Shown: positions 1-46,403 of the stretch, piece by piece
Layout of the letters: every line of letters starts with the position of its first letter
Position numbering within the stretch: the stretch's first letter is position 1
Made by a program: the position numbers and the translations under genes
Source: Rubrivivax sp.
GTDB lineage: Bacteria > Pseudomonadota > Gammaproteobacteria > Burkholderiales > Burkholderiaceae_C
Direction of reading: 5' to 3'
Assembly (NCBI GenBank): GCA_019635285.1
Contig: JAHBZS010000038.1
Location: 1 to 46,403 of the forward strand
DNA: 46,403 nucleotides
Notes under the pieces: model-generated
What the model saw: the letters and a program-made list of their open reading frames with translations, nothing else
What the model was told of the DNA's origin: nothing
Databases searched by the model: none

Positions 1-1
1 C

Positions 2-1747
2 GCGCTGGCCATCGCGCTGGCCGGCTTCGGCGTCTACCGCAAGGGGCTGGCCGCACTGCGCCGCGGCCGGCTGAACATCAACGCGCTGATGACGGTGGCC
101 GTGACCGGCGCCTTCGTCATCGGCCAATGGGCCGAGGCGGCGATGGTCATGGCGCTGTACGCCATCGCCGAGCTGATCGAGGCGCGCGCCGTCGACCGCG
201 CGCGCCACGCCATCGGCAGCCTGATGCGCCTGGCCCCGGACCTGGCCGAGGTGCGCCAGCCCGACGGCCGCTGGGCCCCGGTGCCCGCGGCCGAGGTGGC
301 GGTGGACGCCACCGTGCGCGTGCGCCCCGGCGAGCGCGTGCCGCTGGACGGCGTGGCCGTCGCCGGCCACAGCAGCGTCGACCAGGCCAGCGTCACCGGC
401 GAAAGCCTGCCGGTGGACAAGACGGTCGGCGACCCGCTGTTCGCCGGCACCGTCAACCTGTCCGGCACCATCGAGCTGCGCGTCACGGCAGCAGCCTCGC
501 AGTCCACCCTGGCACGCATCATCCGCGCGGTGGAGCAGGCGCAGGGCAGCCGCGCGCCCACGCAGCGCTTCGTCGACCGCTTTGCCGCGGTCTACACGCC
601 GGCGGTGTTCGTGCTGGCGCTGGCGGTGGCGCTGGCCGGGCCGTGGCTGTTCGGCTGGGGCGCGCTGGACGCGGCCTACAAGGCACTGGTGCTGCTGGTC
701 ATCGCCTGCCCCTGCGCGCTGGTCATCGCCACGCCGGTGACCCTGGTCAGCGGCCTGGCCGCCGCCGCGCGCCGCGGCATCCTCGTCAAGGGCGGCGTCT
801 ACCTGGAGCAGGCGCGCCGCCTGAAGGCCGTGGCGCTGGACAAGACCGGCACGATCACCGAGGGCAGGCCGCGGCTGGTGGACTGGACGCTGCTGGCCCA
901 GGGCGCCGAGCGCACGCGCGTCGCGTCATGGGCGGCGGCGCTGGCCGGCCATTCGCAGCATCCGGTGTCGCAGGCCATCGCCGCCGGCCTGGGCGCCAGC
1001 CCCATCGAACCCGAGGGCTTCCAGGCGCTGGCCGGCCGCGGCATCGAGGCCACGCTCGAGGGCCGGCGCCTGCGCCTGGGCAACCACCGCTGGATCGAGG
1101 AGCACGGCCTGTGCTCGCCGGCTCTCGAAGCGCAGCTGCACGCGCACGAGGCGCAGGGGCGCAGCACCAGCCTGCTGGCCAGCGACACCGAGGTGCTGGC
1201 GGTGTTTGCGGTGGCCGACACGCTGAAGCCCGGCTCGGCGCAAGCCGTCGCCGAACTGCGCGCGATGGGCATCGCCACCGTCATGCTGAGCGGCGACAAC
1301 GCCACCACCGCCGCCGCGGTGGCGCGCCAGGCCGGCCTGAGCGACGCGCGCGGCGACCTGTTGCCGCAGGACAAGCAGGCGGCAATCCGCGAGCTGCGCC
1401 AGCGCCATGGCGCCACCGCGATGGCCGGCGACGGCATCAACGACGCGCCGGCGCTGGCGCAGGCCGACATCGGCATCGCCATGGGCGCGGCCGGCACCGA
1501 CGTGGCCATGGAAGCCGCCGACGTGGTGGTGATGAACGACGACCTGCGGCGCGTGCCCGAGACCGTGCGGCTGTCCAGGCGCACGCACGCGGTGCTGTGG
1601 CAGAACATCGTGCTCGCGCTGGGCATCAAGGCGGTGTTCCTGTGGCTGGCGCTGTTCGACGACGCGACCATGTGGATGGCGGTGTTCGCCGACATGGGCG
1701 CCAGCCTGCTGGTCATCGGCAACGGGCTGCGGCTGCTGCGCCGCTAG
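2..1747 (+). CDS. zntA: Zn/Cd/Pb-translocating P1B-type ATPase (5' end outside window)
   Basis: This is the C-terminal 581 residues of a heavy-metal exporting P-type ATPase of the inner membrane; the reading frame is open at the window edge, so the metal-binding N-terminus and first helices are missing. Visible family marks, in order, are the actuator motif TGES (about nt 398-410), the metal-coordinating CPC inside a membrane helix (about residue 236 of the fragment), the phosphorylated aspartate in DKTGT (from residue 280), the HP dipeptide in GHSQHPVSQAI, and the hinge GDGINDAPAL. CPC plus HP defines the P1B group; zinc, cadmium or lead as substrate is inferred from similarity to ZntA/CadA, and copper is the alternative. 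The stop codon overlaps the stop of the convergent thioredoxin-like gene by three bases. Confidence 0.92.
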   Translation, partial: ALAIALAGFGVYRKGLAALRRGRLNINALMTVAVTGAFVIGQWAEAAMVMALYAIAELIEARAVDRARHAIGSLMRLAPDLAEVRQPDGRWAPVPAAEVAVDATVRVRPGERVPLDGVAVAGHSSVDQASVTGESLPVDKTVGDPLFAGTVNLSGTIELRVTAAASQSTLARIIRAVEQAQGSRAPTQRFVDRFAAVYTPAVFVLALAVALAGPWLFGWGALDAAYKALVLLVIACPCALVIATPVTLVSGLAAAARRGILVKGGVYLEQARRLKAVALDKTGTITEGRPRLVDWTLLAQGAERTRVASWAAALAGHSQHPVSQAIAAGLGASPIEPEGFQALAGRGIEATLEGRRLRLGNHRWIEEHGLCSPALEAQLHAHEAQGRSTSLLASDTEVLAVFAVADTLKPGSAQAVAELRAMGIATVMLSGDNATTAAAVARQAGLSDARGDLLPQDKQAAIRELRQRHGATAMAGDGINDAPALAQADIGIAMGAAGTDVAMEAADVVVMNDDLRRVPETVRLSRRTHAVLWQNIVLALGIKAVFLWLALFDDATMWMAVFADMGASLLVIGNGLRLLRR

Positions 1748-2127
1748 CCGCGCTGCCGCAGCCGCTGCGCGAAGCCCTGCACCTCGGGCGGCACCGCCGG
1801 CCAGGCGGCATCGGGCGCCGCGTCCAGCAGCAGCGCGCGCAGCAGGCGCCGCAACGTCTCGGGCTGCGGCGTCACCGGGCCGGCAAAGCGCACCTGATCC
1901 GCGTCGCAGACGACGATGGTCGGGAAGGTCTCGACATCCAGCTCGCCCACCAGGTCGGCGTCGTCCTCGATGTCGACCCAGTGCCAGCGTGGCGCGGCCC
2001 CGGCGGCGCGCAATTCGGCCTCGACCTGCTCGAGCACCGGGCGGTAGCCGTCGCACAGCCGGCACCAGGCCGCGCAAAGGCAGGCGACGTGCAGCGAAGT
2101 ATCCGATGTGTCCATGGGCGACATCAT
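1744..2127 (-). CDS. Thioredoxin-like protein
   Basis: A protein of about 125 residues with a thioredoxin fold. A redox-type motif WCRLC lies near the N-terminus, followed by a region resembling the thioredoxin core, with a FPTIVV stretch carrying the likely cis-proline. No clear signal peptide is seen, so it is probably cytoplasmic and acts as a small thiol-disulfide oxidoreductase or thiol-dependent chaperone; the substrate is unknown. Three in-frame ATGs (2127, 2124, 2115) compete and none has a strong ribosome binding site; 2115 would give MDTSDTS as N-terminus. It is convergent with the P-type ATPase and divergent from minC. Confidence 0.75.
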   Translation of the reverse strand: MMSPMDTSDTSLHVACLCAAWCRLCDGYRPVLEQVEAELRAAGAAPRWHWVDIEDDADLVGELDVETFPTIVVCDADQVRFAGPVTPQPETLRRLLRALLLDAAPDAAWPAVPPEVQGFAQRLRQRG

Positions 2128-2184
2128 CGGGCAATTGCGGGCGCTAGCACGGATGCGCGCTGCCGGCCACCGACAGTGGTTCGC

Positions 2185-2190
2185 TAGAAT
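2185..2190 (+). promoter_or_regulatory. Possible -10 element for minCDE
   Basis: TAGAAT lies 24 nt before the minC start and matches five of six bases of the sigma-70 -10 consensus. No convincing -35 hexamer is found 16-18 nt upstream, so this is only a candidate. Confidence 0.25.
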
Positions 2191-2214
2191 CGCGCGCTTT
2201 CGGGTGCCCATCGC

Positions 2215-2979
2215 ATGGCCGTCGTCTCTCGTGAGAACCACACCGCCATCCTCGAGCTGAGGAGCACCGCACTCACACTGATCGCGGTGCTGCTGAAGAC
2301 CACCGACCTGGACGCGCTGGCCGCCGAGCTGGCGCAGCGCGCCAGCCTGATGCCCGGCCTGTTCGACCACGAGCCCGTGGCCGTGGACCTGTCCCGCGTG
2401 CGCGAGCAGGCAGCGCCGATCGACTTTGCCGCGCTGCTGGCCTTGCTGCGCCGCCACCGCATGGTGCCGCTGGCGGTGCGCGGCGGCAGCGACGAGCAGA
2501 TGGCCGCCGCCTTTGCCGCCGGCCTGGTGCCGGCGCCCGAGAGCGGCCGCCCGCTGCGCGAGCCGCCGCCGCCGGTGGAACGCATCGTCGAGGTGCCGGT
2601 GGAGGTGCAGGTGCCGGTCGAGGTGCAGTTGCCCCCGCCGCCGCCGCTGGTGGTGGACAAGCCGCTGCGCTCGGGCCAGCAGATCTATGCCGACGAAGGG
2701 CGCGACCTGATCATGCTGGGCCTGGTGAGCCACGGCGCAGAAGTCATTGCCGACGGCCACGTGCATGTCTACGCGCCGCTGCGCGGCCGCGCCATCGCCG
2801 GCGCCAAGGGCAACGTGGACGCACGCATCTTCACCACGCTGATGCAGGCCGAACTGCTGAGCATCGCCGGCGTGCACCGCACCACCGAGGAACTGCCCGC
2901 GGGCGTGGCCGGCCGCGCCGCCATGGTGCGCCTGGCCTTCGACAGCCTGCACATCGAAGCGCTGGAAGGCGGCGCCTGA
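2215..2979 (+). CDS. minC: Septum site-determining protein MinC
   Basis: Inhibitor of FtsZ polymerisation that keeps the division septum at midcell. The 254 residues show the two-domain build of the family: an N-terminal FtsZ-antagonising domain (about 1-100), a Pro/Val/Glu-rich linker (about 115-143, with a run of prolines) and a C-terminal beta-helix domain (about 148-245) with the characteristic GHVHVYAPLRGRAIAGA segment that binds MinD and dimerises. It is first in the minC-minD-minE operon, with 61 nt to minD. The linker is longer and more proline-rich than in E. coli MinC, as is usual in Burkholderiales. Confidence 0.95.
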   Translation: MAVVSRENHTAILELRSTALTLIAVLLKTTDLDALAAELAQRASLMPGLFDHEPVAVDLSRVREQAAPIDFAALLALLRRHRMVPLAVRGGSDEQMAAAFAAGLVPAPESGRPLREPPPPVERIVEVPVEVQVPVEVQLPPPPPLVVDKPLRSGQQIYADEGRDLIMLGLVSHGAEVIADGHVHVYAPLRGRAIAGAKGNVDARIFTTLMQAELLSIAGVHRTTEELPAGVAGRAAMVRLAFDSLHIEALEGGA

Positions 2980-3040
2980 GCGCCGCGGGGCGCGACACCG
3001 GATTCACGAGACAGAACAACGAGACAAAAAGGACACCCGG

Positions 3041-3862
3041 ATGGCCAAGATCATCGTCGTCACCTCCGGCAAGGGCGGCGTCGGCAAGACCACCACCAGC
3101 GCCAGCTTCGCGTCCGGCCTGGCGATGCGCGGGCACAAGACCACGGTGATCGACTTCGACGTGGGGCTGCGCAACCTGGACCTGATCATGGGCTGCGAGC
3201 GCCGCGTGGTCTATGACCTGGTCAACGTGATCCACGACGAGGCCAAACTGAGCCAGGCGCTGATCAAGGACAAGCACACCGAGCACCTGCACATCCTGGC
3301 GGCCTCGCAGACGCGCGACAAGGAAGCTCTGACCGCGGACGGCGTGAAGCGCGTGCTGGACGAGCTGGCGCAGATGGGCATGGAATACATCGTCTGCGAC
3401 TCGCCGGCCGGCATCGAGACCGGCGCGCTGCTGGCCATGCGCTTTGCCGACGAGGCGGTGGTGGTCACCAACCCCGAGGTGTCGTCGGTGCGCGACTCCG
3501 ACCGCATCCTGGGCATGCTGGCGTCGAAGACGCAGCGCGCCATCGACGGCGCCGACCCGGTGAAGGAACACCTGCTGATCACACGCTACAGCCCGTCGCG
3601 CGTGGCCGACGGGCAGATGCTGTCGGTGCAGGACATCGAGGACATCCTGCGCATCCCGCTGATCGGCGTGGTGCCCGAGAGCGAGTCGGTGCTGAAGGCA
3701 TCGAACCAGGGCGTGCCGGCCATCCACCTGAAGGCCAGCGCCGTGTCCGAGGCTTACAAGGACGTGGTACGCCGCTTTTTGGGCGAAGGCCGCGAGATGC
3801 GCTTCACGCAGCCGGCCCGGCCGACCTTCTTCCAACGGCTGTTCGCGAGGGCGGGCGCATGA
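3041..3862 (+). CDS. minD: Septum site-determining ATPase MinD
   Basis: Membrane-associated P-loop ATPase that recruits MinC to the membrane and oscillates from pole to pole under MinE. The deviant Walker A motif with the signature lysine is GKGGVGKTT (residues 10-18), and the switch region IDFDVGLRNLD follows. The last residues, FFQRLFARAGA, form the amphipathic membrane-targeting helix. Length (273 aa) is normal. The start is preceded by an AAAAGGA-type ribosome binding site at about 3027-3033. It lies between minC and minE on the same strand, as expected for a single operon. Confidence 0.97.
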   Translation: MAKIIVVTSGKGGVGKTTTSASFASGLAMRGHKTTVIDFDVGLRNLDLIMGCERRVVYDLVNVIHDEAKLSQALIKDKHTEHLHILAASQTRDKEALTADGVKRVLDELAQMGMEYIVCDSPAGIETGALLAMRFADEAVVVTNPEVSSVRDSDRILGMLASKTQRAIDGADPVKEHLLITRYSPSRVADGQMLSVQDIEDILRIPLIGVVPESESVLKASNQGVPAIHLKASAVSEAYKDVVRRFLGEGREMRFTQPARPTFFQRLFARAGA

Positions 3863-3920
3863 ACGCGTGGTGCCGATGCCGGACGCTCGTCGCGCAGCGC
3901 GCTGCACGGAGGGCCGCCCG

Positions 3921-4259
3921 ATGAGCCGCCGCCGCAAGGACCACGCCCGCGCCGCCGCGCCGGCGCGCACCGCCAACCCCCAGAAGACCTGGCTCGACCA
4001 TCTGCTGTTCTGGCGCAAGAAGAAGACCGCGCAGACCGCCAAGCAGCGGCTGATGGCCGTGCTGGAGGTGGAGCGTGCCGCGCGCGGCGGCACGGCGCGC
4101 CTGCCCGACTACCTGCCCGCGCTGCAGCGCGAGCTGGTGCGCGTGGTCAGCAAGTACGCCAAGGTGCCGAGCAAGGAAGTGCGCGTGCGCGTCGAACGCC
4201 GCCGCCACGGCGACGGGGTGGAGCTGAAGGTGGACCTGCCGGGGGCGGCGGGGGCCTGA
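3921..4259 (+). CDS. minE: Cell division topological specificity factor MinE, N-terminally extended
   Basis: Stimulates MinD ATPase and sets the Min oscillation. The anti-MinCD and topological regions are clear: KKKTAQTAKQRL (about 33-44) and DYLPALQRELVRVVSKY (about 62-78). The start at 3921 was chosen because GGAGGG (3908-3913) sits seven bases upstream; an in-frame ATG at 3867 would add 18 residues but has no such site. Even from 3921 the protein has 112 residues, some 25 more than the usual MinE, because a basic, alanine-rich stretch of about 22 residues (MSRRRKDHARAAAPARTANP) precedes the membrane-targeting helix WLDHLLFW. The gap to minD is 58 nt. Confidence 0.9.
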   Translation: MSRRRKDHARAAAPARTANPQKTWLDHLLFWRKKKTAQTAKQRLMAVLEVERAARGGTARLPDYLPALQRELVRVVSKYAKVPSKEVRVRVERRRHGDGVELKVDLPGAAGA

Positions 4260-4348
4260 GCCTCGCTGAATCGCCCAGGTCGCGCCGACAAGGCCCGCGC
4301 GCGCGTCGGAAGTGCGCGAGGGAGCCTTCGGCGACTCGCCTCAGTGAC

Positions 4349-4663
4349 TCAGTGATAGTCCTCTTCGCGCTGATGGCGCACCGCCAACACGACGACCTTC
4401 GACGGACTGACGATCTCGTACAGCGCGACATACCCGGTGCCCCCGAAGGGAATGATCAGTTCCCGCTGCGCCGGGCTCTGCGCCGCCTTGCGGAAGCTGA
4501 AGGGCGTGATCGCCAGCCGATGCTGCGCCGCCGCCCGGATGGCATCGATGGCGCTTTGAGCGCGATCGAGGTCTTCGGTGGTGTGGGCCTGGTCGAGCAG
4601 GAAGTCGAAGAGGCGTTCCAGGTCGGCCTCGGCCGCCGGAGACAGCTCGACGACAAAGCTCAT
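4349..4663 (-). CDS. RelE/ParE-family toxin
   Basis: A 104-residue protein of the RelE/ParE fold. N-terminal SPAAEADLERLFDFLLDQ forms the first helical hairpin and the C-terminal strands VVVLAVRHQREEDYH carry the basic HxR-type end seen in ParE toxins. The start codon overlaps the stop of the upstream antitoxin (ATGA), so the two are translated together. By family it poisons either DNA gyrase (ParE) or ribosome-bound mRNA (RelE); the sequence is closer to ParE, but this was judged by eye. It is convergent with minE, about 90 nt away. Confidence 0.82.
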   Translation of the reverse strand: MSFVVELSPAAEADLERLFDFLLDQAHTTEDLDRAQSAIDAIRAAAQHRLAITPFSFRKAAQSPAQRELIIPFGGTGYVALYEIVSPSKVVVLAVRHQREEDYH

Positions 4664-4932
4664 CGGCGGAGCTTCTTGCGCCTGGCGTCGAGCCTGGCTT
4701 GGAGCCTTGCCAGCACCGTCTCGACAGGCACCGATACGCCCGTCTGGTGGTACGCCTCGGAGGCCGCTTGGGCGCGAGCATGGAACTCCGTCTGGACGCG
4801 TCGGAACGCGATGGCATTGCGCACCGTCGTTTCGACGAAGCTGGTCAGGGTCTCGCCCTCCCTGAGCACGGACTCAAGCTCGGCGCGCAGCTCCGGCTCA
4901 ACGCGGACCTGCGGTATGACGGCAGACTTCAT
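4660..4932 (-). CDS. Antitoxin of the ParE-like pair (YlcI/YnfO-like, ribbon-helix-helix)
   Basis: A 90-residue protein beginning MKSAVIPQVRVEPELRAELE, a ribbon-helix-helix N-terminus typical of DNA-binding antitoxins, followed by a helical C-terminus (ARLQARLDARRKKLRR) that would wrap the toxin. An in-frame ATG far upstream (5043) would extend it, but the extension has no domain and overlaps the promoter region of the next gene. Antitoxin-first order and a 4-nt overlap with the toxin gene are typical of type II modules, which repress their own promoter. Confidence 0.8.
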   Translation of the reverse strand: MKSAVIPQVRVEPELRAELESVLREGETLTSFVETTVRNAIAFRRVQTEFHARAQAASEAYHQTGVSVPVETVLARLQARLDARRKKLRR

Positions 4933-5077
4933 CCGCGTAGTGTATTGCGTTTGAGTTGCAGTTGCCGCATGCCTTGTGCTGCACGCTGGACGCACCCGCC
5001 TCGCCAACGACACCTTCCGCATGCTTGTCGTGAAACGCGTCATACGGGCCAGGGGCCCCAGCCCCTACACTCCCCCG

Positions 5078-5773
5078 ATGTCCAAGCTCTCTGCGGTCGC
5101 CCTGGCCACGCTGGCGCTGTGCGCGCTGCCGGCCAGCGCCGCCGACGCCGAATACGCCGTGCGCTGGGACCCGCGCCAGGGCGGCCCGGCGACGCCGGAG
5201 GACGCGCTGCGCAGCCTGCGGCTGACGGTGGACGAGCGCAGTCAGATGGAGGTGACGTACTTCGACGTCACGCCGCCGCCGGGGCTGCCCGAAGGCTTCA
5301 CGGCGATCCTGCGCCAGCGCATCGGCGGCCGCCATCACGAGCTGACCTTCAAGCTGCGCGGCGCCCAGCCGCTGCCCGAGCAGCCCGCGCTGAAGCTCTG
5401 GGACTGCCCGCTCGGGCCCACCGACGACCGCAAGGACGAGGTCGACGTGGGCTTCGTCGCCGCCGGCAAGACCGTCACCGCCTATTCGCGCAGCTGCGAC
5501 GTGAATGCCAAGCAAGCCGTGCCGCTGCCCGCCGCGCTGCAGGCCCGGCCCAAGGGCTGCGCCAGCATGATGACGCGGCTGCGCTCGGGCAAGCTGAAGA
5601 TCGAGGAATGGCGCCTGGCCGACGGCAGCGTGCTGATCGAGGCGTCGCGGCCGGCGCCCTACAACCCGAAGTCGATGCGCGCGTTCGAACATGACGTGCT
5701 GAAGCCGCTGCTGGCGCTGAACATCCAGCCGCTGGACCGCAGCAAGTCGGCCATCGGCGGGGATTGCCGGTGA
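5078..5773 (+). CDS. Secreted protein with CYTH-like features
   Basis: A 231-residue protein with a clean Sec signal peptide (MSKLSAVALATLALCALPASAA). The mature part contains the stretch FTAILRQRIGGRHHELTFK, alternating basic strands that resemble the core of CYTH/triphosphate-tunnel proteins, and four or five cysteines that could form disulfides in the periplasm. This fold guess is mine and rests on short patterns only; the N-terminal ExExK motif of true CYTH enzymes is not obvious. The start at 5078 was chosen because the signal peptide begins there. The stop is followed one base later by the histidine phosphatase start, so the two are an operon. Confidence 0.7.
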   Translation: MSKLSAVALATLALCALPASAADAEYAVRWDPRQGGPATPEDALRSLRLTVDERSQMEVTYFDVTPPPGLPEGFTAILRQRIGGRHHELTFKLRGAQPLPEQPALKLWDCPLGPTDDRKDEVDVGFVAAGKTVTAYSRSCDVNAKQAVPLPAALQARPKGCASMMTRLRSGKLKIEEWRLADGSVLIEASRPAPYNPKSMRAFEHDVLKPLLALNIQPLDRSKSAIGGDCR

Positions 5774-5774
5774 C

Positions 5775-6422
5775 ATGACCGACTTCGTCGTCATCCGCCA
5801 TGGCGAAACCGACTGGAACCGCGAGCACCGCTTCCAGGGCCAGATCGACGTGCCGCTCAACGCCATCGGCCAGCAGCAGGCGCAGCGCCTGGCCACGGCG
5901 CTGGCCGGCGAGCGCGTCGACCTGCTGCTCAGCAGCGACCTGCAGCGCGCGCGGCAGACCGCGCTGCCGCTGGAGCGCACGCTGGCGCGCACGGCGCAGG
6001 TGCAGCCGGGCTTTCGCGAGCAGGGCTTCGGCGTGCTCGAAGGCCTGGACGTGCCGACCATCAAGACGCGCCACCCCGAGCTGTGGGCGCAGTGGCTGCG
6101 CCACGACGCCGACTACGCGCTGCCCAGCGGCGAGAGCGTGCGCCAGTTCCACGCGCGCGTGCTGGCCGCGCTGCGCGACCTGGCGCGCGAGCACGCGGGC
6201 AAGACGCTGCTGCTGGTGACGCACGGCGGTGTGCTGGACATGCTGTGGCGCACGGCGCACGGCCTCAGCCTGAACGGCCCGCGCGAGTGCGCGATCCCCA
6301 ACACCGGCATCAACCGCCTGCGCTGGCGCGGCGACACGCTGGACATCCTGCGCTGGGCCGAGGACGCGCACCTGGCCGGGCTGCCCGAGCAGCCGGCGAC
6401 GGCGCCGCCCACCGACGACTAG
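5775..6422 (+). CDS. Histidine phosphatase family protein (phosphoglycerate mutase-like)
   Basis: A cytoplasmic phosphatase of 215 residues. The phosphohistidine motif is RHGET (H9) and the second catalytic histidine is in VTHGG (H150); R58-type arginine in SSDLQRARQTA and the acid/base glutamate region FREQGFGVLEG are also present. The family ranges from 2,3-bisphosphoglycerate-independent mutase-like enzymes to CobC-type alpha-ribazole phosphatases; neighbours do not decide the substrate, so only the general activity is claimed. It follows the secreted CYTH-like gene with one base between. Its TAG stop is the first of three that begin a related short sequence (see findings). Confidence 0.9.
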   Translation: MTDFVVIRHGETDWNREHRFQGQIDVPLNAIGQQQAQRLATALAGERVDLLLSSDLQRARQTALPLERTLARTAQVQPGFREQGFGVLEGLDVPTIKTRHPELWAQWLRHDADYALPSGESVRQFHARVLAALRDLAREHAGKTLLLVTHGGVLDMLWRTAHGLSLNGPRECAIPNTGINRLRWRGDTLDILRWAEDAHLAGLPEQPATAPPTDD

Positions 6423-6702
6423 GGTCTGCGGGTCGGCCGGCCGGGCTAGGAGCCTGGGCGGCAGAGATCGGCACCCGCGCCGAGGTGGCCAAGGCCGCTG
6501 GCGCGAAGCGGCCGCCCGGCAACAGGTGCTGCGTATCGCCACCCACCGTCAACCACATCTCGCCTTGCACCACCAGCGCGTCGGCGGCGAAGGGGTGGCT
6601 GTGCGTGGCCACCACCTCGCCGGGCGGCCAGCGCCGTTCCAGCACGTCGGTGAAGCCGCGCGCCAGGGCCTGCACGCGGAAGGCGTCGAAGTCGGCGGCC
6701 AC
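6310..6702 (-). pseudogene. Small cupin gene, 3' end replaced
   Basis: The first 65 or so residues (MAADFDAFRVQALARGFTDV through HSHPFAADALVVQGE to LLPGGRF, ending near base 6505) look like a small single-domain cupin with its metal-binding HxH region. Family members continue with a short second motif of the type TPHAERYG and end about 30 residues later. Here the frame instead runs through a 34-bp dispersed repeat (6446-6479) and on into the 3' end of the convergent histidine phosphatase gene. The last part (about 65 residues) looks like non-coding sequence read by chance. The start lies 4 nt after the DUF2789 stop, so the two were an operon. Confidence 0.65.
6446..6479 (+). repeat. 34-bp dispersed repeat, copy A
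   Basis: Identical over 34 bases to 46358-46391. It begins CTAGGAGCCTGGGCGG and ends GATCGGCACCCGCG. Flanking bases differ on both sides. This copy sits between the histidine phosphatase stop and the broken 3' end of the cupin gene. Confidence 0.85.
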
Positions 6703-6706
6703 GGCC

Positions 6707-6940
6707 TCAGGCGCGCAGCATCAGGTTGAGCTGGTCGACCACCTCGGCCCAGTCGGCGTCTTCGGCGATCTCCTCGCGCAGGAACTGCGCCTGCGCGCGC
6801 GACCAGAACGGCGCGTCGGCCAGCGCCACCGCGTCGGCCAGCGGCCGGTGCGTGCTCACGAAGCGCTCGATGTCGGCCGGCTCGGCCGGCAGCCCCAGCT
6901 GCTCGAACAGGTTGCGCAGGTTGTGTGCGCTGGTTTCCAT
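6707..6940 (-). CDS. DUF2789 family protein
   Basis: A 77-residue all-helical protein starting METSAHNLRNLFEQLGLP and ending DWAEVVDQLNLMLRA, which matches the usual length and layout of the DUF2789 family of Proteobacteria, including the central HRPL and DAPFW segments. No function is established for the family. It lies 4 nt upstream of the truncated cupin gene and about 49 nt downstream of the HPP-CBS gene on the same strand. Confidence 0.85.
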   Translation of the reverse strand: METSAHNLRNLFEQLGLPAEPADIERFVSTHRPLADAVALADAPFWSRAQAQFLREEIAEDADWAEVVDQLNLMLRA

Positions 6941-6989
6941 CTGCAGACCCTCCCGATGTCAGGCGGCATGGTACGTCGCCGCACCCGCG

Positions 6990-8165
6990 CTACACGATGG
7001 GCTCGCTGCCCTGCGCCAGCGCCGTCACCAGGTCCGACTGCGTGATGATGCCGACCAGCCGCGCCTCGTCGCCGACGATGGGGATGTGGTGATGCCCGCC
7101 GTCGGCGAACAGCGGCACCAGCTCGGCCAGCGGGCGCTCGGCGCTGGCCACGCGCACCTGCCGCGTCATGATCTGGCCCACCACCTCGGGCTTGTCGCTG
7201 TGCGTGCTGGGCGAGGGCGTGAGCAGGCGGCGCAGCCGCTCGGCCAGACCGTCGTGGCGGTCCATCTCGGCGGCGCGCATGAAGTCGGCCACCGTCAGGA
7301 TGCCGATCACGCGCTGCGCGCGGTCGACCACCGGCAGCGCCTTGATGTGATGGCGGCGCAGCAGGGCCCACGCGTCCTGCAGCGGCGTGCCGAACTCGGC
7401 CGTCTTCAGGTCGCGCGACATGATGTCGGCGCAGCGCAGGCCGCGCAGACGGCGCCGATAGGCCTGCAGCTCGGCATCGTGGAACAGGTGCTGCAGGTCG
7501 TCGACCGGCATCGCCAGCACCTGGTTGTAGCGCGACAGCGCCGATTCCAGGTCGACCTCGCCGAAGCGCGGCGCGGTGCCGGGCTGCGCCGGCGGCGCCA
7601 CCAGCTGCGGGTGCGGATAGGGCCGGCCGGTCCAGGTGTTGTAGACCATGCCGGCCAGCACCAGCAGCGCCGAATTGGCCATCACCGGATAGAAGGCGAA
7701 GGACCAGTCGTGCACGCCGGCCACCACCATCAGCAGCGCCGAGGCGCCGCCGGGCGGATGCAGGCAGCGGCAGGCCAGCATCAGGCCGATGGCCACGGCC
7801 ACCGCCAGCGCGGCCGCCAGTTCCGGCGGGCCGACCCAGCGCAGGCAGGCGATGCCCACCAGCGCCGACAGCGTGTTGCCGCCGAGCACTGCCCAGGGCT
7901 GCGCCAGCGGGCTGGACGGCACGCCAAAGACCAGCACCGCGCTGGCGCCCAGCGGCGCCACCAGCCAGGGCAGGCCCGCGCCGTGCGGCATCAGCCACTG
8001 GCAGGCCAGCGCGGTGAGCAGCAGGCCCAGGCAGGCGCCCAGCATCATGCGCAGGCGCTCGCGTGCGTCGGCCGGCTGCGGTGCAGGGCGCAGCGCGCGC
8101 AGCCACTGGCGCAGGCGCTGCGAGCGCATGGCCGCCGAGGACGGCGGGTTGATGACGGCGGACAT
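6990..8165 (-). CDS. HPP-family membrane protein with two CBS domains
   Basis: A 391-residue integral membrane protein. The N-terminal half has four to five hydrophobic helices (about 41-60, 65-82, 92-110, 115-134, 160-176) with the family motif HPPGGA (H136-A141). The C-terminal half carries two CBS modules (about 246-300 and 328-385), which usually bind adenine nucleotides and regulate the attached domain. HPP proteins have been linked to nitrite transport in plastids and cyanobacteria; whether that applies here is unknown. The start at 8165 gives [10 protein letters not shown]; the gene is 23 nt downstream of the Nudix gene and likely cotranscribed with it. Confidence 0.88.
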
Positions 8166-8188
8166 GGGGCGCGATTGTCTACGCGCGC

Positions 8189-8647
8189 TCAATCGCCTGC
8201 GCGGCCGCGCCGCTTCAGCCTTTGCAACAGTCGGGGCAAGGACAAGGTCTGCGTCAGCAGGCCCGTCATGCGGCGCGCGCAGCGCCGCGGCACGCGCTCG
8301 AAGGGGGTCCATTCGAAGGCATCCATCTCCGGCCGGCGCCGGCCCCACAGGTCGACGAAGTAGCTGCTGCAGCGGCAATCGGCGGCCACCACGTCGTCGG
8401 CCAGCGTGGCAAAGAGATGCAGGTCCTTGGCCGGGCGGTAGGCAAAGCGGCCGAGCTCGAGCAGATCGTCCGGCGCGAAGCGCAGGCCGCACTCCTCGGC
8501 GGTCTCGCGCAGGGCCGTCTGCAGCGGCGTCTCGCCGGCGTCGCTGCCGCCCTTGGGGATGTCCCAGCGGAAGGTGCCGGTGGCCCGGCACAGCAGCAGC
8601 TCGCGGCGCGAATTGAGCACGAGGATGCCGCAGCTGAGCGTCTTCAC
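8189..8647 (-). CDS. Nudix hydrolase
   Basis: A 152-residue Nudix enzyme. The full Nudix box GX5EX7REUXEEXGU is present at residues 33-55 (GGSDAGE, then TPLQTAL, then RETAEECGL), which binds divalent metal and cleaves nucleoside diphosphate-X substrates. GTG at 8647 is taken as start because the fold begins at once ([11 protein letters not shown]) and upstream in-frame codons would run into the divergent ABC gene. The protein resembles the small NUDIX group acting on bis-nucleoside polyphosphates or similar, but substrate is not fixed. The 33-nt gap to the divergent ABC ATPase gene must hold or overlap both promoters. Confidence 0.88.
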
Positions 8648-8680
8648 GCGCCGATTCTGCACGGCCGGCACAATGGCCGC

Positions 8681-9597
<917 letters not shown>

Positions 9598-9601
<4 letters not shown>

Positions 9602-10359
9602 ACCTGTACGCCATCAAGGCCATCTTCGGCTTCGAGATCGCGCGCACGCGCCGCACGCTGATGCAGAGCGTGGCCTCGCCGGTGCTCAGCACCTCGCTGT
9701 ACTTCATCGTCTTCGGCGCGGCCATCGGCTCGCGCGTGCAGCAGATCGACGGCATTGCCTACGGCGCCTTCATCGTGCCGGGGCTGATCATGATGGCCAT
9801 CCTGACGCAGAGCGTGTCCAACGGCTCCTTCGGCATCTACATGCCGCGCTTCTCGGGCACCATCTACGAGCTGCTGTCGGCGCCGGTGTCGCCGCTGGAA
9901 GCAGTGATCGGCTACGTCGGCGCGGCGGCCGCCAAGTCGGTGGTGCTGGGGCTGCTGATGCTGGCCACGGCACGGCTCTTCGTGGACTTCTCCATCGCCC
10001 ATCCGCTGTGGATGCTGGCCTTCCTGGTGCTGACCTCGCTGAGCTTCAGCCTGCTGGGCTTCATCCTCGGCGTGTGGGCCGACGGCTTCGAGAAGCTGCA
10101 GGTGGTGCCGCTGATGCTGGTGCAGCCGCTGGCCTTCCTGGGCGGCACCTTCTATTCCATCCACATGCTGCCGTCGCCGTGGCAGCAGATCGCGCTGTTC
10201 AACCCGGTGGTCTACCTGGTCAGCGGCTTCCGCTGGAGCTTCTTCGGCATCGCCGACGTGGCCATCGGCTGGAGCCTGGGCATGACGCTGGCCTTCCTGC
10301 TGCTGTGCCTGGGCGTGATCACCTGGATCTTCAAGACCGGCTACAAGCTCAAGGCGTGA
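9598..10359 (+). CDS. ABC-2 type transporter permease (YadH-like)
   Basis: Membrane subunit of the exporter, 253 residues with six predicted hydrophobic helices (for example [55 protein letters not shown]). The layout and the motif region [13 protein letters not shown] fit the ABC-2 NodJ/YadH family. It overlaps the ATPase gene by four bases and probably works as a homodimer with two copies of that protein. Eight bases after its stop begins a perfect 28-bp palindrome. Confidence 0.93.
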
Positions 10360-10367
10360 CGCCGGGG

Positions 10368-10395
10368 CGCCGTGTAGGACTTGTCCTACACGGCG
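10368..10395. repeat. 28-bp perfect palindrome
   Basis: Two 13-base arms, CGCCGTGTAGGAC and its exact complement, surround a TT centre. It starts eight bases after the ABC permease stop and ends 74 bases before the next possible ORF. As RNA it would form a strong hairpin, but no U-tract follows on either side, so an operator or a hairpin-type terminator are both possible. Confidence 0.8.
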
Positions 10396-10469
10396 TCGCA
10401 GGCCCGTCCGATGGCCCGGGCGGCGCGCGCCGCCGAGCATCTGCCAAGCGGCCCGCGGCCGTGTGGGAG

Positions 10470-10892
10470 ATGCCGGTGGCTGTGGTGATCATGAGCTTCG
10501 CGTCTGCCTACGATGCCAGCACGGCCGTGCTGCTGCTGCATCTTCGGGGCTTCGACGCGGGTAGCGTGGCCTGCTACACGACAGCGCAGATGCGGCGCCC
10601 CGGGCCGCTGGGCACGTGGGGCTTGTCGCCGCACTTCATCGCGGCGCTGCGCGATCTGGGGCTGCGCGGCTACAGCGTCGTGGCCGCCCGCACCGCCCAG
10701 GCGCTCATGGTCGAGCGCGCAGGCCTGATCGCCCGCGAGGCCGGGGCCACCACGGCGCTGCATCACGAGGGCTGTCGTGTCGCCAACCTGCTGCAGCCGC
10801 TGCGGCGCGTGCCGCTGGCCATGCCGGCTACTGCCAGCTCAGTGCCGCCAGATCGTTGGCGAACAGCGGCACATCCTTCCACAGTCCCTTGA
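10470..10892 (+). CDS. Hypothetical protein, unrecognised
   Basis: I do not recognise this 140-residue ORF. Its codons show the strong G/C third-position bias of real genes here up to about base 10827, and the protein has a plausible mix of residues (for example AALRDLGLRGYSVVAARTAQAL). After that point it overlaps the convergent peptide-binding gene by 65 bases, and the bias fades, so the 3' end may have been lost or the true gene may be shorter. An alternative ATG is at 10491. The upstream palindrome at 10368-10395 could regulate it. No signal peptide or membrane helix is seen. Confidence 0.4.
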   Translation: MPVAVVIMSFASAYDASTAVLLLHLRGFDAGSVACYTTAQMRRPGPLGTWGLSPHFIAALRDLGLRGYSVVAARTAQALMVERAGLIAREAGATTALHHEGCRVANLLQPLRRVPLAMPATASSVPPDRWRTAAHPSTVP

Positions 10893-12312
10893 GCCGGGCA
10901 TTCGCCACGGTGATCCACGTCGGCTGGTACAGGTAGGCGGCCACCGCGTCTTCGGCCACCAGGCGCTGCGCGTCGCCCATCAGGCGGTTGCGCTCGTCGG
11001 GGTTGGCGGTGGCCTGGATCTTGTCCCACAGCGCGTTGAACTGCGGCGACTCGTAGCCCCAGTAGTAGCCGGGCCGCGCGAAGTTGCCGAAGTCCAGCGG
11101 CTCGACGTGCGCGATCACCGTCAGGTCGTAGGCCTTGTCCTTGTACACGCCGGACAGCCACTGCGCCCATTCGACGTTCTCGAGCTTGACCTTGATGCCT
11201 ACCTTGTCGAGCATCGACGCGACGATCTCGCCACCCTGGCGCGCGTAGGGCGTGGGCGGCAGCTTCATCGTCAGCTCCAGCGGCAGCGCCACGCCGGCCT
11301 GGTGCAGCAGCGCGCGCGCCTTGGCCACGTCGTAGGCGTTCATGGCGGTCAGGTCCACGTAGCCGGGCGCGCCGGGCGTGTAGTAGCTGCCGATGGGCAC
11401 GCCGAAGCCGTCGGCCGCGCCGTCGATCACCGCCTGGCGGTCGATGGCCGCGGCGATGGCCTGGCGCACCCGCACGTCGTCCAGCGGCTTGCGCTTGTTG
11501 TTGATGGCGACGATGACCTTGGCGCGCGAGCCGCCGATGAGGATCTGGAAGCGCTTGTCGCGCTTGAACTGCTCCAGGCTGCGCGCCGCGGCCACGCGCG
11601 GGAAGGCGTCGACATCACCGGACAGCAGCGACGCCACCTGCGCCGACGGGTCGCTGATGAAGCGGATGGTGGCGCGCCGCATCTTCACCTGGCTGGCGTT
11701 GCGGTAGCCGTCCCAGCGCAGCAGCGTGGCCGACGCGCCGCGGTTCCAGCTGTCCAGCCGGTACGGGCCGGTGCCCACCGGCTGGGTGGCATTGGTGGCC
11801 ACGCTCTTCGGCTCGACGATGATCGCCGTGCCCTGGCCCAGCTGGAACAGCAGGTCGGGGTTACTGTTCTTCAGCGCCAGCAGCACGGTGTGCTCGTCGG
11901 GCGTGTCGATGGACGCGATGTTGGCGAACACCGCCTTGTCCTTGTTGACGCTGTCCTTGGCCACCGCGCGCTCGAAGGAATACTTCACCGCCGCCGCATT
12001 GAAGGGCTCGCCGTTTTGGAACTTGACGCCGCGCCGCAGCTTGAAGGTGTAGGTCTTGGCATCGGGCGAGATGCTCCAGCTCTCGGCCAGCAGCGGCGTC
12101 ACGCGGCCGTCGCCGTTGACCTTGGTCAGCGTCTCGAAGATGTTGTAGAGCACGATCTCGGCGATGGCCGAGGCGGCGCCCGCGGTCGGGTCCAGGCCCG
12201 GCGGCTCCAGCGTCATGGCCAGCACCACCGTGTCCTTCTTCGGCTGGGACAGCGCCGGGGCGGCGCTCAGCGACAGCGCCAGCATCAGCGTCGCAACGAG
12301 TCGGATCTTCAT
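10828..12312 (-). CDS. ABC transporter substrate-binding protein, peptide/nickel family (SBP_bac_5)
   Basis: Periplasmic binding protein of 494 residues with a Sec signal peptide (MKIRLVATLMLALSLSAAPA). The SBP_bac_5 hallmarks are visible: LEPPGLDPTAGAASA at the mature N-terminus, the segment YTFKLRRGVKFQNGEPFNA, VGTGPYRLDSW and the later helix-rich lobe. Such proteins bind oligopeptides, glutathione or other solutes for a Dpp/Opp-type importer. No permease or ATPase gene of that type lies nearby, so this is an orphan component here. The start at 12312 was chosen for the signal peptide. Confidence 0.92.
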   Translation of the reverse strand: MKIRLVATLMLALSLSAAPALSQPKKDTVVLAMTLEPPGLDPTAGAASAIAEIVLYNIFETLTKVNGDGRVTPLLAESWSISPDAKTYTFKLRRGVKFQNGEPFNAAAVKYSFERAVAKDSVNKDKAVFANIASIDTPDEHTVLLALKNSNPDLLFQLGQGTAIIVEPKSVATNATQPVGTGPYRLDSWNRGASATLLRWDGYRNASQVKMRRATIRFISDPSAQVASLLSGDVDAFPRVAAARSLEQFKRDKRFQILIGGSRAKVIVAINNKRKPLDDVRVRQAIAAAIDRQAVIDGAADGFGVPIGSYYTPGAPGYVDLTAMNAYDVAKARALLHQAGVALPLELTMKLPPTPYARQGGEIVASMLDKVGIKVKLENVEWAQWLSGVYKDKAYDLTVIAHVEPLDFGNFARPGYYWGYESPQFNALWDKIQATANPDERNRLMGDAQRLVAEDAVAAYLYQPTWITVANARLKGLWKDVPLFANDLAALSWQ

Positions 12313-12396
12313 GCGCGGGTCTCCAGGCCGGACAGGGCGGCACGATGGTACGGGCAGAATGCCGGCGCAGCACCTATTCCCACGCGCGGAGAACCC

Positions 12397-13242
12397 ATGC
12401 TCGCGATCATCGGCGGCACCGGCCTGTACGAACTGCCCGGCATGCAGGTGGCGCAGCATCTGGACGAGGCCACGCCCTTCGGCCAACCCTCCGGCGCCAT
12501 CGTGCGCGGCCGGCTGGGCGGGCACGAGCTGCTGTTCCTGGCGCGCCACGGCAGCGGCCACCGGCTGCTGCCGCACGAGGTGAACTACCGCGCCAACATC
12601 TTTGCGCTGAAGCGTGCCGGGGCGACGCAGATCCTCGGCTTCTCGGCCGTCGGCAGCCTGGTGCAGGAGGTGGCGCCGGGCGACCTGGCGATGCCCACGC
12701 AGTACTTCGACTGGACACGCGGCCCGCGCGCGCGCAGCTTCTTCGGCGACGGCGTGGTCGCTCACGTATCCACCGCCGAGCCGGTGAGCCCGCGCCTGGT
12801 GGACTGGGTGGCGGCCCAGGCGCAGCAGACGGGCCTGCGCCTGCACCGCGGGCTGACCTACGCCTGCATCGAGGGCCCGCGCCTGGGCACACGCGCCGAG
12901 AGCCTGTTCATGCGCCAGGTGGGCTGCCAGCTGGTGGGCATGACCAACGTGCCCGAAGTCTTTCTCGCGCGCGAGGCGCAGATCTGCTACGCCACGGTGT
13001 GCATCGCCACCGACTACGACTGCTGGATGGACGACCCGGCGATGCACGTCAGCATGAGCGCGATCCTGGCGCAGTACCGCGACAGCCTGCAGCGCGCACG
13101 CGCGCTGCTCGAGGCGCTGCTGGCCGGCCCGCTGCCCGAGCCGGAGCCCGACATCCGCAGCGCCTTGCAGCACGCGGTGCTGACGCCGGACAGCGCGCTC
13201 ACCGAGGCGCAGCGCGAATGGCTGGCGGTGCTGCGCCGCTGA
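12397..13242 (+). CDS. mtnP: S-methyl-5'-thioadenosine/thioinosine phosphorylase
   Basis: Purine nucleoside phosphorylase family 2 enzyme that splits methylthioadenosine (or methylthioinosine) with phosphate in the methionine salvage route. 281 residues; the phosphate-binding GGTGLY (6-11), RHGSGHRLLPHEVNYRAN and the ribose-binding EGPRLGTRAE and NVPEV segments are in place. The substrate-deciding loop reads ATDYDCWMDD, where adenosine-specific enzymes have aspartates and the Pseudomonas inosine-specific enzyme differs; I cannot settle which by eye. GGAGA lies five bases upstream of the start. First gene of a four-gene operon. Confidence 0.9.
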   Translation: MLAIIGGTGLYELPGMQVAQHLDEATPFGQPSGAIVRGRLGGHELLFLARHGSGHRLLPHEVNYRANIFALKRAGATQILGFSAVGSLVQEVAPGDLAMPTQYFDWTRGPRARSFFGDGVVAHVSTAEPVSPRLVDWVAAQAQQTGLRLHRGLTYACIEGPRLGTRAESLFMRQVGCQLVGMTNVPEVFLAREAQICYATVCIATDYDCWMDDPAMHVSMSAILAQYRDSLQRARALLEALLAGPLPEPEPDIRSALQHAVLTPDSALTEAQREWLAVLRR

Positions 13243-13243
13243 C

Positions 13244-13912
13244 ATGCCCAAGCCCTTCACCCGTGCCGACCTGGCCCGCGCCGAACGCCGCCTGCTGCGC
13301 GACGGGCGCTTCGCCAATGCGCGCGTCGAGCGCGTGCGCCTGGACGGTGTCGACTGGATCTTCAAGGACTTCGCGTCGCGCCAGGCCTGGGTGCGCCAGG
13401 GCCTCGGCCGCTTCCTGCTGGGCCGCGAGGTGCGCGCGCTGCAGCGGCTGGAAGGGCTGCCGGGCATTCCGTCCCAGGCCTTTCGCGTCGACGCCTTTGC
13501 CATGGCCGCGCGCTTCGTGCCCGGGCGCGCGCTGGCCGACATGCCCAACGGGCCGGTGAGCACCGACTACCTGGTGGCGCTGGAGGCGCTGCTGTGCCAG
13601 GTGCATGCGCGCGGCCTGGTGCACCTGGACACGCGCGGCGGCGGCAACCTGCTGATGGGGCCCGACGGCGCGCCGGGCATCATCGACTTCCAGGCGGCGC
13701 TGTCCACGCGCGGGCTGCTGCGCCCGCTGCGCGGCTGGCTGGAAGGCATGGACCTGAGCGGCGTGTACAAGAAGTGGCAACGCTGGCAACCCGACACGCT
13801 GGGCGCCGAGCGGCTGGAGCGGCTGGAACGGCAGAACCGCTGGCGCCGCTGGTGGCTGCTGCGCGGCTACTTCGGGCTGCGCAAGAAGCGGCCGCCGTCA
13901 CGGCCACAATAG
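13244..13912 (+). CDS. Lipopolysaccharide kinase-like (InaA/RIO-type) protein
   Basis: A 222-residue small kinase-fold protein. The catalytic loop reads VHLDTRGGGNLLM (H-x-D with the downstream Asn) and the metal-binding aspartate is in IIDFQ in place of DFG. A lysine in WIFKDF is the probable ATP-binding residue. This is the pattern of the Kdo-kinase/InaA group, which phosphorylates LPS core sugars at the inner face of the membrane; the true substrate is not shown. The basic C-terminus (LRKKRPPSRP) suggests membrane contact. It starts one base after the phosphorylase stop and ends four bases before the next gene. Confidence 0.8.
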   Translation: MPKPFTRADLARAERRLLRDGRFANARVERVRLDGVDWIFKDFASRQAWVRQGLGRFLLGREVRALQRLEGLPGIPSQAFRVDAFAMAARFVPGRALADMPNGPVSTDYLVALEALLCQVHARGLVHLDTRGGGNLLMGPDGAPGIIDFQAALSTRGLLRPLRGWLEGMDLSGVYKKWQRWQPDTLGAERLERLERQNRWRRWWLLRGYFGLRKKRPPSRPQ

Positions 13913-13916
13913 GGCC

Positions 13917-14501
13917 ATGAAACAGACATCGGACGGACTGTTCCAGCACCCCGGGCTGCGCCGCTTCCTGATCAAGGCGCGGCTGCCGCTGTTCATCGTG
14001 GTGCTGCTGCTGGTGGCGCCCTTCGTGCGCCGCGAATGGCTGCTGGCCGGCTTCGTGGTGTCGATGGTCGGCGAGTTCATCCAGATCTGGTGCTTCGCGT
14101 CGCTGGACAAAAACGCCACGCTGACCATCCGCGGCCCCTACACCATGGTGCGCAACCCGATGTACCTGGGGCGCTTCTTCATCCCGCTGGGCTTTCTGAT
14201 GCTGCTGGGCCAGTGGTGGCTGCTGCTCGCGTATGCGGTGATCTACTGGCTGTACATGGACGCGCGCGTGCAGCGCGAGGAAGCGCACCTGAAGCCGATC
14301 TTCGGCGCGCCCTACGAAGCCTATTGCGCGCAGGTGCGGCGCTTCGTGCCCGGCTGGCCGCTGCGCGGCACCCCGGTCGCCTACTGGAACTGGACCCTGT
14401 TTTCGCAGAACAACGCCGGGCGCAACCTGGTGGCCACGCTGATCGCCTGGGCGCTGATGGCCGCCTGGACGCTGTGGGGCGCACCGGCACTGCGCGGCTG
14501 A
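13917..14501 (+). CDS. Isoprenylcysteine carboxyl methyltransferase-like membrane protein
   Basis: A 194-residue integral membrane protein with about five helices. It has the ICMT/PEMT family signature: GPYTMVRNPMYLGRF for S-adenosylmethionine binding and the downstream REEAHLKPIFGAPYEAYCAQVRRFVPG block. Family members methylate lipids or carboxylates at the membrane surface; bacterial substrates are mostly unknown. Position between an LPS-kinase-like gene and a WS/DGAT acyltransferase suggests an envelope or lipid role, which is inference. Start ATG follows a TAG stop by four bases. Confidence 0.85.
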   Translation: MKQTSDGLFQHPGLRRFLIKARLPLFIVVLLLVAPFVRREWLLAGFVVSMVGEFIQIWCFASLDKNATLTIRGPYTMVRNPMYLGRFFIPLGFLMLLGQWWLLLAYAVIYWLYMDARVQREEAHLKPIFGAPYEAYCAQVRRFVPGWPLRGTPVAYWNWTLFSQNNAGRNLVATLIAWALMAAWTLWGAPALRG

Positions 14502-14515
14502 AGGAGACGAGTGCA

Positions 14516-15997
14516 ATGAGCAGCAGCATGCGCCTGAACCCGCTGGACGCGGCATGGATCATGACCGAGTCGCGGGCCACGCCCAACCACGTCGGCGGGT
14601 TGCTGATCTTCAGCCTGCCCGAAGGCGCGCCGCGCGACGTCCTGCGCCGGCTGATGCACGACTTCCGCACCTATCGCGGCTTCACTGCGCCGTGGAACCG
14701 GCGGCTGAAGTACGCCTTCAACCTGAACCCGATTCCCGAGTGGGTCGAGGACGACCGCATCGACCTGGAATACCACGTGCGCCACGCCGCGCTGCCCTGG
14801 CCGGGCGGCGAGCGCGAGCTGGGCGAGCTGGTCGGCCGGCTGCAGAGCACGCCGCTGGACCTGAGCCGCCCGCCGTGGGAATGCACGCTGATCGAAGGGC
14901 TGGAGCACAAGCGCTTTGCGCTGTTCGTGAAGATGCACCATTCGCTGATCGACGGCATCAGCGGCATGCGCATGCTGCAGCAGGCGATGGCCAGCGACCC
15001 GGCCAAGAGCCTGGCGCTGCCGCCCTTCTGGTCGGCCCCCGCCGGCACCCCCGCGCAGGCCCAGCGCCACGCCTCGGCGCCGACCATGGCCAACGTGATG
15101 GACGCCGCCGCCAAGGCGCTGCGCGGCCAGCTGCGCTCGGCGCCGCAGCTGCTGGCCGCCTTCGGCAAGATGCTGCGCCGCGTCGGCGAAAGCGGCGAGG
15201 GCATGACCCTGCCCTTCGACGCGCCGCTGTCGGTGCTGAACGGGCGCGTGCGCGAGAAGCGCCGCTTCGCCACGCAGCAGTTTCCGATGGCCCGGCTGCG
15301 CACGGTGGCCGATGCCGCCGGCTGCACGCTGAACGACGTGGTGCTGGCCATCTGCGGCGGCTCGCTGCGGCGCTTTCTGATGGAACGCGACAGCCTGCCG
15401 GACAAGTCGCTGACCGCGGGCATCCCGGTGTCGGTGCGGCCCAAGGACGACCAGGGCACCGGCAACGCCATCAGCTTCATCGTCGCCACGCTGGGCACCG
15501 ACATCGAAGGCGCGGCCGAGCGGCTGGACGCCATCCGCGCGTCGGTGCGCCATGCCAAGGCGCACGTGCAGAACCTGCCGCGCGAGGCGATGATGCAGTA
15601 CACCGTGCTGCTGATGGCGCCGACCATCGTCACCTTGCTCAGCGGCATCGGCGGGCGCACGCGGCCGATGTTCAACATCACCATCTCCAACGTGCCCGGC
15701 CCGGACAAGCCGCTGTACTTCCGCGGCGCGCGGCTGGAGGCCATCTACCCGGCGTCGATCGTCACGCACGGCCAGGCGCTGAACATCACCTGCGAGAGCT
15801 ACGCCGGCTTCATGGACTTCGGCTTCACCGGCTGCCATTCGTCGGTGCCCAGCCTGCAGAAGCTGGCGGTGTATTCGGCCGAGGCGCTGGAAGAGCTGGA
15901 GGCGGCGATCCTGCCGAAGCCGGCCAAGGCGCGCAAGGCCGCGGCGGCCAAGCCGAAGGTGGCGGCGAAGCGCAAGCGCAGCGCGGCGGCGGCCTGA
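14516..15997 (+). CDS. Wax ester synthase/diacylglycerol acyltransferase (WS/DGAT)
   Basis: Acyl-CoA dependent acyltransferase of 493 residues that makes wax esters or triacylglycerol for storage. The catalytic HHxxxDG motif is HHSLIDG (141-147), and the PLD-like LDLSRPPWE and the second conserved block NDVVLAICGGSLRRFL are visible, as is the NVPGP segment near the C-terminus. The last 25 residues are an Ala/Lys tail (KAAAAKPKVAAKRKR), unusual for the family and of unknown purpose. AAGGAG (14501-14506) precedes the start. It ends the operon that begins with the phosphorylase. Confidence 0.92.
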   Translation: MSSSMRLNPLDAAWIMTESRATPNHVGGLLIFSLPEGAPRDVLRRLMHDFRTYRGFTAPWNRRLKYAFNLNPIPEWVEDDRIDLEYHVRHAALPWPGGERELGELVGRLQSTPLDLSRPPWECTLIEGLEHKRFALFVKMHHSLIDGISGMRMLQQAMASDPAKSLALPPFWSAPAGTPAQAQRHASAPTMANVMDAAAKALRGQLRSAPQLLAAFGKMLRRVGESGEGMTLPFDAPLSVLNGRVREKRRFATQQFPMARLRTVADAAGCTLNDVVLAICGGSLRRFLMERDSLPDKSLTAGIPVSVRPKDDQGTGNAISFIVATLGTDIEGAAERLDAIRASVRHAKAHVQNLPREAMMQYTVLLMAPTIVTLLSGIGGRTRPMFNITISNVPGPDKPLYFRGARLEAIYPASIVTHGQALNITCESYAGFMDFGFTGCHSSVPSLQKLAVYSAEALEELEAAILPKPAKARKAAAAKPKVAAKRKRSAAAA

Positions 15998-16008
15998 GCG
16001 GCGTACTC

Positions 16009-16060
16009 TGCCACCCGCTCGGGGCCCACGCCGCTCAACGCTGAGCGAAGGGTTGTGGCA
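16009..16060. terminator. Imperfect hairpin between convergent genes
   Basis: An outer stem TGCCAC/GTGGCA (16009-16014 with 16055-16060), a second pairing CGCTC/GAGCG (16016-16020 with 16043-16047) and an alternative inner stem CGCTCA-ACGC-TGAGCG (16032-16047). It lies between the WS/DGAT and vapC stops and could terminate both strands; no T-tract is seen. Confidence 0.35.
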
Positions 16061-16501
16061 TCAACTCGGCTGGATAAGCTCGAGGGCCCTCTTCCCGCCA
16101 GGCACGACCTCGGTAGCCAACTTTTGGTCCATGGTTGCCAAGCGCCCGCGTTTCGCATGAGCGAGCGCAAGAAGATAGCTATCCGTGACGCGCGAGTGGC
16201 TGGATAGCAATTCGGGTGCGAAGAACTCGGGGTCGGCAATGCTGAGGTCGTCGGGCCAGAACTTGTGACCGGCAAGGCCGCGAATCGCGGCCAGGGACTG
16301 GAGCACCACACTCGGCGGGCCGGGCGAGTTCGGGTACCTGGGATGCCCGATGATGCGTACGAGGCCGTTCTCGGTGAGCGGGCAAGTGGCAAAGCCTTTG
16401 CGCCCAACCCGGGCGAACCATTCGTGCGCCAGGTCGTGCTGGATGTGCGCCGGATCGACCAGGGCAATGAGGACGTTGACGTCCAACAGGTACACGGTCA
16501 C
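16061..16501 (-). CDS. vapC: VapC-type PIN-domain toxin
   Basis: A 146-residue PIN-domain ribonuclease. The acidic active site is complete: D7 in LLDVNVLIALVD, E44 in LTENGLVRI, D107 in VTDSYLLALA and D125 in ATMDQKL. These bind Mg2+ or Mn2+ and cut RNA, commonly tRNA or rRNA in this family. The ATG overlaps the stop of the antitoxin gene (ATGA), so both are made together. It is convergent with the WS/DGAT gene. GC content is somewhat lower than the flanking housekeeping genes, in line with a mobile module. Confidence 0.92.
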   Translation of the reverse strand: MTVYLLDVNVLIALVDPAHIQHDLAHEWFARVGRKGFATCPLTENGLVRIIGHPRYPNSPGPPSVVLQSLAAIRGLAGHKFWPDDLSIADPEFFAPELLSSHSRVTDSYLLALAHAKRGRLATMDQKLATEVVPGGKRALELIQPS

Positions 16502-16731
16502 GGCAGTTCGTCGCGCAACTGGTTCACCAGTTCCGGAGTGACCGGAGCCGCGCCGCGGCGGCTGGGCAGCAGTGGCACGCCGTTGCGTTCTGCTCGTGCC
16601 GAGCGCGGCCCGCGCGTCAAGCCTTGCCGCGCCAGCGTGGAGATGACTTCTCCGACGCTCTTGCGATCGCGCTCGGCGAGATGCTTGGCGGCAGCAAGGA
16701 CGTCGTCGTCGATGGCGAGGGTAGTGCGCAT
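16498..16731 (-). CDS. vapB: VapB-type ribbon-helix-helix antitoxin
   Basis: A 77-residue antitoxin. The N-terminus MRTTLAIDDDVLAAAKHLAE and SVGEVISTLARQGL form the ribbon-helix-helix DNA-binding domain; the C-terminus (VTPELVNQLRDELP) would bind the toxin. The start at 16731 is chosen because the fold begins there and an AGGAG site lies six bases upstream (16738-16742 on the complementary strand); an in-frame ATG at 16764 would only add residues that lie over the operator. It overlaps vapC by four bases. Confidence 0.88.
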   Translation of the reverse strand: MRTTLAIDDDVLAAAKHLAERDRKSVGEVISTLARQGLTRGPRSARAERNGVPLLPSRRGAAPVTPELVNQLRDELP

Positions 16732-16741
16732 GATGGACTCC

Positions 16742-16756
16742 TGATGCGAAGCATCA
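16742..16756. promoter_or_regulatory. Palindromic operator candidate of vapBC
   Basis: TGATGC-GAA-GCATCA, a perfect 6-bp inverted repeat just upstream of vapB, followed by further ATGATG-like half-sites out to about 16768. RHH antitoxins bind such repeats to repress their own promoter. Confidence 0.5.
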
Positions 16757-16760
16757 TACA

Positions 16761-17579
16761 TCACGCATCACTTCTCGGGCGCGCTGCGATGGGGTTCTGA
16801 CGCCTGACGTTCGAGCTGCAGGACCGCAGCAACCACAACAAGGCCCAAGACAGCTTGACCTTCTCCCACTGATCACCCTTGCTCCGATAGCCTCCTGTTT
16901 CTTCGCTCTTCTCCGACCGAGCAAAGACAAAGTCGAGTTCATACTCATCGGACCCCGAGGCAAGGTGGTCGCGAGACTTCGGCTCTTCCAGCCCATAGAT
17001 TTCTAGGCGTTTCCGCATTTCCTCGTTTTCGGATTTCAAACGAAGTACGTCATCAGCGGATGGAAGAGCAGCCAGAACGTCGGCACGCAACCAACCGGGG
17101 CGAGGATGCTGCTTTCGCAGTTGAGTCAGACTTCTACTGACTTTGGCGCCGAGATCCGCAGGTGAAGAATAGAACTTACATAGGCGCCCTTTAACCAGCT
17201 CTCGAAAGGCTTCGAGCTTCTTAACGCGACTGGCTTGCTGTTCGACAACCTTGCTTGGAAGCCGCGACGGGTCATCGACAAGAAAGCCGATGACAGGCTT
17301 ACCGGTTTCAACGGCGTAGCGATACTCCATCTCAGTGAAGCTAAGCCCGCTGTCCTTTGACACCGAACCATATCGTCCGCCGACGATAACTATGTAGTAG
17401 TCGGATTCATCGATTACTCGTTTGATCCATTCCCATTGAGAGTCGTTCGCTGCCGGGAATAGCTCCATGCCGGCTGGCATGCACTCAAGCTCGAGGAGTG
17501 CTTGCATTACCTCGCTTCGCTCTTCGACGAGGTCTACATATGTCGAGCTTACGAATACTTGGTGCCTTTGCTCTGGCAT
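16761..17579 (-). CDS. DUF4062 protein, probably 3'-truncated, in a gene cassette
   Basis: The first 170 residues match the DUF4062 domain well: HQVFVSSTYVDLVEERSEV, AGMELFPAANDSQWEWIK, YYIVIVGGRYGS, FTEMEYRYAVETGKP and KLCKFY-like LCKFYSS. DUF4062 is a TIR/SEFIR-like fold found in predicted NTP- or NAD-linked defence proteins. A coiled coil follows (about 175-195). Near WEKVKLSW, where family members go on with a longer C-terminal part, the frame instead reads a hairpin region and vapB-upstream DNA, giving a tail (ARPRSDA) unlike the family. GC and codon use are clearly lower than in neighbours, a sign of transfer. The start is 26 nt after an attC core site. Confidence 0.75.
   Translation of the reverse strand: MPEQRHQVFVSSTYVDLVEERSEVMQALLELECMPAGMELFPAANDSQWEWIKRVIDESDYYIVIVGGRYGSVSKDSGLSFTEMEYRYAVETGKPVIGFLVDDPSRLPSKVVEQQASRVKKLEAFRELVKGRLCKFYSSPADLGAKVSRSLTQLRKQHPRPGWLRADVLAALPSADDVLRLKSENEEMRKRLEIYGLEEPKSRDHLASGSDEYELDFVFARSEKSEETGGYRSKGDQWEKVKLSWALLWLLRSCSSNVRRQNPIAARPRSDA
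16802..16844 (-). other. Degenerate attC-like hairpin at DUF4062 3' end
   Basis: On the minus strand the stretch begins GCCTTGTTG and ends AACGTCAGGC. Outer GCCT pairs with AGGC, and GTTGCTGC pairs with GCAGC(TCG)AAC around a short loop. The core reads GTCAGGC instead of GTTRRRY. It could be a decayed attC of the DUF4062 cassette; the match is weak. Confidence 0.3.
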
Positions 17580-17604
17580 TGGATGCTCCGATTGGCTGCG
17601 AGGC

Positions 17605-17690
17605 GGCTAACGTAGAGCTAACGCGCGCGCAGCGGCAGGGGGCACCCTGGCCTGCCGTTGCGCGTCCGGTTCAGCGACAGTTTTAGGCCT
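17605..17690 (-). other. Integron attC recombination site
   Basis: On the minus strand the order is R'' GGCCTAAAAC, L'' CTGAACCGG, a long arm, L' GTTAGCTC, spacer, R' GTTAGCC (17611-17605). The arms pair as CGGCAGG/CCTGCCG (17633-17639 with 17651-17657) and GCGCGCA/TTGCGCG, and then CTAAC with CTGAAC, leaving one unpaired G, the hallmark extrahelical base of attC. The stop codon of the upstream membrane-protein gene lies inside R'', as is normal for cassettes. Confidence 0.85.
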
Positions 17691-18159
17691 CAATGCCTCG
17701 CGCTGCTTGGACATACGATACATACAGGAGCACAACCAAGAGCACCGCGAAGGCATTAACGCCGACAGTTAGGACCTCCTCAGGCTTTCCATAGGACCAA
17801 CGAAAGCCGCTACCCAGGTACGCAGCCCATCCCCCGCCGAGCCCCCCAGGGCCGAAGCGCAAGTAGAGCCACGCGCCAAACCCGCAGGAGGTAGTGACGC
17901 TGAGAAGTGATGAGCTGAAGGCGGGGACCTGGGCCGCCCAGAACCACATGGACCTCTGCTGCCACATTGGGGTATTACGGAGAGCCTGGATACCCGTCCA
18001 TGCACCGTAGAGGTACAAGACAAAGGTTGCGAAGAGGAACAGTTCGCCAGGAAATCCCATCCCGCCGCCCTGAATCAAAACCGGAAGCATGGAGATTAGG
18101 GCGGCTACGCTGCCAAGTGCCGATAGCCAACCAACGACGGGTCGCAAAGAACGGTGCAC
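17683..18159 (-). CDS. Small integral membrane protein of a gene cassette
   Basis: A 158-residue protein I cannot assign to a family. It has four hydrophobic helices (about 11-30, 38-60, 68-92 and 132-152) and short loops, so it should sit in the inner membrane. GTG at 18159 is taken as start; it lies nine bases after a core site GTTAGGC, and its TAA stop falls inside the attC R'' box, which is the usual layout of an integron cassette. Lone membrane proteins of unknown role are common cassette cargo. GC is lower than in the chromosomal neighbours. Confidence 0.7.
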   Translation of the reverse strand: MHRSLRPVVGWLSALGSVAALISMLPVLIQGGGMGFPGELFLFATFVLYLYGAWTGIQALRNTPMWQQRSMWFWAAQVPAFSSSLLSVTTSCGFGAWLYLRFGPGGLGGGWAAYLGSGFRWSYGKPEEVLTVGVNAFAVLLVVLLYVSYVQAARGIEA

Positions 18160-18167
18160 TTCTTGAC

Positions 18168-18174
18168 GCCTAAC
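18168..18174 (-). other. Integron core site (GTTAGGC) at cassette 5' boundary
   Basis: GTTAGGC on the minus strand fits the GTTRRRY consensus exactly and sits just before the membrane-protein gene. The bases before it (GTGAAAACAC) recall the end of attI sites, but no full attI or second attC could be defined in the 190 bases upstream and no integrase gene is present. Confidence 0.6.
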
Positions 18175-18354
18175 GTGTTTTCACCCACATGATTGCAGCA
18201 CATGCGCGCTCGGGGACAAGGCGTGCCGCCGCAACTGTTTGGGGGCGCAACTTGATGGGCCAACCGGCCTGCAGCAGCAGCGCTGGGGGCCAGCGCCCAT
18301 CGGTACGCTGTGGCCGCGCACGCAGCGAGTTTTGAAGGCCGGCCGCCAACCGCC

Positions 18355-19931
18355 TCAGATGCGCCGTTCCTGCCCCACCCAGTAAGCCTCACGCAGCAGC
18401 CGCTTCTGCAGTTTGCCGGTCTCGGTGCGCGGCATGTCGCTGCGGAATTCAATGGACTTCGGCACTTTGTAGCCGGCCAGTGCGGCGCGGCAGTGTGCGC
18501 TCAGCGCCTCGCGCAGCGCAGCGCAGCGTCGGCCGTGTGGCCCGGCGGCGGCTGCACGATGGCCTTGACCTCCTCGCCGAACTCGGCGTTGGGCACGCCG
18601 ATCACCGCCACGTCCTGCACCGCCGGGTGCGCGGCCAGCACCGACTCGATCTCGGCCGGGTAGATATTCACGCCGCCGGAGATGATCATGTCGATCTTGC
18701 GGTCGGTCAGGAACAGGTAGCCCTGCTCGTCCAGCCAGCCGACGTCGCCGGTGGTGAACAGCGCATCGCCCTGGTGGGCGGCCGCGGTCTTGGCGGCGTC
18801 GTTGTGGTACTGCAGTCGCGCACCGCTGCGGCTTTGCATGTAGATGGTGCCCTGCTCGCCGGCCGGCGCCTCGCTGCCGTCGTCGCGCAGGATGCGCACT
18901 TCGGTCTGGAAGGTGGCGCGGCCCACCGACGCCGGCCGCTGCAGCCATTCTTCGGCGCCGATGCCGCTGACGATGCCGCCTTCGGTGGACCCGTAGTACT
19001 CGTGGATGCAGGGCCCCCACCAGCCAATCATGTCGCGCTTGACCTGCGGTGAGCAGGGCGCCGCGCCGTGCCAGACGCGCACCAGCGACTGCCCGCCGAA
19101 GGCGCGCCTGGTCGCGTCGTCCAGGCGCAGCAGGCGGATGAACTGCGTGGGCACCAGGTGCACGTTGGTGATGCGGTGCTGGTCGATCAGCGCCAGCGTG
19201 TGCGCCGCATCGAAGCGCTGGCACATCACCACGCGCAGCCCGGCCAGCAGCGGCTGGAAGGCCCAGGCGTACTGCGCCGAGTGGTAGTAGGGCCCGCACA
19301 GCAGCGTGCTGCCGTCGGGCGGCAGCTGCAGGTGGGCCACCAGGTTGTCGGCCATGGGCTGCAAGGTGGCGATCGGCTGCGGCACGCCTTGGTTCTTGAG
19401 CACGCCCTTCGGCCGGCCGGTGGTGCCCGAGGTGTAGAACATCGGCCCGCCGGCCTGCTGGTCTGCCGGCTCGGACGCGTCGGGCTGCGCGGCGATCAGC
19501 GCCTCGAAGTCGGTGAAGCCTGCCGGGCAGACGTCGGGCGCCAGCGCGATGCAGGCGCGCAGCCTGGCGCCGGCGGCCGGCGAGCGTTGCAGCGCCGCGG
19601 CGGCGGTGGCCGCGAACTGGCTGTCGGTCAGCACGCCCACCGCGCCCGAATCGGCCAGCACATAGGCCAGTTCGTCGACGCTGAAGTGCCAGTTGATGGG
19701 CACGTAGAACAGGCCGCAGTGGATGGCGGCGGCCATCAGCTCGAACACGCCGCGGCGGTTGCCGGCGAACAGTGCAATGCGCTCGCCGGGCTGCAAGCCC
19801 GCCGCGCGCAGCGCGCGGACCAGGCGGTTGACGCGGGCGTCCAGCTCGGCCCAGCTGCACTGGCCGTGTTCGTCGATCAATGCCGGGGCGTCGGCCAGGC
19901 GACGGGCGGCGCGGGCGGTCATCAAGGCCAC
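18355..19931 (-). pseudogene. AMP-dependent acyl-CoA ligase, frameshifted near the C-terminus
   Basis: A fatty-acid/carboxylate-CoA ligase of the ANL family. The P-loop motif YTSGTTGRPKG, the YGSTEGG motif and TGDVGWLDEQGYLFLTDRKID are intact in the main frame. That frame stops at 18501, while the expected C-terminal lid, including PRTETGKLQKRLLRE with the catalytic lysine, continues in another frame to 18355. The switch lies in GCGCA repeated three times (18511-18525); taking out one 5-base unit restores a single frame of about 523 residues. The lesion removes the acyl-adenylate lysine, so the product is probably inactive, unless the unit number varies or the read is wrong. Confidence 0.85.
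18511..18528 (+). repeat. Pentanucleotide tandem repeat (GCGCA x3)
   Basis: Three GCGCA units plus GCG inside the acyl-CoA ligase gene, exactly where the reading frame breaks. Five-base units shift the frame whenever one is gained or lost. Confidence 0.8.
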
Positions 19932-19939
19932 GGCGGCCC

Positions 19940-20098
19940 CTAGCGCGACATCGGGTCGCCGCAGGGCACCCAGGACTTGCCGTCGAAGCGCTGCAGCCGC
20001 AGCGTGCCGTAGATCTCGTCGTCGGGCGCGGTGGTCAGGGTCACACCGGGCAGCATCACCGGCGTGCCGTAGTCCTTCAGGCTGAGGAAGGGGTGCAT
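19940..20098 (-). pseudogene. C-terminal remnant of a LivK-like branched-chain amino acid binding protein
   Basis: Only 52 residues remain (MHPFLSLKDYG to SWVPCGDPMSR). The pattern LPGVTLTTAPDDE, then LRLQRFDGKSWVPCGD, resembles the last strand of periplasmic LivK-type binding proteins, which typically read LPGI..NTSPTD and RFDGK.WVPFG. Nothing upstream resembles the rest of such a protein; the M14 peptidase stop follows within 27 bases. It lies directly before the acyl-CoA ligase gene on the same strand, as binding-protein genes do in Burkholderiales Liv operons. A short intact gene of another kind is the alternative. Confidence 0.5.
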
Positions 20099-20124
20099 CA
20101 CGTTGTCGCCGTCGCGCCGGGCGC

Positions 20125-21831
20125 TCAGTCCAGCGTGATCTCGGTGCTCACCGCGCCGGCCCGGTCGGCGCGGGCGCTCAGGCCGATGCGCGTACCACGC
20201 GGGCCGTGCACCACCCATTCGGCGACGGCGCGGTCGCCGGTCACCGCCGATTGCGGCGCGAAGGCCTGCAGCGACTGCTTCGGCGCATGGCCTTCCAGCT
20301 GCGCGCCGACGATGCGCTCGACGCCGCCGACCAGGCTGGCGCCCTCCGGCAGGTGGATGTGGAAGACGGTGCCGCGCGCCACCTTGCGCTCCAGCGCGCG
20401 CTTGCTGACGTAGGCCGGCAGGTAGCCGCTGTTGGCCACCGCGAAACGCACGCGCCAGCAGTCCTCGCCCAGCGCGCGCACCTCGGTGCGCAGCACTTCC
20501 AGCCTGGGCAGCGACAACGCGATCTGCGCCATCCAGCCGGGGAAGCGCGCCACCTCGCGCTCGCGCAGGTTCGGCGGCGGGTTGCGCCAGTAGTTCATCT
20601 TGTCCCAGCCGCCCAGCTCCACCGCGCCCAGCTGCGGGTGCTGGAACGCATACCAGTCGACGTGCGCCTGGCCGCCGCAGTGCTCGTCGCTCCACTTCAG
20701 CAGCTTCAGGTCGTCCTCGGGCGGGTGCTCGCGGTACCAGTGGATCCAGTCGTAGTCGGTGATGCCGGCCTCGCGGTTCGGCGCCCACAGCTCCACCGTC
20801 CAGAACAGCGCGCCCAGGTGCTCGTAGATCCAGTCCTGCGTGCCGGTGAGGATCTCCTTGGGGTGGTACTTGAAGTCGTGGAAGATGCTGATCGCCGGAT
20901 AGCCCGACAGCTTGGCGCCCAGGTCGCTGAAGCGCTTGTAGACCCACAGGTCTTCGGGCGTCATGTCGTCGTCGCTCTGCGTGCCCATCGGCCGCAGGAT
21001 CACGCCGCTGTGCGTGTGGAAGCTGACCGCCGCGCCGATGTTGGGGTGCTTGACGATGAAGTCGACCATCGCCCGCACCTCGGGCTCGCTGGTCGGGTAC
21101 GGCCCGGCGCCGCCCTGTTCGAATTCCTGCCGCCAGTAGGCCGGGAAGTTGCGGTTCAGGTCCAGCCCTTCGCGGTTCGGGTTGAGCTTGATCTGCAGGC
21201 CGTCGTAGTTCTTCAGCAGGCCTTCGGGCATGACGCGGAAGTACTCGCCGCCGAAGTCGCCCGGTTCGCGCGGCACCAGCAGGCGCGGCTGCTGCGGGTG
21301 CTTCTTCCAGCCGCCGTGCGGGTCGGCGATGCGCATGCTGAGCACGCGGCCATCGCCGTCCACGTCTTCCGCCGTCAGCCCGTCGACCTGCGGCTCGTCG
21401 AAGGGATAGGGCCGCGTGCCCGAGCGGATGTGCCGCGGCCGGTCGGCCAGCGCCAGCTCGGCGCCATCGGGGTTGAGGCGCGGCACGATGTAGACGGCGC
21501 GCGTGTCCAGCAGCTGCGTCACCTGGCGGCCGGCCTCGTCGTCGCCGCCGTAGCGCGTGACCAGCCAGTGCAGCCAGTACAGGCAGGCGGTGCTGGCGGT
21601 CAGCTCGGCGGCGTGGATGTTGCCGTCCACCCAGAACGCCGGTTTGTCGGCATCGGGGCCGGTGCGCGTCTGCGTCAGCGTCAGCAGCCAGATGTCGCGG
21701 CCCTCGAAGCTCTTGCCGATGGAGCGCAGGCTCACCAGGTCGGGCCGTGCGGCGGCATAGTCCTGCAGCAGCTGCGTCAGCTCGGGGTGGCGATAGAACT
21801 GGTCGAAGCGGGGAACCGGATAGTCGGGCAT
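20125..21831 (-). CDS. M14 family zinc carboxypeptidase
   Basis: A 568-residue metallopeptidase. The zinc ligands are H73 and E76 in GNIHAAEL and the later histidine in SFHTHSG; substrate-binding Arg/Asn lie in LNPNREGLDLNRNFPAYW, and the general base glutamate in FWTVELW. It is longer than classical carboxypeptidases because of a C-terminal beta-rich domain (about 440-568). No signal peptide is obvious, so the location is uncertain. The stop lies 27 bases before the LivK-like remnant; the start is 6 bases after the stop of the amidotransferase gene on the same strand. Confidence 0.92.
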   Translation of the reverse strand: MPDYPVPRFDQFYRHPELTQLLQDYAAARPDLVSLRSIGKSFEGRDIWLLTLTQTRTGPDADKPAFWVDGNIHAAELTASTACLYWLHWLVTRYGGDDEAGRQVTQLLDTRAVYIVPRLNPDGAELALADRPRHIRSGTRPYPFDEPQVDGLTAEDVDGDGRVLSMRIADPHGGWKKHPQQPRLLVPREPGDFGGEYFRVMPEGLLKNYDGLQIKLNPNREGLDLNRNFPAYWRQEFEQGGAGPYPTSEPEVRAMVDFIVKHPNIGAAVSFHTHSGVILRPMGTQSDDDMTPEDLWVYKRFSDLGAKLSGYPAISIFHDFKYHPKEILTGTQDWIYEHLGALFWTVELWAPNREAGITDYDWIHWYREHPPEDDLKLLKWSDEHCGGQAHVDWYAFQHPQLGAVELGGWDKMNYWRNPPPNLREREVARFPGWMAQIALSLPRLEVLRTEVRALGEDCWRVRFAVANSGYLPAYVSKRALERKVARGTVFHIHLPEGASLVGGVERIVGAQLEGHAPKQSLQAFAPQSAVTGDRAVAEWVVHGPRGTRIGLSARADRAGAVSTEITLD

Positions 21832-21837
21832 GGCGGC

Positions 21838-22593
21838 TCAGGCGTGGACGGTGCCGTCGACGAAGACCTTCAGCTCGCCCGGCGCGATGGCCTGCCAGGG
21901 CTCGCCGGTGGTCAGCGGCTGGGTGGCGACCACCGCGACGCGGTCGCTGGGCTGCGTGAGCGCACCGAAGTCGACGCTCAGGTCTTCATCGGCCAGCGTC
22001 GCGGGGCGGAAGGGGTGCTGGCGCTGCAGCCAGTACAGCTTGGTCGAGCCATGCGCCCACAGCGCCTGGCCGTTGGACAGCAGCAGGTTGAAGGTGCCGT
22101 GCGCATGCAGCACCGGCAGCAGATCGCGCAGCGTGTTGCTGAGCTCGTCGATGCCGGGCACGCCGGCATGCGACTTGGCCAGCTCCTGCATCAGCCAGCA
22201 GAACGCGCGTTCGCTGTCGGTGCCGCCCACCGGGCGGAACGCGCCGTGCAGGCGCGGCTGAAACGACTTCAGGTCGCCGTTGTGCGCGAACACCCAGTAG
22301 CGGCCCCACAGCTCGCGCATGAAGGGGTGGCAGTTCTCCAGCGCCACGTGGCCCTGCGTGGCCTTGCGGATGTGGGCGATGACGTTGCGGCTCTTGATCG
22401 GGTAGCGCCGCACCATCTCGGCCACCGGCGAATGGCGCGCGCTCTCGGGGTCGATGAACAGGCGCAGCCCGCGGTCTTCGAAGAAGGCGATGCCGAAGCC
22501 GTCCTTGTGCTCGTCGGCGCGTGTCGCCAGGCCGGTGAACGAGAACATCACGTCGGTCGGCGTGTTGGCGTTCATGCCGAGCAATTGGCACAT
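21838..22593 (-). CDS. Class II glutamine amidotransferase (YafJ-like)
   Basis: A stand-alone glutaminase domain of 251 residues. The nucleophile is Cys2 after start-methionine removal (MCQLLGMNANTPTD), and the conserved blocks HKDGFGIAFFE, HIRKATQG, FAHNGDLKSF and GGTDSERAFCWLM bind glutamine and shape the oxyanion hole. No synthase domain is attached, so ammonia acceptor and pathway are unknown; E. coli YafJ is the nearest named relative. It is followed by the M14 peptidase gene after six bases and probably shares its transcript. Confidence 0.92.
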   Translation of the reverse strand: MCQLLGMNANTPTDVMFSFTGLATRADEHKDGFGIAFFEDRGLRLFIDPESARHSPVAEMVRRYPIKSRNVIAHIRKATQGHVALENCHPFMRELWGRYWVFAHNGDLKSFQPRLHGAFRPVGGTDSERAFCWLMQELAKSHAGVPGIDELSNTLRDLLPVLHAHGTFNLLLSNGQALWAHGSTKLYWLQRQHPFRPATLADEDLSVDFGALTQPSDRVAVVATQPLTTGEPWQAIAPGELKVFVDGTVHA

Positions 22594-22659
22594 GCGGCGC
22601 TACGGCTTGCGCGACCCGCGGTCGCAGGCCCGATGAGTACGGGCGAAGACTGCGACTCG

Positions 22660-22674
22660 CTCCCCTCGAGGGAG
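22660..22674. terminator. Short hairpin between two minus-strand genes
   Basis: CTCCC-CTCGA-GGGAG, a 5-bp stem in the 107-base gap after the FAD oxidoreductase stop and before the amidotransferase start. No T-run follows, so terminator function is weakly supported. Confidence 0.2.
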
Positions 22675-22700
22675 GGCACCGAAGGCGCATCGGCGGTGGT

Positions 22701-23936
22701 TCATCGGATCGGAAGAAAGAGCTTGGCGATGCCCCTGGCGCTGACCAGGTTGCCGGGGTTGGTGGTTTCTTCCAGCACGCCGCTCATGCGCCGCAGGATG
22801 CGCGGGCTGTGGCGCGCGCGCCAGATCACCAGGTCGGCCAGCCACGGGTGGGCGTTGACGCGGCTGGCCTTGCGGTACAGCTCGAAGCGCGGCTGCAGCT
22901 CGCGGATCGAGGCTTCGTAGGCGTCGCGCACCGCGCCGTCGCCGAGGCGCTGCTCCTGGCCCTTGACCACGGCCGCCGCGGCCAGCATGCCGGTCTGCAT
23001 GGCCTTGCCGATGCCCTCGCCGCTGAAGTCGTAGGTGCTGCCGATGGCTTCGCCGGTGGCCAGCAGGCCGGGGCGCGAATACAGCGCCCCGTCCAGCGAG
23101 CAGCGCAGCGGCGCGCCTTTCAACTCACCCAGCGGCGTGCCGGTGGCCATCAGTTCGCGGGCCGGCGCGTAGACCTCGCAGAAGGCGTCGAACACCTGGC
23201 GCAGGTTCACGTCCTGCATGCGCAGCCGCGAGGTGCCGGCCAGGCTGAAGCAGTCGGACAGGCCGACGCCGATGTTGAACACGCCGTCGGGGCAGGGGAA
23301 GATCCAGCCATAGCCGTGCTTCAGCCGCTTGTGCCAGACGATCTCCAGCGCCCGCAGGCGGCCGGCCAGCGCCTCGTGCTTCACATAGCCGCGCAGCGCG
23401 ATGCCGGTGGGCGTGCGGCGCTGGCACAGCTCGGCCGCCAGCATGGCCTGCGGCGGCGCGCCGGTGGCCAGCACCACCCAGGTGGCCCGCAGCTCGTGCA
23501 CCCGGTCGCCGGACTTCAGGCGCGCACCGGCCACCTGCGTGCCATCGAGCAAGGGCGCCTCGAAGCGCCACGGCGTGTGCAGCTGCGCGCCGGCGCGCTG
23601 TGCGGCGCGCACGAGGATGTGGTCGAGGACCCTGCGCGGCAGCACCGCCAGCGCGCCGGGCACGTCGACGCGGCCGCCGCGCGGGCCGATGCAGGCCACG
23701 TGCTGCGCGCCTTGCGCCTGCGCCATGACCTCGTCGTAGACGCCCAGCCGGCGCAGCGCGGCGTGCGCATCGGGGATCAGGCCGTCGCCGCAGACCTTGT
23801 CGCGCGGGAAGTCGTGCTGGTCGACCAGCACCGTGTGCAGGCCGGCACGAGCCAGCATCTGCGCGCAGGCACTGCCGGCCGGCCCGGCACCGATCACGAG
23901 CACGTCGCAGCGGGGCGGCAGGGGCACGTCGGTCAT
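22701..23936 (-). CDS. FAD-dependent oxidoreductase, geranylgeranyl reductase family
   Basis: A 411-residue flavoprotein. The dinucleotide-binding GAGPAGSACAQ follows the first strand (residues 16-26) and VCGDGLIPDA is the typical second motif of the geranylgeranyl-reductase-like group; TGEAIGSTYDFSGEGIGKAMQTG binds the flavin further on. Such enzymes reduce isoprenoid or other lipid double bonds; no isoprenoid genes lie near, so the substrate is open. It is transcribed towards the amidotransferase gene and divergent from the class II aldolase gene (50 bases apart). Confidence 0.9.
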   Translation of the reverse strand: MTDVPLPPRCDVLVIGAGPAGSACAQMLARAGLHTVLVDQHDFPRDKVCGDGLIPDAHAALRRLGVYDEVMAQAQGAQHVACIGPRGGRVDVPGALAVLPRRVLDHILVRAAQRAGAQLHTPWRFEAPLLDGTQVAGARLKSGDRVHELRATWVVLATGAPPQAMLAAELCQRRTPTGIALRGYVKHEALAGRLRALEIVWHKRLKHGYGWIFPCPDGVFNIGVGLSDCFSLAGTSRLRMQDVNLRQVFDAFCEVYAPARELMATGTPLGELKGAPLRCSLDGALYSRPGLLATGEAIGSTYDFSGEGIGKAMQTGMLAAAAVVKGQEQRLGDGAVRDAYEASIRELQPRFELYRKASRVNAHPWLADLVIWRARHSPRILRRMSGVLEETTNPGNLVSARGIAKLFLPIR

Positions 23937-23986
23937 CGCGTAGATTGTAGGCAGCCGCCCCGGCGCCCACCCTACGGAGACCCGCG

Positions 23987-24715
23987 ATGCGCGAAGCCGA
24001 CCCGAAGATGCTGCAACCGTTGTGCGAAGACCTGGCGCTGGCGCTGCGCGCCGCCGCGCACCACGGCCTGAGCGAAGGCGTATGCAACCACTTCAGCGTG
24101 GCGCTGCCCGACGACAGCCGCCGCTTCCTGATCAACCCGCGCGGGCTGCACTGGAGCGAGATCGGCCCCGAGGACATCGTGCTCGTCGACGAGCAGGGCA
24201 CGGTGCTGCAGGGCCGGCACCGCGTGGAGCCGACGGCGATGTTCATCCATGCCGCCACGCACCGCATCACCGGCCAGGCGGTGGTGCTGCACACGCACAT
24301 GCCCTATGCCACCGCGCTGACGCTGACCACCGACCGCGCGCTGGATACCCGCGCCAGCCAGGGCGCGATGCGCTTCCACGGCCGCATCGGCATCGACGCC
24401 GACTACAACGGCCTGGCGCTGGACTGGGCCGAGGGCGAACGCATCGCGCGCGCCATGCAGGGCAAGGACGTGGCCTTCCTGGCCAACCACGGGGTCATCG
24501 TCTGCGGCGCGAGCATCGCGCACGCCTACGACGACCTGTACTACCTGGAGCGTGTGTGCATGCACCAGGTGCTGGCGATGAGCACCGGCCGCCCGCTGGC
24601 GCGCGTCAGCGAAAAACTCTCGGCGCACGTGGCGGCGCAGATCCAGGGCGAGCGCGAGCAGTCCGACCTGTTCTTCGAGGCGCTGCGGCGCCTGCTGCCG
24701 CCGCCGCAGCGCTGA
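23987..24715 (+). CDS. Class II aldolase/adducin family protein
   Basis: A 242-residue enzyme of the L-fuculose-phosphate aldolase/adducin fold. Metal-binding histidines lie in LHTHMPYATAL and LANHGVIVCG, and the GVCNHFSVALP and FLINPRGLHW segments form the phosphate-binding face. Members cleave sugar phosphates or act as decarboxylases or epimerases; without an Arg/Lys check of the pocket the substrate is open. A good GGAGAC ribosome binding site lies eight bases upstream. It is convergent with glcB, with only three bases between stops. Confidence 0.9.
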   Translation: MREADPKMLQPLCEDLALALRAAAHHGLSEGVCNHFSVALPDDSRRFLINPRGLHWSEIGPEDIVLVDEQGTVLQGRHRVEPTAMFIHAATHRITGQAVVLHTHMPYATALTLTTDRALDTRASQGAMRFHGRIGIDADYNGLALDWAEGERIARAMQGKDVAFLANHGVIVCGASIAHAYDDLYYLERVCMHQVLAMSTGRPLARVSEKLSAHVAAQIQGEREQSDLFFEALRRLLPPPQR

Positions 24716-24718
24716 GGC

Positions 24719-26917
24719 TCAGCCCGCGGCGCCCTGCTTGACCTTCAGCCGCCAGGCGTGCAGCAGCGGCTCGGTGTAGCCGCTGGGCTGCACCAGCCCC
24801 TTGAACACCAGGTCGCTGGCCGCCTGGAAGGCGGCCGACTCGTCGAAGCGGCCGGCCATCTTCTGGTACAGCGGGTCGCCGGCGTTCTGCTGGTCCACCA
24901 CCTTGGCCATGCGCTTGAACGTGGCCTTGACCTGCGCCTTGGTGACGATGCCGTGCAGCAGCCAGTTGGCGATGTGCTGGCTGCTGATGCGCAGCGTGGC
25001 GCGGTCTTCCATCAGGCCGACGTTGTGGATGTCCGGCACCTTGCTGCAGCCCACGCCCTGGTCGATCCAGCGCACCACGTAGCCCAGGATGCCCTGCGCG
25101 TTGTTCTCGATCTCCTGCTGCTTCTCGGCATCGCTCCACTTCGGCTTGCTGGCCACCGGCACCGTCAGCAGGGCTTCGAGGATGGCGTCGCGCACGGCAT
25201 CGACGTCGGTCTTCTCCAGCTCCTTCTGCACCTTGAACACGTCCACCTGGTGGTAGTGCAGCGCGTGCAAGGTGGCCGCGGTCGGGCTGGGCACCCAGGC
25301 GGTGTTGGCGCCGGCGCGCGGTTGCGCGATCTTCTGCTCCATCATGGCCTTCATCAGGTCGGGCATGGCCCACATGCCCTTGCCGATCTGCGCCTTGCCG
25401 CGCAGCCCGCACTCCAGCCCGACCAGCACGTTGCTGCGCTCGTAGGCCTGGATCCAGGCGCTGCTCTTCATGTCGCCCTTGCGGATCATCGGGCCGGCAT
25501 GCATGGCGGTGTGCATCTCGTCGCCGGTGCGGTCGAGGAAGCCGGTGTTGATGAAGGCCACGCGGTCGGCGGCGGCGGCGATGCAGGCCTTGAGGTTGAC
25601 GCTGGTGCGGCGCTCCTCGTCCATGATGCCGAGCTTGACGGTGGCCTGCGGCAGGCCGAGCAGCTTCTCGACGCGGCCGAACAGCTCGCTGGCGAAGGCC
25701 ACCTCGGCCGGGCCATGCATCTTCGGCTTGACGATGTACACCGAGCCGAAGCGGCTGTTGCGGATGCCATTGGCACCATGGCCCTGCAGGTCGTGCAGCG
25801 CGATCGCCGTGGTGACCACCGCGTCCAGGATGCCTTCGGGAATCTCCTGCCCGTCGCCCCACAGCACGGCAGGGTTGTTCATCAGGTGGCCGACATTGCG
25901 CACGAACAGCAGCGAGCGGCCGTGCAAGGTCACCGGCTTGCCGTCGGCGCCGGTGTAGACGCGGTCCGGGTTAAGGCCGCGGGTGAAGGTGCTGCCGCCC
26001 TTGCTGACCTGCTCGGTCAGCGTGCCCTTCAGGATGCCCAGCCAGTTGCCGTAGGCCTGCACCTTGTCGTCGGCATCGACCACGGCGACCGAATCCTCCA
26101 GGTCCAGGATCGTCGACAGCGCGGCCTCGACCACCAGGTCGGCCACGCCGGCGGGGTCGTCCTTGCCGATCGAGTGGCTGCGGTCGATGCGGATGTCCAG
26201 GTGCAGCCCGTGGTGCTGCAGCAGCACCGACGACGGCGCCGCGGCGTCGCCCTGGTAGCCGACGAACTGCGCCGGCTTGGCCAGGCCGACCACGCGGCCG
26301 TCCTTCAGCGTGACCTTCAGCGCGCCGCCTTCGACGCGGTACTGCGTGGAATCGAGGTGCGAGCCGCGCTGCAGCGGCGCGCAGCGGTCGAGCACGTGGC
26401 GCGCGTATTCGATGACCTTGGCGCCGCGCTTGGGGTTGTAGCCGCTGCCCTTTTCGCAGCCGTCGGCCTCGGACAGCACGTCGGTGCCGTAGAGCGCGTC
26501 GTACAGCGAGCCCCAGCGCGCGTTGGCCGCGTTCAGCGCATAGCGCGCGTTGGTGATCGGCACCACCAGCTGCGGGCCGGCCTGCAGCGCCAGCTCGGCA
26601 TCGACGTTCTTCGTCGTGGCCTTCACCTTGGCCGGCACCGGTACCAGGTAGCCGATGCTCTGCAGGAACTTGCGGTACTTGGCCATCTTCTTGATGGGGC
26701 CGGGGTTGGCCTTGTGCCAGGCGTCCATCTCGGCTTGCAGGCGGTCGCGCTCGGCCAGCAGCGCGGCGTTCTTCGGGGCCAGGTCGTGCACGATGGCATC
26801 GAAGCCCTGCCAGAAGACGGCCGGCTCGATGCCCGTGCCGGGCAGCACCTGGTCTTCGATGAAGCGGTAGAGGTTGGTCGCGACTTGCAGGCGGTGGACG
26901 GTGGTGCGGTCGGTCAT
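24719..26917 (-). CDS. glcB: Malate synthase G
   Basis: Condenses glyoxylate with acetyl-CoA to malate in the cytoplasm. 732 residues, the normal size for isoform G. Diagnostic segments include [33 protein letters not shown]-like [27 protein letters not shown], and [16 protein letters not shown] with the catalytic acid nearby, then [16 protein letters not shown]. The start at 26917 gives [13 protein letters not shown] and overlaps the haloacid dehalogenase stop by four bases, so the two genes are coupled. Divergent from the LysR gene two positions upstream, which may control both. Confidence 0.97.
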
Positions 26918-27654
26918 GGCGTCGTGTTGCGTGGGGTGGAAGTGGGGAAGAAGTCGAGCACGGCGCGCAGGCTGGTGCCCGTGCGGGTGGGTTCGGCGCC
27001 GAGCTGTTCCGGCGGCAGGCCGCCGCGGTTGACCCACAGCGTGCTGTAGCCGTACCAGGTGGCGCCGATCGCGTCCCAGCCGTTGCTGGACACGAACAGG
27101 ATGTCGCGCGCCGGCAGCTTCAGCGCGGCCGGGCCCAGCGCATAGGCCGCCGGGTCGGTCTTGTAGCGCCGCGCCTCGTGCACGCTGAGCAGCGGGTCGA
27201 GCAGGCCGTCGAGGCCGGCGCTCTTCACCGCCACGGCCAGCATCTGCGGGTCGCCGTTGCTCAGCACGCCGGTGGGCACGCCGCGCGCCTTCAGCGCCTG
27301 CAGCACCGCCTTGTTCTCCGGAAAGCAGCTCAGGTGGTGGTACTGGTTCATCAGCCGGTCTTCGGCCGGCGCGTCCATGGGCAGCGCCAGGCGTTGCGCC
27401 GCATAGCGCAGCGCGGCGCGCGTGAGCTCCCAGAACGGGCGGTAGCGCTCGCCCTGCGGGCTGCTCATCGAGACCAGCCGGGTGTATTCGATCTGCTTGT
27501 CGCGCCACAGCACGGCCAGCCGCTCGCCCTGCGCCGGGAACAGCTGCTCGGCCAGGGTGGCCACGCTGTAAACGTCGAACAGCGTGCCGTAGGCGTCAAA
27601 GAGCACGGCGCGCGGCAATGCGCGCAGGCGGGGCGACGGGGCGGCAGGCTCCAT
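26914..27654 (-). CDS. Haloacid dehalogenase type II (L-2-haloacid dehalogenase family)
   Basis: A 246-residue HAD-superfamily hydrolase. The nucleophile is D20 in [13 protein letters not shown] of motif II are in GVLSNGD, the lysine is in [10 protein letters not shown] and the acidic end motif is [15 protein letters not shown], which with FDAYGTLFD marks the haloacid type II clade. Such enzymes turn 2-haloacids into 2-hydroxyacids; haloacetate would give glycolate. The downstream malate synthase G uses glyoxylate, one oxidation step away, and the four-base overlap suggests a joint role, though many such genes act on other phosphorylated or halogenated acids. Confidence 0.92.
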
Positions 27655-27703
27655 GGCAGGAATCTATGCCGAACACGGCGCGCCATTGCGTACCGCAAGG
27701 GTC

Positions 27704-27731
27704 TTGGATTTATAACAATTCGAGTGGTAAT
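27704..27731 (+). promoter_or_regulatory. Possible promoter of the LysR gene
   Basis: TTGGAT and GGTAAT, 16 bases apart, in a notably AT-rich stretch between the divergent LysR and dehalogenase genes. The match to sigma-70 boxes is moderate. The same stretch may hold the LysR operator. Confidence 0.3.
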
Positions 27732-27739
27732 CTGTGGCG

Positions 27740-28645
27740 ATGGACCGACTAAAGCAAATCGAATCGTTCGTAGCGGTGGCCATGAAAGGCAGCCTGACCG
27801 CGGCCGCCCATGCGGAAAGCGTGGCGCCGGCGGTCATCGGGCGGCGCATCGACGCCTTGGAGGAGCGCCTGGGCGTGAAGCTGCTGGTGCGCACCACGCG
27901 GCGCATCACGCTGACCCACGAAGGCAGCGCCTTCCTCGAAGATTGTCAGCGCTTGCTCGCCGATATCGCCAACGCCGAAGCCAGTGTCAGCGCCGGCGGC
28001 GTGAAGGCCAGCGGACACCTGCGCATCACCGCGCCGGCCGGTTTCGGGCGGCGCCACGTGGCGCCGCTGGTGCCGCAGTTCCTGCAGCAGCATCCCGAGG
28101 TGAGCCTGTCGCTGAACCTCAGCGACCGCGTCGTGGACATCGTCAACGAGAGCGTGGATTGCGCCATCCGCGTCGGCGACCTGCCCGATTCCAGCCTGGT
28201 CAGCGTGCGCCTGGCCGACAACCGGCGGCTGTGCGTGGCCACGCCCGACTACCTGAAGCGCGCCGGCGTGCCGGCGCACCCGTCGGAGCTGGCCCGGCAC
28301 GAGTGCCTGGTGCTGTCCTCGGACGCCAGCCAGACGCGCGGCTGGGCCTTCATGGTGGACGGCGAACTGATCTACCTGCGCCCGCGCGGCCGCCTCGACT
28401 GCAGCGACGGCCAGGTGCTGCACGACTGGTGCGCGCGCGGCCTGGGCATCGCCTGGCGCAGCACCTGGGAGGTGGAGCGCGAGGTGGCCGACGGCCGGCT
28501 CGTCGCGCTGCTGGAGGCGTTCACCGCGCCGCCCAACGGCATCTACGCGGTGTTTCCGCAGCGCAAGCACCTGCCGCTGCGCGTGCGCCTGTGGATCGAC
28601 TTCATCAAGCACCACTACGGCGACCCCGGCTACTGGCGCGGCTGA
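27740..28645 (+). CDS. LysR-family transcriptional regulator
   Basis: A 301-residue regulator with the winged helix-turn-helix at about 5-62 (RLKQIESFVAVAMKGSLTAAA to LLVRTTRRITLT) and a periplasmic-binding-like effector domain from about 90 on (GHLRITAPAGFGRRHVAPLV). ATG at 27740 is chosen; an upstream GTG would add two residues. It is transcribed away from haloacid dehalogenase-glcB with 85 bases between, the classic arrangement for a LysR protein and its target, so control of that pair is likely but not shown. Confidence 0.93.
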   Translation: MDRLKQIESFVAVAMKGSLTAAAHAESVAPAVIGRRIDALEERLGVKLLVRTTRRITLTHEGSAFLEDCQRLLADIANAEASVSAGGVKASGHLRITAPAGFGRRHVAPLVPQFLQQHPEVSLSLNLSDRVVDIVNESVDCAIRVGDLPDSSLVSVRLADNRRLCVATPDYLKRAGVPAHPSELARHECLVLSSDASQTRGWAFMVDGELIYLRPRGRLDCSDGQVLHDWCARGLGIAWRSTWEVEREVADGRLVALLEAFTAPPNGIYAVFPQRKHLPLRVRLWIDFIKHHYGDPGYWRG

Positions 28646-28672
28646 GCCGGCCGCGCCGGGGCAGCGCCGCCG

Positions 28673-28939
28673 TCACTTCTTGGCGTCGGCCTCGCACTTC
28701 TTCATGAAGCTGTCTTTGGCGGCGCCGGCCAGCGGCTTGCCGTCCTTGCTCACCGCCTTGGTGGCGCAGCTGCTGGCGGCGCCGGCGTCGGCCTCGCACT
28801 TCTTCATGAAGCTGGTCTTGGCGGCGCCGGCCAGCGGCTTGCCATCCTTGCTGACGGCCTTGGCCTCGCAGTCGGACGCGGCGTGGGCACTGACGCCGGC
28901 AAAGGCGGCCAGCAGGGCGATGATCAGGGTCTTCTTCAT
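28673..28939 (-). CDS. PsiF-repeat secreted protein
   Basis: A short exported protein of 88 residues with a signal peptide (MKKTLIIALLAAFAGVSAHA). The mature part is two near-identical units of about 29 residues, each with the PsiF pattern C-x3-AVSKDGKPLAGAAK-x-SFMKKC, also conserved at the DNA level. PsiF of E. coli is induced by phosphate starvation; its role is unknown, and no pho box was identified here. The gene is convergent with the LysR gene and 110 bases downstream of the kinase stop. Confidence 0.88.
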   Translation of the reverse strand: MKKTLIIALLAAFAGVSAHAASDCEAKAVSKDGKPLAGAAKTSFMKKCEADAGAASSCATKAVSKDGKPLAGAAKDSFMKKCEADAKK

Positions 28940-29048
28940 TCGGGCTTCTCCGGTTTGAAAAGGCACACGCCGCCGCGCAGGGCAGCCAACCGGGACAGCC
29001 CCGGCCTTCCCTGAACGCCGCTGGCCGCCCCGGCGATGACAGCCGGCT

Positions 29049-30467
29049 TCAGAGGATGCGCCGCGGATGGGCCAGCGCCTCGTGCGCGGCATGCAGCCGG
29101 CGCACCAGCACGCGGATGAAGGCGGCGTCGAACAGCCGGCGCGTGCCCAGGCTCAGGCGCTCGAGCATCTGGGGCGTGAACGAGATCGTCGTCGCCGGTT
29201 CGGAGACGATGACGTCGGCGCTGTGGATGCGCAGCTCGGGGTTCGGCGCCAGGTAGGCCATCTCGCCCACCGACGTGCCGGCGCCGAGCTGCGCCACGCG
29301 CTGGCCGCCGCGGTACACCTCCACCTGGCCCTGGGCGATGATGTGGAAGGTGTTACCTTCCTGCCCCTGGCGGTACAGCGCGTGGCCGAAGGGGCAGCGC
29401 TGCCAGTGCGCCCGGTGCACCACCTCCCACAACTCGACATCGCCGAAGCCGGAGAAGAACTCCAGCGCACGCAGCAGGTTGAAGCGCTCCGAATCGAGCA
29501 CCGCCTGCAGCGGGCCGCGCGGCACGTCGCCATTGGCGACCAGCGCGGACAGGTCCTGCGCGAAGCTGTCCCAGTCGGGATAGCGATCCTCGCGGCGCTT
29601 GCTCAGCGCGCGGGCGATCAGCCGGTCCAGCTTGGGCGGCACACCGTCGCGCAGCAGCTGCAGCGAGGCCGGCGCGGCGTGGTAGATCTGGTGCATCAGC
29701 GCCGCCTGCTGCGTGGCGTCGAACGGCGGCCGCCCGGCGATCAGGTGGTACAGCACGCCGGCCAGCGCATAGATGTCGGCACGGGCGTCGAGCACGTCGC
29801 CGTCCAGCTGCTCGGGCGACATGTAGGCCAAAGAGCCCACGCGGAACACCTGCGTGCGCTCCGACTGCAGGTTCATGACGCTGCCGAAGTCGCTGATCTT
29901 GACGTCGACCACCTGGTCGTGTCGCAGGGTGGCCAGGATGTTGGCCGGTTTCACGTCGCGGTGGATCAGGCCCTGGCGATAGACATAGCCCAGCGCCATC
30001 GCACACTTGAAGCCGATCTCGACCACCTGCTCCAGCGACAGCAGCGCGTCGGCGCGGCAGAAGCGGCGCAGCGTCGTGCCGTTGACGTATTCCATGACGA
30101 GATACGGCGCATCGCCGTCGTCCACCGCGTCATGGATCTGCACCACGTTCGGATGCTGCAGCCGCCCCACCAGCGCCGCCTCGGCCGCGAAGAAGTGCTG
30201 CTGGAAGTGCCCTTCGGGCGTGTCCTCGGCGGCGCCGCGACGCACGCGCTTGATGGCCACCTCGCGCTGGTGGAATTCGTCCCAGGCCAGGAACACCTCG
30301 CTGGTCGCGCCTTCTCCCAGCCGGGCGCGCACGGCGTACTTGCCGATCTGTGCCGGCCAGGCGGTGGCGGAGGGGGCTTGAACGGTCATCTGCGGATCGG
30401 GCGACAGCACGCCCATCGCCGATGGTGCCAGCCGCGGCGCGCTGGCGGCAGGCGGCGTTGGCGGCAT
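29049..30467 (-). CDS. Serine/threonine protein kinase with C-terminal cyclic nucleotide-binding-like domain
   Basis: A 472-residue soluble Hanks-type kinase. The glycine loop GEGATSEVF (51-59), K73, E96, catalytic HRDVKPANIL (169-178) and DFG (193-195) are all intact, and SPEQL marks the activation segment end. From about 338 to 440 a cNMP-binding-like beta roll follows, with GNTFHIIAQGQVEVYRGG and VGEMAYL resembling the phosphate-binding cassette; whether it binds cAMP or c-di-GMP cannot be told. The first 40 residues are Pro/Ala-rich; MTVQAP at 30389 is an alternative start. Divergent from argS. Confidence 0.92.
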   Translation of the reverse strand: MPPTPPAASAPRLAPSAMGVLSPDPQMTVQAPSATAWPAQIGKYAVRARLGEGATSEVFLAWDEFHQREVAIKRVRRGAAEDTPEGHFQQHFFAAEAALVGRLQHPNVVQIHDAVDDGDAPYLVMEYVNGTTLRRFCRADALLSLEQVVEIGFKCAMALGYVYRQGLIHRDVKPANILATLRHDQVVDVKISDFGSVMNLQSERTQVFRVGSLAYMSPEQLDGDVLDARADIYALAGVLYHLIAGRPPFDATQQAALMHQIYHAAPASLQLLRDGVPPKLDRLIARALSKRREDRYPDWDSFAQDLSALVANGDVPRGPLQAVLDSERFNLLRALEFFSGFGDVELWEVVHRAHWQRCPFGHALYRQGQEGNTFHIIAQGQVEVYRGGQRVAQLGAGTSVGEMAYLAPNPELRIHSADVIVSEPATTISFTPQMLERLSLGTRRLFDAAFIRVLVRRLHAAHEALAHPRRIL

Positions 30468-30503
30468 CCTTCACACTGCGACGGGGCGAGGGCGGGCCAA
30501 CCT

Positions 30504-30509
30504 TAGAAT
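30504..30509 (+). promoter_or_regulatory. Possible -10 element for argS
   Basis: TAGAAT ends six bases before the argS ATG, so transcription from it would begin at or next to the start codon and give a leaderless or nearly leaderless mRNA. No -35 box was found. Confidence 0.25.
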
Positions 30510-30515
30510 CCTCGC

Positions 30516-32246
30516 ATGATCCAAGCCAAGCAGGAGCTGCTGCAGGCGCTACAGACAGTGCTCGCACAGATGGCTCCCGACGCGGCGCCGGTCAGCGCCT
30601 TCGAATCGCCGAAGATCGCCGCACACGGCGACCTGGCCATCACTGCCGCGATGGCGCTGGCGCGCACGCTGAAGAAGAAGCCGCGCGACCTGGCCGAGAC
30701 GCTGGTCGAGCAATTGCGTGCGCAGCCCGCGGTGCAGCGCTGGGTGCAGGACCTGGAGATCGCCGGCCCCGGCTTCGTCAACCTGCGGCTGACGCCGGCG
30801 GCGCGCCAGTCGGTGGTCACCGAAGTGCTGCGCGACGGCGCCGCCTTCGGCAGCCAGCCGCGCCGCGACGAGCGCGTGCTGGTCGAGTTCGTCTCGGCCA
30901 ACCCGACCGGGCCGCTGCACGTCGGCCATGCGCGCCAGGCGGCGCTGGGCGACTGCATCTGCAACCTGTTCGAAGCGCAGGGCTGGCAGGTGACGCGCGA
31001 GTTCTATTACAACGACGCCGGCGTGCAGATCGCCAACCTGGCGACGTCGACGCAGGCCCGGCTGCAGGGCCTGAAGCCCGGCGACGCCGGCTGGCCGGAA
31101 GCGGCCTACAACGGCGACTACATCGACGACATCGCCGAGGCCTATCGCGCGCGCGCCACGGTCAAGGCCGACGACCGCGAGTTCACCGCCTCGGGCGATG
31201 CACACGACCTGGACGACGTGCGCCAGTTCGCCGTGGCCTACCTGCGCCGCGAGCAGGACCTGGACCTGCAGGCCTTCGGCGTGCGCTTCGATCACTACTT
31301 CCTGGAATCCAGCCTGTACACCAGCGGCCGCGTCGAAGCCACGGTGCAGCGCCTGGTGGCCGGCGGCGACACCTACGAAAGCGACGGCGCGCTGTGGCTG
31401 CGCAGCACCGACTACGGCGACGACAAGGACCGCGTGATGCGCAAGTCGGCGCCGGGCGGCAGCGGCGCTGCGGCCGCTGCGGGCGGCTACACCTACTTCG
31501 TGCCCGATGTCGCGTATCACATCAACAAGTTCGAGCGCGGCTTCCACAAGGTCATCAACGTGCAGGGCAGCGACCACCACGGCACGATCGCGCGCGTGCG
31601 CGCCGGGCTGCAGGCCGCCCGCCTGGGCATCCCGAAGGGCTTCCCCGACTACCTGCTGCACAAGATGGTGACGGTGATGCGCGGCGGCCAGGAGGTGAAG
31701 ATCTCCAAGCGCGCCGGCAGCTACGTGACCTTGCGCGACCTGATCGACTGGACCAGCCGCGACGCGGTGCGCTTCTTCCTCATCAGCCGCAAGGCGGACA
31801 CCGAGTTCGTCTTCGACATCGATCTGGCGCTGAAGGCCAACGACGAGAACCCGGTGTTCTACGTGCAGTACGCGCACGCCCGCATCTGCTCGGTGCTGGC
31901 GCAGTGGGAGCACGGGCTGGACGCGCCGGACCTGTCGCTGCTGGTCGCCCCCGCCGAGCAGGCGCTGATGCTGAAGCTGGCCGAATACCCCGAGATGCTG
32001 GCGCGAGCCGCTGCCGACTTGGCGCCGCACGACCTGGCTTTCTACCTGCGCGACCTGTCGGCCGCGTTCCATGCCTACTACGCTGCCGAGCGCTTCCTCG
32101 TCGACGACCTGGCCCTGGCGCGCGCGCGCCTGGCGCTGCTGGCCGCCACGCGCCAGGTGCTGCGCAACGCCTTGCGGCTGCTGGGCGTGAGCGCGCCCGA
32201 GTCGATGGCGCGCGAGGCGGCGCCGCTGCCCCAGGAGGCCGCATGA
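30516..32246 (+). CDS. argS: Arginyl-tRNA synthetase
   Basis: Charges tRNA-Arg in the cytoplasm. 576 residues, full length. The class I HIGH motif appears as HVGHA in [13 protein letters not shown] (about 130-142), and the KMSKS-equivalent as [15 protein letters not shown]. The N-terminal Add-1 domain and the C-terminal anticodon-binding DALR domain (ending [10 protein letters not shown]) are both present. A four-base overlap (ATGA) links it to the SPOR-domain gene. Confidence 0.97.
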
Positions 32247-32852
32247 AGACATCCCGCGGCGGTTTCCTGATCGGGCTGATCGTCGGCCTGCTGCTCGGGC
32301 TGGTGCTGGCGCTGGGCGTGGCGATGTACGTCACCAAGGTGCCGGTGCCCTTCATCAACAAGGTGCCGCAGCGCACGGCCGACCAGGACGCGGCCGAGGC
32401 CGAGCGCAACAAGAACTGGGACCCCAACGCCGGCCTGGGCGCCAAGCCCGGCAGCCGTCCGGCGGCGCCGGCTCCCGCGGCGCCCACCACCTCCACGGCG
32501 CCGGCCATGGCGCCGCGCCGCCCGCACTGGCCGCCGCCCGCGCTGTCATGACGCCGCCGGCCGCCACCGCGGCCACGCCGGCGCCCGTGCCGCCTCCAGG
32601 CCGGGCGCGACCGGGCTGATGTTCTTTGCCCAGGCCGGCGCCTTCACCCGCGCCGACGACGCCGAAGCCCAGCGCGCGAAGCTGGCGCTGATGGGCCTGG
32701 ACGCCAAGGTGACGGAACGCGAACAGGCAGGCCGCACCGTCTACCGTGTACGGGTCGGGCCCTTCGAGGCCCGTGGCCAGGCCGATGCCGCCATCGAGAG
32801 GCTGCAGGCGGCCGGCGTCGACTCCACCCTGGTGCGCGTCGAACGGCAATGA
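32243..32852 (+). pseudogene. SPOR-domain membrane protein, frameshifted
   Basis: The N-terminal part (from [11 protein letters not shown] with one membrane helix, about 7-30) reads to a stop at 32551. The typical C-terminal SPOR domain (MFFAQAGAFTRADDAEAQR to STLVRVERQ) continues in a different frame up to 32852. Between them, the third frame encodes an Ala/Pro-rich linker, so at least two indels in this 82% GC-like stretch are needed to restore one frame. SPOR proteins bind denuded peptidoglycan at the septum; the FtsN-like layout fits. Either a dead gene or a sequencing error. It follows argS and precedes dsbA. Confidence 0.75.
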
Positions 32853-32904
32853 ACTTTGCCTGCGCACCCGACTCAGTACTGCCGATGCAGACAAAGGAAC
32901 CCCG

Positions 32905-33549
32905 ATGAAGCGCCGTGACTTTTCGTTGCAACTTGCTGCCGCCGGCCTGGGCACCGTGTGGGCCACGTCGGCCGGCGCGCAGGGCGGGCCGGTGGAAGGC
33001 ACGCACTACACCAAGCTGGCGCAACCGGTGCCGGTCTCGGTGCCGGCCGGCAAGATCGAGGTGATCGAATTCTTCTCCTACGGCTGCCCGCACTGCTTCG
33101 CGCTGGAGCCGACGCTGGAGCCCTGGGCCAAGCGGCTGCCGGACGACGTGGTCTTCAAGCGCGTGCCGGTGGGCTTCAATGCGCTGTACGAGAACTACCA
33201 GAAGATCTACTACGCGCTGGAGGCGATGGGCCAGGTCGAGAACATGCACCGCAAGGTGTTCAACGCCATCCACCAGCAGCGCCTGCGTCTGGACAAGGAG
33301 GCCGACATCGCCGCCTTCATGACGGCCAACGGCATCGACGGCGCGAAGTTCGTCGAGCTGTACAAGTCCTTCACGGTGCAGACCAAGGCCAAGCAGGCGC
33401 AACAGCTGAGCCAGGCGTACAAGATCGAAGGCGTGCCTACGCTGGCCGTGCAGGGCCGCTACACCACCTCCGGGTCGCAGGCCGGCAGCAACGAACGTGC
33501 GCTGGCGGTGGCCGACGCACTGGTGCAGACGGCGCGCAAACCCGGCTGA
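32905..33549 (+). CDS. dsbA: Thiol:disulfide interchange protein DsbA
   Basis: Periplasmic oxidase that inserts disulfide bonds in exported proteins. 214 residues with the CPHC active site (C61-C64) in FFSYGCPHCFALEPTLEPW and the cis-proline in EGVPTLAV. The N-terminus MKRRDFSLQLAAAG has a twin-arginine-like start, uncommon for DsbA but frequent in Burkholderiales copies, so export by Sec or Tat is open. An AAAGGA site lies seven bases before the start at 32905. DsbB is not in the window. Confidence 0.93.
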   Translation: MKRRDFSLQLAAAGLGTVWATSAGAQGGPVEGTHYTKLAQPVPVSVPAGKIEVIEFFSYGCPHCFALEPTLEPWAKRLPDDVVFKRVPVGFNALYENYQKIYYALEAMGQVENMHRKVFNAIHQQRLRLDKEADIAAFMTANGIDGAKFVELYKSFTVQTKAKQAQQLSQAYKIEGVPTLAVQGRYTTSGSQAGSNERALAVADALVQTARKPG

Positions 33550-33610
33550 TCCGCCGCGCAAGCGCGGCACAACTGCCCGGATTCCCGCGCTGGGGCATGG
33601 CCCCGCAGGC

Positions 33611-33616
33611 TAGAAT
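33611..33616 (+). promoter_or_regulatory. Possible -10 element for lptA-lptB-rpoN
   Basis: TAGAAT, 26 bases before the lptA GTG start, lies in the gap after dsbA. No clear -35 box; the same hexamer occurs before minC and argS. Confidence 0.25.
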
Positions 33617-33642
33617 GGCCTGCAAGTTTCGTGCCTTGAAAA

Positions 33643-34281
33643 GTGCTGCCCCCTAGCCTCGTTCCTGCCCGCCTGGCTGCCCTGCTGCTGGCCACGACCG
33701 TCCTGTGCGCTGCACCGGTGCATGCCGAAAGGGCCGACCGCAACAAGCCGATGTCCATCGAGGCCGACCAGCCCGGCAGCGTCGACCTGCAGCGGCAGAT
33801 CGTCATCTTCAACGGCAACGTGGTCATCACGCAGGGCACGATGCTGCTGCGTGCCGACAAGGTGGAACTGCGTGAACGGCCCGACGGCTACCGCGAAGCC
33901 AAGGCCATCGGCACGGCCGAGCGGCCGGCCAGCTTCCGGCAGAAGCGGGACGGCGTCGATGAAACCGTCGAGGGCGTGGCCGAGCGCATCGAGTTCGATG
34001 CCAAGACGGACACGCTGCGCTTCGTCGGCAATGCGGCGGTACGGCGGCTGCGTGCCGGCGTGCTGGCCGACGAGATCACCGGTTCGCTGATCACCTGGGA
34101 CAACACCAACGAGCTGTTCAAGGTGACGGGCGGCGCGGTGACGCCCAACAACCCGACGGGCCGCGTGCGTGCCGTGCTCGCCCCACGCGAGGAATCGGCG
34201 GCATCGGCAGCGTCGGCCGCTTCGGCACCGAAGGTGACGCTGCCGCTGAAGCCGTCGGGCACGCTCGGGGCGCCGCGTTGA
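33643..34281 (+). CDS. lptA: Lipopolysaccharide transport periplasmic protein LptA
   Basis: Builds the periplasmic bridge that carries LPS from LptBFGC to the outer membrane. 212 residues with a signal peptide (about 1-28, ending VHAE) and an OstA/LptA domain starting at [15 protein letters not shown] and [24 protein letters not shown] at 33643 is chosen for the signal peptide. A Ser/Ala/Pro-rich C-terminal tail follows. lptC, its usual upstream partner, is missing; dsbA lies there instead. Followed after 70 bases by lptB. Confidence 0.92.
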
Positions 34282-34308
34282 GCACCGCACGGCCGTTCCA
34301 CGGGCGCA

Positions 34309-34328
34309 CAGCCCCCCTTGGGGGGCTG
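34309..34328. repeat. G/C-tract hairpin between lptA and lptB
   Basis: Nine-base arms CAGCCCCCC and GGGGGGCTG with a TT loop. Lies 28 bases after the lptA stop and 23 before lptB. Sequences of this form occur often in Comamonadaceae-type genomes as small dispersed repeats, from memory; a role as attenuator or mRNA stabiliser is possible. Confidence 0.6.
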
Positions 34329-34351
34329 GCGCGGCGCGCTTGGGGGGCCTT

Positions 34352-35122
34352 GTGAGCGCCCCGCCACACGCCGCCCCGTCCGGCAGCCGCTTGCAGGCCG
34401 AGGGCCTGCGCAAGAGCTACGGCTCGCGCATGGTGGTCAAGGACGTGCACCTGGCGGTCAGCGCCGGCGAGGTGGTCGGCCTGCTGGGGCCCAACGGCGC
34501 CGGCAAGACCACCACCTTCTACATGGTCGTCGGCCTGGTGCGCGCCGACGCCGGCGTGATCGAGATCGACGGCCAGCCGATGCACGACCTGCCCATCCAC
34601 CGGCGCTCGCGCCTGGGCCTGTCGTACCTGCCACAGGAAGCCTCGATCTTCCGCAAGCTGACGGTCGAAGAGAACATCCGCGCCGTGCTCGAGTTGCAGC
34701 TCGACGAACACGGCCGGGCCTTGTCGAAGTCGGTGATCGACACGCAGCTGGCGCGCCTGCTGCACGAGCTGGGCATCGAGAAGCTGCACGACTCGCCGGC
34801 GCCCGCGCTGTCCGGCGGCGAGCGGCGGCGCGTGGAGATCGCACGCGCGCTGGCCACGCAGCCGCGCTTCATCCTGCTGGACGAACCCTTCGCCGGCATC
34901 GACCCGATCGCGGTGATCGAGATCCAGCGCATCATCGGCTTCCTGCGCCAGCGCGGCATCGGTGTGCTGATCACCGACCACAACGTGCGCGAGACGCTGG
35001 GCATCTGCGACCGCGCCTACATCATCAGCGACGGCCGGGTGCTGGCCGAGGGCACACCGGCGCAGATCATCGACAACGCCGAGGTGCGCAAGGTGTACCT
35101 GGGCGAGAACTTCCGCATGTAG
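34352..35122 (+). CDS. lptB: LPS export ABC transporter ATP-binding protein LptB
   Basis: Cytoplasmic ATPase of the LptB2FGC machine. 256 residues; Walker [10 protein letters not shown] (46-54), signature [15 protein letters not shown], Walker [14 protein letters not shown], and the C-terminal LGENFRM typical of LptB. GTG at 34352 is taken as start; a TTG at 34340 would add four residues. The TAG stop begins the 19-base gap before rpoN and reads TAGGGTCTGGGCGG, one of three such stop-linked sequences. Confidence 0.96.
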
Positions 35123-35141
35123 GGTCTGGGCGGAACCGACG

Positions 35142-36680
35142 ATGAAGCCGTCCCTGCAGGTCCGCCTGTCGCAGCATCTGGCGCTGACGCCACAGCTGCA
35201 GCAGTCGATCCGGCTGCTGCAGCTGTCCACCTTGGAGCTGCAGCAGGAAATCGAGCAGATGCTCGAGCAGAACCCCTTTCTGGAAGCCGACGACGAGGCC
35301 ATGGCCTTCGAGACGGCGCCGTCGGAGCGCGCCGCGGCCGAGCCGAACGGCGACGCCGCCCGCGACGACTTCGACGGCGCGGACGGCGCGGACGGCGGCG
35401 ATGCGCTGGCCGAGGTCAAGGCCGACGACTTCGGCGCCACCGAGCGCGAGGACTGGGAAAACGGCACCGAGCGCGACGACTTCGACGGCATCCGCGAGAC
35501 GCCCGGCGCCAGCAGCAGCGCCAGCGGCGACGAGGATGACGGCGACTTCGAACGCGGCGGCGGCGGCATCTCGCTGCAGGAGCACCTGCGCGCGCAGATG
35601 GCCGGCATGCGTCTGGGCGACGAGGACCGCGCCGCGCTGCAGATCCTCATCGAATCGCTGGACACCGACGGCTACCTGGCCGACACGCTGGACGACATCG
35701 CCGCGCGCCTGGCCGACCTGCTGGGCCTGGACCCCGACGACGGCGACGCGCACGACGCGCTGATGTCGCAGCTGCAATGCGCGCTGAACTGGCTGCACAG
35801 CATGGAACCGCCGGGCGTCGGCGCACGCTCGCTGGGCGAATGCCTGTGCCTGCAGCTGCGGGCCGCGGCGCGCAGTCCGGCGCAGGCCCTGGCGATCCTC
35901 ATCTGCCAGAAGCACCTGGACCTGCTGGCCAAGCGGGACTTCAAGCGCCTGGCGACCACCACCGGCAGCGACGAGGACCTGGTGCGCGAGGCGCAGGCGC
36001 TGATCGTGCAGTGCGAGCCCAAGCCGGGGCGCCCCTTCGAGCACACCGAAACCCAGGCGGTGGTGCCCGACGTCATCGTGCGCCGCTCGGGCCGCGGGCT
36101 GAAGGTAGTGCTGAACCCCGACGTCATGCCCAAGCTGCGCATCAACGACCTGTATGCGCAGGCGCTGCGCGGCGCGCGAGGCACCAACGGCGCGCATGCC
36201 GGGCTCAGTTCGCGGCTGCAGGAGGCGCGCTGGTTCATGAAGAACATCCAGCAGCGCTTCGACACCATCCTGCGCGTGTCCAGCGCCATCGTCGAGCGCC
36301 AGAAGAGCTTCTTCACGCACGGCGAGATCGCCATGAAGCCGCTGGTGCTGCGCGAGATCGCCGATGAGCTGGGGCTGCACGAATCGACCATCTCGCGCGT
36401 CACCACCGCCAAGTACCTGGCCTCGCCGATGGGCACCTACGAGCTGAAGTACTTCTTCGGCTCGTCGCTCAACACCGAGTCCGGCGGCAACGCCTCCAGC
36501 ACCGCCGTGCGCGCACTGATCAAGCAGCTGGTGGCCGCCGAAGACACGGCCAAGCCGCTGTCCGACAGCCAGCTCAGACAGATGCTGGACGAGCAGGGCA
36601 TCCAGGTGGCGCGGCGCACCGTGGCCAAGTACCGCGAGGCGCTGAAGATCGCGCCGGCCAACCTGCGCAAGGCGCCCTGA
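35142..36680 (+). CDS. rpoN: RNA polymerase sigma-54 factor
   Basis: Alternative sigma factor that recognises -24/-12 promoters and needs an AAA+ enhancer-binding protein to open DNA. 512 residues. Region I is Gln/Leu-rich (LTPQLQQSIRLLQLSTLELQQEIEQ), region II is acidic (many DD/DE pairs at about 50-140), and the C-terminal RpoN box ARRTVAKYRE (about 489-498) plus the helix-turn-helix before it are complete. It follows lptB after 19 bases; the hpf/raiA gene that often follows rpoN is absent and a methyltransferase gene lies there. Confidence 0.97.
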   Translation: MKPSLQVRLSQHLALTPQLQQSIRLLQLSTLELQQEIEQMLEQNPFLEADDEAMAFETAPSERAAAEPNGDAARDDFDGADGADGGDALAEVKADDFGATEREDWENGTERDDFDGIRETPGASSSASGDEDDGDFERGGGGISLQEHLRAQMAGMRLGDEDRAALQILIESLDTDGYLADTLDDIAARLADLLGLDPDDGDAHDALMSQLQCALNWLHSMEPPGVGARSLGECLCLQLRAAARSPAQALAILICQKHLDLLAKRDFKRLATTTGSDEDLVREAQALIVQCEPKPGRPFEHTETQAVVPDVIVRRSGRGLKVVLNPDVMPKLRINDLYAQALRGARGTNGAHAGLSSRLQEARWFMKNIQQRFDTILRVSSAIVERQKSFFTHGEIAMKPLVLREIADELGLHESTISRVTTAKYLASPMGTYELKYFFGSSLNTESGGNASSTAVRALIKQLVAAEDTAKPLSDSQLRQMLDEQGIQVARRTVAKYREALKIAPANLRKAP

Positions 36681-36685
36681 GCCTC

Positions 36686-37909
36686 GTGCGCTGGCGCCTC
36701 TTTCTGCCCTGCGCCGCCGGTGTCGAGGCCCTGCTGTGCGACGAGATCGGCCGGCTGATGCCAGGCACGCAGGTGCAGGCGCGGCGCGGCGGCGTGTCGC
36801 TCAGCACCGACCACACCGGCATGATGCAGCTCAACCTCGGCAGCCGGCTGGCGCAGCGCGTGCTGCTGCAGCTGGGCGACGGCGCCTACCGCGACGAGGC
36901 CGACCTGTATGCACTGGCACGGCGCGTGGACTGGGCCCAGTGGATCACGCCAAAGCACACGCTGCGCGTGGACGCCACCGCGCAGCGCAGCCCGCTGCGC
37001 AGCCTGAACTTCGCCGCGCTGCGCATCAAGGACGCCGTCTGCGACCAGTTGCGCGAAAGCCAGGGCGCGCGTCCCGACGTCGAGCTGCGCCACCCCGACC
37101 TGCCGCTGCTGTTGCACCTGAGCGAGCAGCGCGCCACGCTGTACATCGACACCTCGGGCGAGGCGCTGTTCAAGCGCGGCTGGCGCGAGGACAAGGGCGA
37201 CGCGCCGCTGAAGGAGACACTGGCCGCGGCCATGCTGGCCGCCGCGGGCTGGCACGGCACGCCCGAAGAGGGCGGCGCGCTGCACGACCCCTGCTGCGGC
37301 AGCGGCACCATCGCCATCGAGGCGGCGCAGATCGCCTGCGGCATCGCGCCCGGGCTGCAGCGGCGCTTCGCCTTCGAGCGGCTGCTGCCTTTCGCCACGC
37401 CCGAGATGCGCGCGCAGATGCAGCGACTGAAGAGCCAGGCGCAGGCGCGCGTGCATGCGCCGGCGGTGCCGATCTCGGCCAGCGACGTGTCCTTCCGCAT
37501 GCTCGACTTCGCGCGCCGCAACGCGCAGCGCGCCGGCGTGGCCCATGCCATCGAGTTCCACGGTGGCGACGCGCTGGAGCGTCCGGCGCCGCCGCTGCCG
37601 CCCGCGCTGCCCGGCACGCTGATGCTGAATCCGCCCTACGGCGAGCGCATCATGGTCGCCGGCAAGGCCGCGCGGCCGTCCGAGCAGGACCGCGACACGC
37701 CCGGCGACTTCTTCCCGCGGCTGGCCGCGCACTGGAAGCGCGCCTACACGCAGCACCCTGCCGGCTGGACTGCCTGGGTGCTGAGCCCGGACATGAAACT
37801 GCCCGGCACGATGCGCCTGAAGGCGTCGCTGCGTGTGCCGCTGTGGAACGGGCCGATCGAATGCCGGCTCTACCGGTTTGAAATGGTGGCCGGCTCGGCG
37901 CGGGACTGA
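36686..37909 (+). CDS. rlmL: THUMP-domain 23S rRNA (guanine-N2)-methyltransferase, RlmL-like
   Basis: A 407-residue S-adenosylmethionine-dependent methyltransferase. An N-terminal THUMP-like RNA-binding region (about 50-165) precedes the Rossmann core, with motif I DPCCGSGTIAIEA (201-213) and catalytic NPPY in LNPPYGER (about 314-321). This layout is that of the N-terminal half of E. coli RlmL, which modifies G2445 of 23S rRNA; the RlmK half is absent, as in many proteobacteria. GTG at 36686 is used as start, six bases after the rpoN stop. The symbol is by similarity. Confidence 0.85.
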   Translation: MRWRLFLPCAAGVEALLCDEIGRLMPGTQVQARRGGVSLSTDHTGMMQLNLGSRLAQRVLLQLGDGAYRDEADLYALARRVDWAQWITPKHTLRVDATAQRSPLRSLNFAALRIKDAVCDQLRESQGARPDVELRHPDLPLLLHLSEQRATLYIDTSGEALFKRGWREDKGDAPLKETLAAAMLAAAGWHGTPEEGGALHDPCCGSGTIAIEAAQIACGIAPGLQRRFAFERLLPFATPEMRAQMQRLKSQAQARVHAPAVPISASDVSFRMLDFARRNAQRAGVAHAIEFHGGDALERPAPPLPPALPGTLMLNPPYGERIMVAGKAARPSEQDRDTPGDFFPRLAAHWKRAYTQHPAGWTAWVLSPDMKLPGTMRLKASLRVPLWNGPIECRLYRFEMVAGSARD

Positions 37910-37978
37910 AGCCCAGGCCACGTGCCGCGGCGTCCACTGCCCGACACGTCAGCCCGCCGGGAAACCGAAGCGGAGGTG

Positions 37979-38200
37979 TCAGTTGAAGGCGCAGGCGCCC
38001 GGCCCGTCCGGATGGCCACAGCTGCCGCAGGGGCCGGCCGCGGCCAGCGCCGGCTCGCCGGCGGCCGCGGTGGCAAACACCGACAGCTGCTTGTCCAGCT
38101 GGGTGGACTGGCAGGACGGGCAGGCCGGCATCGTGTCCGAGCGCACCAGCAGCTCGAAGGCGTTGCCGCAAGCCTGGCAGGCGTACTCGAAGATCGGCAT
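37979..38200 (-). CDS. FmdB-family zinc ribbon protein
   Basis: A 73-residue regulatory-type zinc ribbon. MPIFEYACQACG is the family start and the four cysteines C8, C11, C27 and C30 form the ribbon. The C-terminus adds a Cys/Gly cluster (CGSCGHPDGPGAC) that could hold a second metal. The start at 38200 is preferred over 38236 because FmdB proteins begin with MP(I/T)YEY. Divergent from the dehydrogenase gene. Confidence 0.88.
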   Translation of the reverse strand: MPIFEYACQACGNAFELLVRSDTMPACPSCQSTQLDKQLSVFATAAAGEPALAAAGPCGSCGHPDGPGACAFN

Positions 38201-38280
38201 CGTGCGCTCCTTGGATCCGTGCCCGACATTCTGCACGCCGGCACGCTATCGTCCCGCGTCCCCCCAAAAGGAGAACTGAC

Positions 38281-39135
38281 GTGAACAAGATCGCCTTCTT
38301 CGGCGCCGGCCTGATGGGCACCGGCTTCGTGCGCCGAGCGCGCGCCAACGGGCTCGAAGTGAATGTCTGGAACCGCAGCGCCGCCAAGGCGCAGGCGCTG
38401 GAAAGCATCGGCGCCAAGGCCTTCGCCGACCCGGCCGCGGCGCTGGCCGGCGTGCAGCGCGTCCACCTGTCGCTGGCCGACGATGCCTCGGTGGACGCGG
38501 TGCTGGAGCCGCTGGCCGCGGCGCTGCCCGCCGACACCTGGATCGTCGACCACACCACCACCGCCGTGCGACCCACCGCCGAACGCGTGGCCCGCTGGGA
38601 CGCCCGCGGCCGCGCCTTCGTGCACGCGCCGGTGTTCATGGCGCCGTCCAACTGCGCCGAGGGCACGGGGCTGATGCTGGTGTCGGGCGCGCGCGCGCGC
38701 CACGACGCGCTGCTGCCGGCGCTGCAGGCGATGACCGGCAAGGTGCACTACCTGGGCGAGGCGCCGGAGCGTGCCGCGGCCTTCAAGCTCTTCGGCAACC
38801 TGACCTTGATCGGCCTGCTGGGCGTGCTCGGCGACGTCAACCGGCTGGCGCATGCGGTGGGCATCCCCACCGAAGACGCCTTCTCGCTGTTCCAGCAGTT
38901 CAACCCCGGCCAGACGCTGCCGGCGCGCGCTGCGCGCATCACCGCGGCCAAGTTCGATGAGCCCTCGTTCGAGATCGCCATGGCGCGCAAGGACGTGCGC
39001 CTGATGATCGAAGAGGCCCGGCGCAGCGGCGTCGACCTGTTCGTGATGCCCGGCGTGGCGGCGATGTTCGACGCCGCCATCGCCCGCGGCGAAGGTGCGC
39101 TGGACGCCGCCGCGGCGGCGCGCATGCCGCTGTAG
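38281..39135 (+). CDS. NAD(P)-dependent oxidoreductase, 3-hydroxyisobutyrate dehydrogenase family
   Basis: A 284-residue beta-hydroxyacid dehydrogenase. The Rossmann motif FGAGLMGTGFVRRA lies at residues 5-18, the catalytic lysine is K169 in FKLFGNLTLIG, and the C-terminal helical domain has the family's NPG and KD patterns. GTG is the start, with AAAGGAGA eight bases upstream. Members reduce or oxidise 3-hydroxyisobutyrate, tartronate semialdehyde, glyoxylate and related acids; which one applies is open. Stop is six bases from the convergent YidB-like gene. Confidence 0.88.
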   Translation: MNKIAFFGAGLMGTGFVRRARANGLEVNVWNRSAAKAQALESIGAKAFADPAAALAGVQRVHLSLADDASVDAVLEPLAAALPADTWIVDHTTTAVRPTAERVARWDARGRAFVHAPVFMAPSNCAEGTGLMLVSGARARHDALLPALQAMTGKVHYLGEAPERAAAFKLFGNLTLIGLLGVLGDVNRLAHAVGIPTEDAFSLFQQFNPGQTLPARAARITAAKFDEPSFEIAMARKDVRLMIEEARRSGVDLFVMPGVAAMFDAAIARGEGALDAAAAARMPL

Positions 39136-39141
39136 GCGCGC

Positions 39142-39603
39142 TCAGCCGCGCGTCAGCCGGCCCAGCAGGTCCTCCAGGCCGCCCAGGCCGCCCTCGGGCA
39201 TCTGCCCCTGCGGGGTGAAGTGGTCCACGGCCTGCGGCAGCAGCTGCGACAGCTGCGCGCCCAGGTCGCCGGTGGACAGGCCCATGCGGCTGGCCATGTC
39301 CGCCATGCGGTCCTGGCCGAAGACCTGGCTCACCTGGTCGGCCGACACCGGCAGGTTCTGGCCGCTGCCGACCCAGGAGTTCACCTGCTCGCCCAGCCCG
39401 GCCTGCTGGAAGCTGCGCACCAGGCCGGCCAGGCCGCCGCCCTGGCCGTCGCTGGCCAGCATGCTCAGCACCAGCTTCAGCAGGTCGGCCTGGCCTCCCT
39501 GGGAACCCTGCCCCAGCAGCTCACCCAGGCCGCCCAGACCCCCCTGGCCGCCCTGGCCCTGCTGCCCCGCCAGCATGCTGCCCACGATGTCCAGCAATCC
39601 CAT
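39142..39603 (-). CDS. YidB/DUF937-like protein
   Basis: A 153-residue Gly/Gln-rich protein starting MGLLDIVGSMLAG with GGLGGLGELLGQ repeats, then a helical domain holding VNSWVGSGQNLPVSADQVSQVFG, the DUF937 core. The family is of unknown function and often found in soluble or periplasmic pools; no signal peptide is seen. A GGGAGA site lies five bases upstream. Convergent with the dehydrogenase gene. Confidence 0.85.
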   Translation of the reverse strand: MGLLDIVGSMLAGQQGQGGQGGLGGLGELLGQGSQGGQADLLKLVLSMLASDGQGGGLAGLVRSFQQAGLGEQVNSWVGSGQNLPVSADQVSQVFGQDRMADMASRMGLSTGDLGAQLSQLLPQAVDHFTPQGQMPEGGLGGLEDLLGRLTRG

Positions 39604-39670
39604 GTTCGTCTCCCGTTGGTAGAACACCGATTCTGAGCGGCGCCCACACCGCCCGCAAGCCCGCGTCGTC

Positions 39671-40390
39671 TCAGCCGCCGAGCCCGACCCAGGCCAGCAC
39701 GGCCAGCGGCGCGGTTTCGGCGCGCAGCACGCGCTCGCCCAGGCCGGTGGCGACGAAACCGCAGGCGCGCGCGGCCGCCTCCTCGACCGGCGACAGGCCG
39801 CCCTCCGGCCCGCTGAGCGTGACCAGCGCATCCGCGCCGGCCGCGGCCACGCGCAGCGCGGTGGCGCCGGCCTGCGGTGAGAGCAGCAGTCGGCGCGCGC
39901 CATCGGCCGGCTGCGCCAGGAAGTCGCCCAGGGCCTGCACCGCCGCCACCCGCGGCACGCGGTTGCGGCCGCACTGCTCGGCCGCGGCGTTGGCGATGCC
40001 CTGCCAATGCGCGCACTTGCGCTGCGCGCGCTCGCCGCTCAGGCGCAGCACCGACCGTTCGGTGAGCAGCGGCACGATGGCGTGCACGCCGAGTTCGGTG
40101 GCCTTCTCGACGAGGATGTCCATGCGCTCGTTGGCCGGCATGCCCAGCGCCACGGTGATAGGCAGCGCCAGCTCGCGCTCCACGGCCGCGTGGCCGTCGA
40201 CGCGCACGCGCACGTCGCGCCGGCCGATCTGCCGCACCGTGGCCGTCCATTCGCCGCCTTCGCCGTTGAACAGGCGCAGCACCTCCCCGGGCTGCAGACG
40301 ACGCACCTGCACGTGGCGCGCAGCCACGTCGGGAAGGTCGAACTCCGCGCCGCCCTGCAGCGGCACGTCGACAAAAAGGCGCACGCTCAT
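39671..40390 (-). CDS. rsmE: 16S rRNA (uracil1498-N3)-methyltransferase
   Basis: SPOUT-class methyltransferase that modifies U1498 of 16S rRNA. 239 residues with the N-terminal PUA-like part (HVQVRRLQPGEVLRLFNGEGGEW) and the C-terminal trefoil knot: LSGPEGGLSPVEEAAA and LGERVLRAETAPLAVL. Start at 40390 gives MSVRLFVD. It lies 28 bases from the fadD stop on the same strand and may be read from the same transcript. Confidence 0.95.
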   Translation of the reverse strand: MSVRLFVDVPLQGGAEFDLPDVAARHVQVRRLQPGEVLRLFNGEGGEWTATVRQIGRRDVRVRVDGHAAVERELALPITVALGMPANERMDILVEKATELGVHAIVPLLTERSVLRLSGERAQRKCAHWQGIANAAAEQCGRNRVPRVAAVQALGDFLAQPADGARRLLLSPQAGATALRVAAAGADALVTLSGPEGGLSPVEEAAARACGFVATGLGERVLRAETAPLAVLAWVGLGG

Positions 40391-40418
40391 CGCCGCCAGT
40401 GTGCCCGGGCGCGCGGCC

Positions 40419-42092
40419 TCAGACGCGCGCCTCGCGCAACTCGCGGCGCAGGATCTTGCCGATGGTGCTCTTCGGCAGCTCGCTGCGGAACTCGATGCAC
40501 TTGGGCCGCTTGTAGCCGGTGAGATGGGCCTCGCAGAAGCTGCGGATGTCGGCTTCGCTCAAGCCCGGGTCCTTCTTCACCACCACCAGCTTGACGGCTT
40601 CGCCGGCCTTGGCATCCGGCATGCCGAAGGCGGCACATTCCTGCACGCCGGGCAGCGCATGGATCAGGTCCTCGATCTCGTTGGGGTAGACGTTGAAGCC
40701 GCTCACCAGGATCATGTCCTTCTTGCGGTCGACGATGCGGAAGAAGCCGCGCTCGTCCATCAGGCCGATGTCGCCGGTGCGGAAAAAGCCGTCGCGCGTC
40801 ATCACCTTCGCCGTCTCGTCGGGGCGCTGCCAGTAGCCGGCCATGACCTGCGGCCCGCGGATCGCCACCTCGCCGGCGATGCCCGCCGGCAACTGCTGCC
40901 CGGTATCGTCGAGCAGGGCCAGTTCCGTGCCCGGCAGCGGCAGGCCGATCTGACCGCTGGGTTCGCTGCCGTCCACCGGGTTGCAGGCCACCGACGGGCT
41001 GGTCTCCGACAGCCCGTAGCCCTCGACGATGGGACAGCCGGTCTTCTGCAGCCACAGCTTGGCCACGCCTGGCGGCACCGCCATGCCGCCGCCCACCGCG
41101 AGCAGCAGGTGGCTCCAGTCGACGCTGTGAAAGGCCGCGTGGGACGCCACCGCGTGGAACAGCGTGCTCGTCGCCGGAAAACAGTGGAAGCGGTGCCTGG
41201 CCAGCGCCCTGAGCAGCGCGCCGGTATCGCAGGCGTCCGGGATCAGGATGCTGCAGGCGCCCAGGTGCAGCGGCAGCAGCATGTTGGCGGTGAAGCCGAA
41301 GACGTGGTGCAGCGGCAGCGCGCAGACCGTGGTCGGCTGCTCGCCGGCGGGCACCTGGCTCAGCGCCGGCCGGTTCCAGGCTTCGGACTGCAGTACGTTG
41401 GCCACCAGGTTGCGGTGCAGCAGCACCGCGCCCTTGCTGACGCCGGTGGTGCCGCCGGTGTATTGCAGCGCGGCGATGTCGTCCGGCCCGATCGGCGGCG
41501 CACTGTAGGCGCGCTGGCGCCCCTGCGCCAGCGCGTCGTTGAAGCGCTGCGCGTCGGGCAGCTCGAACGGCCGCAGCGGCAGCTTCCTGCGCGCCCGCCG
41601 GTTCACCAGCGCGCCCTTCAGGCTGCCCAGCATGTCCCCCATCGACGCCACGATGACGTGCTTGATGGACACCGCGTCGGCCACCTGCTGCAGCGTGGCG
41701 GCGCAGCTCTCCAGCAGCACGATGGCCCGCGCGCCCGAGTCCTTGAGCTGGTGCTCGAGTTCGCGCGCGGTGTACAGCGGATTGACGTTGACCACCACAT
41801 AGCCGGCACGCAGGATCGCCGCCACCGCCACCGGATACTGGGGCACGTTGGGCAGCATGACCGCGACCCGGTCGCCGCGCGCCAGACCCAGGCCTTGCAG
41901 ATAGGCCGCCAGCGCGCGCGACTGCGCGTCGATCTCGGCGAAGCTGAAGCTGCGCCCCATGAACTTGTAGGCTGCGGCAGCCCCGTGGCGGCGAAAGGCC
42001 TGCTCCAGCAGGCTGGGCAGCGTGGGGTACGGGTCGGTGCGCACCTCCGCCGGCACGCCGGTGGGGTAATGCTTCAACCAGACCTTTTCCAT
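40419..42092 (-). CDS. fadD: Long-chain fatty acid-CoA ligase
   Basis: Activates fatty acids to acyl-CoA at the inner face of the membrane. 557 residues, typical for FadD, beginning MEKVWLKHYPTGVP. The AMP-binding loop is YTGGTTGVSKGAV, the SETSPSVACNP motif and TGDIGLMDERGFFRIVDRKKD follow, and the C-terminal lysine is in PKSTIGKILRREL, so the enzyme is intact, unlike the ligase at 18355. In-frame ATG at 42101 is an alternative start. Divergent from tctC, 176 bases apart. Confidence 0.95.
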   Translation of the reverse strand: MEKVWLKHYPTGVPAEVRTDPYPTLPSLLEQAFRRHGAAAAYKFMGRSFSFAEIDAQSRALAAYLQGLGLARGDRVAVMLPNVPQYPVAVAAILRAGYVVVNVNPLYTARELEHQLKDSGARAIVLLESCAATLQQVADAVSIKHVIVASMGDMLGSLKGALVNRRARRKLPLRPFELPDAQRFNDALAQGRQRAYSAPPIGPDDIAALQYTGGTTGVSKGAVLLHRNLVANVLQSEAWNRPALSQVPAGEQPTTVCALPLHHVFGFTANMLLPLHLGACSILIPDACDTGALLRALARHRFHCFPATSTLFHAVASHAAFHSVDWSHLLLAVGGGMAVPPGVAKLWLQKTGCPIVEGYGLSETSPSVACNPVDGSEPSGQIGLPLPGTELALLDDTGQQLPAGIAGEVAIRGPQVMAGYWQRPDETAKVMTRDGFFRTGDIGLMDERGFFRIVDRKKDMILVSGFNVYPNEIEDLIHALPGVQECAAFGMPDAKAGEAVKLVVVKKDPGLSEADIRSFCEAHLTGYKRPKCIEFRSELPKSTIGKILRRELREARV

Positions 42093-42268
42093 CCGACGCA
42101 CCCTGCAACTGAGGCGGCGATTCTGACGTCAGCCTGACAGCGCCAGCATCAGGGGATTCGATAGCGGCCTGCGCGCGCCGTGCCGAAGGGGTTTTCCCGC
42201 GTTGCCCCGGGCACGGTGCGATGACAAATTCGTCCGCTACCTGCCTCGATAACGCCTTCGGAGACGTG

Positions 42269-43243
42269 ATGACCCGCCTGCTGCCCCCTTTGCGCGCGCT
42301 GTTCGCGCTGCTGGCCCTGAGCTTCTGCGCGAGTGCCTTCGCGCAGTACCCGAACCGTCCGCTGACGCTGGTGGTGCCCTGGGGCGCCGGCGGCGGCACC
42401 GACGCGGTGGCACGCTTCATCGCCAGCCTGATGGAGAAGGACCTGGGCCAGCCGGTCAACGTGGTCAACCGCACCGGCGGCTCGGGCGTGGTCGGCCACT
42501 CGGCCATCGCCACGGCCGCGCCCGACGGCTACACCATCGGCATGATCACCGTGGAAATCACGATGATGCATCACCAGAAGCTGACCGAGCTGAGCCCGAC
42601 CAGCTACACGCCGATCGCGCTGGTCAACCTTGACCCGGCCGGCTTCCAGGTGCGCGCGGACTCCAGCTACAAGACCATGGCCGACGTGCTGGCCGCCATC
42701 AAGGCGGCGCCGCCCGGCAAGTTCAAGGCCTCGGGCACCGGCCAGGGCGGCATCTGGCACCTGGCCTTGGCCGGCATGCTCAGCGACCTGAAGATCGACC
42801 CGGCCAGCGTGCCCTGGGTGCCGAGCAACGGCGCCGCGCCGGGCCTGCAGGACCTGGTGGCCGGCGGCGTGGAATTCGTGCCCTGCTCGCTCCCCGAGGC
42901 GCGCTCGCTGATCGACGCCGGCAAGGTGCGCTCGCTGGCGGTGATGGACTCCCGGCGCTCCGCGCTGTTCCCCGATGTGCCGACGCTGAAGGAAGCCACC
43001 GGCTCGTCCTGGGCTACCGGCGCGTGGCGCGGCATCGCCGCGCCGAAGGGCCTGCCCGCCGACGTGCAGGCGCGGCTCGAGGCCTCGGTGAAGAAGGCCT
43101 ACGACAGCAAGGACTACAAGGACTTCATGGCGCAGCGCGGCTTCGGCGTGCTGTGGGGCAACGCGCAGGAGTTCGCCGCCTTCATGGCCAAGGGCGACGC
43201 CGACATGAAGCAGGTCATGACGGCGGTGGGCATCGCCAAGTAG
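42269..43243 (+). CDS. tctC: Tripartite tricarboxylate transporter substrate-binding protein (TctC/Bug family)
   Basis: Periplasmic binding protein of 324 residues with a signal peptide (MTRLLPPLRALFALLALSFC, cleaved about AFAQ). Bug-family marks: YPNRPLTLVVPWGAGGGTDAVAR, NRTGGSGVVGHSAIATAAPDGYT and the domain-linking VDVPTL-type FPDVPTLKEATG. The start at 42269 follows GGAGA by five bases. It feeds carboxylates such as tricarballylate, citrate or aromatic acids to TctAB; the exact solute is unknown. Confidence 0.93.
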   Translation: MTRLLPPLRALFALLALSFCASAFAQYPNRPLTLVVPWGAGGGTDAVARFIASLMEKDLGQPVNVVNRTGGSGVVGHSAIATAAPDGYTIGMITVEITMMHHQKLTELSPTSYTPIALVNLDPAGFQVRADSSYKTMADVLAAIKAAPPGKFKASGTGQGGIWHLALAGMLSDLKIDPASVPWVPSNGAAPGLQDLVAGGVEFVPCSLPEARSLIDAGKVRSLAVMDSRRSALFPDVPTLKEATGSSWATGAWRGIAAPKGLPADVQARLEASVKKAYDSKDYKDFMAQRGFGVLWGNAQEFAAFMAKGDADMKQVMTAVGIAK

Positions 43244-43253
43244 CCCCAGCTCA

Positions 43254-43715
43254 ATGCAGCGCACCGATCGTTGGGTCGGCATCGCCCTGGCGGTGCTGGG
43301 CCTGGCCGTGCTGTGGAGCGCGCGCGCCTTCCCCGACGTGCCCGGCCAGAAGGTCGGCGCGGGCTTCCTGCCGATGCTGGTCGGCGCCGGGCTGCTGCTG
43401 TGCGCGCTGGGGCTGATCGTGCGCAGCCACCGCGGCCGCGCCTATGCCGCAGACAGCGAGCGCGCCGCCGGCAGCGAGCACATCGGCAGCGCGTTGGTCG
43501 TCGTCGGCTCGGTGCTGGCCTACATCTTCCTGTCCGAACGCATCGGCTTCCTGATCATCGCGCCGCTGTGCCTGATGGCCTGCTTCATCGCCTTTCGCGT
43601 CGGCTGGCAGCGCGCGCTGCTGTGGGCCGTCGTCGGCACGGCGGTGGTGCATTTCAGCTTCTACAAGCTGCTGCGCGTGCCGCTGCCCTGGGGCGTGATC
43701 CCGCCCTTCTACTGA
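43254..43715 (+). CDS. tctB: Tripartite tricarboxylate transporter small membrane subunit TctB
   Basis: A 153-residue integral membrane protein with four helices (about 7-24, 36-57, 82-104 and 120-140), the usual size of TctB. GAGFLPMLVGAGLL is typical. It partners with TctA in the membrane. It begins ten bases after tctC and its TGA stop shares its A with the ATG of a 36-codon ORF. Confidence 0.92.
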   Translation: MQRTDRWVGIALAVLGLAVLWSARAFPDVPGQKVGAGFLPMLVGAGLLLCALGLIVRSHRGRAYAADSERAAGSEHIGSALVVVGSVLAYIFLSERIGFLIIAPLCLMACFIAFRVGWQRALLWAVVGTAVVHFSFYKLLRVPLPWGVIPPFY

Positions 43716-43825
43716 TGCCGATGACACGTCCACGCTCGTTTCGTTGGCTGCCGCGTGGGCCCTGGATGGGCCTGTCCGCCGCCCGTGGGGCGCTCGGCCT
43801 CTTCGCCATGAGCGGGCTCGCCTGA
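43715..43825 (+). CDS. 36-codon ORF coupled between tctB and tctA
   Basis: The ORF begins in the TGATG formed with the tctB stop and ends in a TGATG that supplies the tctA start. It encodes a 36-residue peptide rich in Arg, Gly and Leu (for example ARGALGLFAMSGLA). Coupling by TGATG at both ends suggests translation carries ribosomes from tctB to tctA. The peptide itself resembles nothing I know. An inserted spacer that happens to be open is the alternative. Confidence 0.4.
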   Translation: MPMTRPRSFRWLPRGPWMGLSAARGALGLFAMSGLA

Positions 43826-45300
43826 TGGATGCCGTCGTCACCGCCTTCGGGCTGGTCTTCCAACCCTACGTGCTGGTGGTCATCGCGCTGTCGGCGATCT
43901 ACGGGCTGTTCGTCGGCGCCATTCCGGGCCTGACCGCCACCATGGCCACCGCCCTGCTGGTGCCGGTGACCTTCTTCATGCCGCCGGTGCCGGCGGTCGC
44001 CGCCATCGTCACCGCCACGGCGATGGCCATCTTCTCCGGCGACATCCCCAGCGCGCTGCTGCGCATGCCGGGCACGCCGGCGTCGGCGGCCTATACCGAC
44101 GAGGCCTTCCTGCTGACCAAGAAGGGCCAGGCCGAAGTGGCACTGGGCGCCGGGCTGGTGTTCTCGGTGCTGGGCGGCATCTTCGGCGTGCTGGTGCTCA
44201 TCCTGGCGGCGCCGGCGCTGGCCGAGGTGGCGCTGAAGTTCAGCTCCTTCGAGTACTTCTGGCTGGTCATGCTGGGCTTCACCTGCGCCATCTTCATCGC
44301 CGGCAGCGACCCGCTGAAGGGCCTGGTGTCGCTGCTGCTCGGGCTGCTGTTCTCGGTGGTCGGCCTGGAGAACCCGGCCGGCGCGCCGCGCTACACCTTC
44401 GGCAATGCCGACCTGACCGGCGGCATCCCGATGATCCCGCTGATGATCGGGCTGTTCGCGATGTCCGAGATCCTGCGCTACGCGGTGGTGGTCATCAAGC
44501 CCGAGATGGCCACCGACCGGCCCTTCGGCAACGTCTTCACCGGCATGTGGGCGCTGCTCAAGAAGTACCGGCTGCAGCTGTTCCGCGGCTCGGCGCTGGG
44601 CACGCTGGTCGGCGCGCTGCCCGGGGCCGGTGCCGACATCGCCGCGTGGATGTCCTACGCGATGTCCAAGCGCTTTTCGAAAGAGCCCCAGAAGTTCGGC
44701 ACCGGCCATGTCGAAGGCATCGTCGAGTCGGGCGCGGCCAACAACTCGGCGCTGGGCGGTGCGTGGATTCCGGCGCTGGTATTCGGCATCCCCGGCGACT
44801 CGATCACCGCCATCGCCATCGGCGTGCTGTATCTGAAGGACATGAACCCGGGGCCGACGCTGTTCATCCACAACCCACAGAACATCTACGCGGTGTTCAT
44901 CGTCTTCATCCTGGCGCAGCTGCTGATGCTGCCTTTCGGCTGGGGCGCCATCAAGGTGGCCAAGCGCATCCTGCGCATCCCGGCGGCACTGCTGATGCCG
45001 CTGATCCTGCTGTTCTGCGTGGTCGGCAGCTTCGCCATCAACAACAGCCTGTTCGGCGTGGTGGTGATGCTGCTGGCCGGCGTGCTGGGTTTCTTCATGG
45101 AGCGCTGGGGCTTCCCGGTGGCGCCCACCATCCTGGGCGTGGTGCTGGGCACCATGCTGGAGGAGCACTTCTTCAGCAGCCTGATCAAGGCCGACGGCAA
45201 CTTCCTGGTCTTCTTCGAGCGGCCCATCGCCGGCACGCTGGGCGGCCTGTGCCTGCTGATCTGGCTGTGGCCGCTGCTGCGCCTGCTGCGACGGCGTTGA
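43825..45300 (+). CDS. tctA: Tripartite tricarboxylate transporter large membrane subunit TctA
   Basis: Main permease of the tctCBA system, 491 residues with about twelve hydrophobic helices. Family signatures: GLFVGAIPGLTATMATALLVP, the loop SGDIPSALLRMPGTPASAA, and the repeat-related VGALPGAGADIAAW and FGIPGDSITAIAIG in the second half. Start at 43825 lies in the TGATG of the preceding small ORF. The two-component regulator TctDE found with some systems is not in the window. Confidence 0.95.
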   Translation: MDAVVTAFGLVFQPYVLVVIALSAIYGLFVGAIPGLTATMATALLVPVTFFMPPVPAVAAIVTATAMAIFSGDIPSALLRMPGTPASAAYTDEAFLLTKKGQAEVALGAGLVFSVLGGIFGVLVLILAAPALAEVALKFSSFEYFWLVMLGFTCAIFIAGSDPLKGLVSLLLGLLFSVVGLENPAGAPRYTFGNADLTGGIPMIPLMIGLFAMSEILRYAVVVIKPEMATDRPFGNVFTGMWALLKKYRLQLFRGSALGTLVGALPGAGADIAAWMSYAMSKRFSKEPQKFGTGHVEGIVESGAANNSALGGAWIPALVFGIPGDSITAIAIGVLYLKDMNPGPTLFIHNPQNIYAVFIVFILAQLLMLPFGWGAIKVAKRILRIPAALLMPLILLFCVVGSFAINNSLFGVVVMLLAGVLGFFMERWGFPVAPTILGVVLGTMLEEHFFSSLIKADGNFLVFFERPIAGTLGGLCLLIWLWPLLRLLRRR

Positions 45301-45399
45301 CGGGCCGCTGGGGCCGCAGGCACTCAGAGGCTTCGCCGTAGAACCCCGGCCGTGCCTGCGCGCCGGCGGCGGGCGGCGGCAAGCGCCCGGGCACTGCGG

Positions 45400-45418
45400 C
45401 GCTGCCTCGACGGCAGCG
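45400..45418. terminator. Hairpin downstream of tctA
   Basis: CGCTGCC-TCGAC-GGCAGCG, a 7-bp stem 100 bases after the tctA stop. No T-tract follows. The 290-base gap 45301-45590 holds this hairpin, a GC-rich stretch and a TAAGAT at 45487; nothing else is recognisable. Confidence 0.3.
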
Positions 45419-45590
45419 ACCTGCCGGCCGAGACCCAGGCGCCGCGCCCGCCCGCATGGACGCGGCAGGCTGGCGTCGGGGCTGGCTAAGATGATGCGCC
45501 ATCGACGGCGGGGCCAGCGCAGTCTCGACCGCCGATCTGGCCCGATCGACCCTTGCGACCCGCATCGAAACCCAGTGGAGGCTCTTCCGC

Positions 45591-46361
45591 ATGACGATCC
45601 GAAATGCCGCGCTTGCCGCGCTGACTCTGCTGTGCCTGGCCGGCACGCAACCCGCCACCGCCGAGGAATCGGGCTGGCAATGTCCGCCCGAAGGGTGCGA
45701 GAGCCTCGTCACGCCCGGCACCATTCGCTGCGAGTCGCAGCATGACGCCCGCAAGCACTGTGCCGTGCGCAACCTCGACACCGGGAGCGTCTCGCTGAAA
45801 CGCAGGCTGAGCGAGTCCGCCTGTCAGCGGGACCGCAACTGGGGCGTCGACCGGGACGGCATCTGGGTGGACAACGGCTGCCGCGCGGAATTCGGCTACC
45901 GCACCCGGCCTGGCGGCGGCGGATCGCCCTCGAATCGTCCGGGCAGGCACGGCACGATCACCTGCGAGTCGAACGACGACCGGCGCAAGCATTGCGAGGT
46001 GTCGGACATCGATCCCGACCGCGTCAAGATGGAGCGCCAGCTCAGTCAGACCAACTGCCGTCGCGGCGAGAACTGGGGCGCGGATGCCCGCGGGATCTGG
46101 GTCGACAATGGGTGCCGCGCGAAGTTCAGCTACGCGAGCCGGGGCGGCGGGTCGTCCGGCGGCAGCGGGGCCTCCGAATCGTCGATGCGGCGCGCGTGCG
46201 TCAACCGCGCGTCGCGCGACTGGGCCGTGACCACGGACACGCTCGAGATCACCCACGCCGAAGCGCTGCAGAACGGCAGCTACCGCTTCAACATCCAGAG
46301 CCCGCGCAGGTCGGGCGTGTGCATGGTCGACCGCAGCGGCAACGCCTACCGCCTGGACTAG
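45591..46361 (+). CDS. Secreted protein with tandem DUF3011 domains
   Basis: A 256-residue exported protein with a signal peptide (MTIRNAALAALTLLCLAGTQ, cleaved near ATAE). Two copies of the DUF3011 domain follow (about 44-103 and 122-180); each has C-ES-x5-RKHC, the LS-x3-C step and WG-x-D-x2-GIWVDNGCRA-x-F-Y, so three cysteines per copy probably form disulfides. A Gly/Ser linker (180-193) leads to a third, different domain with two cysteines (MRRACVN to SGVCMVD). GGAGG lies nine bases upstream. No function is known; the family is mostly in Gammaproteobacteria and Betaproteobacteria. The TAG stop falls in copy B of the 34-bp repeat. Confidence 0.88.
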   Translation: MTIRNAALAALTLLCLAGTQPATAEESGWQCPPEGCESLVTPGTIRCESQHDARKHCAVRNLDTGSVSLKRRLSESACQRDRNWGVDRDGIWVDNGCRAEFGYRTRPGGGGSPSNRPGRHGTITCESNDDRRKHCEVSDIDPDRVKMERQLSQTNCRRGENWGADARGIWVDNGCRAKFSYASRGGGSSGGSGASESSMRRACVNRASRDWAVTTDTLEITHAEALQNGSYRFNIQSPRRSGVCMVDRSGNAYRLD

Positions 46362-46391
46362 GAGCCTGGGCGGCAGAGATCGGCACCCGCG
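46358..46391 (+). repeat. 34-bp dispersed repeat, copy B
   Basis: Same 34 bases as 6446-6479, beginning CTAGGAGCCTGGGCGG. The TAG at its second to fourth bases is the stop codon of the DUF3011 gene. The sequence beyond it differs from the other copy. Confidence 0.85.
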
Positions 46392-46403
46392 TTGGGGCTG
46401 ATT

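Follow-up and report, generated by a model that had tools for sequence, protein, structure and literature searches.

Cassettes and attC sites between a wax ester synthase gene and an acyl-CoA ligase gene

The window, i.e. the whole 46,403-nt stretch of Rubrivivax DNA that was analysed, lies on contig C32 of a 4.9 Mb genome assembled in 89 contigs. Between a WS/DGAT gene and an acyl-CoA ligase gene, its minus strand carries a series of small genes that are interspersed with complete or partial attC sites. An overview is given in Table 1.

Table 1 Features of the cassette region and its neighbouring genes in the window (left and right as read on the minus strand)
Feature	Position	Strand	Basis
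Left-hand neighbour: acyl-CoA ligase split over two frames	18355..19931	minus	AMP-binding, AMP-binding_C
Left end GTGAAAACACGTTAGGC: attI-type crossover (putative attI) joined to the cassette 1 core	18168..18184	minus	motif comparison
Cassette 1 gene: orphan helical, hydrophobic protein, 158 aa (P0001)	17683..18159	minus	ORF, hydropathy, structure model, no Pfam match
attC of cassette 1, complete	17605..17688	minus	R1 37.5 bits; paired arms
Cassette 2: DUF4062 gene, 3' part missing; ORF continues through attC remnant	16761..17579	minus	PF13271 98.4 bits
Putative 3' half of cassette 2 attC: AGCTCGAACGTCAGGC, core GTCAGGC	16802..16817	minus	one mismatch to genus attC end
Cassette 3: vapB antitoxin ORF	16498..16764	minus	VapB_antitoxin and RHH_1 matches, both below cut-offs
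Cassette 3: vapC PIN-domain toxin ORF	16061..16501	minus	TIGR00028 99.5 bits, cut-off 73.6
Shrunken attC of cassette 3: R''-L'' half and short hairpin	16024..16059	minus	motif, fold
Right-hand neighbour: WS/DGAT wax ester synthase gene	14036..15997 (ORF listed; true start probably near 14531)	plus	WS_DGAT_cat 242 bits

Upstream of the cassette 1 gene, the minus strand has a GTTAGGC core at 18168-18174, and the GTG start of the 158-codon ORF follows 8 bases past this core. The TAA stop (17683-17685) falls within the R'' box GCCTAAA (17682-17688). The L'' box, CGCTGAAC, pairs with the L' box GTTAGC and contains one extra base, which is extrahelical. R' is GTTAGCC (17605-17611) and fits the GTTRRRY type, while R'' is imperfect with respect to RYYYAAC / GTTRRRY pairing, two of the seven pairs being broken.

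To score this site, the covariance model R1 was built here from 26 aligned attC sites with the window excluded. Candidates for training were obtained by an arm-pairing scan of integrons from the same genus and order, and the structure of the model consists of the R arms, the L arms and an inner stem. On the window, R1 scores the attC of cassette 1 at 37.5 bits (E 5.3e-7) and the runner-up at 15.5 bits; searched against the whole genome, the site has an E of 5.6e-5. Elsewhere in the genome, five sites on contig C2 and one on contig C27 (31.1 bits) are found, followed by matches of at most 16.2 bits. The C2 sites are a limited control, as one of the five was part of the training set and that at 97288-97357 is the attC of this cassette's duplicate; the three that are independent of training reach 42-59 bits. 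An Rfam search returned three matches, each under its gathering score. By itself, folding energy is weak evidence for an attC site, as it is not unusual compared with shuffled sequences (top strand: z -0.32; bottom strand: z -1.42, with 18 of 200 shuffles folding equally well). The minimum-energy fold of the bottom strand has the nested attC shape. The first-pass annotation of this DNA had recognised attC and cassette grammar on the minus strand and had proposed a covariance model as a check. Both the reading of the boxes and the R1 score bear it out, and the observation of a genuine attC site with its cassette is confirmed.

The cassette 1 protein, P0001, has no Pfam match. No relatives were found in the 80 other genomes of the genus or in plasmids, and none of 71 candidate stretches from genome_contigs was confirmed. 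A search of 398 further genomes of the order gave four weak matches to P0001 (E 0.002-0.004, over 25-66 residues), which were taken as chance, three of the four containing internal stops. P0001 thus appears to be without a convincing relative, and no homologue residing in a cassette was found for it in these searches. Its hydropathy profile has three peaks and its single-sequence structure model is helical and poor (pLDDT 57). The earlier description as a four-helix membrane protein is thus only roughly supported.

The ATG of the DUF4062 gene lies 25 bases past R'. A 363-aa homologue is encoded on contig C8 of genome G061, a contig of cassettes, where it starts just past a GTTAGGC core and stops within the next R''. 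The window DNA aligns with this cassette over 17638-17068. When the translations are compared by reading, the window protein matches the homologue to about residue 238 and then enters AGCTCGAACGTCAGGC. With up to three mismatches to the 3' end of the genus attC allowed, the window contains no other match (0.22 expected). We read AGCTCGAACGTCAGGC as the 3' half of an attC, the 5' half of which would have been deleted along with the end of the gene.

The next two ORFs are predicted to form a VapBC toxin-antitoxin pair, in which a small VapB ORF precedes the PIN-domain VapC; the probable vapB start is the ATG at 16731 (by reading). A homologous vapBC on contig C33 of genome G028 has an attC on either side. 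The local alignment between the window and this cassette extends from CTCGAACGTCAGGC (16815) to 16040, which corresponds to a stretch from the core site into the R''-L'' half. Past the vapC stop, CCACAACCCTTCGCTCA is kept at 16042-16058 with three mismatches to the R''-L'' motif. At this stringency the window contains two matches (the other at 24069), compared to 0.07 expected. R1 gives no meaningful score on the remnant (3.5 bits at best). The vapBC on contig C74 of genome G021 shares 78% DNA identity with the window and has a degenerate core upstream; the arm scan finds no attC downstream of it, where the locus is at a contig end. Among 14 other copies in the genus, 12 are without a core just upstream (by eye). 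Two of these 12, the non-cassette vapBC of genomes G104 and G029 (76-77% DNA identity), are closer to the window than the cassette copy of G028 (69%), so that the cassette reading of vapBC rests on its edges and not on its nearest relatives.

The single cassette that had been described at first thus has to be extended to three, as the DUF4062 gene and vapBC are also cassettes, with half-deleted attCs. Among the papers available for word searches, none joined DUF4062 with an integron, and none joined VapBC with integron cassettes or a chromosomal integron.

Flanking regions and the integrase of the genome

The cassette segment has a lower GC content (54-65%; DUF4062 54%, P0001 59%, vapBC 65%) than the flanking WS/DGAT and ligase genes (71-72%). 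In the ligase, the AMP-binding domain and the first half of AMP-binding_C are encoded in one frame and the second half in another. The frame break is located around 18522-18537 in a GCGCA-like repeat and reflects either a pseudogene or a sequencing error. Between the ligase and an M14 peptidase gene, positions 19935-20118 resemble, by eye, the 3' end of a gene for a substrate-binding protein.

The comparison with close relatives that the first-pass annotation had suggested was possible for one of them, genome G022, which is without the segment beside its WS/DGAT gene. On its contig C440, the WS/DGAT gene (90% DNA identity) and the M14 peptidase gene (88%) are separated by approximately 1 kb that holds a TetR-like ORF (by reading) as well as small ORFs. 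This stretch has neither vapBC nor the cassettes nor the ligase, and the entire block 16000-20118 is missing there, as judged from this one relative. The M14 region has no match in the other WS/DGAT loci that were compared. No orthologous left flank was found for the ligase in the genus, where the best match shows about 68% identity over about 0.85 kb and shorter ones up to 83%. Since the ligase is absent from G022 and has only distant matches in the genus, the array may have arrived with a larger block.

The absence of intI from the 46 kb, as claimed earlier, holds: contig C32 has no TIGR02249 match at E up to 1, and no trace of an integrase was found beside the array. The locus therefore lacks the adjacent intI of a complete integron. 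A search of the genome, likewise proposed at first, locates intI on contig C2 (104927-105874; TIGR02249, 453.6 bits), with an attI and the five-attC array on the upstream side of the gene. In the C2 array (L029 9000-16901, G000:C2), the same cassette is found at both ends with transposase-like sequence in between. The attC on C27 (54122-54184, minus strand; L250 3123-3185) is far from the C2 integron and near a contig end.

Across the genus, intI is found above the curated cut-off in 64 of 81 genomes. attC matches at E up to 0.001 are present in 65 of 81, with site counts that represent lower bounds owing to strict filters and at most 43 candidates scored per genome. R. gelatinosus is among the species surveyed for SOS control of intI, according to the available part of PMC3108266.

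The left end and attI-type sites in the genus

Ahead of the first core, the window reads GTGAAAACAC. In related integrons, the cores of the sites upstream of intI are preceded by AACAC or AAAACAC. A survey of 80 intI loci gave a start for 79, and a GTTAGRY core within 1300 bp was found for 43, only 13 of which have AACAC ahead of it. In the window, a single one of 31 GTTRRRY cores is preceded by AACAC, namely the core at 18168-18174.

The motif AAACACGTTAGRC has 34 matches, which are spread over 16 of 81 genomes with 14 in a single genome, compared to two for the reversed control. The copy in the window is the only match in its own genome. Of the 33 others, 25 have a downstream attC on the same strand within reach and one has a partial attC at a contig end. 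The remaining seven are located at most 720 bp from a contig end, with no attC found; four of them are on contigs with intI. The crossover motif is thus nearly confined to integrons, which speaks against a secondary-site (attG) insertion. In that scenario, IntI would have placed the cassettes directly into a chromosomal site that ended by chance in AAAACACG and was never an attI, and the cassettes would have decayed afterwards. Three consecutive cassettes would moreover require repeated insertion at one site. On the other side, the left flank upstream of AAAACACG could not be aligned with any of 43 attI-type elements, themselves highly divergent, and an active-looking intI is present in the genome. 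Insertion of cassettes at attG sites by IntI1 has been reported (PMC12901181, PMC12444791, in the parts of both papers that were available). The genome's own attI, furthermore, ends in ATAACACG and not in GAAAACACG, which counts against an attI at the left end. On balance, we consider attG insertion unlikely; the left end is more plausibly, at about two in three, the remnant of an attI than a random secondary site.

attI-type cores, AAACACGTTAGGC, are also scattered inside cassette arrays. Genome G103 has 14 of them (L241-L247), 11 of which lie exactly 180 or 215 bp past the preceding GTTAGRY core, and R1 does not score these units as attC. On contig C25 of genome G065 (L248), two copies are 159 bp apart. 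The units in both genomes look like gene-less units ending in attI. The left flank of the window was considered as a unit of this kind, the distance from the core to the ligase end being similar (about 180 bp), and was rejected, as it has no preceding core and no alignment. A reading of the left end as an orphan attI that is still usable, with the attI-type sites of Rubrivivax detached from the integrase and scattered through arrays as gene-less units, seems quite improbable to us. One integrase would then serve many insertion points in trans, and the window would hold such a point stranded in the chromosome.

In some genomes, the attI-type site is located 600-1100 bp from the intI start. At many attI-type sites (L193, L194, L199, L201, L212, L213), a similar small coding region is seen by eye to end upstream.

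Origin of the locus and comparison with known systems

The region 16024-18184 is best explained as what is left of an integron cassette array in a Rubrivivax genome, with an attI-type end, three cassettes in the same orientation and no adjacent integrase; we assign this reading a probability of roughly 0.65. In its favour are, from comparison, the covariance-scored attC, the DUF4062 and VapBC cassette relatives, the half-attCs, and an intI that is absent here and present with its array on C2. The attI-type left end, the lower GC content and the absence from G022 also count for it. Against it, only one attC is scored, and those of cassettes 2 and 3 rest on short motifs, the second of which has its further match at 24069. 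The unaligned left flank, the different end of the genome's own attI, the small share of intI loci with AACAC (13 of 43), the closer non-cassette vapBC and the lack of any trace of intI found beside the array count against it as well.

In such a history, IntI would have captured the cassettes by recombining attI with attC, each newcomer entering on the attI side, and the integrase would later have been lost or left behind. The end of the DUF4062 gene and half of the attC of that cassette would have gone in one deletion, and a second would have taken most of the VapBC attC. With insertion at an attI on the left, the most recent arrival would be P0001 and the earliest vapBC. This order fits the states of the attCs (complete, half and shrunken, respectively), although the deletions may be unrelated to age. 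With no intI close by, any recombination would depend on the C2 enzyme, and cassette 1 alone keeps both recombination partners. IntI from C2 could thus remain able to excise this cassette by attI x attC recombination, whereas cassettes 2 and 3 would be fixed. We infer this excision and the order of events, as we do the attI identity of the left end. The toxin-antitoxin pair may help to hold the debris in place.

Alternatively, the array could have been cut from a larger integron array by rearrangement or acquired in a block that included the broken acyl-CoA ligase; the left core would then be an internal site of the parent array and not the first attI. The lack of 16000-20118, including the ligase, at this place in G022 and the attI-type cores inside arrays in G103 and G065 would agree with this, but no orthologous left flank was found and the ligase matches in the genus are distant only, so that we regard this origin as doubtful. 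A chance resemblance in an old vertical segment, with no integron remnant at all, would be in line with the ordinary folding energy of the attC and is hardly credible given its genome-wide E, the cassette relatives on its far side and the absence of the segment from G022.

As a relic of a cassette array, the locus can be set beside systems already described. CALINs are usually called with at least two attC sites, as stated in the available text of PMC12444791. By this rule the locus is not a CALIN, as R1 detects one attC and two others are half-deleted; judged by what it contains, it is a decaying CALIN that has an attI-type end. The initial proposal of a CALIN or a secondary-site insertion can therefore be kept only in part: the count of attC sites falls short of the rule, an attI-type relic end is likelier, and the secondary site retains a minor share of the probability. 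Like a CALIN, the locus has cassettes in the same orientation and no adjacent intI, and the integrase encoded elsewhere in the genome could act on it in trans. Unlike a CALIN, it has one scored and two half-deleted attCs as well as an attI-like left end.

The locus is clear but fairly ordinary integron debris in the genome. It would represent a cassette array late in decay that is passed over by the two-attC rule. Markers for such relics could be an edge of attI type, half-attCs and the presence of cassette relatives in sister species, and the attI-type motif of the genus may offer a quick route to orphan integration points.

Integrase loss with stable residual arrays is described for Xanthomonas in the accessible part of PMC12444791. 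These residual integrons resemble the situation here in that an ancestral integron is widespread in the genus, the integrase was lost in a lineage-specific manner and leftover cassettes are stable. In Xanthomonas, however, intI is at a fixed locus (ilvD), whereas in the present genome intI is found on a contig other than that of the relic, which lies between the WS/DGAT and acyl-CoA ligase genes. A second likeness is to the truncated-attC and deltaattI cassettes of mobile integrons, in which, as far as the available text of PMC12901181 describes them, attC is pared to recognisable parts such as R''. In those cassettes, the attI remnant takes the place of the attC downstream of a resistance gene, whereas in the window it would be upstream of the first cassette and chromosomal. 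The deltaattI1 remnant AAACAAAGTTRRRY given in that text resembles the AAAACACGTTAGGC of the window.
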